This document shows positions 1 through 64,000 of a stretch of DNA of 64,000 nucleotides, piece after piece. Origin of the DNA: Flavihumibacter solisilvae. Its GTDB lineage: Bacteria > Bacteroidota > Bacteroidia > Chitinophagales > Chitinophagaceae. The stretch lies in contig NZ_JSVC01000015.1 of assembly GCF_000814475.1 (NCBI RefSeq), positions 310,001-374,000 on the forward strand, read 5' to 3'. How positions within the stretch are numbered: the first letter of the stretch is position 1; each line of letters starts with the position of its first letter. The notes below the pieces were generated by a model. It was given only the letters and a program-made list of their open reading frames with translations, was not told the origin of the DNA and made no database searches. A program made the translations under genes and the position numbers.

Positions 1-759
1 GCGAGACATTCACCTACGGGTGCATGGCAATATCCCATTCCTGCCGACGCATCACCAAAAACCGTTGACTGGGACACTTTTATCAGTAATACGCCGAAGC
101 GCCCGTTTGATGCAACCCGCTTTTTCCGCTGGCGCAATTATACAGATTATGGTACGGGGATGTCAGGCGATCTGTTCGTACACCTGTTTTCAAGCCTGCA
201 TTTTATTACCGACTCATTTGGCCCTGAGAAAATTTATGCGGCAGGTGGTTTGCGGTACTGGAAAGACGGCAGGGAAGTACCTGACGTTCTTCTCGGAACA
301 TTCGATTATCCGCAGGCGCAGGCACATCCTGCTTTCAACCTTTCATTGCGTTGCAACTTCGTAGACGGAACCAGCGGTACTACATATCTTAAACTGGTGG
401 GCAGCGAAGGTTCTATGGATGTGACCTGGGACAGTGTGACCCTGAAGCGGAATAAATCCTTTGCTTCCGATGATCCGTTCTTTATCGAGCAGATGAAGAA
501 GGCTGGTACACCGGTTAATGGACGTAAGCGGATCCTTGGTCCCGAAGAATATACGTTTGAAGCTGAAAAGGGATACCTGGGCGGACCATATGACCATTTT
601 GCGAACTTCTTAAACGCAGTACGGAATGGTGGAAAGGTGGTTGAAGACGCGGTATTCGGATATCGCGCCGCGGCACCTGCGCTGCTTTGTAACGACAGTT
701 ACCACCAGGATACGGCTATCCGCTGGAACCCTGAAAAAATGCAATTAATTAAGAAATAA
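1..759 (+). CDS. Gfo/Idh/MocA family oxidoreductase, 3' part (5' end outside window)
   Basis: The frame is open from base 1 to the stop at 757-759, giving 252 C-terminal residues. The start and the NAD-binding Rossmann domain lie upstream of the window. The visible part is the alpha/beta substrate domain of Gfo/Idh/MocA dehydrogenases: an FRWRNYTDYGTGMSGDL stretch, the FVHLFSSLHFITDSFGPEKIYAAGG segment, and a C-terminal YDHFANFLNAVRNGGKVVEDAVFGYRAAAPAL helix region. It ends 10 bp before a DUF1080 lipoprotein gene, so the two are probably cotranscribed. In Bacteroidota this pair often works in oxidation and cleavage of glycosides through 3-keto intermediates. That role is inferred from context, and the substrate is unknown. 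Family assignment is secure; the exact reaction is not. Confidence 0.85.
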   Translation, partial: ARHSPTGAWQYPIPADASPKTVDWDTFISNTPKRPFDATRFFRWRNYTDYGTGMSGDLFVHLFSSLHFITDSFGPEKIYAAGGLRYWKDGREVPDVLLGTFDYPQAQAHPAFNLSLRCNFVDGTSGTTYLKLVGSEGSMDVTWDSVTLKRNKSFASDDPFFIEQMKKAGTPVNGRKRILGPEEYTFEAEKGYLGGPYDHFANFLNAVRNGGKVVEDAVFGYRAAAPALLCNDSYHQDTAIRWNPEKMQLIKK

Positions 760-769
760 AATCATAAAA

Positions 770-1528
770 ATGAGTTCAAATTTGTTACTGAAAACCGGGC
801 TGGTTGCCATGGTTGCCGGAATGGTAGCGTGCAACAATGCAAATAACCAGACCAGCCAGGAAAACCAGGCAGATATGAAAGATACAACCGCTGCTGCTGC
901 AGGTACTGCAGCCACCGAAACAAGCATCTTTGATGGAAAGTCCCTCGCCGGATGGCACGGGTACAACAAGAAGGGTGAAGTTAAAAACTGGATCATCGAA
1001 GATGGCGCCCTGGTTTGCCTTGGCGCTGCAAAAGGTGATACCGGTGGTGATATTGTTTCTGACAATGAATATGAGAATTTTGAATTGAGCTGGGAGTGGA
1101 AGATCAATAAAGGCGGTAACAGTGGCGTGATGTATCACGTTGTGGAAGATCCGAAATACAAGGGCCCATACGAAACCGGACCGGAATACCAGATGATAGA
1201 TGACGAAGGTTATCCCGACAAACTGGAAGACTGGCAGAAGACAGGTGCCGACTATGCCATGAACCTGCCGAATGACAAAAAGAAAGTAAAGCCGATAGGC
1301 GAGTGGAACACAAGCAGGATCGTTTACAATAACGGTCATGTGGAACACTGGCTGAACGGTGAAAAAATTGTCGAATTCCAGGCTGGCGATGATAAATGGA
1401 ATAAAGAAAAGAGCATCGGGAAATGGAAGGATTTTCCTGACTATGGCAGCGCCAAAAAAGGAAGAATCGCTTTGCAGGACCACGGAAACAAAGCTTATTT
1501 TAAGAATATCATGATCAAGATCTTGTGA
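770..1528 (+). CDS. DUF1080 (3-keto-disaccharide hydrolase family) lipoprotein
   Basis: This 252-residue protein has a hydrophobic N-terminus ending in a lipobox-like VAGMVAC (Cys about residue 21), then a Gln/Asn-rich linker. It should therefore be exported and lipidated. The rest is one concanavalin-like DUF1080 domain, with SIFDGKSLAGWHGYN near residues 51-65, the GGNSGVMYHV core, GPEYQMIDDEG, and a closing GRIALQDHGNKAYFKNIMIK. Family members act on 3-keto-glycosides or bind and hydrolyse glycosides in the periplasm. The oxidoreductase 10 bp upstream supports a keto-glycoside role. The gene ends at a strong hairpin terminator. Family assignment is very sure; the substrate is not known. 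Confidence 0.9.
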   Translation: MSSNLLLKTGLVAMVAGMVACNNANNQTSQENQADMKDTTAAAAGTAATETSIFDGKSLAGWHGYNKKGEVKNWIIEDGALVCLGAAKGDTGGDIVSDNEYENFELSWEWKINKGGNSGVMYHVVEDPKYKGPYETGPEYQMIDDEGYPDKLEDWQKTGADYAMNLPNDKKKVKPIGEWNTSRIVYNNGHVEHWLNGEKIVEFQAGDDKWNKEKSIGKWKDFPDYGSAKKGRIALQDHGNKAYFKNIMIKIL

Positions 1529-1529
1529 T

Positions 1530-1560
1530 AAGTCATAAGTGAATAAGTCAATAAGTGAAT
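1530..1560. repeat. Direct repeat AAGTCA(A)TAAGTGAAT
   Basis: Two copies, 1530-1544 and 1545-1560, differ by one inserted A and lie between the DUF1080 stop and its terminator. The same words recur in the inverted repeat at 59819. They may be members of a dispersed intergenic repeat family. Confidence 0.6.
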
Positions 1561-1593
1561 GGGCGTCCGGTGAATACGGACGCCCATTTTTAT
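1561..1593. terminator. Bidirectional Rho-independent terminator
   Basis: A perfect 9-bp stem, GGGCGTCCG (1561-1569) and CGGACGCCC (1577-1585), encloses a 7-nt loop and is followed by ATTTTTATTTT. It lies between the convergent DUF1080 gene and mlaD (stop at 1595) and probably ends both transcripts. Confidence 0.85.
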
Positions 1594-1594
1594 T

Positions 1595-2326
1595 TTACTG
1601 CTTAGTTTTCGCTTGCTCTATCGAATCCTTGATTCGTTGTTTTTCCTTCTTCCTGAAATAGCCGCGTAACAGGAAGCTTTTCTTTGCGGCCTGCATATTT
1701 TCATCGACTGACTTCGCAGTCTTGTCAATAGTCGTCACCGTTTTATTTGCCTTTTCAATCGTGCCTTCCAGCCGGTCGGCCATTTGTTCATCAGTCAGCA
1801 ATCTCCCGATCGAGCCTTCACCATTGTTTATCTTTTCTACTATCTCAGCAAGTCCCTCCGTCAAAAAAGCTGCATTGTCAGTAACGCTCGACAGGTTATT
1901 CATGATCCTGTCCACATCCATGGGGTTGGAAGCCTGGATGGTGTCTCCATCCTTTACAGGTTTGGATGTTGTATTTCCGGGAGCAATATGCAATAGTTTA
2001 TCTCCCATCAGGCCGTCATTCCCGATACTTGCAATGGCATCGGATTTAATGAATGGCTGCATTTCCCGGTCGAGTGTCATCATCAGTTGTACGGTTGTAT
2101 CGTTTACAACTTTTATTGCTTCCACAGTGCCGATGTTAATGCCGGCATACCGGACAAAATTGCCTTCCGTGGTGCCGGCGATATTTTTGAAGTTGGCATA
2201 GACCGTAAAGTTGTTGCCGAAGATTTTCTTTCTCTTGGCGATAAGAAACAGCATTACCGCCAGCAGCCCGATGCAGATGATTACAAACACCCCGGTCTTC
2301 AGTTTTTGTTCATTTGTTATAATCAT
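1595..2326 (-). CDS. mlaD: MlaD family (MCE domain) lipid-transport substrate-binding protein
   Basis: This 243-residue protein has one N-terminal membrane anchor (about residues 10-29, GVFVIICIGLLAVMLFLI) and one MCE domain (about residues 38-120). The domain shows VYANFKNIAGTTEGNFVRYAGINIGTV and the GLMGDKLLHIAPG signature. A helical Gln/Lys/Ala-rich tail follows. MCE proteins form hexameric rings in the periplasm and pass phospholipids between membranes with an MlaFE-type ABC transporter. The gene is third in an operon after mlaE and mlaF, starting 5 bp after the mlaF stop. Bacteroidota members often lack MlaB and MlaC partners, and none is seen here. The assignment is firm; direction of transport and lipid are not shown by sequence. 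Confidence 0.92.
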   Translation of the reverse strand: MIITNEQKLKTGVFVIICIGLLAVMLFLIAKRKKIFGNNFTVYANFKNIAGTTEGNFVRYAGINIGTVEAIKVVNDTTVQLMMTLDREMQPFIKSDAIASIGNDGLMGDKLLHIAPGNTTSKPVKDGDTIQASNPMDVDRIMNNLSSVTDNAAFLTEGLAEIVEKINNGEGSIGRLLTDEQMADRLEGTIEKANKTVTTIDKTAKSVDENMQAAKKSFLLRGYFRKKEKQRIKDSIEQAKTKQ

Positions 2327-2331
2327 GGTGC

Positions 2332-3069
2332 TTATTTAAAAAATGATCTTACAAATTCATCAGATGAGTTTTCCAGTTCTTCATAAGTTCCTTCAGCTGC
2401 AAATACTCCGTCTTTCAATATTAAGATCCTGTCGCCGGTGATCTGGGCACAGGATAGATCGTGCGTAATGATGACTGAAGTGGTTTTGTATTTTTTCCTC
2501 ATCTCTAGGATAAGATTGCTGATCTCCTTTGAAGTGATGCTGTCGAGCCCGGTAGTCGGTTCATCATATAAGATGATCTCAGGTTTTACGATCAGTGTCC
2601 GGGCGAGGCCTACACGCTTTCTCATCCCCCCGCTCAGTTCTGAAGGCAATTTTTCCAGTGTGTCGTTAAGTCCGACCGCTTCAAGCACTTCCCTGCAGGT
2701 TCGTTCTATTTCCTCCCGGTCTTTCATTTTCAGCACTTTTTTCAGCGGGAAGGCGAGGTTCTCCCTGACAGTCATGGAGTCGTAAAGGGCCGCACCCTGG
2801 AACACGAAACCCAGCTTGCGACGCATTTTTTTAAGTCCATCCTCAGCCAGCTCTTTCACTTCATCGCCCATTACTTTCAATGAACCACTATCGGGTGTCA
2901 GGAGCCCGGCAATGCATTTGATGGTCACCGATTTTCCTTCACCGGAACGGCCCATGATCACCACGTTTTCACCACGTGATACATTTAGTCCGATTCCTTT
3001 CAGGACATCGTTTTCTCCAAAGCTTTTTTTCAGTTCTTTTATTTCAATTACATGTTCCATAGGTTTCAT
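2332..3069 (-). CDS. mlaF: ABC transporter ATP-binding protein, MlaF type
   Basis: This 245-residue soluble ATPase has Walker A GRSGEGKSVT (about residues 40-49), the signature LSGGMRKRVGLAR, Walker B ILYDEPTTGLD and an H-loop ITHDL. The unusual Walker A (GEGKS in place of the usual GxGKS/T with small residues) is typical of MlaF proteins. It powers lipid movement by the MlaE permease, whose gene ends at the base next to this start (3070/3069), so translation is probably coupled. The mlaD gene follows after 5 bp. Assignment to the MlaF/Ttg2A branch rests on the neighbours and on motif form. Confidence 0.93.
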   Translation of the reverse strand: MKPMEHVIEIKELKKSFGENDVLKGIGLNVSRGENVVIMGRSGEGKSVTIKCIAGLLTPDSGSLKVMGDEVKELAEDGLKKMRRKLGFVFQGAALYDSMTVRENLAFPLKKVLKMKDREEIERTCREVLEAVGLNDTLEKLPSELSGGMRKRVGLARTLIVKPEIILYDEPTTGLDSITSKEISNLILEMRKKYKTTSVIITHDLSCAQITGDRILILKDGVFAAEGTYEELENSSDEFVRSFFK

Positions 3070-3846
3070 TTAGGCATATAGGATAGAACCCGTCACCTGC
3101 ACTACGATCGCATCAATAATAACTATCCAGATGGACGCTGTTACTACGGCGGAATTTGCTGCCTGTCCCACGCTTTCCGTTCCCCGCGTGGAATGGAAGC
3201 CTTTATAACACCCGACAAAGCCAATGCTGAAGCCAAACAGGATGGTCTTGATCACTGCCGGAATGATATCGGAAAATTCCAGGTTGCTGATTGCTTTGGT
3301 GAAATAAAGCTGCAGCGTGATTTCGGCCGACAAGGCGGATGCTGCATATCCGCCAAGTAATGCCATTGCATCTGCGAGTATTGTAAGCATCGGGATCATT
3401 ATCATGCAGGCAAGGATCCGCGTAACAACAAGAAACTTAATGGGGTTGGCGCCCGATACTTCCATGGCGTCGATCTGTTCTGTAACGTTCATACTTCCGA
3501 GTTCTGCACCGATCCGCGATGCGGTTTTTCCTGCGCAGATAAGAGCTGTAATTACAGGCCCGATTTCCCTGATTATGGAAATAGCAACCATACCCGGGAT
3601 AAAGGTTTCAGCACCAAAATCCTTTAAGGTGGGGGTTGACTGCAGTGTAAGCACAATACCCAGGATGAATCCCGTAAGCGCACAGATGCCAATAGACTTA
3701 TAACCGATTTGGTAGGACTGGCGGAGAAATTCTTCCCATTCAAAGTCCCTGTCGAACAGGTTGCGGACAAATGAGCGAAAAAAATAAGCCTGGTCACCCA
3801 TCCGGGTGAAGGCGCCGGAAACATTAAAGGGCAGCAGATCGGGCAT
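3070..3846 (-). CDS. mlaE: MlaE family ABC transporter permease
   Basis: This is a 258-residue integral membrane protein of the MlaE/DUF140 family. After a cytoplasmic N-terminal amphipathic region (about 1-45) come five or so hydrophobic segments. They include GICALTGFILGIVLTLQ, the conserved IIREIGPVITALICAGK and the GAELGSMNVTEQIDAMEV loop that marks the family. I chose ATG at 3846. An upstream in-frame TTG at 3879 would add 11 residues with no family support. It is first in mlaE-mlaF-mlaD and begins 90 bp after the stop of the MsbA-like gene, so it may share that transcript. It should act in the inner membrane in phospholipid traffic to or from the outer membrane. Confidence 0.9.
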   Translation of the reverse strand: MPDLLPFNVSGAFTRMGDQAYFFRSFVRNLFDRDFEWEEFLRQSYQIGYKSIGICALTGFILGIVLTLQSTPTLKDFGAETFIPGMVAISIIREIGPVITALICAGKTASRIGAELGSMNVTEQIDAMEVSGANPIKFLVVTRILACMIMIPMLTILADAMALLGGYAASALSAEITLQLYFTKAISNLEFSDIIPAVIKTILFGFSIGFVGCYKGFHSTRGTESVGQAANSAVVTASIWIVIIDAIVVQVTGSILYA

Positions 3847-3936
3847 ACATCCATCGTTAGTTAAAGGGCATAATGCCAAATACTTGCCACGGGAATGTAC
3901 CGTCCTGACCAGGACTTTTTAATCCGCCCGGGTAAA

Positions 3937-5847
3937 TTATTCTACAGAAGGTTCGCCTGTGACAGGTGATTGAGTGACAACACCGAATTCAAACTGCATA
4001 TCGTTGAGCCGTTTGTAAAGTCCATCATGTAACATGAGCTGCTGGTGGGTGCCCGCCTCGATAACCATTCCGCGTTCGATTACCGCGATACGATCCGCAT
4101 TCCGGATAGTAGACAGCCTGTGAGCGATTACGAAGGAAGTACGTCCCTGCATGAGGTTCTCGAGGGCTTCCTGTACAAGTTGTTCACTTTCGCTGTCGAG
4201 TGAAGAAGTGGCTTCATCAAGAATCAGGATTGCGGGGTCTTTCAGGATAGCTCTTGCGATGGCTATACGCTGCCTTTGTCCACCACTCAGCTTAATGCCT
4301 CTTTCACCAACGATCGTGTCATACTGTTCGGGGAACCTGCTGATGAATTCATGGGCATTGGCCTTTTTTGCCGCGTCCATTATCTCTTCCTCGGTTGCGC
4401 CATGCTTGCCATAAGCAATATTTTCCCTGATGCTGCCGCCAAATAATAACACCTCCTGTGGCACAAATGCCATTTGCCTGCGCAGTTGCGTGAGGGGGAA
4501 ACTGTCTGCGGGCCTGTCATCAAAATAAATGGTACCGGTATCGGGATGATAGAACTGGAGTAATAAGGAAGCAATGGTTGTTTTGCCCGCGCCACTTGGT
4601 CCAACAAGAGCGATCTGCTGGCCATTCGATGCGGTCAATGACAAGTCACGTAATACAGGTACATCTTTCCGGCCGGGGTAACTGAAAGCCACGTGGTCGA
4701 ACCGGACGTTCCCATGTAACCTGTAAGCGGGCTCGACATCGACGGGGGTAAGTTGAACTGGTTCACCTTCGGCCCGCAGTATTTCACGAACACTTTCCGT
4801 AGCGCCGAGGGTTTTCTGTAATTGTGAAAACATATCGGCGAAACCGGCAAATGTTCCGCCTACAAACATGGAAAAGATTACGAACATGGTGAGTGAACCG
4901 ATGGTAAGCTGTCCGCTCTGTATCATGCCTGCTCCATACCACATTACGAAAGCGATTGCCCCGAATACACTGAAGATCATGAAGGACACAAATGCACCAC
5001 GGTAACGTGCATTCGAAATGGCTGTATCTACAACTGCATAAATACTTTTAACATAGCGGCTGATCTCGTGGTATTCACTCGTAAATGCCTTAACGATGGA
5101 AACCCCGTGGAATGTTTCCTGCACAATGGTGCCGCTCTCTGCCAGCTGGTCCTGTGCCCGGCGCGACATTTTGCGGATCCTTTTTCCGAATACCACGGCA
5201 AGAACTGCAATAACAGGAACTACTGCCAGCATGACCAGCGCAAGCTTGGTGCTGATCCAGAATATAAATACGAGTCCGATTACGAGGGTAAAAATGCCGC
5301 GCAGAAATTCCGCAAGTGTAAATGAAATGGCATCCTGGATCTGGGAGAGGTCAGAAGAGATCCGGTTGCTCAGTTCGCCCACCCGCTTTTCTGAAAAATA
5401 ACTCATTGGCATCGTGAGCAGTTTGCTGTAAACATCCTTCCGCATGCCGGCAAGCGCTTTTTCACCTACTTCCGTTAACAGGTATATGCGAAGAAATGAG
5501 AAAACGGTTTGAATCGCGAGTTGGATGAAGATGAGCAGCAGGGTAGTGTTCAGGCTCCATTTCACATGCCGCAGTTGTTCGCTGAAAGGCATTGAAACTG
5601 CTGGGTTCACAGAAGGTAGGCTGGCGCCGGGAGCGGCCGCATCTATCATCTTGCCAAGAAAAAGCGGGAACAGGCTTGTAGTGAATGCCGACAGCGCAAT
5701 AAATACCAGGCTCCACGCGAATTTTGCACGGTATGGCCTGAGATAGGTAAACAACACCAGCGCCTGGCGGAGATTCTCCCGGTTTACTTTTACTTTGGGT
5801 CTGTCACTGTCCTGTGAGTCTGCCTGTTTTCTCCTTCCTCCCGCCAT
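3937..5847 (-). CDS. ABC exporter, MsbA/lipid-exporter-like half-transporter
   Basis: This is a 636-residue half-transporter. An N-terminal six-helix ABC membrane domain (about residues 30-330) precedes an ATPase domain. The ATPase shows Walker A GPSGAGKTT, Q-loop AFVPQEVLLFGG, signature LSGGQRQRIAIAR, Walker B ILILDEATSSLD and an HRLST H-loop. This layout is that of homodimeric exporters such as MsbA and BmrA; lipid or drug export is plausible but substrate cannot be read from sequence. ATG at 5847 is chosen over a TTG at 5910 because a good Bacteroidota promoter (5880-5911) overlaps the TTG. The lipid-transport operon mlaEFD follows 90 bp downstream, consistent with an envelope lipid role. 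Confidence 0.88.
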   Translation of the reverse strand: MAGGRRKQADSQDSDRPKVKVNRENLRQALVLFTYLRPYRAKFAWSLVFIALSAFTTSLFPLFLGKMIDAAAPGASLPSVNPAVSMPFSEQLRHVKWSLNTTLLLIFIQLAIQTVFSFLRIYLLTEVGEKALAGMRKDVYSKLLTMPMSYFSEKRVGELSNRISSDLSQIQDAISFTLAEFLRGIFTLVIGLVFIFWISTKLALVMLAVVPVIAVLAVVFGKRIRKMSRRAQDQLAESGTIVQETFHGVSIVKAFTSEYHEISRYVKSIYAVVDTAISNARYRGAFVSFMIFSVFGAIAFVMWYGAGMIQSGQLTIGSLTMFVIFSMFVGGTFAGFADMFSQLQKTLGATESVREILRAEGEPVQLTPVDVEPAYRLHGNVRFDHVAFSYPGRKDVPVLRDLSLTASNGQQIALVGPSGAGKTTIASLLLQFYHPDTGTIYFDDRPADSFPLTQLRRQMAFVPQEVLLFGGSIRENIAYGKHGATEEEIMDAAKKANAHEFISRFPEQYDTIVGERGIKLSGGQRQRIAIARAILKDPAILILDEATSSLDSESEQLVQEALENLMQGRTSFVIAHRLSTIRNADRIAVIERGMVIEAGTHQQLMLHDGLYKRLNDMQFEFGVVTQSPVTGEPSVE

Positions 5848-5879
5848 CTTGCTTGTATTTATGTCTGGAAATAATACTG

Positions 5880-5911
5880 CAAAGTAAGAGCGGTAGTTGT
5901 TCCGTACCAAA
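5880..5911 (-). promoter_or_regulatory. Bacteroidota-type promoter of the MsbA-like gene
   Basis: On the minus strand, TTTG (5911-5908) is followed by exactly 20 nt and TTACTTTG (5887-5880). This matches the TTTG-N19/20-TAnnTTTG consensus at all but one position. The predicted transcript would start near 5873, about 25 nt upstream of the ATG at 5847. The site rules out the longer TTG-initiated reading of the transporter. Confidence 0.6.
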
Positions 5912-5942
5912 ATTCAGATATCTTACGAAAAATAATATTCGT

Positions 5943-7040
5943 ATGTACAGCCGCTGCTTACTGTTATGTGCTGTGTTTCATTTCGCGTTTTGTACGCTTA
6001 AAGCCCAGGAGGTGAAGATGGACTTTGAAAAGTACGACCCCGTTTCAACGCTGGTAGTTCCGGGGCATTCGGTTACCCGGGCACGTTATCCCTTTATTGA
6101 TGTGCATAATCACCAGAACAACCTCGGCGCAGGCAATATTGATCAACTGGTCGGTGAAATGGACAGGCTGAATATGAAAGTAATGGTGAACCTGAGCGGG
6201 GGAACGGGAAACCGGCTTAAATCAATGGCTGCCGACCTGAAGTCGGCCCATGCAACACAGCGGATAATCCTGTTTGCAAATATTGATTTCAGTGGAATTG
6301 GAAAAGAGGGGTGGACAGACAACGCAGTAAAGCAACTGGAGGAAGATGTACGAAATGGTGCAAATGGCCTGAAGATCTTCAAGAACCTTGGTTTCTCCGT
6401 GCGTGACAAGGATGGAAATCGTGTAACGATCGATGACAAAAGACTGGCCCCGATCTGGGACAAGTGTGCAGAGCTGAAGATCCCGGTCCTCATTCATACC
6501 GCAGATCCTGAATCGTTCTGGCAAAACGCAGATGAACATAATGAACGGTGGCTGGAATTGCAGACACATCCCAACCGGAAAAGAAGTGATGATAACCCCG
6601 CACCCTGGGAAGTGCTGATTGCCGAACAACACCGCATGTTTGGGAATCATCCGCGTACTACATTCATTGCCGCACATTTTGGCTGGTACCCGAACAACCT
6701 CGGAAAACTGGACAGCCTGTTGACCGCACTTCCCAATGTTGTGGTCGAGTTTGGAGCAGTGATTGCCGAACTTGGCCGCCAGCCAAGGATGTCCAAAGCG
6801 TTTTTTGCTAAGTACCAGGACCGGATCCTGTTCGGGAAAGACAGCTGGGTGCCGGATGAATATGCCACTTATTTCCGGGTGCTTGAGACCGATGACGAAT
6901 ACTTCCCTTACCACAAGAAATACCACGCCTTCTGGAGAATGTATGGAATGGGGCTTACAGATGAGATCCTGAAGAAGATCTATTACCGCAATGCATTAAG
7001 GATAATTCCCGGCATTGACCGGACCCTTTTCCCGGAATAG
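5943..7040 (+). CDS. Secreted amidohydrolase (amidohydrolase 2 family)
   Basis: The chosen ATG at 5943 gives 365 residues with a signal peptide (about 1-21, ending TLKAQ). The mature protein is a TIM-barrel amidohydrolase of the COG2159 type. It has the first metal motif FIDVHNHQNN (about residue 55), a GANGLKIFKNLG strand carrying the bridging-Lys position, PVLIHTADP, TTFIAAHFGWYPNN, and a C-terminal RILFGKDSWVPD with the catalytic Asp. Relatives are metal-dependent hydrolases or decarboxylases; the substrate here is unknown. It is divergent from the ABC exporter (95 bp apart) and meets the AraC gene head-on with one base between them. Export to the periplasm is well supported. Confidence 0.85.
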   Translation: MYSRCLLLCAVFHFAFCTLKAQEVKMDFEKYDPVSTLVVPGHSVTRARYPFIDVHNHQNNLGAGNIDQLVGEMDRLNMKVMVNLSGGTGNRLKSMAADLKSAHATQRIILFANIDFSGIGKEGWTDNAVKQLEEDVRNGANGLKIFKNLGFSVRDKDGNRVTIDDKRLAPIWDKCAELKIPVLIHTADPESFWQNADEHNERWLELQTHPNRKRSDDNPAPWEVLIAEQHRMFGNHPRTTFIAAHFGWYPNNLGKLDSLLTALPNVVVEFGAVIAELGRQPRMSKAFFAKYQDRILFGKDSWVPDEYATYFRVLETDDEYFPYHKKYHAFWRMYGMGLTDEILKKIYYRNALRIIPGIDRTLFPE

Positions 7041-7041
7041 G

Positions 7042-7941
7042 CTAAATAAAGACCCGGGTTCCGGATCCTACCGCATTGTAGTCTTCCCTGAATTCTTTTG
7101 GCGTACAGTTTTTCTTCTTTTTGAATACGCGGTTGAAATTGGACATGTTGTTGAACCCGCAGCGGTATGCGATTTCGCCGATGGAATGAGTTGTGTCTAT
7201 CAGCAGCCGGCTGGCATGCCCAAGCCGGATCTCGATGAGGCTGTCAATAAAATTGTTACCGGTACGGGTTTTGAAAAACCTGCTGAAAGCTACATCAGAC
7301 ATACTGACCAGCTTTGCGACATCAGACAACGAGATCGGTTTGTCGAAGTTGCTGTTCATATGCTCAAGCGCTTTTTCCACCCGCCTGCTGTTATAGGTGT
7401 ACTGTTCAATATTGTTGAATGTCGAATCACTCAGGATCCGCATGTTCCTTGAAATGGACAGATCGTGCAGGATGGAGAAAAGCTCAAGTACGGAATCGAA
7501 GCCATGTTTCTGACTGAGGTTCAGCAGTCGCGGTGCCAGGCTCTGTGTAGTTTCTGCAGAAAAAAGGATCCCGCGCAGTGATCTTTCCAACATGGTCCGG
7601 ACAAAGCTCAGCTGGTTACGACGCAGCATTTTTTCGTCGAGCAGATCTTTGTGAAACTGGATGGTGACTTCCTTGATCTCCTTGTTCACACATTTGTGGG
7701 TGAACCAGCCATGCTGAAGGTTTGAGCCTACAAGTACCAATTCTATATCCCCGATCTCTTCCATATGGTCACCTACAACCCGGCGTGCACCGCTTGCATT
7801 CAGGATAAAATTCAGTTCAAATTCTTCATGGAAATGTAGCGGGAAATCAAAGCCCGATTTCTCGCGTGTGAAAAGAGTGAAACAATCACTCTGGGTCAGG
7901 GGAGTGATTTCACGTAGAATCCTGTCGCTTGTCTGTCTCAT
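7042..7941 (-). CDS. AraC family transcriptional regulator
   Basis: This is a 299-residue regulator. The N-terminal cupin-like sensor half contains FDFPLHFHEEFELNFI near residues 30-45. The C-terminal AraC double helix-turn-helix (about residues 185-285) includes ISLSDVAKLVSMSDVAFSRFFK and SIGEIAYRCGFNNMSNFNRVFKKK. Such regulators sense sugars and switch nearby catabolic genes. It is divergent from the symporter-GH130-epimerase-CE2 operon across a 217-bp gap with nested inverted repeats, so it is the likely regulator of beta-mannobiose use. Ligand and sign of control are inferred only. Confidence 0.9.
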   Translation of the reverse strand: MRQTSDRILREITPLTQSDCFTLFTREKSGFDFPLHFHEEFELNFILNASGARRVVGDHMEEIGDIELVLVGSNLQHGWFTHKCVNKEIKEVTIQFHKDLLDEKMLRRNQLSFVRTMLERSLRGILFSAETTQSLAPRLLNLSQKHGFDSVLELFSILHDLSISRNMRILSDSTFNNIEQYTYNSRRVEKALEHMNSNFDKPISLSDVAKLVSMSDVAFSRFFKTRTGNNFIDSLIEIRLGHASRLLIDTTHSIGEIAYRCGFNNMSNFNRVFKKKKNCTPKEFREDYNAVGSGTRVFI

Positions 7942-8054
7942 GTGGTACTGCTAAAAGTATCAATAAGTTTTGCTTTTTCCCAATTTTTAAATGCCTTGCA
8001 GGTAAGGCTGGTTGGGGTAAAATGGAAATTCTAAATGTTTTATGGTATAAACTT

Positions 8055-8088
8055 TTGATAATATAGTATCAATACTGAGTACGTATTG
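8055..8088. promoter_or_regulatory. Nested inverted repeats, candidate operator of the AraC regulator
   Basis: TTGATA (8055-8060) pairs with TATCAA (8067-8072), and the overlapping CAATAC (8070-8075) pairs with GTATTG (8083-8088). Three half-sites therefore lie in series in the AT-rich gap between the divergent AraC gene and the symporter operon. AraC proteins usually bind direct repeats, so the match to that family is only contextual. The 217-bp gap has no gene. Confidence 0.4.
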
Positions 8089-8158
8089 AATTTATTTTTA
8101 TAGTAAGACCGGACATCAAAACGTTGTATTATGCGTCCTGTGACTAAGCTGCTGTAAC

Positions 8159-9994
8159 ATGAAATTACAATGGATTGACTGGGCCATAATTATCTCCTAC
8201 CTGGCGACAATGGTAATGCTCGGTTTCTGGTTCCGGAAGAAAGCGCGCCAGAATAAGGAAAGCTACCTGCTGGGCGGCAAATCATTGCCGTGGTACATGC
8301 TCGGTCTTAGCGATGCTTCGGATATGTTTGATATAAGCGGAACGATGTGGATGGTCTCCCTCTGTTTCGTGTATGGGATGAAAAGCATCTGGATCCCCTG
8401 GCTATGGCCGGTTTTCAACCAGGTGTTCATGATGATGTTCCTTTCCCGGTGGCTGCGGCGTTCTAACGCAAATACAGGCGCAGAATGGCTGGCGACCAGG
8501 TTTGGAACCGAAGGCCGGGGAGTGAAGCCATCTCACAATGTAGTTGTGGCTTTTGCATTGCTGAGTTGCTTTGGATTCCTGGCGTACGGATTCATTGGGC
8601 TGGGTAAGTTCATTGAAATATTTGTTCCCTGGGAATTAGTGAGCGACTATATTCCATTCCATGTTGCGAAGGAATTTGTACCGCATTTCTATGGTATCAT
8701 CTTTACGCTGTTCGCCATGTTTTATTCCATTCTTGGCGGACTGCATAGTATTGTGCTGGGGGATTTTATCAAGTATATCATCCTGACAGTGGCTTGCATC
8801 TCCATTGCAGTAATTGCTATGACGCACCTGCATTGTCGTGAAGAAGCAATGCTGAAAGTGCCTGGAGGCTGGTCCAACCCGTTCTTTGGATGGGAGCTGG
8901 GCCTGAACTGGAGTGAGATCCTGCCTGCAGCAAATAAAAAGATTGCAGCAGACGGATTCGGGCTGTTCGGGATCTTTTTTATGATGATGTTGTTTAAAGG
9001 TGTGTTTGCCAGTCTCGCAGGCCCCGCACCTAACTATGATATGCAGAAGGTGTTGAGCACACGGTCACCCAAAGACGCGGCTAAAATGAGTGGCTTTGTG
9101 AGTATCATCCTGCTGCCTGTGAGATATTCGATGGTTATAGGACTGACCGTGCTGGCATTGCTGTATTATAACCAGCTTTCGCTTACGGATGCGGCGGGTA
9201 ATATAGATTTTGAAAAGATCCTGCCTGCTGCCATAAACGGGTTCCTGCCTTCCGGTTTACTTGGATTGGTCCTGACAGGTTTGCTTGGCGCATTCATGGG
9301 CACGTTCTCAGGTACACTGAATGCTGCACAGGCCTACATCGTGAATGATATTTACCTGAAGTATATTAATCCTTCCGCCAGTACCCAAAGGACTATTACT
9401 GCCAATTATCTTGTTGGCGTGCTGGTGGTAACGATTGGCATTGTACTTGGATTTTTTGCCCGTGATGTGAACAGCATCCTGCAATGGATCGTCAGTGCTT
9501 TGTATGGCGGATATATTGCTGCCAATATGCTGAAGTGGTACTGGTGGCGATTTAATGCGAATGGATTTTTCTGGGGAATGATAAGCGGCATCCTGGCTGC
9601 GATGGTATTCCCTTACTTATTTTCCGGACTTGCATTATACTACTGGCCGTTGCTGTTTGCGATCTCTCTTGCGGGGTGTGTTATAGGCACGTACGCAGCC
9701 CCGCCCACTGATGAAGTGGTATTGAAAAAGTTTTATACGAGCGTGCGACCATGGGGATTCTGGAATCCCATCCGGGATAAAGTTCTTGCCGACGATCCAT
9801 CGTTCCCGGTTAACAAAAGATTCGGACCTGACATGATGAATGTAATGCTGGGAATAATCGCGCAATGCTGCCTCACCATCCTGCCTATGTACGTGGTGTT
9901 GTGGGCTAAGATGCCGTTGGTTATTACAACAGCAATCCTGGTATCGGTTGTGCTCGTACTTAAAAGAACCTGGTGGAACAGGCTGGACAACTAA
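8159..9994 (+). CDS. Sodium:solute symporter family transporter, probable mannobiose/mannosylglucose importer
   Basis: This 611-residue polytopic membrane protein has about 14 hydrophobic segments, with the first at residues 7-25 followed by RKKARQNKESYLLGGKSLPW. The GGKSLPW loop and later GxLxxxFMGTFSGTLNAAQAY region are typical of the SSS family (SGLT-like). It uses the sodium gradient to import sugars or related solutes. Its place as first gene before a GH130 phosphorylase (14 bp gap) and a 2-epimerase matches the arrangement known from Bacteroides fragilis mannan use. A beta-1,4-mannobiose or Man-Glc substrate is therefore likely. That specificity is inferred from neighbours, not from residues. 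Confidence 0.85.
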   Translation: MKLQWIDWAIIISYLATMVMLGFWFRKKARQNKESYLLGGKSLPWYMLGLSDASDMFDISGTMWMVSLCFVYGMKSIWIPWLWPVFNQVFMMMFLSRWLRRSNANTGAEWLATRFGTEGRGVKPSHNVVVAFALLSCFGFLAYGFIGLGKFIEIFVPWELVSDYIPFHVAKEFVPHFYGIIFTLFAMFYSILGGLHSIVLGDFIKYIILTVACISIAVIAMTHLHCREEAMLKVPGGWSNPFFGWELGLNWSEILPAANKKIAADGFGLFGIFFMMMLFKGVFASLAGPAPNYDMQKVLSTRSPKDAAKMSGFVSIILLPVRYSMVIGLTVLALLYYNQLSLTDAAGNIDFEKILPAAINGFLPSGLLGLVLTGLLGAFMGTFSGTLNAAQAYIVNDIYLKYINPSASTQRTITANYLVGVLVVTIGIVLGFFARDVNSILQWIVSALYGGYIAANMLKWYWWRFNANGFFWGMISGILAAMVFPYLFSGLALYYWPLLFAISLAGCVIGTYAAPPTDEVVLKKFYTSVRPWGFWNPIRDKVLADDPSFPVNKRFGPDMMNVMLGIIAQCCLTILPMYVVLWAKMPLVITTAILVSVVLVLKRTWWNRLDN

Positions 9995-10008
9995 CTAAAC
10001 CAAGTTGA

Positions 10009-11223
10009 ATGCGAAATAATTTTACAGACCGGCTGCAGCAGCTTCAAAATGATCATGCAATGCTGACGGAAAGGATCAATGAACCGGCGGAGGAATTTAA
10101 TGGTGTATTCCGGAGATACAAATATCCGGTCCTGACAGCTGCGCATACTCCCGTCTTCTGGAGATATGATCTGGATCAAAACAGTAATCCATTCCTGATG
10201 GAACGCTTTGGGATAAACGCTGTTTTTAATGCAGGAGCGATAAAATTCGGGGAGCGATATGTGATGGTAGCCAGAGTGGAAGGAAGTGACCGGAAGTCTT
10301 TTTTTGCAATTGCCGAAAGCCCCAACGGGATTGACCGGTTTCGTTTTCGCGATTACCCGGTAACGCTTCCGGAAAACAATGATCCCGATACCAACGTGTA
10401 TGATATGCGCCTCGTGAAGCATGAAGATGGCTGGATCTATGGATTATTCTGTACGGAGCGCCCTGACCAGGCTTCACCTGGATCGGACCAGTCGGCGGCC
10501 ATTGCACAATGCGGAATTGTGCGAACGAAAGACCTTGAAAAATGGGAACGGCTTCCCGACCTGGTAACCCCTTCACCACAACAGCGGAACGCAGTGCTGC
10601 ATCCTGAATTTGTGGAAGGGAAATACGCTTTTTATACGCGTCCGCAGGACGGATTTATTTCAGCCGGCAGCGGGGGAGGAATTGGCTTCGGGATGTGTGA
10701 TGACATTGAAAATGCTGTGATCCAAAGTGAGAAAGTAATCGACTGCAGGAAATATCATACGGTCTATGAGGCAAAAAACGGCCTGGGCCCTGCGCCGATC
10801 AAAACCACAGAAGGCTGGCTGCACCTGGCTCACGGCGTACGTAATACCGCTGCCGGTCTGCGTTATGTGCTCTACCTTTTCATGACTGATCTGCAGGATG
10901 TTTCAAGGGTTATCTTCAAGCCCGGGGGTTATTTTATGGCGCCGGAGGGTGAAGAACGGACTGGTGATGTGTCAAATGTGCTCTTCTCAAACGGCTGGAT
11001 TGCAGATGATGATGGCACAGTTTTTATCTATTACGCTTCATCTGATTCGCGGCTGCATGTGGCAGTAAGCAGCATCGCTCAGCTGCTTGATTATGTGAAG
11101 CAGACCTCTCCCGATGGATTCCGGTCGGCTTCATCTGTTGAAACCCTGACTGCGATCATCGATCAGAATAAACTTCATGAAAAAAATGAACACCTGACAA
11201 ATGCTGTTTCTTCAATTACATAA
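10009..11223 (+). CDS. GH130 4-O-beta-D-mannosyl-D-glucose phosphorylase
   Basis: This 404-residue cytoplasmic five-bladed beta-propeller enzyme is of glycoside hydrolase family 130. It shows [29 protein letters not shown] (residues about 69-97), the catalytic acid Asp132 in [16 protein letters not shown], and [18 protein letters not shown]. Asp132 aligns with Asp131 of the B. fragilis enzyme. The length is right for the subfamily that converts mannosyl-beta-1,4-glucose plus phosphate to mannose-1-phosphate plus glucose. The 2-epimerase gene, overlapping by 23 bp downstream, would make the substrate from beta-1,4-mannobiose. The pairing makes the specific assignment strong, though other mannoside phosphorylases of the family cannot be fully excluded. 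Confidence 0.88.
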
Positions 11224-12424
11224 AGAACTCAGGAAGGAACTGGATGATATTTTGCAGTACTGGTCAACCCACACTATTGACCAGATGTTTGGCGGATTTG
11301 TGGGAAGGATTGATGAGGACAATAAGGTCATTGAATTTTCCCCTAAAGGATCCGTGCTGAATGCAAGGATCCTCTGGACCTTCGCGGCGGCATTTCCCAT
11401 CACCCGGTCTGCATCTCACCGGCAGTTGGCGGAACGCGCATTTCGCTATATCGAAAAATACTTTATCGACAGCAGTCACAGTGGTGTGTACTGGACTGTA
11501 GACTATACAGGCAATCCCCTCGATGAAACCAAGAAGATATATGCCCATGCATTTGTGATCTATGCGATGTCGGAATGGTACCGGGTAAGCGGGGATCTGA
11601 AGGCATTGGAACACTGCATCGCCTTATACCAGCTCATCCGGCGTCATAGTCTTGACAGTGAGAACGGTGGTTATGTGCAAGCATTTACAGTCGATTGGAA
11701 ATCTATCCATGATCTTCGGCTTAGTGAAAAGGATGCCAACGAAGCTAAGTCCATGAACACACACCTGCATGTTCTTGAAGCGTATGCAAACCTTTATTCC
11801 GTGTGGCCCGATGAACAACTGCTTGAGGATCTTACAGGCCTGCTGAACATCTTCCGGAACCGGATCATTGACAATAAGAGCGGGCACCTTAATCTCTTCT
11901 TTGATATGGATTGGAATCTGCGTTCACCTGGTATTTCCTATGGCCATGACATTGAAGCGGGTTGGCTTCTTTATGAAGCAGCGAAAACCAGTGGTGATGC
12001 TGAACTCATACAGGCTTTCAAAAGCCTTTCGATCCGGCTTACGGATGCTGCATTGGAAGGGATGGACCAGGACGGTGGACTGTGGTATGAGTATGACCCG
12101 GTTGAAGGGAAGGTTAATAAAGAAAAGCACTGGTGGCCAATGGCAGAAGCGGTTGTGGGACTGTTCAATGCCTGGCAGCTGACTCTTGATGAAGAATACC
12201 TGAACAGGTTTTTAAAGACCTGGAAGTTCATACGGTCAGCAATGATCGACAGGAATGGAGGTGAATGGTATTGGGGGTTAACCGAAAACGGGAACATTAT
12301 GCCAGGCCAGGATAAGGTCGGCATCTGGAAATGCCCATACCACAATGGGCGGGCGTGCATAGAACTGATCAACCGGATTGATGAGATTTGTTCGTATCAC
12401 CAAAAATCTATATATTACCGTTAG
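11201..12424 (+). CDS. Cellobiose/mannobiose 2-epimerase
   Basis: This 407-residue (alpha/alpha)6-barrel protein belongs to the N-acylglucosamine/cellobiose 2-epimerase family. It has [13 protein letters not shown] near residues 29-41, [13 protein letters not shown], the catalytic His249 in [16 protein letters not shown] and His381 in [13 protein letters not shown]. The [12 protein letters not shown] motif lies between them. These enzymes turn beta-1,4-mannobiose into mannosyl-glucose (or cellobiose likewise) in the cytoplasm. The start overlaps the last 23 bp of the GH130 gene, so translation is probably coupled. With the symporter and phosphorylase this completes the intracellular mannobiose route. 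Specificity for mannobiose over cellobiose is inferred from the GH130 partner. Confidence 0.92.
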
Positions 12425-12465
12425 GAATAATCGAAACGCATGATGATTCAGTCAATAGTTCCGAT

Positions 12466-13548
12466 ATGAAGTTGGGGATATTCCGCATTCTGGCGTTATT
12501 GGCCTGGATAAGCTGCAGGCAGGATAACTCCACCGATCCTGGTAAAAATCTTGAGCTGTTCACCGCAGCCGACGACCGTTTTCGCTACACAGGCAGGGTC
12601 GATTTCTCCAATCCCGTCTTGCCCCGCTTCTGGGCACCGGGCGTTTACATTGAAACAAGGTTTGAAGGAAGTGACTGCCAGCTGCTGATCAATGATGAAG
12701 AGCAGCTCAGTAAGAATCACAATTACATCCAGGTAATGATCGACGGGAAGTTTTACAGCCGGATCAGGTTATCCAAAAAAAGGAACGTGATAGATATTGC
12801 GCGTGGACTTGACAGCGGCGCGCACACGCTTCTTATCTGCAAGGGGACTGAAAGCGGAATCGGGTACCTTGAGTTCGTAGGCCTGAAATGCCGGAAGCTT
12901 TTAGCACCGGCGAGAGCACCACTTCGCAAGATTGAGTTTATTGGAAATTCCATTACCTGTGGCACCGGCAGTGATATTCTTTCCAAACCGTGCGGAGAAG
13001 GGGAATGGTACGATCAGCACAATACTTATTATGCATATGGCCCATTGACTGCCCGCATGCTGAAGGCGCAATGGCACCTGACATCTGTTACCGGGATAGG
13101 ACTCATGCAGAGCTGTTGTGAGTTAAACTATACCATGCCCCAGGTCTACAACAATGTTACGCTGCGACCAAACAGTATAGCCTGGGATACTGAAAAATAT
13201 CATCCGGATGTGATTACAGTGAGCCTTGGACAAAACGATGGAATCCAGGACAAGACGGTATTCCGTAAGGCTTACGTGAAGTTTGTAAACCAGCTGCGTG
13301 CGGCACACCCCGCTTCAACGATATTTCTCCTGACCAGTCCAATGGCGACTCCTGAGCTTGTCGCCTGGCAGAAAGAAGTGCTTAATGCGGTCAGGACAGA
13401 ATTGTCACGTAATGGTATGAAGAAGATCCATACCTATTTCTTCAGCAAACGTTATCACAACGGATGCGGTGACCATCCTGACCTGACCGAACACCAGGCA
13501 ATAGCAAAAGAACTGCAAACAGTTATTTCGAATGCAATGAACTGGTAA
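12466..13548 (+). CDS. CE2-type carbohydrate acetyl esterase lipoprotein
   Basis: ATG at 12466 gives 360 residues. The N-terminus ALLAWISC supplies a lipobox with Cys17. A TTG 78 bp upstream in the same frame would bury the signal and is rejected. Residues about 30-145 form the jelly-roll domain of carbohydrate esterase family 2. Residues about 155-355 form the SGNH hydrolase domain, with GNSITCGTG (Ser162), VSLGQNDG and the catalytic His in GDHPDL (His337). CE2 enzymes remove acetyl groups from xylan or glucomannan. Sitting 41 bp after the epimerase gene, it most likely deacetylates mannan oligosaccharides at the cell envelope before uptake. Family is firm; substrate is by context. Confidence 0.85.
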   Translation: MKLGIFRILALLAWISCRQDNSTDPGKNLELFTAADDRFRYTGRVDFSNPVLPRFWAPGVYIETRFEGSDCQLLINDEEQLSKNHNYIQVMIDGKFYSRIRLSKKRNVIDIARGLDSGAHTLLICKGTESGIGYLEFVGLKCRKLLAPARAPLRKIEFIGNSITCGTGSDILSKPCGEGEWYDQHNTYYAYGPLTARMLKAQWHLTSVTGIGLMQSCCELNYTMPQVYNNVTLRPNSIAWDTEKYHPDVITVSLGQNDGIQDKTVFRKAYVKFVNQLRAAHPASTIFLLTSPMATPELVAWQKEVLNAVRTELSRNGMKKIHTYFFSKRYHNGCGDHPDLTEHQAIAKELQTVISNAMNW

Positions 13549-13551
13549 GCA

Positions 13552-14985
13552 TTACAGCTGGCTGCCGCTATTAGCAGTTTTCCTTACTGTGGTTGTTGCG
13601 CCACCTTCCAGTGACAGGCTTACAGGTTTGTTATTCTTCCAGTTACCCCTTGTGAAATCAGGGATATCCATTGAGCGTCCGCGCTTGTTCACTGATTTTT
13701 CAGAAAGCGGGATAATGCAGCTCCAGAGCGCAGCATCATACACATCCTGGTCGAGTGGCAGGCCGTTGCGGAGGCAATCTATCAGCCGCCAGTCCATAAT
13801 GAAGTCCATACCTCCATGTCCACCTACGCTCTTCGCAATTTCACCGATATGTTTCACAATTGGTGGCGTATATTTTTCTTCGAGTTCTTTCATTTCTTCC
13901 GGCTTAACCCAGCTGTGACCGAAAGCGATCTTACCTGGCGAAGGCCATTTTTGCGCGACTCCTTTTGTTCCGCTGACGAGGTGGATCCTCGAATAGGGGC
14001 GGGGAGAAGTTACGTCATGCTGCACCATGATGGACTTGCCCTTGATGGTCTTAATGAGCGTGGTATTCATGTTTCCACGATAATTCAGGTCAGTGAACTC
14101 ATTGAAGAACGAATCTGTTGCAGCCAGTTCCTTTGCTTTGTCCTTCATCTGGAAGTCAGCTGTTTGAATGGAAACAAGGTAGTCCATCTGGTCGCCCCTG
14201 TTGATATTCATGCATTGTGCAATAGGTCCCAGTCCGTGCGTGGGATACAGGTTACCGTTATGTTTACCATTCATGCGAAGGCGCCACATGTCTGCATAAC
14301 CCGTTTTCGAGAAGTTGAGGCTGAGGAGGTCATGAATGTATGCCCCTTCAGTGTGCAGGATCTCACCGAAAAGCCCGTTGCGTGCCATGTTCAGCGTAAG
14401 CAGTTCAAAGAAGTCGTAACAGCAGTTCTCCAGCATCATGCAATGCTTTTTCGTTTTCTCCGACGTCTCTACCAGTTGCCAGCATTCATCAAGGGTAAGT
14501 GCGGCAGGTACTTCGGTAGCCGCATGTTTGCCATTATTCATGGCATACAGGGCCATGGGTGTATGCAGGTGCCATGGGGTTGTGATGTAAATAAGATCGA
14601 GGTCACTTTCAACCATTGCCTTCCAGCCATCTTCACCGGTATATTCCTTGGCTTTTGGCAGCCCGGCTTTTTCCAGGATCTTCTGGGCGCTGGCCACACG
14701 GTCAGGGAACTTGTCACAAAGTGCGGCAATCTCGACTCCTTCAATAAAGCTCATTCTTTCCACTGCGCCGGGTCCACGCATTCCTAGTCCCACAAAGCCA
14801 ATCCTGACTTTATCAATTTTAGGTGCGGCGTATCCGCACATGTTGAAACCTGAAGCACGCTCCGGCATGAAGCCGGCATCAGTTCCGTCGGCAGCATTTT
14901 CGTTTGCCCAAGCCGGCATTCCACTAACGAGGGCACCAGTTCCAAGGGTGATGTTGCGTAAGAATTTTCTGCGATCTGAGCTCAT
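13552..14985 (-). CDS. GH109-type NAD-dependent glycosidase (Gfo/Idh/MocA fold)
   Basis: This 477-residue protein has a twin-arginine signal (SSDRRKFLRNITLG, cleavage near residue 27), so it is folded with cofactor and exported by Tat. The Rossmann domain starts at VRIGFVGLGMRGPG (about residues 61-74). ITTPWHLHTPMA, the EVPAALTLDECW motif, and SVGGHGGMDFIMDWRLIDCL near the C-terminus are features of GH109. Characterised GH109 members are alpha-N-acetylgalactosaminidases that use NAD+ in a redox-assisted cleavage. The gene lies 20 bp downstream of a hexosamine-kinase-like gene, which fits release and phosphorylation of GalNAc. An ordinary periplasmic dehydrogenase is the alternative, but the GHGGMDF signature argues for GH109. 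Confidence 0.82.
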   Translation of the reverse strand: MSSDRRKFLRNITLGTGALVSGMPAWANENAADGTDAGFMPERASGFNMCGYAAPKIDKVRIGFVGLGMRGPGAVERMSFIEGVEIAALCDKFPDRVASAQKILEKAGLPKAKEYTGEDGWKAMVESDLDLIYITTPWHLHTPMALYAMNNGKHAATEVPAALTLDECWQLVETSEKTKKHCMMLENCCYDFFELLTLNMARNGLFGEILHTEGAYIHDLLSLNFSKTGYADMWRLRMNGKHNGNLYPTHGLGPIAQCMNINRGDQMDYLVSIQTADFQMKDKAKELAATDSFFNEFTDLNYRGNMNTTLIKTIKGKSIMVQHDVTSPRPYSRIHLVSGTKGVAQKWPSPGKIAFGHSWVKPEEMKELEEKYTPPIVKHIGEIAKSVGGHGGMDFIMDWRLIDCLRNGLPLDQDVYDAALWSCIIPLSEKSVNKRGRSMDIPDFTRGNWKNNKPVSLSLEGGATTTVRKTANSGSQL

Positions 14986-15005
14986 AGTTTATCTGATAAT
15001 TGGTG

Positions 15006-16067
15006 TTATTGATTAATGATCTGTGTGAGGATGACGGTCAGCCGTTCTTCCACGCTGATCAGTTTTTGCAGCAAATCGATCTGGTTTTTCGCCCGGTTCA
15101 GGTTATGGCCAGGATATTTTTCACCATAATACCTGTCGTTATTGAAATAGTCGGTCAGGAAACGGATAGCCTGCATGTAAATCATAAACTTGCCTGCGTA
15201 AACGAATGCCTGTTTTTCCTTAAGGGTAAGTACGACTTTCATTTCTTTCAGGTAACCTTCCACAATTGCCCGGAAAATTTCTTCACGTACGGAAACTTTG
15301 TCAAGATCGGTTTCTTCTTCCGTTGCGGGCGACAGGTAAGTCCGCATCATATCGCCCACATCACTTATGTAAAATCCGGGCATTACCGTGTCGAGGTCGA
15401 TCACGCAAAGTCCCTTATTCTGACCGTCGAGCAATACATTGTTGATCTTTGTATCGTGGTGTGTTACCCTTGTCCTGAAGGCGGGATCACTGATGATTTC
15501 ATCATATGTTTCCACGATATGCCTGTGGCTGGTGATAAACGCTGCTTCTGCTGCTGCATTACTGATCCTCGAGGTGTTTCCTGAAGAAAGAGATTCCAGG
15601 AACTGCTCATATCGCAAGGTCAGGTTGTGAAAATCGGGGATGGTGATATTCAGGGTTTGGGCATCAAAACCGGATAAAAGTGCGGTGAACTTTCCAAACT
15701 GGTTGGCCGCCTCAAATGCCTCATTCGGCGAGGTTACCATATCCTGCGTGTGTGAGCCGTCTACATACGGTGCCAGCCGGAAATAACCTTCCCCATCACG
15801 GAACACCAGGTCATCGTTCTGCGTTGTCCTGACCGGTACAATGAATAGGTAATCGGGATGATTCTTTTGGAGATAGTCTGCAATCCGCCGCACATTTTCA
15901 GCAATAAGCCGTGGCTCACGGAAAACATCATCGTTGATCCGCTGAAGAATATAATCTTTCTGTCCGGTCCTGATCCTCCACGTCTTGTTAATGAGTCCGG
16001 ATCCAAAAGGTTCGAGCCTAAGGTCATTGCCGCCGATCGGAAATTCAGGTAAAATCGATTGTACCAT
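15006..16067 (-). CDS. APH-fold sugar kinase, N-acetylhexosamine 1-kinase-like
   Basis: This 353-residue soluble phosphotransferase of the aminoglycoside-phosphotransferase/choline-kinase fold has the GSGLINKTWRI nucleotide loop near residue 23. The catalytic loop is THHDTKINNVLLD (about residues 203-215), followed by the metal-binding VIDLDTVMPG. The fold and residues fit NahK-type N-acetylhexosamine 1-kinases, which make GlcNAc/GalNAc-1-phosphate. Other APH-fold kinases such as homoserine or methylthioribose kinases are the alternatives. The downstream GH109 gene (20 bp gap) favours the hexosamine assignment, giving a two-gene release-and-phosphorylate operon. A LacI-type half-palindrome lies about 65 bp upstream. 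Confidence 0.72.
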   Translation of the reverse strand: MVQSILPEFPIGGNDLRLEPFGSGLINKTWRIRTGQKDYILQRINDDVFREPRLIAENVRRIADYLQKNHPDYLFIVPVRTTQNDDLVFRDGEGYFRLAPYVDGSHTQDMVTSPNEAFEAANQFGKFTALLSGFDAQTLNITIPDFHNLTLRYEQFLESLSSGNTSRISNAAAEAAFITSHRHIVETYDEIISDPAFRTRVTHHDTKINNVLLDGQNKGLCVIDLDTVMPGFYISDVGDMMRTYLSPATEEETDLDKVSVREEIFRAIVEGYLKEMKVVLTLKEKQAFVYAGKFMIYMQAIRFLTDYFNNDRYYGEKYPGHNLNRAKNQIDLLQKLISVEERLTVILTQIINQ

Positions 16068-16131
16068 TAATGATTATTCAGTGTCCTAATTCGAACTGTA
16101 ACTTAGGATTTCCTGATAATCTATGTGTATG

Positions 16132-16141
16132 CAACCGTTTG
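16132..16141. promoter_or_regulatory. Candidate LacI-family operator core upstream of the kinase-GH109 operon
   Basis: CAACCGTTTG fits the central-CpG core CAAnCGnTTG of many LacI-family operators and lies 65-74 bp before the kinase start. One such match is expected by chance in a window of this size, so position is the only support. Confidence 0.25.
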
Positions 16142-16166
16142 TGCAAAATTTACATAAATGTATTTT

Positions 16167-17804
16167 TTACATTTCAATCGTTTGCTTCTTCTTTTTGCTG
16201 GCGTTCAGGCCTTTTTTTGCGTAAGGGTTTCCGGGGTTCTTTTCGAGGTCGGCCTGGAAAACTTTTGCGGCTTCATTCCATTGGCTGTCGGAAAGAAGGG
16301 CTTCGCCAAGCCAGTGGCGCGCAGGAAGCAGCCAGTCCTTCGGCTCCATATAGATCATGGCATCTTCCAGTTCTACGGCCTTCCTGTATGCTGCAATGGC
16401 TGCGGATTTATCGCCTTTGCTTTCGGCGATCGCTCCCCGAAGTAAGGACTGTGCCACAAGGGATCCTGACTTCGGCGCATTCATTGGGCCAATCGGGGCG
16501 GCGAGCGTAGTGTCTTCCAGCAGTTTTTCGAGCGTCTTCAGCCTGTTTTCCGCTTCTGCGCTTTCTCCCTTTCTTGCCGCAGCAACGCCTTTTGCAAAGG
16601 ATTGCAGAAGCTTCGCGTACACCAGGCTGTCATGAACTTCCGGTTGCCTGAGGATTTCGTCCCATTTCCTGAAGGCAGTCATGGTAATTTCCGGTGTCAT
16701 ATAGATATACTGGATGTAGTAGCCAAACACCGGCAGCGTGAGCCAGTCGGGGGTGAAGCTGGTCCGGCATTCGTCTGAGATCTTTAAGGCCTTCTGGTAA
16801 TCATCCAGGTTTATGGCGCAGGCGGCCTGCAAATGACGGTTATGGATGTCGTACAGATCCGCCTTGGTTTCTACCTCAGGGAATAACCGCTTGTATCTTT
16901 CGTAGCCGGCCAGTGCATTGGTATTAACCTGGATGCCTTTTTCGTACATGCCGGTTCTTACATAAATGTGAGAAGGCATGTGCACGAGATGCGAGAGTGA
17001 AGGGGCAATGTCTGCAAGCCTGTCGGCGCTTTTCAGCGCCCTGCCCGGATCATCGGACGCTTCAACAACATGGATATAGTAATGATTTGCTCCCGGATGC
17101 CGGGGGGCGTTCTTCAGGATTTTTTCAAGTAGTTGTACCAATTCAGGCGTCCAGGGCTGGGCTTTGCCGTCATGCTGCCAGAAATCCCATGGATGTAAAA
17201 GCATCTGCGCATCGGCCATCAGCGAGGAAACATCAGCGTCCTTTTCAAACTGGCTGTACACACCGCGCATCGCAGCTGCGTATAATTCATTGAGGGCTGA
17301 CTGGTCTGCCGTACTGTCTTTACTGTACCTTACTTTCATCGCATTGATGAGCAGCTTTTCTTTGGCAGATGCTTTTTCTGCCAGGCCTGCCGCCTTTTCC
17401 GCTGCAGCAAACGCTGCTGACGATGCGGCATAACCAACGTCGTTGATATTTGGACCAAGGGCCAGCGCTTCGCCCCAATATAACATGCCACATTCGGGAT
17501 CAAATTGCTGCGCCTTGCGGAAGGAGGGGACAGCTTCTACAATGTGGAAGGCATAATACAGGTTGATGCCCTGGTTGAAATAAAATTGTGCACTGTCACT
17601 CTTCGTCGAAATTTTCCAATTCCATGAACCTGATCCGGGAAGCGGGATCATTGTCTCTGCCATACTGCCAATATCGACGCCGGACCAGTCGGGAGTGCAC
17701 CCGATAATCTTTTGTTGTTTACGGGTTAATTCGGTAAATACTGATGGCGTGTTGGCCGAAGGGAGGCTCAGGAGCAGGAAAACCCCAAGCGAGAGAACTT
17801 TCAT
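16167..17804 (-). CDS. Exported tetratricopeptide-repeat protein of unknown role
   Basis: ATG at 17804 gives 545 residues with a signal peptide (MKVLSLGVFLLLSLPSA). An upstream in-frame start at 17846 would add 14 residues before the signal. The body is helical repeats: FNQGINLYYAFHIVEAVPSFRKAQQFDPECGMLYWGEAL is a clear TPR (about residues 75-115). Others appear near the C-terminus, such as AIAAYRKAVELEDA and EAAKVFQADLEKNPGNPYAKKGL. Such proteins are common in Bacteroidota and Proteobacteria, with no known function. It is third after the ECF sigma and anti-sigma genes (47 bp gap), so it may belong to that stress or envelope regulon. A scaffold role is only a guess from the repeats. Confidence 0.8.
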   Translation of the reverse strand: MKVLSLGVFLLLSLPSANTPSVFTELTRKQQKIIGCTPDWSGVDIGSMAETMIPLPGSGSWNWKISTKSDSAQFYFNQGINLYYAFHIVEAVPSFRKAQQFDPECGMLYWGEALALGPNINDVGYAASSAAFAAAEKAAGLAEKASAKEKLLINAMKVRYSKDSTADQSALNELYAAAMRGVYSQFEKDADVSSLMADAQMLLHPWDFWQHDGKAQPWTPELVQLLEKILKNAPRHPGANHYYIHVVEASDDPGRALKSADRLADIAPSLSHLVHMPSHIYVRTGMYEKGIQVNTNALAGYERYKRLFPEVETKADLYDIHNRHLQAACAINLDDYQKALKISDECRTSFTPDWLTLPVFGYYIQYIYMTPEITMTAFRKWDEILRQPEVHDSLVYAKLLQSFAKGVAAARKGESAEAENRLKTLEKLLEDTTLAAPIGPMNAPKSGSLVAQSLLRGAIAESKGDKSAAIAAYRKAVELEDAMIYMEPKDWLLPARHWLGEALLSDSQWNEAAKVFQADLEKNPGNPYAKKGLNASKKKKQTIEM

Positions 17805-17851
17805 ATCAGATGGTTTCCGATAAGATACAAAAATTTTATAATGCAAGGGAA

Positions 17852-18394
17852 TTAGTTCCCGCTCCCTTCTTTTTTCCAGGATTTGCGTTGCTGCGCCAGG
17901 TAACGATCCAGCAGCATCAGTCCCAGCACGACATTCACCAGCATGAACGCATTCACATATGTATTGCTGAAGATCTTGCTGGTATCTATCCGGCTGAAAT
18001 CGATGCGGCTCAGATCCATGGTAAACCGGCCTGGCTCGGTAGCGGCTGCTGACCAGTCGATCTGTGCAATCGCATAAATTACAAACCCGACGATCAGGGA
18101 AATCATGAACCCGGCGATACCATAGATGATATTCTTATTGATATAGGTTTTTGCTGCAGGTGCGATATGTAACCTGGCAATCTCTTCCATGACATTTTTT
18201 GTGAACCGCATGGAGGGTTGTTCCAGTTCAATCTCTTCATTCAGGGATTTGTTGAATTGGAGGAGTTCTTCGTATTTGCTCCGCCATAGCTGGTCGCTGG
18301 CAATCAGCTGTTCAATGAACCCACGTTCCTCCGGTGTAGAGAGACCGTCTATATATTCCCACAATTGTGCTTCGATCTGGTGCTGGTCATTCAT
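17852..18394 (-). CDS. Membrane-bound anti-sigma factor
   Basis: This 180-residue protein has a short N-terminal anti-sigma-like helical domain. LWEYIDGLSTPEERGFIEQLIASDQLW sits where zinc-finger anti-sigma factors have HxxxCxxC, but the Cys/His set is absent. Two membrane segments follow (about residues 89-111, NIIYGIAGFMISLIVGFVIYAI, and 147-165). The gene starts 25 bp after the ECF sigma gene, the usual arrangement for a sigma factor and its inhibitor. It should hold the sigma factor at the inner membrane until a signal arrives. No protease cleavage site is evident. The role rests on position and layout rather than on a strong domain match. Confidence 0.72.
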   Translation of the reverse strand: MNDQHQIEAQLWEYIDGLSTPEERGFIEQLIASDQLWRSKYEELLQFNKSLNEEIELEQPSMRFTKNVMEEIARLHIAPAAKTYINKNIIYGIAGFMISLIVGFVIYAIAQIDWSAAATEPGRFTMDLSRIDFSRIDTSKIFSNTYVNAFMLVNVVLGLMLLDRYLAQQRKSWKKEGSGN

Positions 18395-18419
18395 ATACTC
18401 TTATTTGTGGTGGTTATTG

Positions 18420-19007
18420 TCAATGTGATGCGTAGTCCCTGACTTCTGCCGCAAAATACTTTTCCATTTTATCTTTTAACCGTTGCCTTGCCCTGTGTAA
18501 CCGAACTTTAACGGTATTTGTTTCCTGTCCAAGTACCTGTGCAATTTCATCCAGGGTCTGCTCACCTTTATAGAACAGGGTGATCACCTGTGCATCTTCC
18601 GGCGATAACAGCGCTATTGCCTGGTTGACCATGTTTATCCTGGACTTCTGTTCCACCTGGTTAGCCCGCATCCCGCCGTCGATATTTTCAGCATGGGCAA
18701 GCACTTTTTCGTTGTCAAGTGAGTGCACTTCAAGCTTCTTTTTTCTCAGGAAAGTGATACAGGTGGTGGTTGTGATAGTATACAACCAGGTACTGAATTT
18801 ACTTTCCCCCCTGAAATCAGACAGGCTGCGATATGCTTTAACGAAAACATCCTGGGCTACTTCTTCGGCATCTTCGCGACCGGGTACATACCGCAGAACT
18901 ATCGTAAATACGTAATTCTGGTATTTGGTGACCAGCTGCGCATACGCCTGCTGGTCGCCGTCCCGGACCTGTTGGATGATATCGTTGTCTGTCTGCCCTG
19001 TTTGCAT
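18420..19007 (-). CDS. ECF (sigma-70 family) RNA polymerase sigma factor
   Basis: The 195-residue reading from ATG 19007 has region 2 (DGDQQAYAQLVTKYQNYVFTIV through GREDAEEVAQDVFVKAYRSL and FSTWLYTIT) and region 4. Region 4 shows LLSPEDAQVITLFYKGEQTLDEIAQVLGQETNTVKVRLHRARQ, split by a charged linker. Regions 1.1 and 3 are missing, as in ECF factors. An in-frame GTG at 19082 would add 25 residues and is less likely. A minus-strand motif GAACC-N16-CGTC lies upstream, similar to one before the divergent gene, suggesting autoregulation. The anti-sigma gene follows 25 bp downstream. The signal and regulon are unknown. Confidence 0.92.
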   Translation of the reverse strand: MQTGQTDNDIIQQVRDGDQQAYAQLVTKYQNYVFTIVLRYVPGREDAEEVAQDVFVKAYRSLSDFRGESKFSTWLYTITTTTCITFLRKKKLEVHSLDNEKVLAHAENIDGGMRANQVEQKSRINMVNQAIALLSPEDAQVITLFYKGEQTLDEIAQVLGQETNTVKVRLHRARQRLKDKMEKYFAAEVRDYASH

Positions 19008-19118
19008 GGCCGTATATATGACTACGTCTTTTGCCTGCCGGTTACAGCCGTTTTTTAATTCTTTACCGGCAGGGCGCTCCACAAAATAAACATAATTATA
19101 TATGTAACCCGTCGGAAC

Positions 19119-19143
19119 GACGTGCAGTCATATTACCGGGTTC
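19119..19143 (-). promoter_or_regulatory. Candidate ECF-dependent promoter of the sigma operon
   Basis: The minus strand reads GAACC (19143-19139), 16 nt, then CGTC (19122-19119). This resembles the GNAAC and CGTC elements recognised by ECF sigma factors. The predicted start lies about 105 nt before the ATG at 19007, or about 30 nt before the alternative GTG at 19082. A similar element faces the other way at 19175. Confidence 0.5.
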
Positions 19144-19174
19144 AGGAAAAAATGAAAAAAAATAGTGAACCCCT

Positions 19175-19201
19175 GTAACCTGGCGCCGGAAGCAGTAGTC
19201 T
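19175..19201 (+). promoter_or_regulatory. Candidate ECF-dependent promoter of the small membrane protein
   Basis: GTAACC (19175-19180), 16 nt, then AGTCT (19197-19201), about 45 bp before the ATG at 19247. The spacing equals that of the element on the other strand (19119-19143). The pair suggests one sigma factor drives both divergent units. Confidence 0.5.
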
Positions 19202-19246
19202 GATTGAACAGAACACTAACCGTAACAACAATTAAAATATCGTTTT

Positions 19247-19594
19247 ATGCAAGAAGAATTAATGGTAGCACTCGTATTCCTTGGCTTTTTCACCATGATC
19301 TTTGGGTTATGCTACCTCCGGAACAAAGAAAATATGGCCATGATCGAAAGGGGGATGAACCCGAAAGAGTTCAATAATCGACCCGCGCCTTACCGCAACC
19401 TGAAATGGGGATTGCTGCTCCTTGGAGCCGGCATCGGACTCGCCCTCGCTTATTTCGTTACCCAGTATATGCTCCACGACGAAGAAAACCCGGCTCTCTG
19501 GTTTGCGCTTATCGGGATCGGCGGCGGCCTCGGACTGATCCAGTCTTACAAGATCGAAAAGAAAGAGATCCTGGACAGGCCCGCAGTGCAATAA
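19247..19594 (+). CDS. Small DUF6249-like membrane protein
   Basis: This 115-residue protein has three hydrophobic segments: about residues 5-24 (LMVALVFLGFFTMIFGLCYL), 53-70 (WGLLLLGAGIGLALAYFV) and 84-99. Between the first two is NKENMAMIERGMNPKEF, a conserved cytoplasmic loop of the DUF6249 family. Its function is unknown. It is transcribed away from the ECF sigma operon and carries a matching ECF-type promoter. This makes it a likely direct target of that sigma factor. It ends at a strong terminator. Confidence 0.75.
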   Translation: MQEELMVALVFLGFFTMIFGLCYLRNKENMAMIERGMNPKEFNNRPAPYRNLKWGLLLLGAGIGLALAYFVTQYMLHDEENPALWFALIGIGGGLGLIQSYKIEKKEILDRPAVQ

Positions 19595-19618
19595 GTTAAG
19601 TATATCACCTTATCCTGA

Positions 19619-19651
19619 AAAAGGGCCGACTGCTCAGCAGTCGGCCCTTTT
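19619..19651. terminator. Bidirectional Rho-independent terminator
   Basis: A 15-bp perfect stem (19619-19633 with 19637-19651; core GGGCCGACTGC) closes on a TCA loop and is flanked by A and T runs. It separates the convergent DUF6249-like gene and the S41 peptidase gene. Confidence 0.85.
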
Positions 19652-19676
19652 CGATATGAGTTGAATCCGCAACGGT

Positions 19677-21269
19677 TTATTTCAAGATTTCTATTGCTTT
19701 TTTTACCGCGGCATCTTTTTCATTTACTACAAGGTAATAGCCCTCGTTCCGCCAGCGATACCTCGCGAGCAGTCCCTTCATTCTTTCCTGCAGAAACACT
19801 TTGTCACGCTCCGGCAGGGAATGAAGTGATACGCTGTCCTTCGCTGAAAAATCAACAAAATTGCTCCAGTCACGGCCAGACCATTTAAAATTTCCGGCAA
19901 ATGCCTGGGCATTTTTATAAGTCCTGATCTGGTTACTGTTATTAATATAGTAGAGATAAGTAAAGTTATTGATAGTGTTGTTGCGGTAAAGTTCACCCAA
20001 CGCTTTTGACAGGATCGCCGTGTCGGCAGCCACAAAATGATCCGGCATGATACCCCCGCCGCCATACACCACTTTACCACCGCTGGTTTTGTAGGCTTTG
20101 CCGTGGGCAATCTTGTTGCTGTCTGCATTTACCATATCACCATGCTGGTATCTTTCGAGGATGTCATTGTCATAGGCGTCGATTCCCTTGTCGTACGGTT
20201 TCTGGATACTTCGTCCGGATGGGGTGTAATAACGGGCAACGGTCAGCCTTAAAGCCGAGCCGTCACTCAGGTTATACTGCTCCTGTACCAGCCCTTTCCC
20301 GAAGCTCCGGCGCCCGATCACCACAGCGCGGTCCCAATCCTGTAATGCACCTGCAAGAACTTCACTGGCAGATGCGGATTGTTCATCCATAAGCAGGGCA
20401 AGCTTCCCTTTTTCAAACAAGCCTCTCCGGCGGGCCCGGTATTCCTGGCGCGGAACGCTGTTCCCTTCGGTATATACGATCAGTTTATCGCCGTCCAGGA
20501 ATTCATCGGCAATCTCGATGGCTTCACCCAGGATGCCACCCCCATTTCCGCGAAGGTCAAGAACGAGTGACTGCAATCCTTCATTTTTAAGCTCCTCAAG
20601 GGCACTCATGAATTCCTCGTAAGTGGTTTCGGAAAATTTGCTGATCCGTATATAGCCAGTGCCCGGGTTGGCCATATAGGCAGCTTCCAGGGATGGCAGG
20701 GGAATGATGCCCCGCTGGATGTCAAACTTCATCAGCTTGCCACTGCGAAGCATGGTAACAGAAACAGTGGAGCCACCGGGGCCACGCAACAACTTCTTGA
20801 TGCTTTCTGAAGTAACAGTGCCCGTTACGGAACTGTCAGCCACCTTAATAAATTTATCACCTACTGCCAGCCCGGCTTTCTCACTTGGTCCGCCTGACAG
20901 TACGCTTACTACGTTAACGGTGTCTTTGAAAATGTGGAATTCAATCCCGATCCCCTGGAAGTTTCCCTGCAGGTCTTCGTTCACTTCACTAAGGTGCACG
21001 GCCGGGATAAAGCTGGAGTGCGGGTCGAGGCGAACGAGCATTTCCTGGATGGCGTCATTACCAAGTGTGTCGGTGTTTACCTTGTCGACATATTTCATCA
21101 TGATCAGGTCCAGCACTTCCTGCACCGGCGCCCTTTTTGTCGAAAACTGGAAAATTCCCCTGGCTGTCTGGGTATTGTCTCGAAGCTTATAACCAAGCAC
21201 CATCCCAATGATCATGACCACCGCAAAAAGAAGTGGCAGCCACACCTGTAATCTCTTTTTCTCGTTCAT
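19677..21269 (-). CDS. S41 family C-terminal processing peptidase
   Basis: This 530-residue protein has an N-terminal membrane anchor (about residues 10-26), so it acts in the periplasm. Residues about 95-185 form a PDZ domain with FQGIGIEF and GGPSEKAGLAVGDKF. The S41 protease domain follows, with GYIRISKFSETT, LDLRGNGGG, the catalytic serine Ser300 in DEQSASASEV and the catalytic lysine Lys325 in RRSFGKGLVQ. The Ser-Lys spacing of 25 matches CtpA. A C-terminal region of about 130 residues is typical of Bacteroidota members. CtpA-type enzymes trim C-termini of envelope proteins. It is divergent from the MurK-like gene, with a perfect inverted repeat between them. The target protein is unknown. 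Confidence 0.92.
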   Translation of the reverse strand: MNEKKRLQVWLPLLFAVVMIIGMVLGYKLRDNTQTARGIFQFSTKRAPVQEVLDLIMMKYVDKVNTDTLGNDAIQEMLVRLDPHSSFIPAVHLSEVNEDLQGNFQGIGIEFHIFKDTVNVVSVLSGGPSEKAGLAVGDKFIKVADSSVTGTVTSESIKKLLRGPGGSTVSVTMLRSGKLMKFDIQRGIIPLPSLEAAYMANPGTGYIRISKFSETTYEEFMSALEELKNEGLQSLVLDLRGNGGGILGEAIEIADEFLDGDKLIVYTEGNSVPRQEYRARRRGLFEKGKLALLMDEQSASASEVLAGALQDWDRAVVIGRRSFGKGLVQEQYNLSDGSALRLTVARYYTPSGRSIQKPYDKGIDAYDNDILERYQHGDMVNADSNKIAHGKAYKTSGGKVVYGGGGIMPDHFVAADTAILSKALGELYRNNTINNFTYLYYINNSNQIRTYKNAQAFAGNFKWSGRDWSNFVDFSAKDSVSLHSLPERDKVFLQERMKGLLARYRWRNEGYYLVVNEKDAAVKKAIEILK

Positions 21270-21314
21270 ACGCGTTATTCTCCCTGCAAATTACACAATT
21301 GCAGCAAAGGCGTG

Positions 21315-21347
21315 GTTACCATACATAAATAACGCCAGTATGGTAAC
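21315..21347. promoter_or_regulatory. Perfect 10-bp inverted repeat between divergent genes
   Basis: GTTACCATAC (21315-21324) and GTATGGTAAC (21338-21347) are exact inverted repeats separated by 13 bp. They lie 37 bp before the MurK-like start and 46 bp before the S41 peptidase start. The spacing places the half-sites about two helical turns apart, as for a dimeric repressor or activator. No regulator gene lies beside it. Confidence 0.5.
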
Positions 21348-21383
21348 ATAGTTTTATTTTCGTTTCTCTTTAACGGAAACATC

Positions 21384-22226
21384 ATGGCGATTTTAATAGC
21401 TGATAGCGGGGCAACCAAATGCGAGTGGTGTGTGGTAGAAAAGGGAAAGATTAAGAAAACGGTGTTTACGCTGGGAATAAGCCCTTACTTTTTAAATGGC
21501 ACTCAGGTAGAAGACCTGGTCCGCCGCGATCTTCACCCGGAGATCAGCCGCTATTCCATAGAGGCGATATTTTATTATGGAACCGGGTGCAAGAATCCTG
21601 AAAACAGGAGAACAATCAAAAATGCGCTCAAGCGTGTATTCCCTTCCGTTGAAGTGGATGTGAATCACGACCTGCTTGGAGCAGCAAGGGCAGTATGCCT
21701 GCAGGACAAGGGAATTGCCTGCATCCTTGGTACCGGGAGCAACTCCTGCTTTTATAATGGAAAGAAAATTGTGAAGAACAGTCCCGGCCTCGGCTACGTC
21801 CTTGGCGACGAAGGCAGCGGGGCCTACCTTGGCAAAAAAGTAGTCCAGTACTACCTCTACAAAACATTTGACGAGGAGCTTCAGTACAGGTTTGACGAGA
21901 AGTTCAAACTTACTGATGTAGAGATTCTCGACAAGGTGTATAAACATCCGCTGCCTAACCGCTTCCTGGCGGGATTCACATTGTTCCTTGCCGAGAACAG
22001 GGGGCATTTCATGGTGGAGAATATCATTGAAGATGGCCTGAATGACTTTTTTTTCAATCACCTTTGCAAGTACAATGAAAGCTGGAAGCTTCCCGTTCAT
22101 TTTGTAGGCGGGGTTGCATTCGGCTTCCGGGACGTTGTAATGGATCTGACAGCGTCGTACGAATTTGAACTCGGAAAAATCCTGCAGCATCCTATGGAAG
22201 GATTAGTTGCCTATCATTCATCATAA
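21384..22226 (+). CDS. BadF/BadG-type amino-sugar kinase, MurK-like (MurNAc/GlcNAc kinase)
   Basis: This 280-residue ASKHA-fold kinase has the phosphate-1 loop ILIADSGATKCEWCVVE at residues 3-19. It also has the connect and phosphate-2 region GIACILGTGSNSCFYNG and LGDEGSGAYLGKK, and the adenosine loop HFVGGVAFGFRDVV near the C-terminus. Members phosphorylate N-acetylglucosamine or N-acetylmuramic acid. The gene lies 23 bp before murQ. In Bacteroidota that lack the MurNAc phosphotransferase system, such a MurK kinase makes MurNAc-6-phosphate for MurQ. This makes peptidoglycan sugar salvage the most likely role. The GlcNAc alternative cannot be excluded by sequence. Confidence 0.8.
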   Translation: MAILIADSGATKCEWCVVEKGKIKKTVFTLGISPYFLNGTQVEDLVRRDLHPEISRYSIEAIFYYGTGCKNPENRRTIKNALKRVFPSVEVDVNHDLLGAARAVCLQDKGIACILGTGSNSCFYNGKKIVKNSPGLGYVLGDEGSGAYLGKKVVQYYLYKTFDEELQYRFDEKFKLTDVEILDKVYKHPLPNRFLAGFTLFLAENRGHFMVENIIEDGLNDFFFNHLCKYNESWKLPVHFVGGVAFGFRDVVMDLTASYEFELGKILQHPMEGLVAYHSS

Positions 22227-22249
22227 AACCAATATTTGAACCATAGAAT

Positions 22250-23065
22250 ATGACTGATTTTGTGAAAGTTACAGAACAGGAAAGCCATTACAGAAACCTG
22301 GATAAGAAACCCGTCAGCGAGATCCTTGAGCTTATAAACAGCGAAGACCAGCAGGTTCCGAAGGCAGTCGCAAAAGCAATTCCACAGGTTGAAAAGCTCG
22401 TTGTATCCATAGTTGACAAAATGCTTGCAGGCGGAAGGTTGTTTTACCTGGGCGCAGGAACAAGCGGAAGACTTGGCATCCTTGATGCCAGTGAAATTCC
22501 GCCGACCTACGGAATGCCTTATGGACTTGTAATCGGTCTCATCGCAGGTGGGGAAGAAGCCATCCAGAAAGCAGTCGAAAATGCGGAAGACAGCTTTGAG
22601 CAGGGATTGGCCGACCTCGAAAAACATTTCGTGAGCGAAAAGGATGTCGTTATCGGGATCGCCGCCAGCGGTACCACACCATATGTGATCGGTGCCCTCA
22701 AAGCATGCAGGAGCAGGGGCATCACAACCGGTTCTATCTCGTGCAATCCTAATTCTCCCATCAGCGAACACGCAGACTTTCCAATCGAAGTTGTTGTAGG
22801 TCCCGAGTTTGTGACCGGAAGCACAAGAATGAAAAGTGGCACGGCTCAAAAACTCGTGTTGAATATGATCTCTACCGCAGTCATGATCCAGATCGGCAGG
22901 GTAGAAGATAATAAGATGGTAAATATGCAGCTCAGCAATGAAAAACTTGTTGACCGTGGTACCAAAATGGTCATGGAGGAGCTTTCCATAAATGACTATG
23001 AAAAAGCCCGGGAATTATTGCTGAAGTGGGGTAGTGTTAAAAAGGCTGTCGATTCAGCAGGTTAA
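22250..23065 (+). CDS. murQ: N-acetylmuramic acid 6-phosphate etherase
   Basis: This is a 271-residue SIS-domain enzyme. The LFYLGAGTSGRLGILDASEIPPTYG segment (about residues 64-88) holds the sugar-phosphate site and catalytic Glu82. Glu113 in NAEDSF matches the second active-site acid. The VVIGIAASGTTPYVIGAL and FVTGSTRMKSGTAQKLVLNM segments are diagnostic. It cleaves the lactyl ether of MurNAc-6-phosphate to GlcNAc-6-phosphate and D-lactate in the cytoplasm. The kinase gene 23 bp upstream should supply the substrate. It is slightly shorter than the E. coli enzyme (about 298 residues), missing only part of the C-terminal region, as in other Bacteroidota. Confidence 0.93.
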   Translation: MTDFVKVTEQESHYRNLDKKPVSEILELINSEDQQVPKAVAKAIPQVEKLVVSIVDKMLAGGRLFYLGAGTSGRLGILDASEIPPTYGMPYGLVIGLIAGGEEAIQKAVENAEDSFEQGLADLEKHFVSEKDVVIGIAASGTTPYVIGALKACRSRGITTGSISCNPNSPISEHADFPIEVVVGPEFVTGSTRMKSGTAQKLVLNMISTAVMIQIGRVEDNKMVNMQLSNEKLVDRGTKMVMEELSINDYEKARELLLKWGSVKKAVDSAG

Positions 23066-23123
23066 TGGGGCCGGTGTTGGCAATTTTTGCAGAAGACCGT
23101 AAATTGCCCGGGGGCTATTGACT

Positions 23124-23687
23124 ATGCACGACATCGAACCTTTTTATAACTGGAGACACATTTATGTGAGTGAGGAAGATGAACATTCGCCTTTCTATGG
23201 CCGTGTATATTCTGAGTTTGAGTTTTCCCAGACCATTTACAATTACTATATCCATCCGCAGTGGGATGAGTTCGGGTCACGTACGCTTTACATGAAAGTG
23301 ATCATGGCGGACTATGAGGAGCACTATGCCATCATTGAACTGATAGGTGAATGGAATGATGCCATCGAAAATGACATTATGAGCCTGAAGCGCGATGTGA
23401 TCGATCAGTTTCATTCGAATGGCATTTACAAATTCATCATCATCGCCGAGAACGTACTCAATTTTCATAGCGGGGATCGCGACTATTACGAAGAATGGTA
23501 TGAAGAAATGATAGATAACAATGGCTGGGTCGTTTTGCTCAACATGCCGGAACAGACGCAATATGATTTCAGGGAAGCCAAGTTGCACCGCTACTTGGAA
23601 TTGCTTGAACTGCCCGCCTGGCGTACGTTCAAGCCTTATCATCTCTTTAAGAAAATAGACGATGAACAACGCAAAAGGTTGTCCTGA
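23124..23687 (+). CDS. Conserved-looking hypothetical protein
   Basis: ATG at 23124 gives 187 residues. A TTG two codons upstream is also in frame. I recognise no domain. The protein is acidic and rich in aromatic residues (FYNWRHIYVSEEDEHSPFYG; YYEEWYEEMIDNNGW). There is no signal peptide or membrane segment, and it appears to alternate beta strands and helices (YAIIELIGEWNDAIENDI; KFIIIAENVLNF). It starts 58 bp after murQ and ends 81 bp before the aromatic leader peptide. The good codon use and the absence of rival frames support a real cytoplasmic protein. No function can be assigned. Confidence 0.75.
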   Translation: MHDIEPFYNWRHIYVSEEDEHSPFYGRVYSEFEFSQTIYNYYIHPQWDEFGSRTLYMKVIMADYEEHYAIIELIGEWNDAIENDIMSLKRDVIDQFHSNGIYKFIIIAENVLNFHSGDRDYYEEWYEEMIDNNGWVVLLNMPEQTQYDFREAKLHRYLELLELPAWRTFKPYHLFKKIDDEQRKRLS

Positions 23688-23768
23688 AAGCAATTAAATA
23701 GCGGGTAAACTAACATCTGTAAGGAAAAAAACTTTTTTCGTTATCAATTCATTGATTATTTTTACTTC

Positions 23769-23852
23769 ATGATCACAGCGAAAGCATTTGGCCGATTTTA
23801 TTTTTACTTCTACTTTTTTACAGGCAGAAGGCCGGCGATGCTTTGTGTTTGA
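23769..23852 (+). CDS. Phe/Tyr-rich leader peptide of the aromatic amino-acid operon
   Basis: A 27-residue reading frame opens with ATG at 23769 and ends with TGA at 23850-23852. Codons 10-17 (23796-23819) are TTT TAT TTT TAC TTC TAC TTT TTT, encoding FYFYFYFF; Phe also occurs at codon 7. Such runs of one or two regulatory amino acids mark leader peptides such as pheL of E. coli, where ribosome stalling controls a terminator. Here the terminator (23886-23920) lies 33 nt downstream, and the next gene makes phenylalanine, with tyrosine synthesis in the same operon. Both amino acids are therefore monitored by the codons. The peptide has no function expected beyond translation. This is read directly from sequence; the mechanism is inferred. 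Confidence 0.8.
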   Translation: MITAKAFGRFYFYFYFFTGRRPAMLCV

Positions 23853-23920
23853 TCAACCAAAAACGTTCATCAACAACTAACATAAAGAGTCCCGGCAGAA
23901 AGCCGGGACTCTTGTTTTTT
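23789..23920 (+). promoter_or_regulatory. Putative transcription attenuator of the aromatic operon
   Basis: Segments can pair in the classical 1:2, 2:3, 3:4 order. Segment 1, TGGCC (23789-23793), can pair with segment 2, GGCCG (23830-23834). Segment 2, as GCCGG (23831-23835), can instead pair with CCGGC (23892-23896) of the terminator 5' arm, segment 3. Segment 3 pairs with segment 4 to make the terminator. GGCAGAAGGCCGG (23823-23835) and GGCAGAAAGCCGG (23894-23906) are near copies, which explains the competition. A ribosome stalled at Phe/Tyr codons 10-12 would cover segment 1 and favour 2:3, letting transcription continue. The 2:3 core is only five base pairs, so folding must be tested. Confidence 0.55.
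23886..23920 (+). terminator. Attenuator terminator hairpin directly before pheA
   Basis: A perfect 11-bp stem, AGAGTCCCGGC (23886-23896) and GCCGGGACTCT (23902-23912), with loop AGAAA is followed by TGTTTTTT. The T run ends at the base before the pheA ATG (23921). A strong terminator in front of the first gene of an operon is regulatory rather than a boundary. Confidence 0.85.
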
Positions 23921-24751
23921 ATGGCAACAAGAGTATCAATACAAGGTTACGAAGGCAGCTTTCACCAGGTGGCTGCACAGCAATTCTTCGGTAAGCAGGT
24001 GGAAGTGATTCCCTGCGACACATTCCGCGAAGTGATCAGGATTGCAGGCAGCAAAAAAGAAAGTGACGGTGGTGTAATGGCCATTGAAAATTCCATCGCC
24101 GGCAGTATCCTTCCCAATTACAACCTGCTGCAAAAAAGTAATCTCCGCGTAGTTGGTGAAGTCTATCTCCAGATCAAGCAGAACCTGCTTGCCAATCCGG
24201 GGGTACAGCTTGAAGATATCCGCGAGGTGCATTCCCATCCCATGGCAATCCTGCAGTGCATCGATTACCTCGAGAAGTACAACTGGAAACTGGTAGAGAC
24301 GGAAGACACGGCGCTTAGCGCAAAACATATTCACCAGAAGAGGCACAGGCATGCTGCTGCCATTGCAAGTAAACTTGCGGCTGACCTGTTCGAGCTGAAT
24401 GTGCTGACTCCGAACATCCATACCATGAAGAACAATTATACCCGCTTCCTGGTATTGAAACGCGAAGACCTGGTAGCGCCGGTAGCAGGGGCGAACAAAG
24501 CTTCGGTTAATTTTCATACCGACCATTCGAGGGGAAGCCTTGCCCGCGTGCTCAGTCGCATTGCGGATGGTGGTATCAATCTCAGCAAACTGCAAAGTTT
24601 TCCTATTCCCGGCAGCGACTGGGAATACAGCTTCCATGCTGATATGGAGTTTGACAGCCTTGAACAATTTGAATCGATCATCGCAGCAATAAAACCGCTT
24701 ACCGCAGCCTTGCAGGTATATGGCATATACAAAAACGGAAGAACACCATGA
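23921..24751 (+). CDS. pheA: Prephenate dehydratase with C-terminal ACT domain
   Basis: This 276-residue cytoplasmic enzyme begins with VSIQGYEGSFHQVAAQQFFG. It keeps the PDT motifs VMAIENSIAGSILPNYNLL and HSHPMAILQC, and has MKNNYTRFLVLKRED carrying the conserved Thr-Arg-Phe catalytic triplet. Residues about 195-270 form an ACT domain (GSLARVLSRIADGGINLSKLQSFP) that usually binds phenylalanine for feedback control. It converts prephenate to phenylpyruvate. It is first of the operon, and its ATG abuts the attenuator T tract. A more upstream reading from 23843 would pass through the terminator stem and is rejected. The stop overlaps the next start by ATGA. Confidence 0.94.
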   Translation: MATRVSIQGYEGSFHQVAAQQFFGKQVEVIPCDTFREVIRIAGSKKESDGGVMAIENSIAGSILPNYNLLQKSNLRVVGEVYLQIKQNLLANPGVQLEDIREVHSHPMAILQCIDYLEKYNWKLVETEDTALSAKHIHQKRHRHAAAIASKLAADLFELNVLTPNIHTMKNNYTRFLVLKREDLVAPVAGANKASVNFHTDHSRGSLARVLSRIADGGINLSKLQSFPIPGSDWEYSFHADMEFDSLEQFESIIAAIKPLTAALQVYGIYKNGRTP

Positions 24752-25941
24752 ACATCACCACAGCAAAAAGATTGAATGGAATCGGGGAATATTATTTTTC
24801 GCAGAAGCTGCGTGAAATAGATTCACTGAACCGGCAGGGGAAGGCCATTATCAACCTCGGTATCGGAAGCCCGGATCTGCCTCCGCACCCGGATGTGGTG
24901 CAGACCCTGAAAGAAGAAAGTGCAAAGCCCAATGTACATGCTTACCAGAATTATAAGGGAAGCCCGGTATTGCGTACTGCCATGAGCGACTGGTACAGGA
25001 AGTGGTACAATGTTGAACTTGATCCCGAAACGGAAGTTCTTCCCCTCATCGGGAGCAAGGAAGGCATTATGCACATCTGCATGACATACTTAAATGAAGG
25101 TGACGAAGTGCTGATCCCGAATCCTGGTTACCCGACCTACAGCAGTGCAGTAAGGCTTGCCGGTGGTGTGCCGGTGTCTTATGAACTGCACGCTTCGCTG
25201 AACTGGGAGCCGGACCTCGATGCGCTTGGAAAAACTGATCTCAGCAAAGTGAAGCTCATGTGGGTCAATTATCCGCACATGCCTACAGGCCAGCTTCCCT
25301 CGTTGCAGTTCTTTACGAAGCTGGTGGAGTTTGGCAGGAAACATAATATACTAATCTGCCACGATAACCCATACAGTTTCATCCTGAATGAGAAGCCAGT
25401 AAGCCTCCTTGCTGTTGAAGGTGCCCGTGATGTGGTGATCGAACTCAACAGTTTAAGTAAAAGTCATAACATGGCAGGATGGCGGGTTGGAATGCTTAGC
25501 GGCAGTAAGACCCGGATCGATGAAGTGCTCCGCTTCAAAAGCAATATGGACAGTGGTATGTTCCTTCCGGCACAGCTTGCAGCGGCAAAGGCGCTGAGCC
25601 TCGGAAAGGAATGGTACGACAGCGTAAACGCAGTGTACGCACGCAGGAGAAAACTGGTTTTTGAACTGCTCGACCTGCTGCAATGCACCTACGACCCCAA
25701 CCAGGTTGGCATGTTTGTCTGGGCAGCGATTCCCGACGCTCACGCGGATGGATATGCTTTGAGTGATAATGTACTTTATAATGCGAATGTGTTCATTACA
25801 CCTGGCGGGATTTTCGGATCTGCAGGTAATAACTATATCCGGGTTAGCCTGTGCAGTCCGGAAGAAAAGATCATTCTTGCAATGGACCGGATCAAATTAG
25901 CGGCCACGGCAGCAGCAACCAGTAAAGCAGAAGCTCAATAA
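24748..25941 (+). CDS. PLP-dependent aminotransferase class I/II, probable aromatic aminotransferase
   Basis: This 397-residue fold-type I aminotransferase has INLGIGSPDLPPHPDVV near the N-terminus, VHAYQNYKGSPVLRTAM, GSKEGIMHICMTYL and PNPGYPTYSSAV. The PLP lysine lies in LNSLSKSHNMAGWRVGM (about residue 240), and SLCSPEEKI closes the active site. Related enzymes are called LL-diaminopimelate or aspartate aminotransferases. Its ATG overlaps the pheA stop and tyrA starts one base after its own stop, so it most likely transaminates phenylpyruvate and 4-hydroxyphenylpyruvate to Phe and Tyr. This role is an inference from operon position. It acts in the cytoplasm. Confidence 0.9.
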   Translation: MNITTAKRLNGIGEYYFSQKLREIDSLNRQGKAIINLGIGSPDLPPHPDVVQTLKEESAKPNVHAYQNYKGSPVLRTAMSDWYRKWYNVELDPETEVLPLIGSKEGIMHICMTYLNEGDEVLIPNPGYPTYSSAVRLAGGVPVSYELHASLNWEPDLDALGKTDLSKVKLMWVNYPHMPTGQLPSLQFFTKLVEFGRKHNILICHDNPYSFILNEKPVSLLAVEGARDVVIELNSLSKSHNMAGWRVGMLSGSKTRIDEVLRFKSNMDSGMFLPAQLAAAKALSLGKEWYDSVNAVYARRRKLVFELLDLLQCTYDPNQVGMFVWAAIPDAHADGYALSDNVLYNANVFITPGGIFGSAGNNYIRVSLCSPEEKIILAMDRIKLAATAAATSKAEAQ

Positions 25942-25942
25942 A

Positions 25943-26791
25943 ATGGAAAGGAAAAAAATAGCCATAGTAGGCGTTGGATTGATTGGTGGCTCCCTGGCAC
26001 TGCAGCTGAATGAAAAGGGGATGGCCGCCGGTATAATCGGGGTTGAAAAAAGCAGTGAACATGCGACCCGCGCTGTTGAACTTGGACTTGTTGATGAAGT
26101 GTTACCACTGGAGGAGGCCATTGAGCGCAGTGAGGTGGTCATTCTCGCCGTTCCGGTAGACCAGATGGTTGCCCTGCTGCCGAAGGTACTTGACCTGGTA
26201 ACCAACCAGATCGTCTTTGACGCCGGTTCCACCAAGGAGCAAATGATCAATGCGGTTTCCGGTCACCCTAAAAGAGGCCGTTATGTTGCCACACACCCGA
26301 TGTGGGGAACCGAATACAGCGGTCCGCAGGCAGCAGTGAAAAATGCATTTGAAAACAAGGCGGTGGTACTCTGTAATACTGCTGAAAGCGACGCCGATGC
26401 TGTGGAGTGGACCCGGTTCGCTTATAAAAAAATCGGCATGCACCTGCTGGAAATGAATGCTGTGGCGCATGACCTTCACGCAGCCTACGTAAGTCATATC
26501 TCGCACATCACATCCTTTGCCCTCGCCAATACGGTGCTGGAAAAGGAGAGGGAAGACCAGGCGATCTTTGAGCTGGCCAGTGGTGGTTTTGAAAGCACGG
26601 TGCGTCTTGCCAAAAGTAATCCCGCCATGTGGGTACCCATCTTCATGCAGAACCGCGATAATGTACTGGACGTCCTTAACGAGCACATCAGCCAGCTCCG
26701 CAAGTTCAAGTCCTGCCTTGAAAAAGAGAACTATGATTACCTGCAGGAACTGATTGAAAACGCAAACAGGATCCGCAGAATTCTTGGATAA
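25943..26791 (+). CDS. tyrA: Prephenate dehydrogenase
   Basis: This 282-residue enzyme has an N-terminal Rossmann domain (IAIVGVGLIGGSLALQL, residues 6-22). The all-helical dimerisation domain is typical of TyrA. Prephenate-site residues appear in FDAGSTKEQMI and YVATHPMWGTEYSGP, and ASGGFESTVRLAKSNPAMW is characteristic. It oxidises prephenate to 4-hydroxyphenylpyruvate with NAD+. There is no ACT domain, so feedback control by tyrosine would have to act through the attenuator or DAHP synthase. It begins one base after the aminotransferase stop and ends 30 bp before the DAHP synthase gene. Confidence 0.93.
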   Translation: MERKKIAIVGVGLIGGSLALQLNEKGMAAGIIGVEKSSEHATRAVELGLVDEVLPLEEAIERSEVVILAVPVDQMVALLPKVLDLVTNQIVFDAGSTKEQMINAVSGHPKRGRYVATHPMWGTEYSGPQAAVKNAFENKAVVLCNTAESDADAVEWTRFAYKKIGMHLLEMNAVAHDLHAAYVSHISHITSFALANTVLEKEREDQAIFELASGGFESTVRLAKSNPAMWVPIFMQNRDNVLDVLNEHISQLRKFKSCLEKENYDYLQELIENANRIRRILG

Positions 26792-26821
26792 ATATCAAAA
26801 TGCTAATTTTAAATAATCTAT

Positions 26822-27913
26822 ATGCAAGCAACTGACAACAAAACAATGAAACAAATCACACAGCAGGCATGGGCGAAACGTCCCCTGATCATCTCAGGAC
26901 CCTGCAGCGCAGAAACGGAAGAGCAAGTACTCGCTACGGCACAGCAGCTCGCCAATACAGGTAAGGTTGACGTTCTCCGGGCGGGGATCTGGAAACCACG
27001 TACGCGTCCAGGCTCATTTGAAGGTATTGGTACTAAGGGACTGCCATGGCTCCAGCAGGCAAAAAAGCTGACTGGTCTGCCGGTTGCAGTGGAAGTGGCT
27101 ACAGCAAAGCAGGTGGAAGATGCCCTTCATTTTGATGTGGACATCCTCTGGATCGGTGCTCGTACTACAGTTAACCCGTTCAGTGTTCAGGAAGTTGCCG
27201 ACGCCCTTCGTGGTGCCGACGTTCCAGTGCTGATCAAAAACCCCATTAACCCCGACCTGGAATTGTGGCTTGGCGCTGTTGAAAGAGTTGCAAAGTCAAA
27301 CATTAAACAGATTGGTCTCATTCACCGTGGATTCTCATCATACGGTAACACAGAATACCGCAATGCACCAATGTGGCACCTTGCGATTGAAATGAAAAGG
27401 CGCAACCCGGAGCTGATGGTGATCAACGACCCTTCACACATCTGTGGCCGTCGTGATATTCTCATGGATGTAATGCAAAAGGCGATTGACCTCGATTACG
27501 ATGGACTGATGATCGAAAGCCATATTGATCCAGATAATGCCTGGAGTGATGCAAAACAGCAGGTTACTCCTGAGAAGCTCGCTGAAATGCTCAATACACT
27601 GGCATGGAGAAAAGAGGATGTGGATTCAGAATCATACCATGCAGCCCTGGAGAAACTCCGCCAGCAGATCAATCACCTCGATGACGAACTGTTGCAGATC
27701 CTCGGCCAGCGGATGAAAGTTGCAGAACAGATCGGTACCTACAAAAAGAATAACAACATCACGATCCTCCAGACCAACAGGTGGAACGAGATCCTTGACC
27801 GTGCTTTCCTGAAAGGCGATAAACTTGGCCTGAGCAAAGAATTCATCACGCGGTACTTCGATGCAGTACACATGGAAAGCATCAACCACCAGAACAAGAT
27901 CATGAACAGTTAA
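26822..27913 (+). CDS. Bifunctional DAHP synthase (type I beta) / chorismate mutase (AroQ)
   Basis: This is a 363-residue fusion. Residues about 20-260 form DAHP synthase: PLIISGPCSAETEEQ, AGIWKPRTRPGSFEG, LWIGARTTVNPFSVQE, VLIKNPINPDLELW, LIHRGFSSYGN and INDPSHICGRR. Residues about 275-360 form an AroQ helical chorismate mutase: ALEKLRQQINHLDDELLQILGQRMKVAEQIGTYKK. It makes the first shikimate intermediate and also converts chorismate to prephenate, the substrate of both pheA and tyrA in this operon. Fusion lets prephenate or the mutase domain modulate the synthase, as known in related Bacteroidota and Bacillus enzymes. An alternative ATG lies eight codons in. Confidence 0.93.
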   Translation: MQATDNKTMKQITQQAWAKRPLIISGPCSAETEEQVLATAQQLANTGKVDVLRAGIWKPRTRPGSFEGIGTKGLPWLQQAKKLTGLPVAVEVATAKQVEDALHFDVDILWIGARTTVNPFSVQEVADALRGADVPVLIKNPINPDLELWLGAVERVAKSNIKQIGLIHRGFSSYGNTEYRNAPMWHLAIEMKRRNPELMVINDPSHICGRRDILMDVMQKAIDLDYDGLMIESHIDPDNAWSDAKQQVTPEKLAEMLNTLAWRKEDVDSESYHAALEKLRQQINHLDDELLQILGQRMKVAEQIGTYKKNNNITILQTNRWNEILDRAFLKGDKLGLSKEFITRYFDAVHMESINHQNKIMNS

Positions 27914-27931
27914 GCACATTCGAAAGGCAAA

Positions 27932-28951
27932 ATGGAAAGTAAAAAGATCAGGATAGGAAATGCTGTAACGGAATACCATTTTAATGCTTCTCTGTCAAAG
28001 CTTCAGCTGGTTGCAGACAGGAAGTATTCAGTGATCATCACTGATGAAAACCTGTACGACAGCTATAAGAAGAAGCTCAAAGGCTGGAACACGATCGTTG
28101 TCAAACCCGGCGAGGAGTTTAAAGTGCAGCAGACCGCTGACACGATCGTCGACACGCTGGCGGAGATGGAGGCCGACAGGAAGACAACTCTTATCGGCTT
28201 TGGTGGTGGAGTAATCACCGACCTGACGGGGTATGTTGGCGCAACTTATATGCGCGGCATCCGCACCGGGTTTATCCCGACAAGCCTGCTCGCGATGGTA
28301 GACGCATCGATTGGTGGGAAGAATGGAATCGACGTTGGTTTATATAAAAACCTCGTAGGAACAATCCGCCAGCCTGCCTTCCTGTTCTTTGATGTTTCCC
28401 TGTTGCAGTCGCTTCCCGAAAGCGAGTGGCAGAACGGATTTGCAGAGATCATCAAACATTCATGCATCAAGGATGCCCCGATGTTCCGCGAACTTGCAGA
28501 ACATGATCTTGCGTATTACCGTGGCCGGAAGAATGCAATTGCTGCATTGGTTCGAAGGAATGCCCTGCTGAAGACCAAAGTGGTTCAGCGGGATGAGACT
28601 GAACAGGGCGAAAGAAAGCTCCTGAATTTCGGTCATACCCTCGGGCATGCGCTTGAGAACCAGTTTGAACTTTCCCACGGTCAGGCTGTTTCCATTGGCA
28701 TGACCTATGCCGCTCATCTTTCATCGTCTTTGCTTGGTTTCAGGCAGACCGAAAAAGTGGTATCACTTATTTCCAGTTATGGACTGCCTACCTATGCAAG
28801 TTTCGATCGGACCAAAGTGTTTGATGTACTTAAGCATGACAAGAAAAGGGAACGTGATACTATTCACTACATCCTGCTTGACAGGATCGGAAAGGGAGTG
28901 GTACATACGTTGCCGCTTGACCAGGTGAAAACTATAATAGAACAATTATAA
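27932..28951 (+). CDS. aroB: 3-dehydroquinate synthase
   Basis: This 339-residue NAD- and metal-dependent enzyme has VVKPGEEFKVQQTADTI, the NAD loop LIGFGGGVITDLTGYVGATYMRGI, PTSLLAMVDASIGGKNGID, and KRKLLNFGHTLGHALE-type metal-ligand His residues (here in ERKLLNFGHTLGHALENQ). It cyclises DAHP to 3-dehydroquinate. It is slightly short at the N-terminus compared with E. coli AroB (362), as in other Bacteroidota. It lies 18 bp after the DAHP synthase gene and 14 bp before aroA, within the same transcript. Assignment is certain. Confidence 0.95.
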   Translation: MESKKIRIGNAVTEYHFNASLSKLQLVADRKYSVIITDENLYDSYKKKLKGWNTIVVKPGEEFKVQQTADTIVDTLAEMEADRKTTLIGFGGGVITDLTGYVGATYMRGIRTGFIPTSLLAMVDASIGGKNGIDVGLYKNLVGTIRQPAFLFFDVSLLQSLPESEWQNGFAEIIKHSCIKDAPMFRELAEHDLAYYRGRKNAIAALVRRNALLKTKVVQRDETEQGERKLLNFGHTLGHALENQFELSHGQAVSIGMTYAAHLSSSLLGFRQTEKVVSLISSYGLPTYASFDRTKVFDVLKHDKKRERDTIHYILLDRIGKGVVHTLPLDQVKTIIEQL

Positions 28952-28965
28952 CTGCTAATTACAGT

Positions 28966-30240
28966 ATGATCGCAACCATAGAACCTTCCGTATTGGCGGG
29001 TGAGATTTATGCGCCGGCATCCAAGAGTTCGATGCAGCGTGCCTGTGCGGCAGCGCTTGCTGCCGGCGGGGTTACCATAATCCGGAATCCCGGTGAGTCG
29101 AATGATGATAAAGCAGCACTCGGCGTCATCAGCGCATTGGGTGCAGAAGTAAAAAAGTCTGCCGGTTCACTGGAAGTGCAAAGTTCGGGTGTGCATGCAC
29201 GCGAGCAGGCTGTGCATTGTGGCGAAAGCGGGCTTGGGATCAGGATGTTCACGCCACTGGTTGCATTGAATGATCGTGAGATCACCATCACCGGTGAGGG
29301 CAGTCTTGTTACAAGGCCGATGGACTTCTTCGACTCTGTGCTTCCGCAACTTGGTGTCGAAGTTCACTCGAATAACGGCAAGCTCCCCCTTAAAGTAAAG
29401 GGACCCCTTCAGCCTCGCAACATAACCATCGACGGATCACTGAGCTCACAGTTCCTGACCGGGATCCTGTTTGCTTATTCAGCCAGCGGCGCCAGTGATG
29501 TGGAAGTGCAGGTTACAGACCTGAAAAGCAAACCGTATGTGGACCTTACGCTCGCAGTTATGCAGGCGTTCGGGATGAACGTGCCGGAGAACCGGAACTA
29601 TGAATCTTTCTATTTCAAAAAGCAAGCTGCAAGTGTTGAACCTGTAAAGAGAACATATACGGTTGAAGGTGACTGGAGCGGCGGTGCATTCCTGCTCGTG
29701 GCAGGTGCAATTGCAGGGAATGTAACCATCAAAGGGCTTGATGTATTTTCCACGCAGGCAGATAAGGCGGTATTGCAAGCGCTCATGAGCTGCGGTGCGG
29801 GAATCAGCATCGAAGCCGAGCAGATAATACTGCGTCCTATGCCCCTTAAGGCATTCCATTTCAACGCAACAGACTGTCCCGACCTGTTTCCGCCGCTTGT
29901 TGCGCTTGCCGCATACTGCGAAGGCACGACAGTTATCGAAGGCGTTGGAAGGCTCGCACATAAAGAGAGCGACAGGGCGCTGACTCTGCAGGAAGAATTT
30001 GGAAAGATGGGTGTGTCAATTGAACTTCAGGGTGACCTGATGATCATTCATGGCGGAAACCAGGTGAATGGTGCTGCGGTATCATCACGCCATGATCACC
30101 GCATAGCAATGGCAACGGCAGTAGCCGGCCTGAAAGCAACAGGCACAACAACCATTTCTGATGCTGATGCCATCAACAAGTCTTACCCGGTCTTTTTCGA
30201 CCATATCAGGCAGCTTGGGGCCAAAGTAAAATACGCATGA
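28966..30240 (+). CDS. aroA: 3-phosphoshikimate 1-carboxyvinyltransferase (EPSP synthase)
   Basis: This 424-residue enzyme of the two-domain inside-out barrel fold has APASKSSMQRACAAALAAGG with the conserved Lys and Ser of the phosphate site. It also has GESGLGIRMFTPL in place of the usual GNAGTAMR, SQFLTGILFAYSASG, TVEGDWSGGAFLLVAGAI, and RHDHRIAMATAVAG near the C-terminus. It transfers enolpyruvate to shikimate-3-phosphate. The N-terminal glycine-rich loops depart from the E. coli sequence, as in several Bacteroidota forms, so class II behaviour cannot be judged here. It lies between aroB and aroC. Confidence 0.93.
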   Translation: MIATIEPSVLAGEIYAPASKSSMQRACAAALAAGGVTIIRNPGESNDDKAALGVISALGAEVKKSAGSLEVQSSGVHAREQAVHCGESGLGIRMFTPLVALNDREITITGEGSLVTRPMDFFDSVLPQLGVEVHSNNGKLPLKVKGPLQPRNITIDGSLSSQFLTGILFAYSASGASDVEVQVTDLKSKPYVDLTLAVMQAFGMNVPENRNYESFYFKKQAASVEPVKRTYTVEGDWSGGAFLLVAGAIAGNVTIKGLDVFSTQADKAVLQALMSCGAGISIEAEQIILRPMPLKAFHFNATDCPDLFPPLVALAAYCEGTTVIEGVGRLAHKESDRALTLQEEFGKMGVSIELQGDLMIIHGGNQVNGAAVSSRHDHRIAMATAVAGLKATGTTTISDADAINKSYPVFFDHIRQLGAKVKYA

Positions 30241-30268
30241 CCATTAACGTGAAAAAGTAAACAGATCA

Positions 30269-31258
30269 ATGAACGCATTCGGAAAACTATTCAGGGTTAC
30301 GATAATTGGTGAATCACACGGACCTGCGGTGGGAGTTATTGTAGACGGAGTTCCGCCCGGTCTTCCGCTTTCAGCGGACGATTTCCAGGAAGACATCGAA
30401 AGGAGAAAAGGTGGTATGCAGAAAGGAACCACACCACGTAAAGAGGATGACTTTCCTTTATTCCAGACAGGATTGTTCAATGGCCATTGCACAGGAGCAC
30501 CACTGACGATAATGTTTGAAAATAAGAACACGAGAAGCGGTGATTATGAAAAGCAGCGGGCGGTGCCCAGGCCTGGGCATGCTGACTTTGTCGCACACCA
30601 GAAATTCGGTGGCTTTGAAGATTTCAGGGGTGGTGGACATTTCAGCGGCCGGCTTACGGTCGGACTTGTTGCTGCCGGTGTAGTTGCTAAAAAGATCTTA
30701 TCTTCCTTAAGTATACGCGCTACGATCCTTGAGATAGGCGGGGTAGCAGATGTGGAGGCCGGGTTACAGAAAGCAATTGATGCGAAGGATTCTATCGGTG
30801 GCATAGTGGAGTGCCGGGTTGAAGGACTCCCGATCGGTTGGGGTGAACCTTTTTTCGATTCTGTCGAGTCTGTCATCAGTCATGCCGTCTTCGCCATTCC
30901 TGCAGTGCGGGGTGTTGAATTCGGAACAGGGTTCCGGGCAGCAAAAATGTTCGGTATCGAGCACAATGATGCCATTGAGGACCAGTCTGGCAAAACAAGG
31001 ACCAATCATGCTGGTGGTGTGGTAGGTGGCATAACCAACGGGAACGAATTGGTGTTTCGCATAGCCATCAAGCCAACATCCAGCACGCCTAAAGAGCAGT
31101 TAACACTTAACTGGGAAACCGGTGAACAGGAGACATTTTCGGTAAAGGGCAGGCATGATTTATGTATAGCATTGCGCGTTCCTGTCGTACTTGAAGCTGT
31201 AACTGCTATTGCACTTGCAGATTTAATGATGCAAACCAGGCCTAACGTAAAACAATAA
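30269..31258 (+). CDS. aroC: Chorismate synthase
   Basis: This 329-residue enzyme has the family signatures TIIGESHGPAVGVIVDGVPPGL, ENKNTRSGDYEK, AVPRPGHADFVAHQKFGG and FRGGGHFSGRLTVGLVAAG. It also keeps TRTNHAGGVVGGITNG and GRHDLCIALRVPVVLEAV. It removes phosphate from EPSP using reduced FMN to make chorismate. The protein is about 30 residues shorter than the E. coli enzyme (361), but all active-site motifs are present. It starts 28 bp after aroA and ends 7 bp before the DUF952 gene. Confidence 0.95.
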   Translation: MNAFGKLFRVTIIGESHGPAVGVIVDGVPPGLPLSADDFQEDIERRKGGMQKGTTPRKEDDFPLFQTGLFNGHCTGAPLTIMFENKNTRSGDYEKQRAVPRPGHADFVAHQKFGGFEDFRGGGHFSGRLTVGLVAAGVVAKKILSSLSIRATILEIGGVADVEAGLQKAIDAKDSIGGIVECRVEGLPIGWGEPFFDSVESVISHAVFAIPAVRGVEFGTGFRAAKMFGIEHNDAIEDQSGKTRTNHAGGVVGGITNGNELVFRIAIKPTSSTPKEQLTLNWETGEQETFSVKGRHDLCIALRVPVVLEAVTAIALADLMMQTRPNVKQ

Positions 31259-31265
31259 GCGAATA

Positions 31266-31574
31266 ATGATTTATCATATCACGTCAAAAGCAGATTGGGA
31301 AGATGCGGTTATCAATGGTAATTACCATTGCGGTACGCTACATGAAGAGGGATATATCCATGCTTCCGAAGACCACCAGGTAGAAGGTGTATTGCAGCGT
31401 TATTTTTCCGGTCGCCACGACCTTGTTAAACTGGTGATTGATCCAGGCCTGCTTCGCAGCCAGATCGTACACGAATGGTCGCCTTCCATCCAGGATACTT
31501 TCCCCCATATTTATGGACCAATTAATGTTGACGCGGTGGTGAAGGTTGAAACCTGTTCACTTCCTCAAAACTAA
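31266..31574 (+). CDS. DUF952 family protein
   Basis: This 102-residue protein starts with MIYHITSKADWEDAVINGNY. It shows EGYIHASEDHQVEGVLQRYF and LVKLVIDPGLL, the pattern of DUF952, a small ADP-ribosyltransferase-related fold of unknown activity. It closes the aromatic operon, 7 bp after aroC, but a functional tie to chorismate metabolism is not known. Its last 53 bp overlap the 3' end of the opposing VanX-type gene. The product INVDAVVKVETC ending is normal for the family, so the overlap looks real. Confidence 0.82.
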   Translation: MIYHITSKADWEDAVINGNYHCGTLHEEGYIHASEDHQVEGVLQRYFSGRHDLVKLVIDPGLLRSQIVHEWSPSIQDTFPHIYGPINVDAVVKVETCSLPQN

Positions 31575-32256
31575 GGTCCAGGACATCATATTTCCGGTTA
31601 TTAGGCCAGCTGTAATGCCACCATTCTGTATCCAGTGCCTGGAATCCATGCTTTTCCATAACTGATTTCAGGATGCCGCGATTGATTAGCACTTTTTCCG
31701 GCAGGTTCGGGTTGTCGTGGTGAGCCGCTTCTGTAAAGTTGTCAAAGCCGGTGCCCATAGCGAGTTCTTTCCCGCTTCGCATATAGTATAACGTCAGGTC
31801 CACAGATAAGCCACGGTTATGACCACTGCCTCTCACCGGGTTGGCAACATAACGTTCATCCCTGATCAGATCCCACATTTCAACCGTCGCCGAATATGGC
31901 CGGTATGCATCAAAAATTTTCAATCCAAAACCCTGTTTCTCCAGTTCGATCGCAACTTCCCGTAGTGCTTCTGCTGGTGCTTTTCGCAGGAAGGTAATTT
32001 TAAGGCCCCTCGGATACAATCTTTTGCCTGTAAAGTTGTTTTTATCTGCGTAGCGGAGGTCGAGCCTTATATTGGGTGCCAGTTTGTCAAGCCTTATCAA
32101 CTGCTGTGAGCTGTCGTTGCTGACAACCATCCTGAATTGTTCCGGGTCTTTAATAATGGGAAGGGTGGACTTTACAGTGTCCTGCGCACTAACATGAAGA
32201 CAAAAAAACGTATATACAAAGCAAAGGAAATGAAGGCGAATAACTATATTGTACAT
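31522..32256 (-). CDS. D-Ala-D-Ala dipeptidase, VanX/DdpX family
   Basis: This 244-residue protein has a signal peptide (VIRLHFLCFVYTFFCLHVSAQ) and an M15D domain. The zinc ligands are His146 and Asp153 in RGSGHNRGLSVDLTLYY and His214 in DTEWWHYSW, with catalytic Glu211. FDAYRPYSATVEMWDL is conserved. It should cut D-alanyl-D-alanine in the periplasm, for recycling of wall dipeptide rather than vancomycin resistance, since no vanH or vanA is nearby. The start lies only 22 bp from that of the divergent L,D-transpeptidase, so their promoters must lie in each other's coding region or overlap. The 3' end overlaps DUF952 by 53 bp. Confidence 0.88.
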   Translation of the reverse strand: MYNIVIRLHFLCFVYTFFCLHVSAQDTVKSTLPIIKDPEQFRMVVSNDSSQQLIRLDKLAPNIRLDLRYADKNNFTGKRLYPRGLKITFLRKAPAEALREVAIELEKQGFGLKIFDAYRPYSATVEMWDLIRDERYVANPVRGSGHNRGLSVDLTLYYMRSGKELAMGTGFDNFTEAAHHDNPNLPEKVLINRGILKSVMEKHGFQALDTEWWHYSWPNNRKYDVLDLSFEEVNRFQPSPPRQH

Positions 32257-32278
32257 GACCGGAATAGATTTTGCTCAA

Positions 32279-34012
32279 ATGAAAATAAAGAATCTGTTAC
32301 GCAACATGAGGAATAATCCCTTACTCTGGAAATATAACCGGCTTTTGATATGTATGGTGTCATTCACCATGTTCATCAATCTTTCCTGCGGCAGTGACCA
32401 GGCTGTAAAGGCTCCCGCTGATGTGGTCATTGCGAAGTCTCCTGAAGAGATCGAAGAAAAAATCGAAGAGCAGTTGAAGCAATCGATCGATTTCATTTTA
32501 AACAACGGGGATAAAATGAAGGATTCAACGGTCATTCCGCATATTGATGCGTTGAATAAAGTTTATACATCAGGTGCTTACCAGCCACTTTGGAGTGATA
32601 AAGGCAACTGGCTGCCACGGGGCGACTCACTGTTTTTCCTTGTCAGCAAAGCAAAAGAGTTTGGGTTATTTCCTTCCGATTATCACCTGCTTCCACTTCT
32701 TGCCATCCGTAATAAAATTGTTACTGACACGGTTGCAAGGAAGAATGTTGCCTTGTGGGCCAGGGCCGACCTGCTGCTGAGCGACGCCTACCTGCTAATG
32801 GCATCGCATCTTAAATACGGTCACTTTGATAGGGACAGCATAACTGTTAGTAACGATTCACTTTTCAATACAACAAAGCAGGTCGATGTATTAAAGAACG
32901 GGATTGTGCAGGGGCAACTCAGGTCTACGCTCGAAAGCCTGGAACCAGTTCACCAGGGTTACAAACAGATCAGGGAATTGTTACCGAGGTTTCTTGACAC
33001 AGCACAGTTTCGTGAATACACGATCATTACATTTCCCAATCCTGACAGCACCGCAGTTTATGGTGAGGTTGCAAAACGATTGCAGGAAGCCGGGCTGCTT
33101 GCGGCTGACTGGAACCCCGCCGATTCGGCAACGTATACAAAGGCAGTAAAAACTTACCAGCAGGCGAACGGGATCCGTACAACAGGTGTCGCAGCTGAGC
33201 TCACCATTAAGAGCCTGAACAATACAGACTGGGAAAAATTCAAACGTATTGCGATTACGCTTGACCGTTACCGCCAGCAGATCCCGGAACATATGCCCGA
33301 AACATTTGTTTGGGTTAACCTTCCTGCTTACCAGTTGACAGTAGTGGATACCGATACCGTTGTAATGCAGTCAAAGATCATTGTGGGTGCCGTCAAAACA
33401 CGAACACCGGTATTGAGCAGTGAGATCACGAATTTTATTACCTATCCGCAATGGACGGTTCCATATAGTATCATCTTCAAAGAGATGCTGCCGAAAATTC
33501 AGGAAGATATCACTTACCTGGAAAAACAGAACTTGATGGTGGTTGACAAGTATGACAGCGTGGTGAACCCAGCGGAAGTTGAGTGGAATAAAGTCACCAG
33601 GAATAATTTCCCCTACCTGATCAGGCAACGCCAGGGAGATGACAATTCACTTGGACTGATGAAATTCAATTTCAGGAATAAATATGCCGTTTACCTGCAC
33701 GATACAAATGCACGCGGATTGTTCGGTAAAAAGGACAGGGCACTGAGTCACGGTTGTGTGCGAGTGCAGGAATGGGAGAAACTATCGAGGTTCCTGGTCA
33801 GGAATGACGAGATCCGGTATAATCCGGATACGATCAAAGCATGGATTGGCCGGCAGGAGAAGCATATAATTTCAGATTTTGCGCGCGTTCCGATTTATAT
33901 ACGCTATTTTACCATTGAAGCGAAGGATGATAAGTTGCGGTTTTTCGACGATATCTATGGCGAGGACCGCTTTCTTGCAGACAGATATTTCAAATCCAAA
34001 CCAATAAGTTGA
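32279..34012 (+). CDS. L,D-transpeptidase (YcbB-like) lipoprotein
   Basis: ATG 32279 gives 577 residues; ATG 32306 is also possible and leaves a shorter signal ending in MFINLSC, a lipobox. The layout is that of YcbB/LdtD. A helical N-terminal domain (about residues 45-240) is followed by a peptidoglycan-binding repeat (AVKTYQQANGIRTTGVAAELTIKSL). The catalytic YkuD domain has SHGCVRVQEW with Cys493 and upstream YAVYLHDTNARGLF. It forms 3-3 crosslinks in peptidoglycan or attaches proteins, in the periplasm. It is divergent from the VanX-type gene and 3 bp before rlpA, in a wall-remodelling cluster. Confidence 0.88.
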   Translation: MKIKNLLRNMRNNPLLWKYNRLLICMVSFTMFINLSCGSDQAVKAPADVVIAKSPEEIEEKIEEQLKQSIDFILNNGDKMKDSTVIPHIDALNKVYTSGAYQPLWSDKGNWLPRGDSLFFLVSKAKEFGLFPSDYHLLPLLAIRNKIVTDTVARKNVALWARADLLLSDAYLLMASHLKYGHFDRDSITVSNDSLFNTTKQVDVLKNGIVQGQLRSTLESLEPVHQGYKQIRELLPRFLDTAQFREYTIITFPNPDSTAVYGEVAKRLQEAGLLAADWNPADSATYTKAVKTYQQANGIRTTGVAAELTIKSLNNTDWEKFKRIAITLDRYRQQIPEHMPETFVWVNLPAYQLTVVDTDTVVMQSKIIVGAVKTRTPVLSSEITNFITYPQWTVPYSIIFKEMLPKIQEDITYLEKQNLMVVDKYDSVVNPAEVEWNKVTRNNFPYLIRQRQGDDNSLGLMKFNFRNKYAVYLHDTNARGLFGKKDRALSHGCVRVQEWEKLSRFLVRNDEIRYNPDTIKAWIGRQEKHIISDFARVPIYIRYFTIEAKDDKLRFFDDIYGEDRFLADRYFKSKPIS

Positions 34013-34015
34013 TCT

Positions 34016-34474
34016 ATGAAAATCCTGAAACGACTGCTCCTCGCAGTGAGTCTCCTTTATACGGGGGTAGCTCACGCAACGCCTGCCGACAGTTTAAAAA
34101 CACAAAGCAGGAAAAAAAGGAAGGCCAACACTGCCAAAGTGCAGTTTGGAACCGCAAGTTATTACGCCGCCAAATTCCATGGACGTAAAACGGCCAGTGG
34201 TGAAGTCTATGATGCCAATAAATTTACTGCCGCACATAACGGTCTGCCTTTAGGAACCTGGATCAGGGTAACTAATCAGCGTAACGGGCGCAAAGTCCTC
34301 GTGAAGGTCAATGACAGGCTGCATTATAAGAACCCCAGGCTGGTCGACCTGTCACGCGCCGCCGCAAAAAAACTGGGTTACACCGGTCACGGTCTCGCGA
34401 AAGTGAAAGTGGAGGTACTGGGAAAAAAAATGCCTGCAGAACTGGCAACTGCCAACGAAGCAACCAATAAATAA
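34016..34474 (+). CDS. RlpA-like septal ring lytic transglycosylase family protein
   Basis: This 152-residue protein has a signal peptide (LLLAVSLLYTGVAHA) and one double-psi beta-barrel (about residues 42-135). FGTASYYAAKFHGRKTASGEVYD and FTAAHNGLPLGTWIRVTN are followed by VKVNDRLHYKNPRLVDLSRAAAKKLGY, where the family usually has NDRGPF and ...IDLSKAAA. RlpA proteins cleave or bind denuded glycan strands at the septum, but whether this one is catalytic is unsure because RGPF is replaced by RLHYKN. No SPOR domain is present. It begins 3 bp after the L,D-transpeptidase stop, so they are cotranscribed. Confidence 0.82.
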   Translation: MKILKRLLLAVSLLYTGVAHATPADSLKTQSRKKRKANTAKVQFGTASYYAAKFHGRKTASGEVYDANKFTAAHNGLPLGTWIRVTNQRNGRKVLVKVNDRLHYKNPRLVDLSRAAAKKLGYTGHGLAKVKVEVLGKKMPAELATANEATNK

Positions 34475-34498
34475 TTTTCAATATTTGTAGCTGAAAAC

Positions 34499-34506
34499 TA
34501 TTTTTG
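34499..34506 (+). promoter_or_regulatory. Bacteroidota -7 element for the OmpA-type gene
   Basis: TATTTTTG matches TAnnTTTG exactly, with TTTT 20 nt upstream (34475-34478) in place of the -33 TTTG. The predicted start is about 18 nt before the ATG at 34531. It would give the OmpA gene its own promoter. Confidence 0.45.
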
Positions 34507-34530
34507 ACCCCAGCAAACCAAACACCCATT

Positions 34531-35784
34531 ATGAAGAAAATAGTACTTTCAGTATTGACAGTATGCTGCTATTTCACGAACTCTTTTGGCCAGGATGAAA
34601 ATTATATCAAAAGACCCGCTATCGGGATCCACTTTTTCGGCAATGACTTTGTAACGCCGCAACGCATCCGGTCAACCTCCCTCAGCACTGTATTGAAAGA
34701 CAATGATTGGGCTAAGTTCAGCGACCTGAACTTTGGATTTGCCGGCAACTACATGAAGGGTCTAAGCAACCACTTTGATTTCTCAACAACTCTTGGTGTT
34801 TCATTCCTGGAATATCCCATGGATGATAAGCCGCAGAATGGCAAAGACGGGGCACTGTTCGAATGGGATGCCATGGTTCACGGCAAAATGGTTTCTGATA
34901 AATACTGGGTTTCGCCATACATCTCAGCCGGTATCGGTGCATCACAGTGGAGAGGATACTTCGGGGCATTCATTCCCGTGGGTGTAGGTATCCAGGTAAA
35001 CTTTTTTGACGAAGCTTTTCTCCTGATCAATACCCAGTACAGGATGAAAGTGACCAGTACTACTAATTATCATTTTTACCAGGGTATCGGCTTCGCTGGC
35101 AATATAGGAAGGCCGAAAGAAGAAAAAGTAATTCCACCACCACCGCCGCCGGTTGTAGTTGTGGAACAGGAGAAAGACCAGGATAGTGATGGGATTGCCG
35201 ATAAGGATGATAAATGTCCCACCCAGCCAGGCATTGCCCGTTATGAAGGATGCCCCATTCCCGATACTGATGGAGATGGCATCAATGATGAAGAAGACAA
35301 ATGTAAGGATGTGGCCGGGCTGGCCCGCTACCAGGGATGCCCGGTTCCGGATACGGACAAAGACGGGGTGAATGATGAAGAAGATAAATGTCCCGATGTT
35401 CCCGGGCTTGCAGACAATTTCGGTTGCCCCAGGCTTGAAACTTCGAAATTCAATGCAAGTAATGTCCAGTTTGTTACCGGGAGTGCCACACTTACTGCCG
35501 GGGCAAAGAAAGAGCTTGACAAGGCTGCTAAAATTCTCAATGAAGAATACCCGCAACTGAAAGTGGATATCGTGGGTCACACGGATAATACCGGTGGCGC
35601 TGAGCTGAACCAAAAGCTGAGTGAGAAACGTGCCAATGCTGTGAAGGCCTACCTTGGCAAAAAAGGTGTGGCTGCAGACAGGCTTACTGCAACAGGGCAG
35701 GGACAGGGAAACCCAATTACCGATAACAATTCTTCCGCAGGCCGGGCAAAGAACCGGCGGGTCGAATTCAAAATAAGTCAATAA
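34531..35784 (+). CDS. OmpA family protein with thrombospondin type 3 repeats
   Basis: ATG 34531 gives 417 residues with a signal peptide (IVLSVLTVCCYFTNSFGQ). A membrane-barrel-like N-terminal half (about 25-200) is followed by a proline run (PPPPPPVVVV). Three calcium-binding TSP3 repeats come next (DQDSDGIADKDDKCP, DTDGDGINDEEDKC, DTDKDGVNDEEDKCP, about residues 220-310). The C-terminal OmpA domain has VDIVGHTDNTGGAELNQKLSE and RAKNRRVEF, which binds diaminopimelate in peptidoglycan. It should link the outer membrane to the wall. This architecture is widespread in Bacteroidota. It has its own promoter-like element and a terminator. Confidence 0.9.
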   Translation: MKKIVLSVLTVCCYFTNSFGQDENYIKRPAIGIHFFGNDFVTPQRIRSTSLSTVLKDNDWAKFSDLNFGFAGNYMKGLSNHFDFSTTLGVSFLEYPMDDKPQNGKDGALFEWDAMVHGKMVSDKYWVSPYISAGIGASQWRGYFGAFIPVGVGIQVNFFDEAFLLINTQYRMKVTSTTNYHFYQGIGFAGNIGRPKEEKVIPPPPPPVVVVEQEKDQDSDGIADKDDKCPTQPGIARYEGCPIPDTDGDGINDEEDKCKDVAGLARYQGCPVPDTDKDGVNDEEDKCPDVPGLADNFGCPRLETSKFNASNVQFVTGSATLTAGAKKELDKAAKILNEEYPQLKVDIVGHTDNTGGAELNQKLSEKRANAVKAYLGKKGVAADRLTATGQGQGNPITDNNSSAGRAKNRRVEFKISQ

Positions 35785-35810
35785 AAAAAGCGCCGCAAGG
35801 CGCTTTTTTT
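35783..35810. terminator. Bidirectional Rho-independent terminator
   Basis: Stem GCGCC (35790-35794) and GGCGC (35799-35803) with loop GCAA is flanked by seven A before and seven T after. It works for both the OmpA gene and the converging PBP1A gene. Confidence 0.8.
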
Positions 35811-35831
35811 ATTGTGCATCAAAACTGGGTA

Positions 35832-38246
35832 TTATTCGTCCTTCTTGTCTTTTTTGCCGAAGATCTTGCGGAAGATTCCTTTTTTCTTTTCCTTCGGTGG
35901 TTCTACCGCAGACTTGTCAGTTGTTTTTTTTTCATCCTTCCTGCCATTCTGATTCGCTTCGTTCAACACTTTCTGTTCTTCAGCATTGAGTGATGATTCT
36001 ACCGGAACATTGCTCGTATCGGGAGCCGCAAGATATTGTTCTGCCATGCCATTGCCCTGGTCTGTGCCTTCTGCACCCGGTGGCGGGGTCTGGTCAATAA
36101 TGTTCATGTAGTCATAGGTCAGCTCATTCCGTAATTTCTCGGGTTGCGGGAACCTCGCGAGGGGGTCAATTCCAAGGGTCTTGTCTGCATATACTTTTTT
36201 AAAGAAATACTCCCAGATTGGCCTTGCTGCCTGTCCGCCATAACCTAAGCCGCTTTCCAGCCTGATAAACCGGTCATCGCAACCTATCCATGTACCAGCC
36301 AGCAACTGTGGTGAAAATCCAATGAACCATGCATCCGCATTGTCGTTGGTGGTACCGGTCTTACCCGCCAGCTCTGCTACACCAAGACGGGAACGCAATC
36401 CGGCCGCGGTACCCATTTCAACTGGTCCGCCAAGCATCTTTGTTGTGGTATAAGCCGCAGATTCGCTGATAACCTGGTTCATCTTCGTCTGGAAACTTTC
36501 CAGTACGTTACCATTGCGGTCTTCGATGCGTGTAATATATGTTGGCTGAGTACTGAATCCCTGGTTTGCAAACATGGTGTATCCATACAGCATTTCATAC
36601 ATCGACAGGTCAACGGCACCAAGACAGATGGAAGGGTAGGGCTCCACCTTCGTTTTGATATTGATGTTATTCAGGAATTCCACAAAACGTTTCGGCCCGA
36701 TCTGCTTCATGATATAGGCAGTGGCACAGTTCAGGGAATAGGTCAGGGCACTTGCCATGCTCACCGTATTGCCTTTACATTCCGCTTTGGCAGGTACAAG
36801 TCCATAACCCGGGAAGTCCTGGACCACGTTCTCAACAGGAGTTTCAGGAGTAAACCCAGCTTCTTCTATTGCTTCGCAATACAGGAATGGCTTAATGGAT
36901 GATCCTACCTGGCGTTTCGTATTCAGGTTAACGTGGTCAAATTTGTATGTCTTGAAATCAATGCCACCAACCCAGGCTTTTACTTCACCTGTTACCGGAT
37001 CCATAACCATAAATGAAGTCTGCAGCATCTGGCGATGGTACTTGATGGAATCAAGCGGTGTCATTACCGTATCCTTTTCACGCTTCGAGTTCCATGCGAA
37101 GATCTTCATCGGCACCTTCTGCTTAAAACTATTGCGGATCGCTTCCTCAGAAAGGCCGTCTTCCTTAGCGTTTTTCCAGCGCTCGCTGTTCTTCATGGCG
37201 GCGTCCAGCACATTGTTGTGCCCTTTCCATACGCCTCCTTTCTTGATGGAACCCTGGGCGTTGAGTGCCTTCTGGAGTACCGGCATCTGCTTAGCTACCG
37301 CTTCCTCCGCATACAGCTGCATGCGAGGGTTGATGGTAGTATAAATTCTTAACCCGTCTTTGTAAATGTCATAAGGATCGCCGGTTGCAGGGTTGGTGGT
37401 ATTCTTGCACCACTGTTTGATGTCGTCCCTTAACACCTCGCGGAAATAAGGCGCAAGCCCGGCATTTTCATCCTGTTTGCGATAATTCAGTACAATTGGT
37501 TTCAGCTTCAGCTTCTGGTTTTCCGTTGCAGTCAGGTAGTTGTTCTTGGCCATCTGGTCGAGTACGACGTTCCTGCGGTTCATTGCATTTTTCGGATTTT
37601 TCCGGGGATTGTAGATCGTGTTTCCCTTCAGCATTCCGACAAGTACTGCCGCTTCCTCCACATTGAGGCGGTCGGGTTCCTTTTGAAAGAATGTCAGCGA
37701 AGAATTCCGGATACCATACACATTCTCACCAAATGGAACTGTATTCAGGTAAAGCGTGAGGATTTCCTGTTTTGTAAAATTTCTTTCCAGTTTAATGGCA
37801 ATGATCCATTCTTTCAGTTTCTGGATCACCCGGGTAATGGGATTCCTGGCACGTTCAGAAAACATATTGAGCGCCAGCTGCTGCGTAATAGTGCTGCCGC
37901 CGCCTTCGCGGCCGAGAAAGATGATGGCCCGCGCAACAGATCTTCCGTCTATCCCGGAATGCTCATAAAACCTTTCATCTTCAGTAGCTACCAGGGCATT
38001 TACCACGTGTTTTGAGATATCGTGATAGTCAACATTGCTGCGGTTCCCCCTTTCCCTGTAATACTTTCCCATCAGCGTACCGTCCGCCGCATAAATCTCT
38101 GTAGCCTGGAGGATGGAAGGGTTTTCGAGTTCACTCAGGGAGGGCAATTTGCCGAAAACCCCCACATTGATCAGGATGAGTAGCAGGGCAAATGCGGCAA
38201 AACCTATCAAAAACACTTTCCAGAAAACACGTGCGGAATGTTTCAT
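35832..38246 (-). CDS. Class A penicillin-binding protein (PBP1A type)
   Basis: ATG 38246 gives 804 residues (an in-frame ATG at 38276 would add 10). One membrane anchor (about residues 8-28) precedes a GT51 transglycosylase domain with the catalytic Glu89 in ATEDERFYEHSGID and GGSTITQQLALN. The transpeptidase domain has VGSSIKPFLY (Ser449, Lys452), SYSLNCA and LAGKTGTTN. A Lys/Glu-rich tail of about 60 residues ends FGKKDKKDE. It polymerises and crosslinks peptidoglycan in the periplasm. It lies 68 bp after the PorW/SprE-like gene on the same strand. Assignment is certain; the label mrcA is not implied. Confidence 0.94.
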   Translation of the reverse strand: MKHSARVFWKVFLIGFAAFALLLILINVGVFGKLPSLSELENPSILQATEIYAADGTLMGKYYRERGNRSNVDYHDISKHVVNALVATEDERFYEHSGIDGRSVARAIIFLGREGGGSTITQQLALNMFSERARNPITRVIQKLKEWIIAIKLERNFTKQEILTLYLNTVPFGENVYGIRNSSLTFFQKEPDRLNVEEAAVLVGMLKGNTIYNPRKNPKNAMNRRNVVLDQMAKNNYLTATENQKLKLKPIVLNYRKQDENAGLAPYFREVLRDDIKQWCKNTTNPATGDPYDIYKDGLRIYTTINPRMQLYAEEAVAKQMPVLQKALNAQGSIKKGGVWKGHNNVLDAAMKNSERWKNAKEDGLSEEAIRNSFKQKVPMKIFAWNSKREKDTVMTPLDSIKYHRQMLQTSFMVMDPVTGEVKAWVGGIDFKTYKFDHVNLNTKRQVGSSIKPFLYCEAIEEAGFTPETPVENVVQDFPGYGLVPAKAECKGNTVSMASALTYSLNCATAYIMKQIGPKRFVEFLNNINIKTKVEPYPSICLGAVDLSMYEMLYGYTMFANQGFSTQPTYITRIEDRNGNVLESFQTKMNQVISESAAYTTTKMLGGPVEMGTAAGLRSRLGVAELAGKTGTTNDNADAWFIGFSPQLLAGTWIGCDDRFIRLESGLGYGGQAARPIWEYFFKKVYADKTLGIDPLARFPQPEKLRNELTYDYMNIIDQTPPPGAEGTDQGNGMAEQYLAAPDTSNVPVESSLNAEEQKVLNEANQNGRKDEKKTTDKSAVEPPKEKKKGIFRKIFGKKDKKDE

Positions 38247-38314
38247 AATTTTTCTTTCTTGGAATTGAACTTTCAAATATTACGCCCGAAAGTATAAAAT
38301 CAGGACCTGATGGC

Positions 38315-41302
38315 CTAAAACTCACTCGGGAACAATTGTTTTAAAAAATTTCGGTAGGCAGGCAGGTCTTTATTGTTCATCAGCAGGTCCATATTGGATT
38401 CAGCCACAGGAATGAAATAATATTTGTCCGCCTTGAGCCAGGGGATGATATCCTTTGAAGCCTGTGCTTTTGCCTTCACAATATAATCCCTTGCCGCCTG
38501 CTCATTTGCCAGTCCTTTGATGGCAACCATCTTAACCTGGTCTGTCAGTCCTACAATCGTCACATTCATAGGAACTGTATAGTAGTTTTCTTTATTATAT
38601 CTGTTGAATGCATTTCGTGTTTCATTAACATAAACGGGGTCCACATTTTCCAGCACAATCACAACAAAGTGAGGCTGTGCGGCATGCCTGCTGAATGCAG
38701 TTCCTGTGGGCACGGCAGGAGCTTCTTTTTTCAGCCTGCTGCTATCAGTGATTCCAGGCACAGGCTTAACTGCCGGCAATTCCGTTTTGGGCTGCACCGC
38801 TTTCGCTTCCCTGGGGTCGGGTGTCACTGCTTCAGGCTTTTTTTCAACCGGTGCGGCAACTGCTTTTTCTTCCAGGGTTACGACGCTGTCTTCAGCAGGT
38901 CTCTGGATCTCGAGCTTCGTCAGGTAGTCTTCAATCTCAGCCCTTCGCTGCACAACGCTGATCAGGTTTTTGGCTTTCTCGGCGATGGGGTGATCAGGAA
39001 ACTGGCCAATCAGTAACTGGAGCACATTAATGGCCTGGTTGTCGTCCCTTTTCTTGATATGATAAATTGCTTCAATATACAGTAACTGCGGCGTCCAGAA
39101 ATTCGAACCGTAAATGCTGTCTGCAATTGCTTTTGCCGCAATAGCGCCATCGAAATTACCCTCGATAAACAAGTCGTACACGTGACTATACGAAACCGTT
39201 GCGCCTTTCACGTGCGCATTCTCTTCTTCTTGCGCCTTTACCGGGTCAGCAGCCAGCTTCGCTTCGCGGGTTTCCGGATGTTCCTTTGCGAGTTTTTGTT
39301 TTACCCGGTCCAGGTCCGCTGTTTTACCCAGCATCTGATAGCATATAGATAACTGGTACAGGATTTCGGCTTCTTTGCTGCTGGCTGGGAATCGATCAAG
39401 CAGACCTTCATAATTCACTGCTGCAGTGGCATAGTCCTCGAAGCTGTTTTGAATGGTATTGGCAAGCATGTATTGGGACTGCAGGATGGAATCATTGGAG
39501 ACCTTTTGCTGCTCAGGTGTTATCGGCAGTTTTGCAATCAGTGCTTCGAGGGAAAGCTCTGCATCCTCTGCCGCCGCTTCTGCTTCTTCCGTTTTTATTT
39601 CTTTATTGAAAGTAACATTGCTCACACTGTTGCTGCGCCGCCAGTTGTCTGTATTCGGACGGTTGCCCCACTTGTTCCGGAATTCAGTAAATCCCCTGCT
39701 CTTAAGGGAGTTGTTGTAAAAATACCACTCGCCGGAATTGTAGGTTACGAACAGGTCCGACGGAACTGTGTTTCCTGCCGGAACGAAAACCGGTCCGCCA
39801 GCCTGTTGAGCCCCGGAAAGGTCATCATCTTTTAAGCCTCTTTGCTTGCGAAGCTGTCGCAGGTACCGGGTGAGAATATCGTTTCTTTTGTCTTCAGGCA
39901 TTGCCGCCAGCCGCTGAAGGCTATCCTGCCTGTTGATCACATAATAATTGGAAGCTACGACCTCGAGCCCTTCAAGACGGGCAGTGAGTGCCTGGGCTTC
40001 TGCTTCGGGTAAATAACCCATTTCTACACTGTCGTAATAGTTTTTTGCCGGAACGTATTCTTTCTGGTTAAATGAAAGGTCACCCAGCAGCTGGTAGGAG
40101 CGGGTTTTCTGATCCGGGTTTACCGTGCTGTATTTTACACTTTTCAACAGGTGCGCCTGGGCCGCGGGAATCATTCCGCGCCTTACTTCAATTTGCCCGA
40201 TGGTATAATAGATCAGGTCGCGGTAATTTGTATACCGCTCTTTCCTGGCCATTTTTTCCAGGGCTGCAATGGCTGCTTGCCAGTCTACATCATTGATGCC
40301 CGTGATCTGCTGGGTAGCCTGCAATTGCGCGGCAACTTCCATTACCGGGTTCATGGTGTGTTTGATACAACGCTCGAAGGCATCTTTTGCCAGGGCAGTT
40401 TTTCCTGCACGCGAGTACAACTGTCCAAGCAGGTATTCCCATCTTGCAAGCTCCTTCTTATCGTAAGCCACCGGAAGCGCCTTTTCAAGATAATATGCTG
40501 CACTGTCGTACTGTGAAGCTGTATAGAACCAGTATGCACTCACTTCATCGAGCGAGTTATGCAGGCGTTTGGGAAAAGTGGGGTCATGCCGGAGTGTCTG
40601 GATAAGTGTGGCAGCCTGCGGCATTTCATTCCTCGTAATATGGGTGCGTACCAGCCAGATCAGCGCGTCATTGCGGCTGGGAGGTTCCGACAATGCCTTA
40701 TCGATCACATTGCGTTTTTCGACCGTAGACACTTTCATCACACTTCCACCTTCGTTGGCATTGCTGCCGATCACCTTATCGTAACCGTCTTCCTCCTTCG
40801 GCGAAAAGGCATAGTTCATATACTGGAAGGTCATATAGGCCGTATCGAGCGTATTGCGGTAGTAATAGGCCTGGCCCATCAGCAGGTAAAGATTGTCCAT
40901 CCAGTCGCTACGCAGGTCATGCAGGAAGATGCCGGCGTTTACCTTGTAGATCACGGAATCCAGTTCCGTCTGTTGTGATGAGGTATTTTCAAGCGAATAG
41001 TTATAGAAGGACAGCAATTCGGTGTAACGGTCTATCTGCTGGGCCCGTGCGTTGTCCAGCACCCTGTTCAGCTTCTCCCGTGCATTAAAGAAAAAATTGT
41101 AATGTGTATAGGTGTTCTGGAAGAATCTCCTGGGAGCGTTGAATTTTTTCTGACCGGTTTTCTCTGCCCTCAGCGTACGGTTCTCGTATTTGGCGGGTTT
41201 TTTCAGATCAGGGTCGAGGGTTGGCTGAGCCAATCCAGGTAAAAAACAGGAAAGGCAGATTAGGAACGAAATCAGGATCCTGGTGCCTTGTGTATTGATC
41301 AT
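38315..41302 (-). CDS. PorW/SprE-like TPR protein of the type IX secretion/gliding system
   Basis: This 995-residue exported protein has a hydrophobic N-terminus (ILISFLICLSCFLPGLAQ) that could be a signal peptide or lipoprotein signal (Cys at LSC). The start of the mature part, KKFNAPRRFFQNTYTHYNFFFNAREKLNRVLDNA, closely fits the conserved N-terminal region of SprE/PorW. TPR-like helices fill about residues 100-800 (NLYLLMGQAYYYRNTLDTAYMTFQYM; LYQLSICYQMLGK), then a low-complexity Pro/Glu/Lys stretch and a C-terminal ferredoxin-like end (HFVVIVLENVDPVYVNETRNAFNRYN). PorW/SprE is needed for secretion by type IX. It is longer than F. johnsoniae SprE. No other por genes are in the window. Confidence 0.75.
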   Translation of the reverse strand: MINTQGTRILISFLICLSCFLPGLAQPTLDPDLKKPAKYENRTLRAEKTGQKKFNAPRRFFQNTYTHYNFFFNAREKLNRVLDNARAQQIDRYTELLSFYNYSLENTSSQQTELDSVIYKVNAGIFLHDLRSDWMDNLYLLMGQAYYYRNTLDTAYMTFQYMNYAFSPKEEDGYDKVIGSNANEGGSVMKVSTVEKRNVIDKALSEPPSRNDALIWLVRTHITRNEMPQAATLIQTLRHDPTFPKRLHNSLDEVSAYWFYTASQYDSAAYYLEKALPVAYDKKELARWEYLLGQLYSRAGKTALAKDAFERCIKHTMNPVMEVAAQLQATQQITGINDVDWQAAIAALEKMARKERYTNYRDLIYYTIGQIEVRRGMIPAAQAHLLKSVKYSTVNPDQKTRSYQLLGDLSFNQKEYVPAKNYYDSVEMGYLPEAEAQALTARLEGLEVVASNYYVINRQDSLQRLAAMPEDKRNDILTRYLRQLRKQRGLKDDDLSGAQQAGGPVFVPAGNTVPSDLFVTYNSGEWYFYNNSLKSRGFTEFRNKWGNRPNTDNWRRSNSVSNVTFNKEIKTEEAEAAAEDAELSLEALIAKLPITPEQQKVSNDSILQSQYMLANTIQNSFEDYATAAVNYEGLLDRFPASSKEAEILYQLSICYQMLGKTADLDRVKQKLAKEHPETREAKLAADPVKAQEEENAHVKGATVSYSHVYDLFIEGNFDGAIAAKAIADSIYGSNFWTPQLLYIEAIYHIKKRDDNQAINVLQLLIGQFPDHPIAEKAKNLISVVQRRAEIEDYLTKLEIQRPAEDSVVTLEEKAVAAPVEKKPEAVTPDPREAKAVQPKTELPAVKPVPGITDSSRLKKEAPAVPTGTAFSRHAAQPHFVVIVLENVDPVYVNETRNAFNRYNKENYYTVPMNVTIVGLTDQVKMVAIKGLANEQAARDYIVKAKAQASKDIIPWLKADKYYFIPVAESNMDLLMNNKDLPAYRNFLKQLFPSEF

Positions 41303-41307
41303 CTGCG

Positions 41308-41338
41308 CAAACTAAAGTGATATTAACTCTTCTGCAAG
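41308..41338 (-). promoter_or_regulatory. Promoter-like element, possible leaderless transcript of the PorW/SprE-like gene
   Basis: On the minus strand TTAGTTTG (41315-41308) is one base from TAnnTTTG, with CTTG about 20 nt upstream (41338-41335). The ATG is at 41302, six bases after the element, so the transcript would start at or near the start codon. Confidence 0.35.
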
Positions 41339-41423
41339 AAAATTATTTTAAAGTTATCCAAATTAATTGGCTCGATTTTTATGTAGTTTGTGGCTGTCTT
41401 TTAAGGAAAACGGAACAATTTTA

Positions 41424-41819
41424 ATGCCTGAAAACAATACAAATACCACCTTTAAGCGTTTACGTAACCGGTACCGCCTGGTGGTAATGAACGATGACAG
41501 CTATGAGGAGGTGGTAACCTTTAAGTTATCGAGGCTGAGTGTGTATATCGTTATGAGCACCATTTTCGTTTTACTGACGGGATTGACAGTGGCACTGATC
41601 GTTTTTACCCCGCTGAAATTGTATATACCGGGGTACGGCAGCGCCAGTGCAACAAAAGAATTAAGGCAGTTGAAGATCCGGACAGATTCGTTGGAACAGG
41701 CCATGCAGTACAAGGATCAATACCTGCAAAGCATAAAAAAAGTTTTACAGGGAGACGTAACCGTTAAGCTGGATACCACCTCCCTGAATATACCACCTAC
41801 GGAAACAACCACAGATTAA
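41424..41819 (+). CDS. Membrane protein resembling the N-terminus of bactofilin-linked M23 peptidases
   Basis: ATG 41424 gives 131 residues; an upstream TTG would add 19 implausible residues. A basic cytoplasmic segment TFKRLRNRYRLVVMNDDSYEEVVTFKLSRL precedes one membrane helix (about residues 37-58, ending FTPLKLYIPGYG) and a short coiled stretch. In many Bacteroidota this N-terminal region belongs to an M23 metallopeptidase of 300 or more residues encoded beside bactofilin. Here the protein stops about 60 residues after the membrane helix, and no HxxxD or HxH peptidase motif follows. It ends 10 bp before bactofilin. It is either a naturally short partner that anchors bactofilin or a truncated peptidase. 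Confidence 0.75.
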   Translation: MPENNTNTTFKRLRNRYRLVVMNDDSYEEVVTFKLSRLSVYIVMSTIFVLLTGLTVALIVFTPLKLYIPGYGSASATKELRQLKIRTDSLEQAMQYKDQYLQSIKKVLQGDVTVKLDTTSLNIPPTETTTD

Positions 41820-41829
41820 ATCCAAAGCT

Positions 41830-42240
41830 ATGTTCAACGGAAAATCCAAAACTGAATTTGCTGCAGAAACAGGCGGTAACAGCACCAGCCTGATCGGAAA
41901 CGGGACTACACTGAAAGGGGACATTACAAGTAACGGCGATCTGCGGATCGACGGAACCCTCATCGGCAATGTGCACAGTTCTGCCAAGGTAGTGATCGGC
42001 GCCAATGGCGTTGTAGAAGGCGATATCCATGGTCTGCAGGCAGACATCATGGGTAAAGTGGTCGGCACTATCAAAGTAAAGGAACTGCTTCAACTCAAGT
42101 CTTCCGGCATTGTAAACGGTAACATCCACGCTGGCAAACTGCAGATCGAACCGGCAGCAACCTTTAACGGCGCATGCCATATGGGAACGGAAGTTTCTCC
42201 GGCCGTAAATGAAAAGACTAAAGCAGCACCGGCAGCCTGA
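41830..42240 (+). CDS. Bactofilin (polymer-forming cytoskeletal protein)
   Basis: This 136-residue protein has a disordered N-terminus (about 1-20), a right-handed beta-helix bactofilin core (about 21-115), and a charged Ala/Glu/Lys tail. The core shows SLIGNGTTLKGDITSNGDLRIDGTLIGNVHSSAKVVIGANGVVEGDI. Bactofilins polymerise without nucleotide and position wall enzymes at curved or polar sites. The preceding short membrane protein is a candidate anchor. The 3' end overlaps the atpZ-like gene by 32 bp. Assignment is secure. Confidence 0.93.
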   Translation: MFNGKSKTEFAAETGGNSTSLIGNGTTLKGDITSNGDLRIDGTLIGNVHSSAKVVIGANGVVEGDIHGLQADIMGKVVGTIKVKELLQLKSSGIVNGNIHAGKLQIEPAATFNGACHMGTEVSPAVNEKTKAAPAA

Positions 42241-42466
42241 TAAGAAGATTTCATGGCTCAGGTATATTTCACTGGGTAGCCAGCTAATGGTTGCCCTGGC
42301 TCTGGCCGTATGGGCCGGAATCAGTGCAGACCGGTGGCTGGGCATCGGTGTGCCCCTATTGGTTTGGGTATTACCTTTGCTCATAATTGCTGTTACCATA
42401 ATAAAACTGGTAAAAGAAACAGCGCGCGACAGAAATGGAAAAAAAGACCGCCCGAATCAGACCTGA
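42209..42466 (+). CDS. atpZ: AtpZ/AtpI family protein
   Basis: This 85-residue protein has two membrane helices (about residues 25-43 and 49-66) linked by GISADRWLGIGVPLLVWVLP, the DUF-type AtpZ pattern. AtpZ helps assembly or ion uptake of the F-type ATP synthase. Its start lies within the bactofilin gene (32 bp overlap) and its end overlaps the next gene by 32 bp, so the three are translated from one message. In other Bacteroidota the atpB-atpE-atpF genes follow, but here they do not. Confidence 0.82.
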   Translation: MKRLKQHRQPDKKISWLRYISLGSQLMVALALAVWAGISADRWLGIGVPLLVWVLPLLIIAVTIIKLVKETARDRNGKKDRPNQT

Positions 42467-42836
42467 TTTGTTACCCTTGTTGATCGTCTTCCTGGTTGTG
42501 AATGGTTTATTGCTGGTTTTCCGCCAGCGGATGGACGGACTGGGTGTGGATACCGCAATCCTGCTCACCGGGAACCTCATCCTGTTTGTTATTTTTTTAC
42601 TCTCCTTCGTGATGCACGCCCGCAGTGCTGAAAATTCCTCTACCCCGGCTTTCCTCAGGAGCGTTTACGGCGGTATGCTGCTCAAACTTTTCGGCGGTGC
42701 TACTGCAGCTTTCGTTTATATCTTCCTGTTCCGTGATAAGGTCAACAAACCTGCCTTATTCGGTTGTATGTTCCTGTATATGCTCTACACGTTCATCGAA
42801 CTCAGGGTTGTGTTGAAGAAATCCAAGACCAGCTGA
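42435..42836 (+). CDS. Four-helix membrane protein, AtpI-like position
   Basis: This 133-residue protein has four hydrophobic segments (about residues 13-29, 41-62, 77-98 and 106-125) and no recognised motif. ATP synthase gene clusters of Bacteroidota commonly carry such a protein between atpZ and atpB, and I assign it to that position only. Its start overlaps atpZ by 32 bp, and sprT follows after 2 bp. A role in assembling the F0 part is plausible but not shown. The absence of the other atp genes next to it means this is an orphan pair. Confidence 0.7.
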   Translation: MEKKTARIRPDLLPLLIVFLVVNGLLLVFRQRMDGLGVDTAILLTGNLILFVIFLLSFVMHARSAENSSTPAFLRSVYGGMLLKLFGGATAAFVYIFLFRDKVNKPALFGCMFLYMLYTFIELRVVLKKSKTS

Positions 42837-42838
42837 CG

Positions 42839-43456
42839 ATGGCAAAACAGGAATACCCGCTCCAGCAACTTTCCCATTTCCTGCCTGAAGGAACTTTTGA
42901 AATGGTGGCAAATTACCTGCATCACTATAAAGTACACCTCACGATCACCCGCGAGCGAAAGACAGTGCTTGGTGATTATCGCCACGCCCATCGCGGATTG
43001 AATCACCGGATCAGTGTTAACGGGAATCTTAACCCGTATGCATTCCTGATCACCCTCGTGCACGAGCTGGCCCACCTGGTCACTTTTGAAAGATTCGGAC
43101 ACCGGGTTGCTGCACACGGAAAAGAGTGGAAAGACCTGTACCGGCTTCTGCTGCAGGAATTCCTGGGCAAACAATTGTTTCCTGCTGACGTGGAAGCTGC
43201 ATTGACGAAGAGCCTTCATAACCTGCCTGCGAGCAGCTGTGCCGATGAACCACTGATGCGGGTGCTCCGGCACCACGATCATCCCGATTCAAAGGGCACC
43301 CTGGTGGAGGAACTTCCGGAAGGCACTTTGTTTGCGATTGACGGCGGACGGTTGTTCCGGAAAGGAAAGAAACTTAGAAAACGATACCAGTGTAAGGAAG
43401 TGGCAACCGGGAAATTATATCTCTTCAGCGGTCTTTACGAAGTAATCCCTGCTTAG
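42839..43456 (+). CDS. SprT-like zinc metalloprotein
   Basis: ATG 42839 gives 205 residues; an in-frame upstream start lies inside the preceding gene. The SprT zinc motif is VHELAHLVTFERFGHRVAAHGKEWK: HELAH with the third ligand in AAHGKEW, about residues 77-101. It follows RHAHRGLNHRISVNGNLNPYAF, and the C-terminal half is a beta-rich segment (LFAIDGGRLFRKGKKL). SprT-family proteins relate to SPRTN DNA-protein crosslink proteases, but bacterial members are uncharacterised. It starts 2 bp after the membrane gene and its last 42 bp overlap the converging GNAT gene. Confidence 0.85.
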   Translation: MAKQEYPLQQLSHFLPEGTFEMVANYLHHYKVHLTITRERKTVLGDYRHAHRGLNHRISVNGNLNPYAFLITLVHELAHLVTFERFGHRVAAHGKEWKDLYRLLLQEFLGKQLFPADVEAALTKSLHNLPASSCADEPLMRVLRHHDHPDSKGTLVEELPEGTLFAIDGGRLFRKGKKLRKRYQCKEVATGKLYLFSGLYEVIPA

Positions 43457-43933
43457 GTCGAGTAGCATCCACAATCCACAGCCAAAGTGGCCGGACTCGC
43501 CCAGCGGGCCTTTAAGGTAGGTGAAGCCGAATTTTTCGTAAACGGAAAGCGCCTTTTTCAGCTCAGGCATCGATTCCAGGTATATATGGGAATAACCCAG
43601 GTCTGCGGCTGTACGAAGGCAGAGGCTGATCAGCTGTTTGCCAAGGCCCTTACCCCGTGCATCGGGCGACAGGTACATTTTCACCAGTTCACAATAGCCT
43701 TCAGGCAATCCTTTCGTCGGGTAAATACCAGCTCCGCCGATGATCCGGTTACCGGACTCAGCTATAAAATAAGCACTGCCTTGTTCCTGGAAAAGTTCAA
43801 AGAGGTGGTCGGTGGTGTCGTCGTAATAAACCGTGCCTGGCCTGTCTGCCCCAAATTCCTTCAACGCTGCACGGATGATCGCTGCTATCTCAGCATTGTC
43901 GTCAACAGTGATCGGTCTGATGGTTAGTTCCAT
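43415..43933 (-). CDS. GNAT family N-acetyltransferase
   Basis: This 172-residue protein has the GNAT fold: an N-terminal strand MELTIRPITVDDNAEIAAII, motif A VKMYLSPDARGKGLGKQLISL (about residues 86-106, with the RGKGLG acetyl-CoA loop) and motif B YSHIYLESMPELKKALSVYEKFGFTYL. It transfers acetyl from acetyl-CoA to an unknown amine. It converges on sprT with a 42-bp overlap. Ordinary genomic surroundings give no substrate clue. Confidence 0.88.
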   Translation of the reverse strand: MELTIRPITVDDNAEIAAIIRAALKEFGADRPGTVYYDDTTDHLFELFQEQGSAYFIAESGNRIIGGAGIYPTKGLPEGYCELVKMYLSPDARGKGLGKQLISLCLRTAADLGYSHIYLESMPELKKALSVYEKFGFTYLKGPLGESGHFGCGLWMLLDLSRDYFVKTAEEI

Positions 43934-43956
43934 GCCATAAAACTACGGCAACTTAT

Positions 43957-44064
43957 TTATCCCAGAACCAACGCAACTATTGAGTAAAACACGACGAGAG
44001 AAGTAACGATCAGCGCGAGGAAGATCTTGTCGGCATTCCTGATGCTGTTTAAATTTTGTTTCAT
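43957..44064 (-). CDS. Small 35-residue single-helix membrane protein
   Basis: An ATG at 44064-44062 opens a 36-codon frame ending in TAA at 43959-43957. A charged N-terminus (KQNLNSIRNADKI) precedes one long hydrophobic helix of about 22 residues ending VALVLG. Such tiny proteins are common and easily missed in Bacteroidota. The composition, ordered N-in charge and lack of other features in this gap support it. No function is known. It follows 125 bp before the divergent metal-efflux operon and lies 23 bp upstream of the GNAT start on the same strand. Confidence 0.5.
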   Translation of the reverse strand: MKQNLNSIRNADKIFLALIVTSLVVFYSIVALVLG

Positions 44065-44127
44065 ATGGCTGCTTTTGCGAATAACGTGCCATTCTCAGCG
44101 ATTATTACCAATTAGCAAAAAATATTA

Positions 44128-44159
44128 TTTGTGACAGACTCCCTGTTTCTTTATATTTG
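44128..44159 (+). promoter_or_regulatory. Near-ideal Bacteroidota promoter of the metal-efflux operon
   Basis: TTTG (44128-44131), exactly 20 nt, then TATATTTG (44152-44159): both elements match the consensus at every fixed base. The transcript should start near 44166, about 23 nt before the ATG at 44189. The palindromic operator begins inside the -7 element. Confidence 0.75.
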
Positions 44160-44187
44160 TCTAAAAATAAATTTAGACAAGTCTAAA
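44157..44187. promoter_or_regulatory. Three-half-site palindrome, candidate metalloregulator operator
   Basis: TTGTCTAAA (44157-44165) is the exact inverted copy of TTTAGACAA (44172-44180). TTTAGAC (44172-44178) pairs again with GTCTAAA (44181-44187) over a 2-bp spacer. The 16-bp TTTAGACAAGTCTAAA is of the size of DtxR/MntR-type sites. It covers the -7 end and the transcript start, so binding should repress. The regulator gene is not in the window. Confidence 0.65.
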
Positions 44188-44188
44188 A

Positions 44189-46483
44189 ATGCGGTTAGTT
44201 TTTACTCTTATAATATTGATAGTACTGGGTTTGAGCGCTTCAGCCCAAACCCGTTGGGTGTCCGGAAAACTGGTTCATGCAGAAAACGGGGAAGCTGTTG
44301 CAGGAGCCACGATCAGTCTCCCGGCCTTGAAAATTTCGGTAGCATCAACAAGCAGCGGCAGCTTTCGGCTGCAGGTGCCGGACTCCATAATGGCCCTAGA
44401 AATAACGGCGATTGGGTTTGAGAAGCAGGTGGTCGCGCTTGATGGCGCGGAGCTGCTTGTCAGGATGCAGCCTTCGCGAAAAAGTATGGATGAAGTGGTA
44501 GTGACAGGAACCATGAGAGCGGTCCAGCGTTCTGCAAGCCCGGTTCCGGTTGAAGTATATACACCGGTCTTTTTCCGGAAAAATCCGTCACCTTCAATTT
44601 TTGACGCGCTGCAGATGGTGAATGGTGTTCGGCCACAGTTGAACTGTAATGTCTGCAATACAGGCGATATCCATATCAATGGATTGGAAGGTCCATATAC
44701 CATGGTACTGATCGACGGGATGCCGATCGTCAGCAGCCTCGCGTCGGTTTACGGGTTGCAGGGTATTCCGAATTCACTTGTCGAAAGGATTGAGATCGTA
44801 AAGGGGCCCGCTTCATCACTGTATGGGAGTGAAGCGATAGGTGGACTGATCAACGTCATAACCAAACATCCGCGCAAAGCTCCTGCAGTTTCGGTGGAAT
44901 ACAGCGGTACCAGCTGGCGCGAACATAACCTGGATGCGGGTTTCCGCTTTGCAACAGGCAAAAAAAGCCAGTCGCTTCTGGGCATCAGTTATTACAACTT
45001 CACCCATCGTTATGATGAGAATAGGGACAATTTCACTGACGTGACCTTGCAGAACAGGATCTCACTGTTCCAGAAGATCAGCTGGCAAAGGAAGGAGAAC
45101 CGGCAGGCAGCAGTTGCGGTACGCGTCATTGCGGAAGATCGCTGGGGTGGTGAAATGCAATGGACACGCAAATTCCGCGGCGGCGATTCAGTTTACGGCG
45201 AACAGATCACCACAACAAGGGGAGAGCTGATCGGGAATTACCAGTTACCGGTACCTGAAAAAATTATGTTCTCCTTTTCAGCAAACGCACATCGCCAGCG
45301 TTCTGCCTATGGCAATACAATCTTCGACGCTGACCAGCGGATCGGCTTTGGCCAGTTCACCTGGGAAAAGGATGCCGGTAGTCACCAGTTATTGTCAGGG
45401 ATTGTGGGGCGTTACACCTGGTATGATGATAATACGCCGGCAACAGCTTCCGCAACAGGTGCGAAGAATTCACCTGATAAGATCTTCCTGCCGGGAATCT
45501 TTATCCAGGACGAATGGCAGCTGCATAGTGATCACCTGTTACTGACTGGTTTACGATACGACTATGATAAACGTCACGGGAACATCATAACCCCACGCAT
45601 TGCCTGGAAATGGACCATTTCCGAAATGGATCACCTCAGGCTCAATGCCGGTTCCGGCTTCAGGGTAGTTAATCTTTTTACCGAAGATCATGCAGCGCTT
45701 ACAGGTGCCCGTAAGGTGGAGATCGTTGGCTCGCTGAAACCGGAGAAGAGCTATAATGTGAACCTGAACTACTCCCGCAAATTCGTGGTGCCCGGTGGTT
45801 ACCTGAACCTGGAAGCTGCAACCTGGTACACTTATTTTACCAACCGGATCATTCCTGATTATACCAGCGACCCGGATAAGATCATCTATTCAAACCTTGA
45901 TGGTTATGCGGAATCAAAAGGATTCAGCATAAACATGGAAGCGGCTTTCCGCAACAGGTTGAGACTGACCACTGGTTTTACCCTCCAGGACGTTTCCATA
46001 ACAAACAGGGATGCCGCCGGAAAAACCGCGCATAGCCGCCAGCTGCTTACCGAGCCATGGTCAGGTACATGGACGGTCTCCTACACCCTTGGAAAAGGCA
46101 ACTGGATGATCGACTATACAGGGAACCTGTATGGACCGATGTTACTGCCGCTGCTTGGTCCTACTGATCCGCGGCCGGAAAAATCACCCGTATGGAGCAT
46201 TCAGAATGTGCAGCTTACGTATAAGGGTAGAAAAGGAATGGAATGGTTCGGTGGGGTGAAGAACCTGCTCAACTTTACCCCGGCTCGCAATACTGATTTC
46301 ATTATTGCGCGGGCTCATGATCCCTTCGACAAGAAAGTTGAGTATGGGACGGATGGTAAAGTTGTGGCTACGCCAGAGAACCCCTACGGCCTGACTTTCG
46401 ACCCCAATTATGTATATGCCCCCAACCAGGGAAGAAAGCTTTTTTTCGGATTGAGATACACCTGGAAAGGCCGTACAGATTAA
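44189..46483 (+). CDS. TonB-dependent receptor of the heavy-metal efflux type
   Basis: This 764-residue protein has a signal peptide (LIILIVLGLSASAQ), a carboxypeptidase-like beta-sandwich (about residues 22-95) and a TonB box-like DEVVVTG (101-107). The plug shows ILIDGMPIVSSLASVYGL-type segments and SLYGSEAIGGLINVIT, and a 22-strand barrel follows. Cys153 and Cys156 in LNCNVCNTGD form a CxxC at the plug, a mark of receptors that come with CusA/CzcA pumps. It is first of the metal operon, directly under the palindromic operator. The metal could be copper or another divalent ion. Whether it imports a metal or a chelate, or works in reverse with the efflux system, is open. Confidence 0.88.
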   Translation: MRLVFTLIILIVLGLSASAQTRWVSGKLVHAENGEAVAGATISLPALKISVASTSSGSFRLQVPDSIMALEITAIGFEKQVVALDGAELLVRMQPSRKSMDEVVVTGTMRAVQRSASPVPVEVYTPVFFRKNPSPSIFDALQMVNGVRPQLNCNVCNTGDIHINGLEGPYTMVLIDGMPIVSSLASVYGLQGIPNSLVERIEIVKGPASSLYGSEAIGGLINVITKHPRKAPAVSVEYSGTSWREHNLDAGFRFATGKKSQSLLGISYYNFTHRYDENRDNFTDVTLQNRISLFQKISWQRKENRQAAVAVRVIAEDRWGGEMQWTRKFRGGDSVYGEQITTTRGELIGNYQLPVPEKIMFSFSANAHRQRSAYGNTIFDADQRIGFGQFTWEKDAGSHQLLSGIVGRYTWYDDNTPATASATGAKNSPDKIFLPGIFIQDEWQLHSDHLLLTGLRYDYDKRHGNIITPRIAWKWTISEMDHLRLNAGSGFRVVNLFTEDHAALTGARKVEIVGSLKPEKSYNVNLNYSRKFVVPGGYLNLEAATWYTYFTNRIIPDYTSDPDKIIYSNLDGYAESKGFSINMEAAFRNRLRLTTGFTLQDVSITNRDAAGKTAHSRQLLTEPWSGTWTVSYTLGKGNWMIDYTGNLYGPMLLPLLGPTDPRPEKSPVWSIQNVQLTYKGRKGMEWFGGVKNLLNFTPARNTDFIIARAHDPFDKKVEYGTDGKVVATPENPYGLTFDPNYVYAPNQGRKLFFGLRYTWKGRTD

Positions 46484-46524
46484 AAAATACAGCGGGTTGC
46501 AGCTTCCCTTACTATCTTTACGGC

Positions 46525-46905
46525 GTGAGGAAAGCCTCCACCATATTTTTCCTGGTGCTGTTCGTACTGGCACAGACGGAGTTGCATCAACTGATGAAAC
46601 TACCCGTACTTATCGAACATTTCATTGAGCACCGCCAACTCAATTCTTCCATTACACTGCTGGATTTCCTGAAAGAGCATTACCAGGGCCACACGGTTAT
46701 GGATAATGATTACCAGCGCGACATGCAGCTGCCTTTTAAAACGGCAGACTGCCTCACCGCAATCAGCTTTGTGTTTGAAGAACCTGTCTCCATAGAATTT
46801 GAGCAACAGGTTGCAGAGATCCGGAAGGAATATAATCTTCACAAGGGCTCCTTTTCTTCCAGCCAGGCGCTGCACAGCATCTTCCAGCCTCCACGGCATG
46901 CATGA
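46525..46905 (+). CDS. Small protein of Bacteroidota metal-efflux operons
   Basis: This 126-residue protein begins at GTG 46525. The N-terminus is a hydrophobic anchor or signal (IFFLVLFVLAQTELHQLMKLP), then PVLIEHFIEHRQLNSSITLLDFLKEHYQGH and a beta-rich C-terminal half. The HxxLKLPxLIEHFxEH pattern recurs in short genes between TonB receptor and RND genes of metal operons. The His, Glu and Asp content could bind metal but no fold is known. A TATCTTTA element lies at 46513-46520, five bases before the GTG, so an extra leaderless start is possible. The RND gene follows 34 bp later. Confidence 0.72.
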   Translation: MRKASTIFFLVLFVLAQTELHQLMKLPVLIEHFIEHRQLNSSITLLDFLKEHYQGHTVMDNDYQRDMQLPFKTADCLTAISFVFEEPVSIEFEQQVAEIRKEYNLHKGSFSSSQALHSIFQPPRHA

Positions 46906-46939
46906 TCATTCACTCTCTTTGATCATGTAAAGACTAAAT

Positions 46940-49900
46940 ATGCTAAATAGAATAATCCGCTTTTCCATCCGGAACAAGCTGGTCGTAAGCCTGTTTATAA
47001 TTGGGCTTATTGCCTCGGGCACCTACTCATTGACCCGTCTTCCGGTAGATGCCCTTCCAGATATCACCAGCAACCAGGTGCAGGTGATCACCGTTTCCCC
47101 GACGCTTGCCGCGCCGGAAGTGGAACGTCTTATCACATTTCCTATTGAACAGGCTGCAGCCAATATTCCTGGGATGGCGGAGCTGCGATCAATTTCCCGG
47201 TTCGGGCTTTCGGTTGTAACCATTGTGTTCAGCGACGAAACGGATGTTTACTGGGCCAGGCAACAGGTGTCCGAACGACTGATCACGGTCAAGGAACAGA
47301 TTCCCGAAGGCTCCGGTACACCGGAACTGGCCCCTTCAACCACAGGTTTGGGTGAGATCTATCAATATGTGGTTAAACCGGCCAAAGGTTATGAACAGCA
47401 ATATAGCCTCACCGACCTCCGGACGATCCAGGATTGGATCATCAGGCGACAATTGCTCGGTACACCGGGAGTTGCAGATATCAGCAGTTTCGGGGGACAC
47501 CTGAAGCAATACGAAGTGGCTGTAATGCCCGACAGGCTGAAGAGCATGGGTACTTCGGTTGCTGAAGTATTCCAGGCGCTGGAACAGAACAACCAGAATT
47601 CCGGCGGTGCATATATCGAAAAAAATGCGACTGCATTATTTATCCGCACCGAGGGACTTGCCACATCGCTCGATGATATCCGTTCCATTTTTGTCAAACA
47701 TACCGCAGAAGGGGTTCCGGTTTACCTGCGCGACGTTGCCGATGTTCGCATAGGCCATGCCGTCAGGTACGGTGCAATGGTTTACGAAGATGAGGGTGAA
47801 GTTGCCGGGGCTGTGGTGCTGATGCTGAAAGGAGCCAATGCGTCGCAGGTGGTTGCGGAAGTAAAACGAAAAATGGAGGCGATCCGGGAAACCCTTCCCC
47901 CGGGCATTGAGGTGGAACCGTTTTATGACCGCACCAAAATGGTCGGCAATGCCATTAGTACAGTAAAGAAGAACCTGGTGGAAGGCGCATTGATCGTGGT
48001 GCTGGTGCTGGTGCTGTTTCTCGGTAACCTGCGTGCAGGACTGATCGTAGCCTCAGTGATTCCCTTATCAATGTTGTTTGCGGTGATCATGATGGACCTG
48101 TTCGGCATTTCCGGCAACCTGATGAGCCTGGGTGCGCTTGATTTCGGCCTCATTGTCGACGGCGCCGTGATTATTGTGGAAGCAGTGTTGTTCCGGTTAT
48201 ATCATTCAAAGACATTCGCAGGTATCCAGCAGATTTCCGGCGACCAGATGGATGATGAGGTAGCAAAAGCTTCCGGCAAAATGATGAATGCCGCCATATT
48301 TGGCCAGATCATCATCCTCGTAGTTTACCTGCCGATCCTGTCACTGGTGGGCATAGAAGGAAAAATGTTCCGTCCCATGGCACAGACCGTTGCCTTCGCA
48401 CTGGTTGGCGCATTCCTGCTTTCTGTTACTTATGTGCCCATGGTGACTTCACTGGTGCTGAGCAAGAAGCTAAGACATAAAAAAGTATTGTCAGACAGGT
48501 TAATGGATAAGGTGACCAGTTGGTACCGTCCCTTGCTTCTAAAGTCGCTGGCCTTTCCTAAAACAGTGGTGGCAGGCGCTTTGGTTCTGTTTGTAATCAC
48601 GATCTTCCTCATGAACAGGCTGGGTGGTGAATTCATTCCGGAACTCGAGGAAGGGGACTTTGCAGTCGACACCCGCGTACTACCCGGCAGTGCACTTTCC
48701 GCTTCTGTAAATGTTTCCCGGAAGGGTGCAGAGATCCTTAAGAAACGATTTCCTGAAATTGAAAAGATCGTAACACGGATAGGAGCGGGTGAGATTCCAA
48801 CTGATCCGATGCCCATCGAGGTAGGGGATATGATCATTTTGCTGAAGGACAAAAAGGAGTGGACTTCGGCCCGGACCTATGATGAACTGGCCAACAAAAT
48901 GAGTGCGGCGCTCGCAGAGATCCCGGGCGTTACGGCCGGTTTTCAATTCCCGGTACAGATGCGGTTCAATGAACTGATCTCGGGGGCAAGGCAGGATGTA
49001 GTCTGCAAAATTTATGGTGAGAACCTGGATTCTCTGGTGCGCTATGGAAACCGGATGGGAGAGATCATCCGGCAGGTAAGTGGTGCGCGGGATATTTATA
49101 TCGAAAGCATTAGCGGATTGCCACAGGTCGTGGTGAAGTATAACCGCGAGGCAATGTCACGTTACCGGTTATCCGTAAACGAAGTAAACCGTTTGATCAG
49201 GGCCGCATTTGCTGGTGAGAGTGCCGGTCTCGTGTATGAGAATGAACGGCGGTTTGACCTGGTCGTTCGGCTGAGCCCGGAGGGACGGACAGACCTGAAC
49301 GATATCAACCAGTTGCTGGTTCCCACTCCAATGGGTTCCCAGATCCCCCTGTACCAGGTGGCGGACGTGCAGGTAAAGGATGGATTCAGCCAGATCCAAA
49401 GGGAAAATGCCCGCCGGCGGATTGTTGTGGGTTTCAACGTTCGCGGCCGCGACGTGGAATCCGTTGTGGAAGAGCTGCAGGGCCGTGCGAGAAAGCAACT
49501 GAAATTGAATGCCGGTTACTCGGTTCACTACGGCGGACAGTTTGAAAATCTGCAGGAGGCCAAACAGCGGCTTGCGATTGCAGTGCCTGTTGCCTTGTTG
49601 CTGATCTTTCTCCTACTGTATTTTTCATTCGGGTCTATGCGTTATGCACTACTCATCTTTTCGGCTATCCCGCTCTCTGCTATCGGCGGAGTGTTGGCGC
49701 TTACTCTTCGTGGAATGCCGTTCAGCATCTCGGCAGGCATTGGATTTATTGCGCTCTTTGGTGTAGCGGTATTAAATGGGATCGTCCTCATTGCCGAATT
49801 TAACCGGTTAAAACAGCAGGGCATCACAGATATAAATCAATTGATCATGGAAGGAACTACCATAAGGCTGCGGCCTGTGCTGATGACCGCTGCCGTTGCT

Positions 49901-51313
49901 TCGCTCGGCTTCCTGCCAATGGCACTGAGCCACGGTCCGGGTGCAGAAGTACAGCGTCCGCTTGCGACTGTCGTGATTGGCGGACTCATCACGGCAACCA
50001 TGCTTACACTGGTTGTATTGCCCATTGTATTTCGCTGGGTTGAACAACGTCAAATGAAGCGCCGCACAAGTAACGTCATGGGAACGGTTATGCTGGCAAT
50101 TCTTCTTCCGATCCTGGGAAGTAATAACAGTTTTGCACAAACGAAAACTGCGAGGCGGGTTCCGCTCGACTCTATGTTACAGATCCTGCAGCGGGAAAAT
50201 CTCTCATTGCAGGCTGGCCGGAAAAAATCGGATTACTGGTCCGTTTTGAGCAAAGGAACTGTAGAACTGCCGAAGACCCAACTTGGAGTTGAGTATGGAA
50301 ATATCAACAGTGCCGCCAACGACAGCAGGTTGTTTGTCAGCCAGGGTTTTTCCCTGCCTGTAGTTTACCGCCGTCAGCGGCAGTTATATGAAAAGGAGCG
50401 CGCCGGCCAGGATGCCAATGTGAACCTGCAGGCAGCTGACCTTCGCAGGGAAACCAGGCGCCTGTTTTATTCGCTTGCAGAACTCGATGAGAAAGAAAAG
50501 TTGTTGGTTCAGCTTGATTCTGTTTTCACCCGTTTCCTTACCGTATCTGAACTCAGGGTTAAAACGGGGGAAGCTGCACCGCTGGAGAAGACCTCAGCTG
50601 AAGCGCAGGCCGGACTATTGGAACTGCAGATCCAGGAGCTGAAAGCAGACCGGCTGGTGATGCAGGAACAACTGGCGAGGATCCTTAATACCGACGAATA
50701 CCTTCTGCCGCAATACGGGCGCATTGAAATGGAATTGCCGGCTCTGGATGAAGCCGGAAGTCACCCGCTGGTTCAGTATCAACAACAGCAGGTTGAAATT
50801 GCCGAAGCCACAGCTGCTGCAGAGAAGGCGAAATTAACGCCCGACCTTAGCGTGGGGTATGGCAACCAGTCGATAGTTGGTTACCAGTCACCCGATGGAG
50901 TCAACCAGAAATACTATGGCAGTGGCGATCGCTTTCACCTGGTCAACCTCACGATGTCACTTCCGCTTTTTATGAAGGCGACCCGCAGCCGGGTGAAAGC
51001 TGCAACTGTTGAAGCGGAAGCTGCTTCCATTTCCGTTAAGGCTGCTGAGCGTTCCATCCACTTCCGGAAAAGAGAACTTATGGAAGAATACCGGAAACTC
51101 AGGCAACAGGCCGACTACTATATTGGTAACGGTAATGCACATGCCGAAATGCTTCAGCGCCAGGCGGGACTTTCCTTTACAAACGGGGAGATCAACTACC
51201 TGCAATGGACTCAGCTGATGAACCAGTCTTTATCTATCCGTTTGGGATATCTTGAGGCAGTACGTGCCCTTAACCAGACAATTATTGAATTGGAATATAT
51301 CAATGGAAACTAA
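46940..51313 (+). CDS. Heavy-metal RND efflux pump fused to a TolC-like outer membrane factor
   Basis: This is a 1457-residue fusion. Residues 1-1035 form a complete CusA/CzcA-type RND pump: an N-terminal RFSIRNKLVVSLFIIGLIASG helix, ALPDITSNQVQVITVSP, and ALDFGLIVDGAVIIVEA with the transmembrane Asp. TDPMPIEVGDMIILL and RPVLMTAAVASLGFLPMALS follow. After RQMKRRTSN comes a hydrophobic MGTVMLAILLPILGSNNSFAQ (about 1050-1070) that looks like a signal peptide. Residues about 1075-1457 are a TolC-type outer membrane factor with long coiled helices (TRRLFYSLAELDEKEKLL; TRSRVKAATVEAEAASI). Fusions like this occur in Bacteroidota. The adaptor gene overlaps the stop. The TDPMP loop is CzcA-like, so a divalent cation is likely. 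Confidence 0.9.
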   Translation: MLNRIIRFSIRNKLVVSLFIIGLIASGTYSLTRLPVDALPDITSNQVQVITVSPTLAAPEVERLITFPIEQAAANIPGMAELRSISRFGLSVVTIVFSDETDVYWARQQVSERLITVKEQIPEGSGTPELAPSTTGLGEIYQYVVKPAKGYEQQYSLTDLRTIQDWIIRRQLLGTPGVADISSFGGHLKQYEVAVMPDRLKSMGTSVAEVFQALEQNNQNSGGAYIEKNATALFIRTEGLATSLDDIRSIFVKHTAEGVPVYLRDVADVRIGHAVRYGAMVYEDEGEVAGAVVLMLKGANASQVVAEVKRKMEAIRETLPPGIEVEPFYDRTKMVGNAISTVKKNLVEGALIVVLVLVLFLGNLRAGLIVASVIPLSMLFAVIMMDLFGISGNLMSLGALDFGLIVDGAVIIVEAVLFRLYHSKTFAGIQQISGDQMDDEVAKASGKMMNAAIFGQIIILVVYLPILSLVGIEGKMFRPMAQTVAFALVGAFLLSVTYVPMVTSLVLSKKLRHKKVLSDRLMDKVTSWYRPLLLKSLAFPKTVVAGALVLFVITIFLMNRLGGEFIPELEEGDFAVDTRVLPGSALSASVNVSRKGAEILKKRFPEIEKIVTRIGAGEIPTDPMPIEVGDMIILLKDKKEWTSARTYDELANKMSAALAEIPGVTAGFQFPVQMRFNELISGARQDVVCKIYGENLDSLVRYGNRMGEIIRQVSGARDIYIESISGLPQVVVKYNREAMSRYRLSVNEVNRLIRAAFAGESAGLVYENERRFDLVVRLSPEGRTDLNDINQLLVPTPMGSQIPLYQVADVQVKDGFSQIQRENARRRIVVGFNVRGRDVESVVEELQGRARKQLKLNAGYSVHYGGQFENLQEAKQRLAIAVPVALLLIFLLLYFSFGSMRYALLIFSAIPLSAIGGVLALTLRGMPFSISAGIGFIALFGVAVLNGIVLIAEFNRLKQQGITDINQLIMEGTTIRLRPVLMTAAVASLGFLPMALSHGPGAEVQRPLATVVIGGLITATMLTLVVLPIVFRWVEQRQMKRRTSNVMGTVMLAILLPILGSNNSFAQTKTARRVPLDSMLQILQRENLSLQAGRKKSDYWSVLSKGTVELPKTQLGVEYGNINSAANDSRLFVSQGFSLPVVYRRQRQLYEKERAGQDANVNLQAADLRRETRRLFYSLAELDEKEKLLVQLDSVFTRFLTVSELRVKTGEAAPLEKTSAEAQAGLLELQIQELKADRLVMQEQLARILNTDEYLLPQYGRIEMELPALDEAGSHPLVQYQQQQVEIAEATAAAEKAKLTPDLSVGYGNQSIVGYQSPDGVNQKYYGSGDRFHLVNLTMSLPLFMKATRSRVKAATVEAEAASISVKAAERSIHFRKRELMEEYRKLRQQADYYIGNGNAHAEMLQRQAGLSFTNGEINYLQWTQLMNQSLSIRLGYLEAVRALNQTIIELEYINGN

Positions 51314-52455
51314 TGAAAATCCAAAATAAAATATTGAACCTTTTATTGCTGCTGGTAATGGCAGGATGTGCATCTCCCGCAAATGAGGAGGCACCGGCAG
51401 AAAATAAACAACCGGAAGAAATTGTTGAACTGAGTGAAGAGCAGTTAAAGAATGCAGGCATTGTGGTGGGCCAGGCGAATGATACTGTGGTAAGTTCTGA
51501 ATTGCGGGTGAATGGAATGATCGACGTGCCGCCGCAGAATATTGTTTCCGTAAGCTTTCCGCTTGGTGGCTACCTGAAATCAACAAAGCTGTTGCCAGGT
51601 ATGCATGTCAGCAGGGGAGAAGTGATCGGGATGATAGAAGACCAGGCGCTGGTTCAGCTTCAACAGGATTACCTGGTCACAAAATCGAAGCTCGAATACC
51701 TTCGCCAGGAATATGAACGTCAGAAACTCCTGAATGAACAGCAGGTGAATGCAGGAAAAGTTTTTGAACAGGCTGCAACTGACTACCGGTCACAGCAGGT
51801 ATTGCTGAAAGGGTTCTCGGAAAAGTTACAGCTGGTTGGAATTGATCCTGCAAGGCTTGATGAATCAAATCTGTCGCGCTCTGTTGCCCTTCGTTCGCCG
51901 ATAAATGGATACGTGTCGCGGGTGAATGTAAATATTGGCAAGTATGTCAACCCGACTGATGTTCTTTTTGAACTGATCAATCCCGACGATATGCACGGGG
52001 CGCTCACGGTATTTGAAAAGGATATCAGTAAGGTCAGGATTGGACAGAAAGTGATCATGCAATTTGTAGATGATCCGGAGCGCACTTACAATGGTGAAGT
52101 GATTGTATTCACCCGTAATGTTGACGAAAGCAGGAGCGGCATCGTGCATTGTCATTTTGAAACGATGCCGAAAAATCTTATGCCGGGCATGTTCCTGAAT
52201 GCGCGGATCCTGCTCGACAAACGCCAGGCCCTGGTTGTGCCGGATGAGGCCATTGTCAGGTTTGGAGGTCGTCAATATGTTTTTGCCAAAGAAGGTCCTA
52301 ACAGGTTCAGGATGGTGGAAGTAAAAGTCGACACGGTTTCTGTAGATCAACTCGGGATCACAAGTGCCGACCAAACGCTGAAAGAAAGCCAGCTGGTGTT
52401 GCGTAATGCCCACGCCGTGCTTGGCAAGATGAAGAATACAGCAGAGGAAGAATAG
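51313..52455 (+). CDS. RND efflux periplasmic adaptor (HlyD/CusB family) lipoprotein
   Basis: This 380-residue protein has a lipoprotein signal (ILNLLLLLVMAGC, Cys at about residue 19). Domains in order are a beta-barrel/lipoyl half (PPQNIVSVSFPLGGYLKSTKLLPGMHVSRGEVIGMIED), a helical hairpin with RQEYERQKLLNEQQVNAG, the second lipoyl half SPINGYVSRVNVNIGKYVNPTDVLFELINP, a beta-barrel (GQKVIMQFVDDPERTYNGEVI) and a C-terminal membrane-proximal domain. It joins the pump to the outer membrane channel. The start overlaps the RND-OMF stop (TAATG), which argues for coupled translation. It lacks the Met- or His-rich N-terminal region of CusB, which also favours a Czc-like cation. Confidence 0.9.
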   Translation: MKIQNKILNLLLLLVMAGCASPANEEAPAENKQPEEIVELSEEQLKNAGIVVGQANDTVVSSELRVNGMIDVPPQNIVSVSFPLGGYLKSTKLLPGMHVSRGEVIGMIEDQALVQLQQDYLVTKSKLEYLRQEYERQKLLNEQQVNAGKVFEQAATDYRSQQVLLKGFSEKLQLVGIDPARLDESNLSRSVALRSPINGYVSRVNVNIGKYVNPTDVLFELINPDDMHGALTVFEKDISKVRIGQKVIMQFVDDPERTYNGEVIVFTRNVDESRSGIVHCHFETMPKNLMPGMFLNARILLDKRQALVVPDEAIVRFGGRQYVFAKEGPNRFRMVEVKVDTVSVDQLGITSADQTLKESQLVLRNAHAVLGKMKNTAEEE

Positions 52456-52470
52456 TATCGCTTATTCCGT

Positions 52471-52797
52471 TTATTCCAGTCCGAAACGGTAAGCCTCACG
52501 AACCGGCGTCCAGGTGTCGATCACTTTGACGTCGGTTAGTGCTGTTGCGCTATGCAGAACGTGCGGGGGAATGACCTGCAGGTTGCCGGCTTTGAATACG
52601 GTTGTAATGCCACCGATCGTCATTTCAAGTTCACCTTCCACGATGAAAGTGATCTGTTCATTTTCGTGCTCATGTTCAGGCAATTTGCTGCCTTTTTTTA
52701 TTTCCCAGATCCCAAGTGTTGTCTGTTCACCATGCACAAATTTGCCGAACAATCCGGGTACCACTTCCTTAGCCGGAATATCATTGAGATGCATCAT
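52471..52797 (-). CDS. Cupin domain protein
   Basis: This 108-residue single cupin barrel has motif 1 GSKLPEHEHENEQITFIVEGELEMTIGG (two His and Glu metal ligands, residues about 36-63) and motif 2 PPHVLHSATAL. It probably binds a metal ion and may be a small-molecule sensor, isomerase or dioxygenase. It starts 13 bp after the ATP-grasp-like gene and shares its transcript, so it may act on the product of that pathway. Substrate is unknown. It converges on the metal operon with 15 bp between them. Confidence 0.85.
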   Translation of the reverse strand: MMHLNDIPAKEVVPGLFGKFVHGEQTTLGIWEIKKGSKLPEHEHENEQITFIVEGELEMTIGGITTVFKAGNLQVIPPHVLHSATALTDVKVIDTWTPVREAYRFGLE

Positions 52798-52810
52798 AGC
52801 AGATCATATT

Positions 52811-54004
52811 TTATTGTTCAAAAAAACAAACACTTCCACCGACCCATTCTTTATCCTTGTTGTAGCGAACTCCAATCATTTTACCTTTGCTGAGCCGCGC
52901 TAGGTTGATGGCTGGCTTCGGTCTTGCCCAGCCATCTTTCCAAATATACATCATCCTGATCTCCGCTTTGGCAGGTTCATCAGGTGTAGGAATTACCTCC
53001 GCGTATTGTACTTTTTTCTGCAGGATCCAGTTTTCCGGATCTTTTATTTCTTCCAGGTCATTTTTGGTAAGATCGATCACCACGCCCTGCCCTGCGAAGG
53101 AAAACAGGGGCTTGAGGACATAGTTTTCCAGGTCCTGTGGCATTTCCTTTATTTCATTCAGGAACCTGGTCTCCGGTACGTACGGGTGATGTATAAATGG
53201 AAGCGTGAATTTGCTGATGCGGTAGAACCAGTTTGGATGCGGCAACCATTCCACATCAAGTGGCTGGGTTATGTCAACAAATTCACCCAGGTTGTCCTTC
53301 TGGCTCCTGAGGTCATCGAAGATGACCCTGTTGTATATGCGCCTGATCCTTGTCTTGTGCCCATTGTTCAGGTAAAACAACTGGTCGCCTTCGCGGATTA
53401 GTTCGGTTATACATATGGGTTGTATTCCTGTGTATTCCCGGGTGCAGTAGAAATCGATCCGTGTCTTCTGTTCATGTGGTTTGATCTCGAGCAATACTAC
53501 TTCCTCAGGTGAATATGGTCCAAGTAAAAGGTCTTCAAGTTCTGCAAGATATGTTTCACGATCGTAGCCGCCCAGGAATTGTGAGTAGTTCCCGGGGATC
53601 TGGAAATGGTCGCGCAGGATATCAGGATAATATACCTGGAAAGCAAACAGGGTAGGGAAGCCTTGCATTTCGATCAGTTGTGGCTCCAATTCGTTTTGTG
53701 CGTTCCGGCAAATTCCAAAGTCAAAAGCGATCATGTGGGGATGGCTGTTTTCGCCGGGCACCCTTTCATGATCGGGAATACTTTTTTCTGTCAGCTGTTT
53801 GAAGTCCGGTTTTAGGATCACATCTATAATGCTTTCGCATGCATCAGTGAGTTTGGCCGCGAAAGCTTTGTCAATGAAAACCGGTGTCTCTGCCACCCTG
53901 AATTCTATTGCCCCGGGATGGTGATTGTGTAAGTCTGCCAGGAATGATTCGTAACGCTGAACGGTAAATGCTTTGTTGAATGCCTCCCTTATTGCCGGAA
54001 CCAT
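52811..54004 (-). CDS. ATP-grasp-like (possibly circularly permuted) ligase
   Basis: This 397-residue cytoplasmic protein has no signal. The segments AFDFGICRNAQNELEPQLIEMQGFPTLFAFQVYYP (about residues 93-127), RIRRIYNRVIFDDL, YVLKPLFSFAGQGVVIDL (about 310-327) and a closing EIRMMYIWKDG recall ATP-grasp enzymes with domain order changed, such as glutathionylspermidine-synthase-like ligases. The LKPxxxxxGxGV phosphate loop fits an ATP site. It should form an amide bond between a carboxylate and an amine. It is 67 bp after the glutamine amidotransferase gene, with a terminator between, and just before a cupin gene. I am not certain of the family; the neighbours support a ligase. Confidence 0.6.
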   Translation of the reverse strand: MVPAIREAFNKAFTVQRYESFLADLHNHHPGAIEFRVAETPVFIDKAFAAKLTDACESIIDVILKPDFKQLTEKSIPDHERVPGENSHPHMIAFDFGICRNAQNELEPQLIEMQGFPTLFAFQVYYPDILRDHFQIPGNYSQFLGGYDRETYLAELEDLLLGPYSPEEVVLLEIKPHEQKTRIDFYCTREYTGIQPICITELIREGDQLFYLNNGHKTRIRRIYNRVIFDDLRSQKDNLGEFVDITQPLDVEWLPHPNWFYRISKFTLPFIHHPYVPETRFLNEIKEMPQDLENYVLKPLFSFAGQGVVIDLTKNDLEEIKDPENWILQKKVQYAEVIPTPDEPAKAEIRMMYIWKDGWARPKPAINLARLSKGKMIGVRYNKDKEWVGGSVCFFEQ

Positions 54005-54022
54005 AGTTTATAGTTGTAAAAT

Positions 54023-54030
54023 CAAATGTA
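54023..54030 (-). promoter_or_regulatory. -7 element for the ATP-grasp-like/cupin unit
   Basis: TACATTTG (54030-54023) matches TAnnTTTG exactly; no clear -33 element precedes it. The predicted start is about 12 nt before the ATG at 54004. With the terminator immediately upstream this gives the ATP-grasp-like and cupin genes a transcript of their own. Confidence 0.45.
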
Positions 54031-54043
54031 AAAATTCAAAATT

Positions 54044-54064
54044 AAAAAAGCCCCGTTGGGGGCT
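54044..54064 (-). terminator. Rho-independent terminator after the glutamine amidotransferase gene
   Basis: On the minus strand AGCCCC (54064-54059), loop CAAC, GGGGCT (54054-54049), then TTTTT. It lies 7 nt after the amidotransferase stop and splits the ligase cluster into two transcripts. Confidence 0.75.
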
Positions 54065-54070
54065 CTTCTG

Positions 54071-54907
54071 TTATTGACTTTGTACTTTTTCGATTCCTTC
54101 TCTCAGGAAATTTGGTAACACACTTCCGTATGTCTTCAGGATCTTGTCCGGGTCGTTGAGATGTTCGATCATGCTTTTCCATTTGGCAAGTCCATGATTG
54201 GCAATAACAGTCTTTTTCTTGTCTTCGCGCTGCAGGTACATCGACATGCCAGTCGCATCAGCCTCAGGATGGAATTGCGTGCCTATCATGTATTCATTAA
54301 AGCGGATGGCCATCATGGCGCGCTCGAGGGGTACATGCGGACGTTCCTTTTCAATCGCAAGGATCTTTGCGCCCATACGGCGGATAAGCGCATGATCGGG
54401 TTGGATCACCTGGAAATCACGGCTGTCCACCGCGTAGAAAGGATCCATCAGGCTGTCAAACACGGTTTCTTTTTGCGCTCCCGGAAGCATGTGCACGGGG
54501 AAGACGCCAAATGCTGTTGACTTTCGCGGGGCTACTGTCCCAACCTTGTAATGCCGGCAGGCTAGTTGGAAAGAATGACAGATGAAGAAGACATATTTTT
54601 TCCTGGTGTTAGAATGCTGCCTGTTATGGTTTTCGACGCTGTTCAACCAGCTGAAATAAACAGTTTCCCATTCGCTACCTTCACTTTCCAGTGGTGAGCC
54701 CGGCCCGCCGCTCGAAATGTAAAGATCATAACTCAGGTCCGGCACCTTTTTGCCCAGGCGTACTTCAAATTCATCCCATTCCAGGTCGATCTGGTGCTCA
54801 TCCCCAAATGAATTCAAAATTTCCCTGATACAACGCATGCCCTGGTTCTCCTGCCCCTCATAGAGGTCCAGGATCGCCACCCTAACCTTATTTCCCTTCG
54901 CTTGCAT
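54071..54907 (-). CDS. Class I glutamine amidotransferase-like protein
   Basis: ATG 54907 gives 278 residues; an upstream GTG (54931) would add 8. The Rossmann-like class I GATase fold shows the oxyanion loop YISSGGPGSPL (about residues 63-72). The nucleophile Cys110 lies in VFFICHSFQLACRHY and the His213/Glu215 pair in TQFHPEADATG. These proteins release ammonia from glutamine or act as related peptidases, such as gamma-glutamyl hydrolases. No synthase domain is attached. It is the last gene of the transcript carrying two ligases and an amidohydrolase, so it may supply ammonia or trim gamma-glutamyl bonds. The substrate is unknown. Confidence 0.82.
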   Translation of the reverse strand: MQAKGNKVRVAILDLYEGQENQGMRCIREILNSFGDEHQIDLEWDEFEVRLGKKVPDLSYDLYISSGGPGSPLESEGSEWETVYFSWLNSVENHNRQHSNTRKKYVFFICHSFQLACRHYKVGTVAPRKSTAFGVFPVHMLPGAQKETVFDSLMDPFYAVDSRDFQVIQPDHALIRRMGAKILAIEKERPHVPLERAMMAIRFNEYMIGTQFHPEADATGMSMYLQREDKKKTVIANHGLAKWKSMIEHLNDPDKILKTYGSVLPNFLREGIEKVQSQ

Positions 54908-54940
54908 AGCACCAAAAATACGCTTTTTCACCTTTTTTCA

Positions 54941-54996
54941 CCCGACGGGTGGCACCCGACGGGAGAGACCCGACGGGAGAGACCCGACGGGAGAGG
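54941..54996. repeat. Four tandem 14-bp repeats with a CCCGACGGG core
   Basis: Units at 54941-54954, 54955-54968, 54969-54982 and 54983-54996 each begin CCCGACGGG. The middle two are identical (CCCGACGGGAGAGA), the last differs at one base and the first at its five-base tail. The core is nearly palindromic (CCCG-A-CGGG). They fill the gap between the amidohydrolase stop (55002) and the amidotransferase start. They could fold in RNA or be a dispersed intergenic repeat. The high GC run differs from the AT-rich gaps elsewhere. Confidence 0.85.
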
Positions 54997-55001
54997 CAGC
55001 G

Positions 55002-56633
55002 TCAGCGAACGAAAACGGATTTGCCGCCGAGAACGGTGCGGAGTACGCGGGTGGACAGGATGCTATCGGGGGCGACCTTCATAAGATCCTGGTCGAGCAG
55101 GATGAAGTCGGCCAGTTTGCCCTTCTCGATGCTACCTTTTTCTTTTTCTTCGAAGTTGCTTTGGGCGGCCCAGATGGTCATGCCTTTTAGGGTGTTTTCA
55201 CGGCTCAGGGAATTTTCGACCTGGTAGCCTTCTGCGGGATAACCTTTGCTGTCTTTTCGTACTACTGCAGCATAGAATGTTTTAAAGGGAGAGATGTCTT
55301 CAACAGGGAAATCAGTACCAAGGGCAATCCAATTATTCTGCTTCAGCAGGTCGTTATAAGCATACGCTGTTTTTTCCCTTTCCTTACCAAGGCGTTCACC
55401 TGCCCAATACATGTCTGATGTTGCATGTGTGGGCTGTACAGAAGGAACAATATTGAAATTGCCGAACAAACTGAAATCCGCCGGGTCAACCACCTGCGCA
55501 TGTTCGATCCGCCAGCGCTTGTCGTTCTTTCCTTTCAGATATTTCGCATATATATTCAGGACCGTCCTGTTACCGCTGTCGCCGATTGCATGTGTGCACA
55601 TCTGGAAATCCGTCGGCGCAAGCAGGGCGGCAACAGAATCAAAGTGTTCCCTGTCGCTCAGCAGGAAACCATAATGACCCGGCTTGTCACTATATGGCTT
55701 AAGCAGGCAGGCTCCCCTCGACCCAAGTGCGCCGTCTGCATAAACTTTAAATCCACGTACAGTCAGCCTTTCCGTTTTGATCGGTCCTTTCGGCAGAATG
55801 TAATCGTAGTTTCTTTTTGCGTCGCTTAACATCGCATATACGCGCATTTGCAGGTCACCCTTCTTCTGCAGGCTGTCAATAAATTCTACATTGGTGTAAT
55901 CAAGACCGCAGTCGTCGACAGTTGTAAGTCCCACTGCGAAGCAATTCGCTTCCGCACTCAACAACGCGGACCTGACCTGGTCTGCTCCCGGCGCTGGTAT
56001 AACCGCAGCTACCCTGTCTACGGCATTATCGATCAGCAATCCGGTAGCTACACCATTCTTCACTTCCACTTCGCCCCCGGTCATTTTATCCCCGGCTTTC
56101 ACACCTGCCAAAGCCAGCGCTTTGTTGTTTGCAATTGCTGCATGTCCATCAATCCTCGACAGGATCACAGGGCGATCAGGAAACAGTTTATTCAGCTCAT
56201 CATTGGTTGGAAATTCTTTTGCCTGCCAGTCGTTCTGGTCCCACCCGCGACCTACCAGCCATCCTTCGGGATAACGAACAGCAAAGGATTTCAGGCTGTC
56301 GAGTATGGCAGACCAGCTGTCTGTGCCTACCAGGTTCACTGTTTGGAGACCGAGCCCGTATGCATAAAAGTGGCAATGGGCATCGATAAACCCGGGATAC
56401 AAAAATTTTCCCCCGGCATCAATAACTTCAGCACCCTCGTAACCATCAAGTATTTCCTTATTGGTTCCGGAAGCGAGGATCCGGCCGTCTTTAACGGCAA
56501 GTGCTTCGGCGGTTGAGAAATTTTCATCAACCGTGTAAATGTGGGCATTGTGTACTACCAGGTCGGCAGGTTTTTTTCCCGAACAGGAGAGCAGGATTGC
56601 TGACATGGCCAGCATCAAAAATGATATACGCAT
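55002..56633 (-). CDS. YtcJ-like amidohydrolase lipoprotein
   Basis: ATG 56633 gives 543 residues with a lipoprotein signal (FLMLAMSAILLSC, Cys about residue 17). An in-frame start at 56714 lies inside the upstream gene. The amidohydrolase 3 (COG1574) barrel has YPGFIDAHCHFYAYG (metal His pair, about residues 72-86), GWLVGRGWDQNDW, FKVYADGALGSRGA, THAIGDSGNRTVL, RIEHAQVV and ALGTDFPVED with the catalytic Asp. Members cleave amide or N-acyl bonds. It follows the GCS2 ligase by 16 bp, so an exported hydrolase is cotranscribed with cytoplasmic ligases. This suggests the pathway product is secreted, or that its precursor is taken from outside. Confidence 0.85.
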   Translation of the reverse strand: MRISFLMLAMSAILLSCSGKKPADLVVHNAHIYTVDENFSTAEALAVKDGRILASGTNKEILDGYEGAEVIDAGGKFLYPGFIDAHCHFYAYGLGLQTVNLVGTDSWSAILDSLKSFAVRYPEGWLVGRGWDQNDWQAKEFPTNDELNKLFPDRPVILSRIDGHAAIANNKALALAGVKAGDKMTGGEVEVKNGVATGLLIDNAVDRVAAVIPAPGADQVRSALLSAEANCFAVGLTTVDDCGLDYTNVEFIDSLQKKGDLQMRVYAMLSDAKRNYDYILPKGPIKTERLTVRGFKVYADGALGSRGACLLKPYSDKPGHYGFLLSDREHFDSVAALLAPTDFQMCTHAIGDSGNRTVLNIYAKYLKGKNDKRWRIEHAQVVDPADFSLFGNFNIVPSVQPTHATSDMYWAGERLGKEREKTAYAYNDLLKQNNWIALGTDFPVEDISPFKTFYAAVVRKDSKGYPAEGYQVENSLSRENTLKGMTIWAAQSNFEEKEKGSIEKGKLADFILLDQDLMKVAPDSILSTRVLRTVLGGKSVFVR

Positions 56634-56649
56634 AAGGGGCAAATATAAA

Positions 56650-57762
56650 TCAGATACCGTAGAGGAACTGGTCTTTGATATAGTCGACCACAGCCACCAT
56701 GCTGTTGGTTTCATTATAAACCCTCAGCTGCCTGTCTGCACCAGTGCCTGTTTCAAGCAGGTTGGGAACGAGTGATAAAATATGCCTGCTGCCGAGCTGG
56801 TCAACCACATCATCAACAAAATCGAGCAGTTCATAGATCAGTACGCGGGTATTCACTTCTTCCTCTTTCCCGAAATCGATCAGCCTGCCGTCAATGCCAT
56901 ACCGGCTTGCGCGCCATTTGTTCTCGTTGATCAGTGCACGTGAGTACTGGATATAATTCATGTTGTTCGTGCGAAGCTTATAGATCTTGGCACAAATAGC
57001 CTGGAACAGCGCCGCAATGATGATTGTTTCATGTGTGGTCAGCGGAACATCACAGATCCTGAACTCAACCGTATTAAAGAAAGGATGCACACGCAGGTCC
57101 CACCAGATCTTTTTCGCATTGTCGATGCAGTTCGTTTTCACGAGCATCTTAATATAATTATCGTAATCCTCAATGGTAGCGAAATATTCGGGTATACCTG
57201 TCCGTGGGAATTTGTCGAAGACTTTTGTGCGGAATGATTTATAGCCCGTCTGTCGTCCTTCCCAGAAGGGCGAATTGGTGCTCAATGCATAAATATGGGG
57301 AAGAAAGTAGCGCGTGCTGTTTGCAATATGGTTGGCCATTTCCCGGCTTTCCATTCCAACATGCACATGCAACCCGAAAATGAGGTTACTGCGTGCTGCT
57401 TCCTGTAGCTCGTTAACGATTTCACTGTAACGTACGTGGTCTGTGATCAGCTGGCTTTCCCAGTGACTGAAGGGGTGGGTTCCTGCTGCACCCATTGCAA
57501 ATCCAAGTTCAGTGGCCACCTGTGAAATAGTTTTGCGCAGGGTAGCCACATCATGCAATGCTTCGTCAATGTCTTTACAGATATCCGTACCTACTTCCAC
57601 TACGGCCTGGTGCATTTCCGCTTTCACCTTATCCTTGATGAGCTTCTGGCCCTCCAGCACAATGCGCTGCTCATGGCTCTTCAGCTCCCGGCTTTGCGGA
57701 TCAATCACCATATACTCTTCTTCGATTCCCAGGGTGAATTGTTGGTAATTGATGGCACTCAT
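56650..57762 (-). CDS. Carboxylate-amine ligase, GCS2/YbdK family
   Basis: This 370-residue protein is of the glutamine-synthetase-like GCS2 fold. QQFTLGIEEEYMVIDPQSREL (residues 6-26) carries the glutamate/metal residues. LKxxxEMHQAVVEVGTDICKDIDEAL, GAAGTHPFSHW, FGLHVHVGM with the metal His pair, and FRICDVPLTTHETI also fit. It forms gamma-glutamyl-like amide bonds; the family includes weak glutamate-cysteine ligases, but many members have unknown amine partners. It starts 23 bp after the ATP-grasp gene and precedes the amidohydrolase. Family is certain, substrate is not. It is cytoplasmic. Confidence 0.9.
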   Translation of the reverse strand: MSAINYQQFTLGIEEEYMVIDPQSRELKSHEQRIVLEGQKLIKDKVKAEMHQAVVEVGTDICKDIDEALHDVATLRKTISQVATELGFAMGAAGTHPFSHWESQLITDHVRYSEIVNELQEAARSNLIFGLHVHVGMESREMANHIANSTRYFLPHIYALSTNSPFWEGRQTGYKSFRTKVFDKFPRTGIPEYFATIEDYDNYIKMLVKTNCIDNAKKIWWDLRVHPFFNTVEFRICDVPLTTHETIIIAALFQAICAKIYKLRTNNMNYIQYSRALINENKWRASRYGIDGRLIDFGKEEEVNTRVLIYELLDFVDDVVDQLGSRHILSLVPNLLETGTGADRQLRVYNETNSMVAVVDYIKDQFLYGI

Positions 57763-57785
57763 GATTCGTCAGTAACGGTTAGGAT

Positions 57786-58739
57786 TTATACAAGGTTTGT
57801 TTTTGCAGAACTGCGTTGAACATATTTACCCCAGGTAAGATTGTCTTTCCCTGGTTGATGTGCCATCGCTCTTTCGATCGCATAATTCGCAGCGGTTTCA
57901 ACAACCCAGGCGAAGTTATCTTCTCCCACGCTTTTTATTTCAGCATCAGGAGCAGGGTTGCAAAAGTCGATCGCATATGGAATACCATCCCGTACGGCCA
58001 GTTCAACGGTGTTGAAATCATAGCCAAGGAAATGATTAAGCTGAAGTACGATTTCTTCCATTTGTTTCAGCCGCTCTGGAGACGGCGAAAAACCGGCCTG
58101 ATAACGGAGGTGATGCGGGTTACGCGGCTCATAAGGCATAATGCGCACTTCCTTCCCGCCTATGCAATAACACCGGTAGTATTCGTCAAAAATTATTTCT
58201 TCCTGCAGAAGCATTACGAGCTGGCCGGTTTCAGCATGTTTTTCAAAGAAATCTTCCATGCTGGTTAGCCGGTAAACATTTTTCCAGCCACCCCCGGCGA
58301 ATGGTTTCATATATGCGGGGAATCCAACATATTTAAAAATCCCTTCCCAGTCGAGCGGGTAGGCAAGATTGCTGAATGACTGGTCAGTTGTATCGGATGG
58401 TAGGTCCCGCGATGGAAGTATCACGGTCTTCGGTACCGGAACCCCGATTTTTGTTGCAAGACAATTGTTGAAGAATTTTTCGTCGGCACTCCACCAGAAG
58501 GGGTTGTTGATCACAGCCGATCCACACAAAGCCGCGTTTTTCAGGTAAGCGCGGTAAAATGGAACATCCTGGGATATACGATCAACTATTACTGCGTATT
58601 CTGTTGGCTCTCCCTGCATTACCTTTTCTATGCGTACCGGTTCTGCCACAATTCCTTCTATATTCCTGCTATTGATCTGTTCGATGAAAGCCATTGGAAA
58701 ACTCCGTTCCTGCCCAAATAGGATGCCGATCTTTTTCAT
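57786..58739 (-). CDS. ATP-grasp family ligase (RimK/D-Ala ligase-like)
   Basis: This 317-residue soluble protein starts MKKIGILFGQERSFPMAFIEQI. It has an N-terminal pre-ATP-grasp domain, FFNNCLATKIGVPVPKTVILPS, and the ATP-grasp core. The core shows IFKYVGFPAYMKPFAGGGWKNVYRL (about residues 136-160, the Lys and glycine-rich loop), VMLLQEEIIFDEYYRCYCIGG, and AIDFCNPAPDAE with the metal acids. It should join a carboxylate to an amine using ATP through an acyl phosphate. It is first of the operon ending in the glutamine amidotransferase and divergent from the esterase gene (103 bp). Together with the GCS2 ligase it defines an amide-forming pathway. Confidence 0.82.
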   Translation of the reverse strand: MKKIGILFGQERSFPMAFIEQINSRNIEGIVAEPVRIEKVMQGEPTEYAVIVDRISQDVPFYRAYLKNAALCGSAVINNPFWWSADEKFFNNCLATKIGVPVPKTVILPSRDLPSDTTDQSFSNLAYPLDWEGIFKYVGFPAYMKPFAGGGWKNVYRLTSMEDFFEKHAETGQLVMLLQEEIIFDEYYRCYCIGGKEVRIMPYEPRNPHHLRYQAGFSPSPERLKQMEEIVLQLNHFLGYDFNTVELAVRDGIPYAIDFCNPAPDAEIKSVGEDNFAWVVETAANYAIERAMAHQPGKDNLTWGKYVQRSSAKTNLV

Positions 58740-58842
58740 ATCTCATTCAACAGTTTAGTGATTACTAACTGTTTTCAATATACTATTATTTAGTGAAAAA
58801 CATGTATTTTGAGCGTTCAGAACAATTACTCTCAGTACAGAC

Positions 58843-59667
58843 ATGACGGAACAGATTTGCCCCGAGAAAACTTCGACCCTGACCACCCAGCAATTTGAGA
58901 TAAAATCGGATCACCTCGAGAGGCAGGTAACCATTTCAACATGGACGCCTAAGCAACTCAGTTCATATGAACTTCCTGCACTGCTGCTCATCAACGATGG
59001 ACAGCAAATGGAATCATTAGGACTCACGGATATTTTAGAAGATAACATCCAGCGACTCACAAAAAAAATTATAACCGTTGCCATTCATGCCGGCCCGGAA
59101 AGAAAACAGGAATACGGAACGGCAGGAGTACTTGACTACCTCGGCCAGGGCAGCAAAGCCATGGCATACACTTTATTTATTTTTGAAGAACTGCTTCCAT
59201 TTGTCCGCCGCCAGCTTGGCTACGAACAATTCAGTGAAAAGATCTTCGCAGGTTTTTCCCTCGGCGGCCTCAGTGCACTCGACATCGTCTGGGCTCACCC
59301 GCATGAATTTTCTGCAGTAGGTGTGTTTTCCGGATCCCTATGGTGGCGCACGATCGACCAGGACGATCCGGCATACAGCGACGACCAGCACCGGATCATG
59401 CACCAGCTCATCAGGAAAGGAAACTATGCCTCATGGCTGAAATTCTTTTTCTCCACCGGTACCATGGATGAAACCCATGACCGCAACAACAACGGCATCA
59501 TTGATTCGATCGACGATACGCTCGACCTGATGAAAGAATTAACTGCCAAAGGTTATGACCAGCATCACGACATGAAATATCTCGAACTCTCCGACGGCAA
59601 ACATGATATTGCAACCTGGGCAAGGGCGATGCCTGCGTTCCTGGAATGGACTATGATTACACGATAA
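58843..59667 (+). CDS. Esterase D/Fes-type alpha/beta hydrolase
   Basis: This 274-residue protein has no signal peptide, so it is cytoplasmic. It is an alpha/beta hydrolase of the putative esterase (enterochelin esterase/EstD) family. LPALLLINDGQQM is followed by the nucleophile elbow FAGFSLGGLSALDIVW with Ser139, the acid in the MDETHDRNNNG segment, and His254 in DGKHDIATWA. Related enzymes cut acyl or peptide esters. It is divergent from the two-ligase operon, which suggests that it acts on the same product or intermediate, but a link beyond position cannot be shown. The 103-bp gap between them holds a near-palindrome around 58751. Confidence 0.85.
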   Translation: MTEQICPEKTSTLTTQQFEIKSDHLERQVTISTWTPKQLSSYELPALLLINDGQQMESLGLTDILEDNIQRLTKKIITVAIHAGPERKQEYGTAGVLDYLGQGSKAMAYTLFIFEELLPFVRRQLGYEQFSEKIFAGFSLGGLSALDIVWAHPHEFSAVGVFSGSLWWRTIDQDDPAYSDDQHRIMHQLIRKGNYASWLKFFFSTGTMDETHDRNNNGIIDSIDDTLDLMKELTAKGYDQHHDMKYLELSDGKHDIATWARAMPAFLEWTMITR

Positions 59668-59818
59668 AAGAACCTGTAATGAGGAAGAACAAAAAGAGAG
59701 GTTCCTGATCCTGAGTTTTATGACAAAACAATTACCACCTTAAAAGACCAGGAACCATTGCTAAGATAATTTGCTCATCTTCACAGGCAATGCCCTTTTA
59801 GTGGTATTCTCCTAAGCA

Positions 59819-59857
59819 AACAGGTCAATAAGTGATTTATTCACCTATTGACCTGTT
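59819..59857. repeat. Long inverted repeat in the gap 59668-59880
   Basis: A 17-bp arm (59819-59835, AACAGGTCAATAAGTGA) and its near-exact inverted copy (59841-59857) enclose TTTAT; one base is mismatched. The GTCAATAAGTGA phrase also occurs as direct copies at 1530-1560. GGTTCCTG (59700-59707) and CAGGAACC (59749-59756) make a second inverted repeat in the gap. No gene is seen in 59668-59880. No T run follows, so it is not a simple terminator. Confidence 0.7.
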
Positions 59858-59880
59858 CACGTATTCACAGCAACTTCTAT

Positions 59881-62800
59881 TTAGAAGTTAAACCGCAAAC
59901 TTATTTGGCTGCTCCAGCGCGTATTATTATACAACGTAGTACCATCGCTGATCTGGTATGGTTGTCCCAGCGCATTGGTCTGCGGAATGAACCTGTATGT
60001 CGGAGTTGTTGTTCCGCTTTGGTAGCCTGCAAACTGCAGGATCTGCACCTGGTCAAAGTTTGCAAAGTACTGGCGTCCCCAATCCTTGTCCAGCATATTT
60101 GTAAGGTTGAACACATCATAGCCGATCTGGAAGCTGTACACTTTATTAGAGAGCGTAAGGTTGAAATCCTGTTTAATACCAAGGTTGATCACATTGGTGA
60201 AAGGCAGCCTTGCACCATTGCGCTCTGCATGCTGGCCCCTCATTTTACTCAGGTATTTATCATCTTCAATAAATGCATTGAACAACTCTTTCTGTTTTGC
60301 AATGTTGGAAGCAATTACCTGCGGGTCAGTTGTAGATGACGGGAATCCGGGAACTGTATTCTGGTAAAGGAATACCATTGACTGTAAATCTGTCTCTGTA
60401 GGAATATACATGAGGTCGTTGAAGTCAACACCATCCTGCCCGATGTTTCCGGTCATGGTATAACTTACCGGGCTTCCTGACTGTCCCACATAATCAAGCG
60501 TAATAGTGGTTGCCATCTTCTTGTTCAGGTAACTGATCTTCCTGGAAACATATGCAGTGATGCGGTGTCCCAGGTCGAAGTCGGAACGGGTGCGACCAAT
60601 ATAGTTCCGTCCATCCACTGCTTCCATGTTGTTCCAGTTGGAAGAGTTAATGGAACTGGTTGCCTCATTCTTCACGAGTGAAGAGCCGTACACATAATTC
60701 GCATTGGCAGCCCAGCCATTCCTGAATGCTTTGTCGATAGTAAAGCTGAAGTTGTAGGCGAATCCTTTTTTGTCTTCGTTATTAGAAACAAGGATTATAG
60801 AAGTATAGGGGTTACGTCCCTCGTTGCCTGCCGGCAGGTATGGCCGCAGAGCGATCTTGCGATCAACAAACGGGATCTTCGGATCGTATACCGTGCGTTC
60901 ATCAGGACCAGTGGTGGTAACCCTTGTATTCGGATCGAAGACAAGGTTGGTCCAGTCAACTTCATGGATGTTGTGTGTGAACAGCGCTTCTGCGGTGAAA
61001 GTCCAGCCATTGCCGAAGCGCTTATCCATCGCGAGTGAATAACGTAATACCTGTGGCAGTTTGAAGTCCTTTGCAACCAGGTTCAGCTCTCCCTGCGGAA
61101 TAACTGTAGTTACACCGAAATCTGATGCAGTATACTGGTTGTTCACATCGCTGCGGAATGGAACTTTCGTGCCATCGGGGAAGGTAATACCGTTGTTGTT
61201 CTGGCGATCGATTGCCCCGGCTGTTACACCTGTATTCTGGAAGCCGCCTCCAGGCCATACCAGCGGGATCCTTCCTGAAAACAGGCCGATACCACCACGT
61301 ATAGTAATATTCTCTTCCGGGATATTATACTTAAACCCGATCCTGGGTGAAAACATAAACTTCGGCTTGAACATCTTTCCTGTCTCAGCACCTTTCAGGT
61401 CGTAGTACTGCCCGATGATTGCAGCAGCTGTATCCCGGAAGAATGCATCCGTAACGGGGTCGTCCTGGAACGCGGTACGGTCTGCACGCAGTCCAATTGT
61501 CAGTGTGAAATTGTTATCGAACTTGATATCATCACCCACGAAGAATCCGAGCCTGTTGGTTTTAAATTCCGCAGCGGCACCTTCCGAATTGTCACCGATC
61601 TTGTTTCCGTCAACCAGCGAGTATCCTCTCCGGTAACGGATGGGAGCGCCTTCACGGATAAATTCTCCCATATTGGCATACTGGTAGAAGCCGTAATTCC
61701 TGTTGATGAACAGGTTATATGTTTTGTTGAAGTCCAGGTCAAAACCTGCCGTCAGGGTGTGTTTGCCCTTGATCACTTTCAACGCGTCGAAGATGTTGAT
61801 GATGTCCTGTTTCAGCAGGTTGGCGGTTGACGAAATGTCACTGCCGAAATTCAGGTTCCCACTTCCATCCCTGATCTGGATCTCGGGGAAAGGATTTCCG
61901 ACAATCGCGCGGTCATCCTTTACCGTTGTTACCGTCGCACGCAGTTTGTTGGAAACGGAATTGTTGATCTTTGTATTCAGTTCCGCAGATCCCGAATGTG
62001 TTATGGATGGATAATATTCCGCGTTATTAAAGAAGTAGATATTCGTATTCGCACTCCTGTCGGGGTTGGTCCTCTCCAGTTTCGTATATCGATAGCTTGC
62101 GATCAGCTGGTTGGATGGATTGATGTTCCAGTCGATCCTTGATGCCAGCCTCGTTGCCTCGATCTGGTCGGGGTTGTTGATGTATTCGCCCGGATCATAA
62201 TTATATGCCGACTTCAGGTGATTGACCAAAACATTCACACTGTCATTCCTCAGGTAACGGCCAACATAGAATGATGTATCGAAGGGCTGTGGACGGTTAT
62301 CATCCTGCTTTTCGAGGTTGGCAAAAAAGAACAGCTTATTCTTGATGATGGGACCGCCGACCCTGAAGCCGTAAGTCTTGTTCGAAAAGTCGGGCAGGCG
62401 TGTGCGTTCGGATTTTCCTGTCGCAGGGTTCACGGTCGCAAGGGGGCTCTTGCCTGTCAGCTGCTCATTCCTGAAAATGTAATATACCGACCCGGTAAGG
62501 GTATTTGTTCCCTGGCGGGTAATGGCGTTGATACCACCGCCGGTGAAGTTACCGAGGGAAACATCATAAGGTGATAGTTGAACGGCGATCTGGTCGATCG
62601 CATCAATGCTGATAGGTGGTGCTCCGGCACGGCCACCATTGGTACCCTGGTCACTCAAACCAAATACGTCGTTGTTTACTGCCCCGTCGATCATGAATGA
62701 GTTGTACCTGTTGTTCTGTCCCGCGATGGATAAACCACCGGTGGACGTCACCTTTACCTGCGGAGTAAACCGCAGGTAATCTGAAAGATTTCTGCCCACA

Positions 62801-63240
62801 GACGGAAGGTTGGCGATCTTGTCACGGCCTATCGCTGTTTCTGTTCCTCCTTTGCCCGAAGCGCTCGTATTCCGCCGGCCGGCAACCACAACTTCGGTAA
62901 GCGTGCTCTGCTTGTCGCGCATCTGTGCATCCTGGCTGGATGATTCTCCCAGGTTCAAATGGATATCCGTACGGGTTACATTATCAAAACCCACATGTGT
63001 AAACGTAATTGTGTAGGGACCGCCCGGGTTCATGTTGTGAATCGAATATTGCCCCGATGTGCGGGTAACAGTTTTGTATTCAGTTCCCGTCGGGGTATGT
63101 ACGGCTGTTACTGTAGCGCCTACCAGGGCTTCGCCGGTTGCCGATTTAACGGTTCCCGTCATGCTGCTGGTAGTTACCTGAGCCAATGTGACGATCGAAA
63201 ATGCCATTAGCAGGCATATTAGTCCGGCAATTCGCTTCAT
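59881..63240 (-). CDS. Oar-like TonB-dependent outer membrane protein
   Basis: ATG 63240 gives 1119 residues (an ATG two codons upstream is equal in quality). A signal peptide (IAGLICLLMAFSIVTLAQ) is followed by a carboxypeptidase-like CarboxypepD domain (TGTVKSATGEALVGATVTAVH, about residues 27-105). A TonB box-like TEVVVAG comes next, then a plug (LSIAGQNNRYNSFMIDGAVNND; IAVQLSPYDVSLGNFTGGGINAI) and a long barrel ending in aromatic RFNF. The layout is that of Oar and related regulator/adhesin-type receptors in Bacteroidota. The ligand is unknown; it is not paired with a SusD gene, so it is not a SusCD system. It is divergent from ribB over 164 bp. Confidence 0.85.
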   Translation of the reverse strand: MKRIAGLICLLMAFSIVTLAQVTTSSMTGTVKSATGEALVGATVTAVHTPTGTEYKTVTRTSGQYSIHNMNPGGPYTITFTHVGFDNVTRTDIHLNLGESSSQDAQMRDKQSTLTEVVVAGRRNTSASGKGGTETAIGRDKIANLPSVGRNLSDYLRFTPQVKVTSTGGLSIAGQNNRYNSFMIDGAVNNDVFGLSDQGTNGGRAGAPPISIDAIDQIAVQLSPYDVSLGNFTGGGINAITRQGTNTLTGSVYYIFRNEQLTGKSPLATVNPATGKSERTRLPDFSNKTYGFRVGGPIIKNKLFFFANLEKQDDNRPQPFDTSFYVGRYLRNDSVNVLVNHLKSAYNYDPGEYINNPDQIEATRLASRIDWNINPSNQLIASYRYTKLERTNPDRSANTNIYFFNNAEYYPSITHSGSAELNTKINNSVSNKLRATVTTVKDDRAIVGNPFPEIQIRDGSGNLNFGSDISSTANLLKQDIINIFDALKVIKGKHTLTAGFDLDFNKTYNLFINRNYGFYQYANMGEFIREGAPIRYRRGYSLVDGNKIGDNSEGAAAEFKTNRLGFFVGDDIKFDNNFTLTIGLRADRTAFQDDPVTDAFFRDTAAAIIGQYYDLKGAETGKMFKPKFMFSPRIGFKYNIPEENITIRGGIGLFSGRIPLVWPGGGFQNTGVTAGAIDRQNNNGITFPDGTKVPFRSDVNNQYTASDFGVTTVIPQGELNLVAKDFKLPQVLRYSLAMDKRFGNGWTFTAEALFTHNIHEVDWTNLVFDPNTRVTTTGPDERTVYDPKIPFVDRKIALRPYLPAGNEGRNPYTSIILVSNNEDKKGFAYNFSFTIDKAFRNGWAANANYVYGSSLVKNEATSSINSSNWNNMEAVDGRNYIGRTRSDFDLGHRITAYVSRKISYLNKKMATTITLDYVGQSGSPVSYTMTGNIGQDGVDFNDLMYIPTETDLQSMVFLYQNTVPGFPSSTTDPQVIASNIAKQKELFNAFIEDDKYLSKMRGQHAERNGARLPFTNVINLGIKQDFNLTLSNKVYSFQIGYDVFNLTNMLDKDWGRQYFANFDQVQILQFAGYQSGTTTPTYRFIPQTNALGQPYQISDGTTLYNNTRWSSQISLRFNF

Positions 63241-63380
63241 AAGCATATATGTGTGTTATTTAGCTGCAAATAAAATAAATAAAAGTCTAATGGGATTAAG
63301 ACAATATTAACAAATTGTCATGCCAGCAGGGCTGCCCGGCCCCCGGAGAACAACTGGGTATTCCCGTCCCTAATATTCGT

Positions 63381-63388
63381 TAGTTTTG
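63381..63388 (+). promoter_or_regulatory. -7 element of ribB
   Basis: TAGTTTTG matches TAnnTTTG exactly. It lies 17 bp before the ATG at 63405, giving a short leader. No TTTG is found at the -33 position. I see no FMN-riboswitch-like conserved segments in this gap. Confidence 0.4.
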
Positions 63389-63404
63389 TGGTTAAATAAT
63401 CACT

Positions 63405-64000
63405 ATGCTGGATAGTATCGAAAGTGCTATAGAAGACATCAGGAACGGAAAGATGGTCATCGTGGTGGATGATGAGGACAGGGAAAATGAGGGGGATTTT
63501 ATCGTTGCCGCCCGCCACGTGACGCCCGAGGTAATCAATTTCATGAGCAAGGAGGGGCGTGGACTGATCTGTGTTCCGCTGGTGGAGGACAGGTGCGAAG
63601 AACTTCAGCTGGAAATGATGGTTAACAGCAATACCGCCCTTCATGAGACTGCTTTTACCGTTTCCGTTGACCTGCTGGGTCATGGTTGCACAACCGGAAT
63701 TTCCGCCCATGACCGCGCAAAAACGATCCAGGCACTGATCAACCCATCAACCAAGCCGTCCGACCTTGGCCGGCCCGGACATATTTTTCCCCTGAAAGCC
63801 AAGAAAGGTGGTGTACTCCGCAGGGCAGGGCACACAGAAGCCACAATAGACCTGGCACGCCTCGCCGGCCTCGAACCTGCCGGTGCACTGGTGGAAATTA
63901 TGAACGAAGACGGCACCATGGCCAGGCTTCCCGAGCTCGAGCAGCTGGCGAAAAAGTTCGGCATGAAGCTGATCTCCATCAAAGACCTGATCGAATACCG
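63405..64000 (+). CDS. ribB: 3,4-dihydroxy-2-butanone-4-phosphate synthase (RibB, or RibBA N-part), cut by window end
   Basis: The frame runs from ATG 63405 past the window end (198 codons plus two bases). It shows [30 protein letters not shown] (acidic Mg-binding [10 protein letters not shown] near residues 22-31), [54 protein letters not shown] and [15 protein letters not shown]. It makes the four-carbon riboflavin precursor from ribulose-5-phosphate. Bacteroidota often carry a fused RibBA with a GTP cyclohydrolase II half. That half would lie beyond base 64000 and cannot be judged. The family is certain. Confidence 0.95.

Follow-up and report, generated by a model that had tools for sequence, protein, structure and literature searches.

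The region directly upstream of pheA in Flavihumibacter solisilvae very probably harbors a ribosome-mediated transcription attenuator which, judged from its sequence, would sense charged tRNA-Phe and tRNA-Tyr. All positions refer to the window, i.e. the whole analysed stretch of 64,000 nucleotides (contig NZ_JSVC01000015.1, positions 310,001 to 374,000). Anatomically the element is a classical attenuator: a short ORF contains a run of codons for Phe and Tyr, the end products of the operon; an intrinsic terminator is located between this ORF and the first gene in 79 of 80 sequences, the window included, the remaining one (L079) possessing a hairpin with an insufficient T tract; and a mutually exclusive antiterminator, for which compensatory change is found, overlaps the leader ORF. 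The response to the two amino acids is predicted from this architecture. The individual features are compiled in Table 1.

Table 1. Features of the putative attenuator and of the downstream operon in the window.
Feature	Position	Strand	Remarks	Basis
-7 promoter box TATTTTTA	23757..23764	+	5/6 positions of Bacteroidota consensus TAnnTTTG; ends 4 nt before leader ATG	
Leader peptide ORF	23769..23852	+	27 codons + stop, MITAKAFGRFYFYFYFFTGRRPAMLCV; ATG at 23769, stop ends 23852	read directly; relatives
Segment 1	23770..23794	+	pairs with segment 2 when free of ribosome; fold of 23769-23858 = -25.9 kcal/mol	
Control codons FYFYFYFF	23796..23819	+	codons 10-17, 5 Phe + 3 Tyr	
Segment 2	23831..23855	+	partner of segment 1 (via 23833-23855) or segment 3 (via 23831-23849)	
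Segment 3	23879..23896	+	pairs with 23831-23849 over 17 bp (antiterminator); 3′ part doubles as terminator 5′ arm	
Intrinsic terminator hairpin (segments 3:4)	23885..23913	+	12 bp, -23.1 kcal/mol	
Terminator tail GTTTTTT	23914..23920	+	adjoins pheA ATG at 23921	
pheA, prephenate dehydratase	23921..24751	+		Pfam
Class I/II aminotransferase	24748..25941	+		Pfam
tyrA, prephenate dehydrogenase	25943..26791	+	no ACT domain detected	Pfam
DAHP synthase fused to chorismate mutase (DAHPS-CM)	26822..27913	+		Pfam
aroB	27932..28951	+		Pfam
aroA (EPSP synthase)	28966..30240	+		Pfam
aroC (chorismate synthase)	30269..31258	+		Pfam

The 27-codon frame with eight consecutive Phe and Tyr codons, to which an earlier note had drawn attention, is present as described and is more than a product of chance. 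Among 500 dinucleotide shuffles of the window's 500-nt upstream region, none contains an ORF with at least seven Phe/Tyr in eight codons, a single one reaches at least six and twelve reach at least five. Furthermore, the leader RNA of the window folds with a z-score of -5.5, and none of 200 shuffles is equally stable. The window contains no Rfam match at gathering score. The 16 sub-threshold Rfam matches found at E ≤ 5 within 501 bases (BjrC68, rli61 and others) lie far under the respective gathering scores and are regarded as chance; no leader-peptide family is among them.

The GC-rich hairpin postulated downstream of the leader exists as well, with a stem of 12 instead of 11 bp and a distance to the leader stop of 32 instead of 33 nt. 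Its arms 23885-23896 and 23902-23913 form eight G-C pairs, the T run ends immediately before the pheA ATG as had been claimed, and a terminator is scored for the hairpin on either strand. The near-repeat GGCAGAA(G/A)GCCGG, from which the alternative pairings had been deduced, is located at 23823-23835 and 23894-23906, but in this form it is unconserved beyond close Flavihumibacter relatives. Outside this group the leader copy retains only (G)CCGG, and the common feature is therefore a leader that imitates the 3′ arm of the terminator. The mutually exclusive pairings themselves hold: segment 2 can take either segment 1 or the terminator 5′ arm, and these alternative stems covary in relatives.

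Downstream of the leader, Pfam confirms the gene identities of the proposed seven-gene operon pheA-aminotransferase-tyrA-DAHPS/CM-aroB-aroA-aroC. The proposed lack of an ACT domain in tyrA is borne out, with no match even at E ≤ 10, and the ACT match of pheA in the window is sub-threshold only. The closest named pheA relatives are those of Flavihumibacter species. In all 80 named loci the aminotransferase follows pheA, with tyrA and DAHPS-CM next wherever the stored DNA extends; as the loci extend at most 8 kb past pheA, 69 of them show aroA and 40 show aroC, and the operons of L093 and L098 are shorter. Using the criterion of a short frame with at least seven Phe/Tyr in ten codons not more than 500 nt upstream of pheA, the leader is present in 79 of the 80 named loci, the sole miss (L092) having just 48 nt upstream. 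A second, stricter terminator scan was negative for 11 of the 79 named leaders and for 3 of 79 other leaders of the family, the Chitinophagaceae; in 10 of those 11 the first scan had found a terminator.

A unified scan of 249 regions recovered the leader in 79/80 named regions, 13/13 of the genus, 79/84 others of the family and 44/71 from other families of the class, these group counts not being independent because the named loci and the remaining ones partly derive from the same genomes. The scan covered a subset of the 133 family genomes with pheA and 71 of 74 class matches outside the family (left out were G330, G443 and G228). Dinucleotide shuffles pass its criterion in 24 of 880 and 8 of 355 cases (2-3%), and in none of 1,235 at seven of eight. 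Leaders with terminators are found in 15 other families (f2, f3, f7, f14, f16, f33, f34, f35, f38, f41, f45, f50, f55, f58 and f69). One of the 44 leaders outside the family (L183, family f46) looks spurious and was set aside. The same criterion leaves 27 of the 71 regions from other families without a leader, among them all eight of f13 and three of the six of f16. In three f13 regions (L140, L149 and L155) inspection by eye shows a TAnnTTTG-like promoter box directly before pheA instead of a leader. Two f17 regions carry Trp/Phe/Tyr frames plus terminator that stay below the criterion, and a third one (L152) has a similar frame. Among the five misses within the family, L200 is a second pheA copy in a genome whose other copy (L218) has a leader, L215 shows a Phe-only candidate with a hairpin, and in G062 (L214) the leader sits before the aminotransferase; no leader is seen in L242 and L243. 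Overall, the Phe/Tyr runs and the terminators are kept in the 5′ regions of orthologous operons and the alternative stems covary, which is the opposite of the loss that the earlier note had named as evidence against an attenuator.

A covariance model (R1), which contains the terminator pairs only, has a single strong match in the genome of the window (E = 1.5e-17), all further matches there being weak (E = 0.39-7.9); of 195 family genomes, 130 contain a match at E ≤ 0.01. No pheA match exists in 62 Chitinophagaceae genomes (42 of these handles inferred by exclusion), and 59 of them are also devoid of a tyrA match. The leader thus seems to have been lost together with the pathway, and these genomes may belong to Phe/Tyr auxotrophs. 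Twenty unfused pheA regions from other classes of the phylum include three with the leader (G618, G504 and G544, with 60, 51 and 43% identity to the pheA of the window), and none is found in G741, likewise of another class and with 43% identity. The leader may have been transferred into other classes along with the operon.

Covariation of the alternative stems was assessed by exchanging the pairing partners between species and on a pheA tree; pair counting was dropped in favor of these two approaches because the MAFFT alignment (64 of 79 sequences), for which RNAalifold gives -2.0 kcal/mol, shifts the terminator arms by a base in several rows. The 216 leader regions of the unified scan were reduced to 210 for the swap test, corresponding to 182 distinct leaders. 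Dropped beforehand were the spurious L183, L222, where the script picked a wrong hairpin though a leader and a terminator exist, and L026, L037, L039 and L079, where it missed the terminator. Outside the family (n = 43) the 2:3 pairing averages -13.2 kcal/mol in native and -9.4 kcal/mol in swapped combinations, the native one surpassing its swapped mean in 38/43, and the 1:2 pairing -12.4 versus -9.0 kcal/mol (35/43), in contrast to the control 1:3 without any difference (17/43). Within the family (n = 139) the corresponding values are -16.0 versus -13.4 kcal/mol for 2:3 (native better in 105) and -16.7 versus -13.9 kcal/mol for 1:2 (118), with 64 for the control 1:3.

A single pair illustrates this at the level of bases. 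The leader base before CCGG and the terminator base after CCCGG combine as G-C in 76, A-T in 19, A-C in 5, G-T in 5 and C-C in 1 of 106 family leaders, the other 33 of 139 misfitting the motif and not being read. On the pheA tree (84 loci, 166 branches) ten changes occur on either side, five of them on the same branch and each from Watson-Crick to Watson-Crick (P = 5.6e-5, with branches taken as equal), and the other five on each side occur alone, partly via an A-C mismatch. In L119, the terminator 5′ arm has changed such that the terminator contains a G-U pair, and the leader carries a corresponding change. As the leader base covaries with the terminator base, peptide residues shared between leaders, such as RPGM, are at least partly a matter of RNA.

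The position of the promoter box bears on the length of the transcript. In Flavobacterium psychrophilum the -7 box has been placed at -12 to -5 (PMC9723704), from which the predicted start site in the window is 23769, the A of the leader ATG, with a predicted 5′UTR of 0 nt. Upstream of the ATG of the 182 leaders, TAnnTTTG-like boxes are most frequent at 4-10 nt and show another maximum at 30-36 nt, in agreement with a -33 element. A box 3-18 nt before the ATG is present in 135/182 leaders compared with 662/3,640 shuffles (120/139 in the family and 15/43 outside it), and one 30-45 nt before it in 97/182. For the 120 of 139 family leaders having the proximal box the median predicted 5′UTR is 3 nt. 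The leader mRNA is therefore predicted to be leaderless or nearly so, which would be unusual, as leaderless mRNAs amount to 5.5% in F. psychrophilum (PMC9723704) and 5′UTRs below 10 nt to about 3.7% in Bacteroides thetaiotaomicron (PMC7366714).

According to the proposed mechanism, transcription would start at the leader AUG or a few bases from it. With both amino acids plentiful, the ribosome would pass the FYFYFYFF run, proceed to the stop codon and cover segment 2, whereupon the terminator would form and RNA polymerase would stop before pheA. A shortage of Phe or Tyr would stall the ribosome on the control codons and thereby block segment 1; segment 2 would then pair with the terminator 5′ arm to give the antiterminator while the 3′ arm is still untranscribed, and transcription would continue into the aro operon. 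If the leader is not translated, 1:2 would form and termination would be the default.

These steps were compared with a folding model in which the RNA is free only downstream of the ribosome and sequestration of at least half of the terminator 5′ arm serves as readout. Sequestration occurs in 177 of 182 leaders when the A site is on the first core codon and in 173 when it is on the last one, compared with 5 when the ribosome has reached the stop codon. If only the sequence following the core is folded, the arm is sequestered in 178/182 native leaders versus 388/910 linker-shuffled ones, hence the measure by itself is weak; the median energies differ more, with -20.8 versus -8.3. For the window, folding as far as the 5′ arm gives -24.1 kcal/mol if the ribosome stalls at any of codons 12-17 and zero if it is at the stop codon. 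The position of the ribosome would act as a switch when the RNA is folded up to the 5′ arm, whereas equilibrium folding of the full leader yields a terminator probability of 1.00 at each of the 28 ribosome positions. Since equilibrium always favors the terminator once its 3′ arm is made, antitermination would have to be kinetic.

Three other readings of the element were considered. The aromatic nascent chain might arrest its own ribosome instead of reporting tRNA charging, given the strong amino-acid conservation of the run and the flanking KAY and RPGM, which many Chitinophagaceae leaders have in common. However, the runs are interchangeable, which distinguishes them from sequence-specific arrest peptides: Phe and Tyr replace each other at each position, and the 182 leaders have 125 distinct cores. 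In addition, the flanking residues common to these leaders lie in pairing segments of the RNA and vary along with the RNA partner, and some leaders before stand-alone tyrA genes are Tyr runs, all of which makes an arrest peptide improbable. Marginally less probable still is that the hairpin occludes the pheA start and controls translation rather than termination. The direct contact between T run and pheA ATG in the window would agree with such a role, yet in relatives the distance between hairpin and pheA match ranges from 7 to 162 nt and a T-rich stretch follows the hairpin in 79/80.

The hairpin might also terminate the transcript of the upstream gene (23118-23687), with the ORF being accidental; it scores on both strands and lies about 200 nt past that gene. 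Against this, the genes upstream of the leader vary among loci while leader and terminator remain with pheA at the head of the operon, and the leader clearly exceeds what chance would yield and base-pairs with the terminator, so that this explanation can practically be dismissed. Transcription attenuation by a translating ribosome is the reading preferred here.

Loci in which the operon is split put codon specificity to a natural test. G062 and G087 carry the leader before the aminotransferase without an intervening pheA, and in the split aro operon of G169 one Phe/Tyr leader is located before DAHPS-CM (Pfam) and another before pheA (L301, L239). Before stand-alone tyrA genes, G081 (L302/L318; tyrA by Pfam) has the run YSKYYYWYY without Phe, and two f23 genomes, G493 (L323) and G226 (L324), have TYYY frames plus hairpin; the f23 leaders contain one additional Phe, one of them starts with GTG, and both stay below the criterion used elsewhere. 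Frames in f25 before an aminotransferase-tyrA pair are mixed or Tyr (YFYFYY, YFFSYY, YYY). No leader was found at twelve other tyrA loci unlinked to pheA or without a listed pheA (G207, G210 with 271 nt only, G217, G244, G248, G292, G355, G361, G410, G443, G456 and G489). Leaders of pheA operons, by contrast, have both Phe and Tyr in 181 of 182 cores. Codon content of the leader may thus follow gene content, with Tyr runs before three stand-alone tyrA genes, a rule which for Tyr is weak. Tandem leader-terminator units before pheA, both with Phe/Tyr runs, are seen in G119 (L298), G189 (L299) and G344 (L142; second unit by eye). We incline to the view of an ancient attenuator of the Bacteroidia for two amino acids, in which one leaderless or nearly leaderless mRNA would read Phe and Tyr for a joint operon, with codons re-tuned upon operon splitting (Tyr runs before stand-alone tyrA), tandem duplication in some genera and carriage with the operon into a few other classes.

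Leader-peptide attenuation is well known from Proteobacteria, e.g. pheL/pheA and trpL, with pheL containing Phe codons only. The present element resembles these systems in its leader peptide with control codons, the 1:2/2:3/3:4 alternatives and the U tract before the first structural gene. Contrary to pheL and trpL, Phe and Tyr are mixed in one leader of a joint operon, the start is predicted to be leaderless and the gathering score of any Rfam family is missed; mixed codon content, predicted leaderless start and taxonomic range set it apart from classical attenuators. Lopatovskaya et al. 2010 reportedly is a comparative study of attenuation and may contain such cases. It is cited in PMC4833913.

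The earlier note had called a combined Phe and Tyr sensor in Bacteroidota undescribed. This is too strong, since the 2021 transcriptome of F. psychrophilum lists a conserved, unexplained 5′ element without Rfam match upstream of pheA in Flavobacteriaceae as well as clues to leader-peptide attenuation before amino-acid operons (PMC9723704). It concerns the same gene and the same class of bacteria and is likely the same element, although the passages concerned name no Phe/Tyr codons, no structure and no range past Flavobacteriaceae. Apart from this hint, no description of a Phe/Tyr leader in Bacteroidota was found in the open-access literature among the matches listed; the supplement of PMC9723704 and Lopatovskaya et al. 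2010 may hold more. The Bacteroid-trp RNA (RF01692, PMC2864571), a candidate cis-regulatory RNA of Bacteroidetes, refers to tryptophan by name and has no gathering-score match in the window. Similar to the leader described here, the attenuator RNA rnTrpL of Sinorhizobium meliloti begins with the ATG of its leader ORF (PMC7298713); it belongs to a trp operon and also acts in trans, whereas here the leaderless start is a prediction. Long 5′UTRs with small ORFs reminiscent of leader peptides have been noted in B. thetaiotaomicron (PMC7366714).

If the proposed mechanism is true, transcription and translation in Bacteroidota would be coupled tightly enough for the position of the ribosome to govern termination, in a phylum whose mRNAs are mostly devoid of Shine-Dalgarno sequences. 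Since the RNA apparently starts with the leader, the latter could serve as a simple reporter for leaderless initiation and for coupling in these bacteria. The attenuator would furthermore account for how Tyr availability acts on an operon in which no ACT domain is detectable in tyrA.

A search for a His-codon pattern in the own genome gave ten matches, and none of the eight that were read resembled a His leader. Among 20 remote regions matched by R1, nine show no convincing leader (L303-L305, L308, L310 and L312-L315). Short Ile/Val-rich frames with terminators are present before ilvD in G086 and G150 and before a class IV aminotransferase, probably ilvE, in G100 and G179, the start codon being ambiguous in G150 and G179 and Pfam having been run on one gene of each pair. 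These regions (L306, L311, L307 and L309), all from Chitinophagaceae, are matched by R1 with E-values of 3e-4 to 7e-3.
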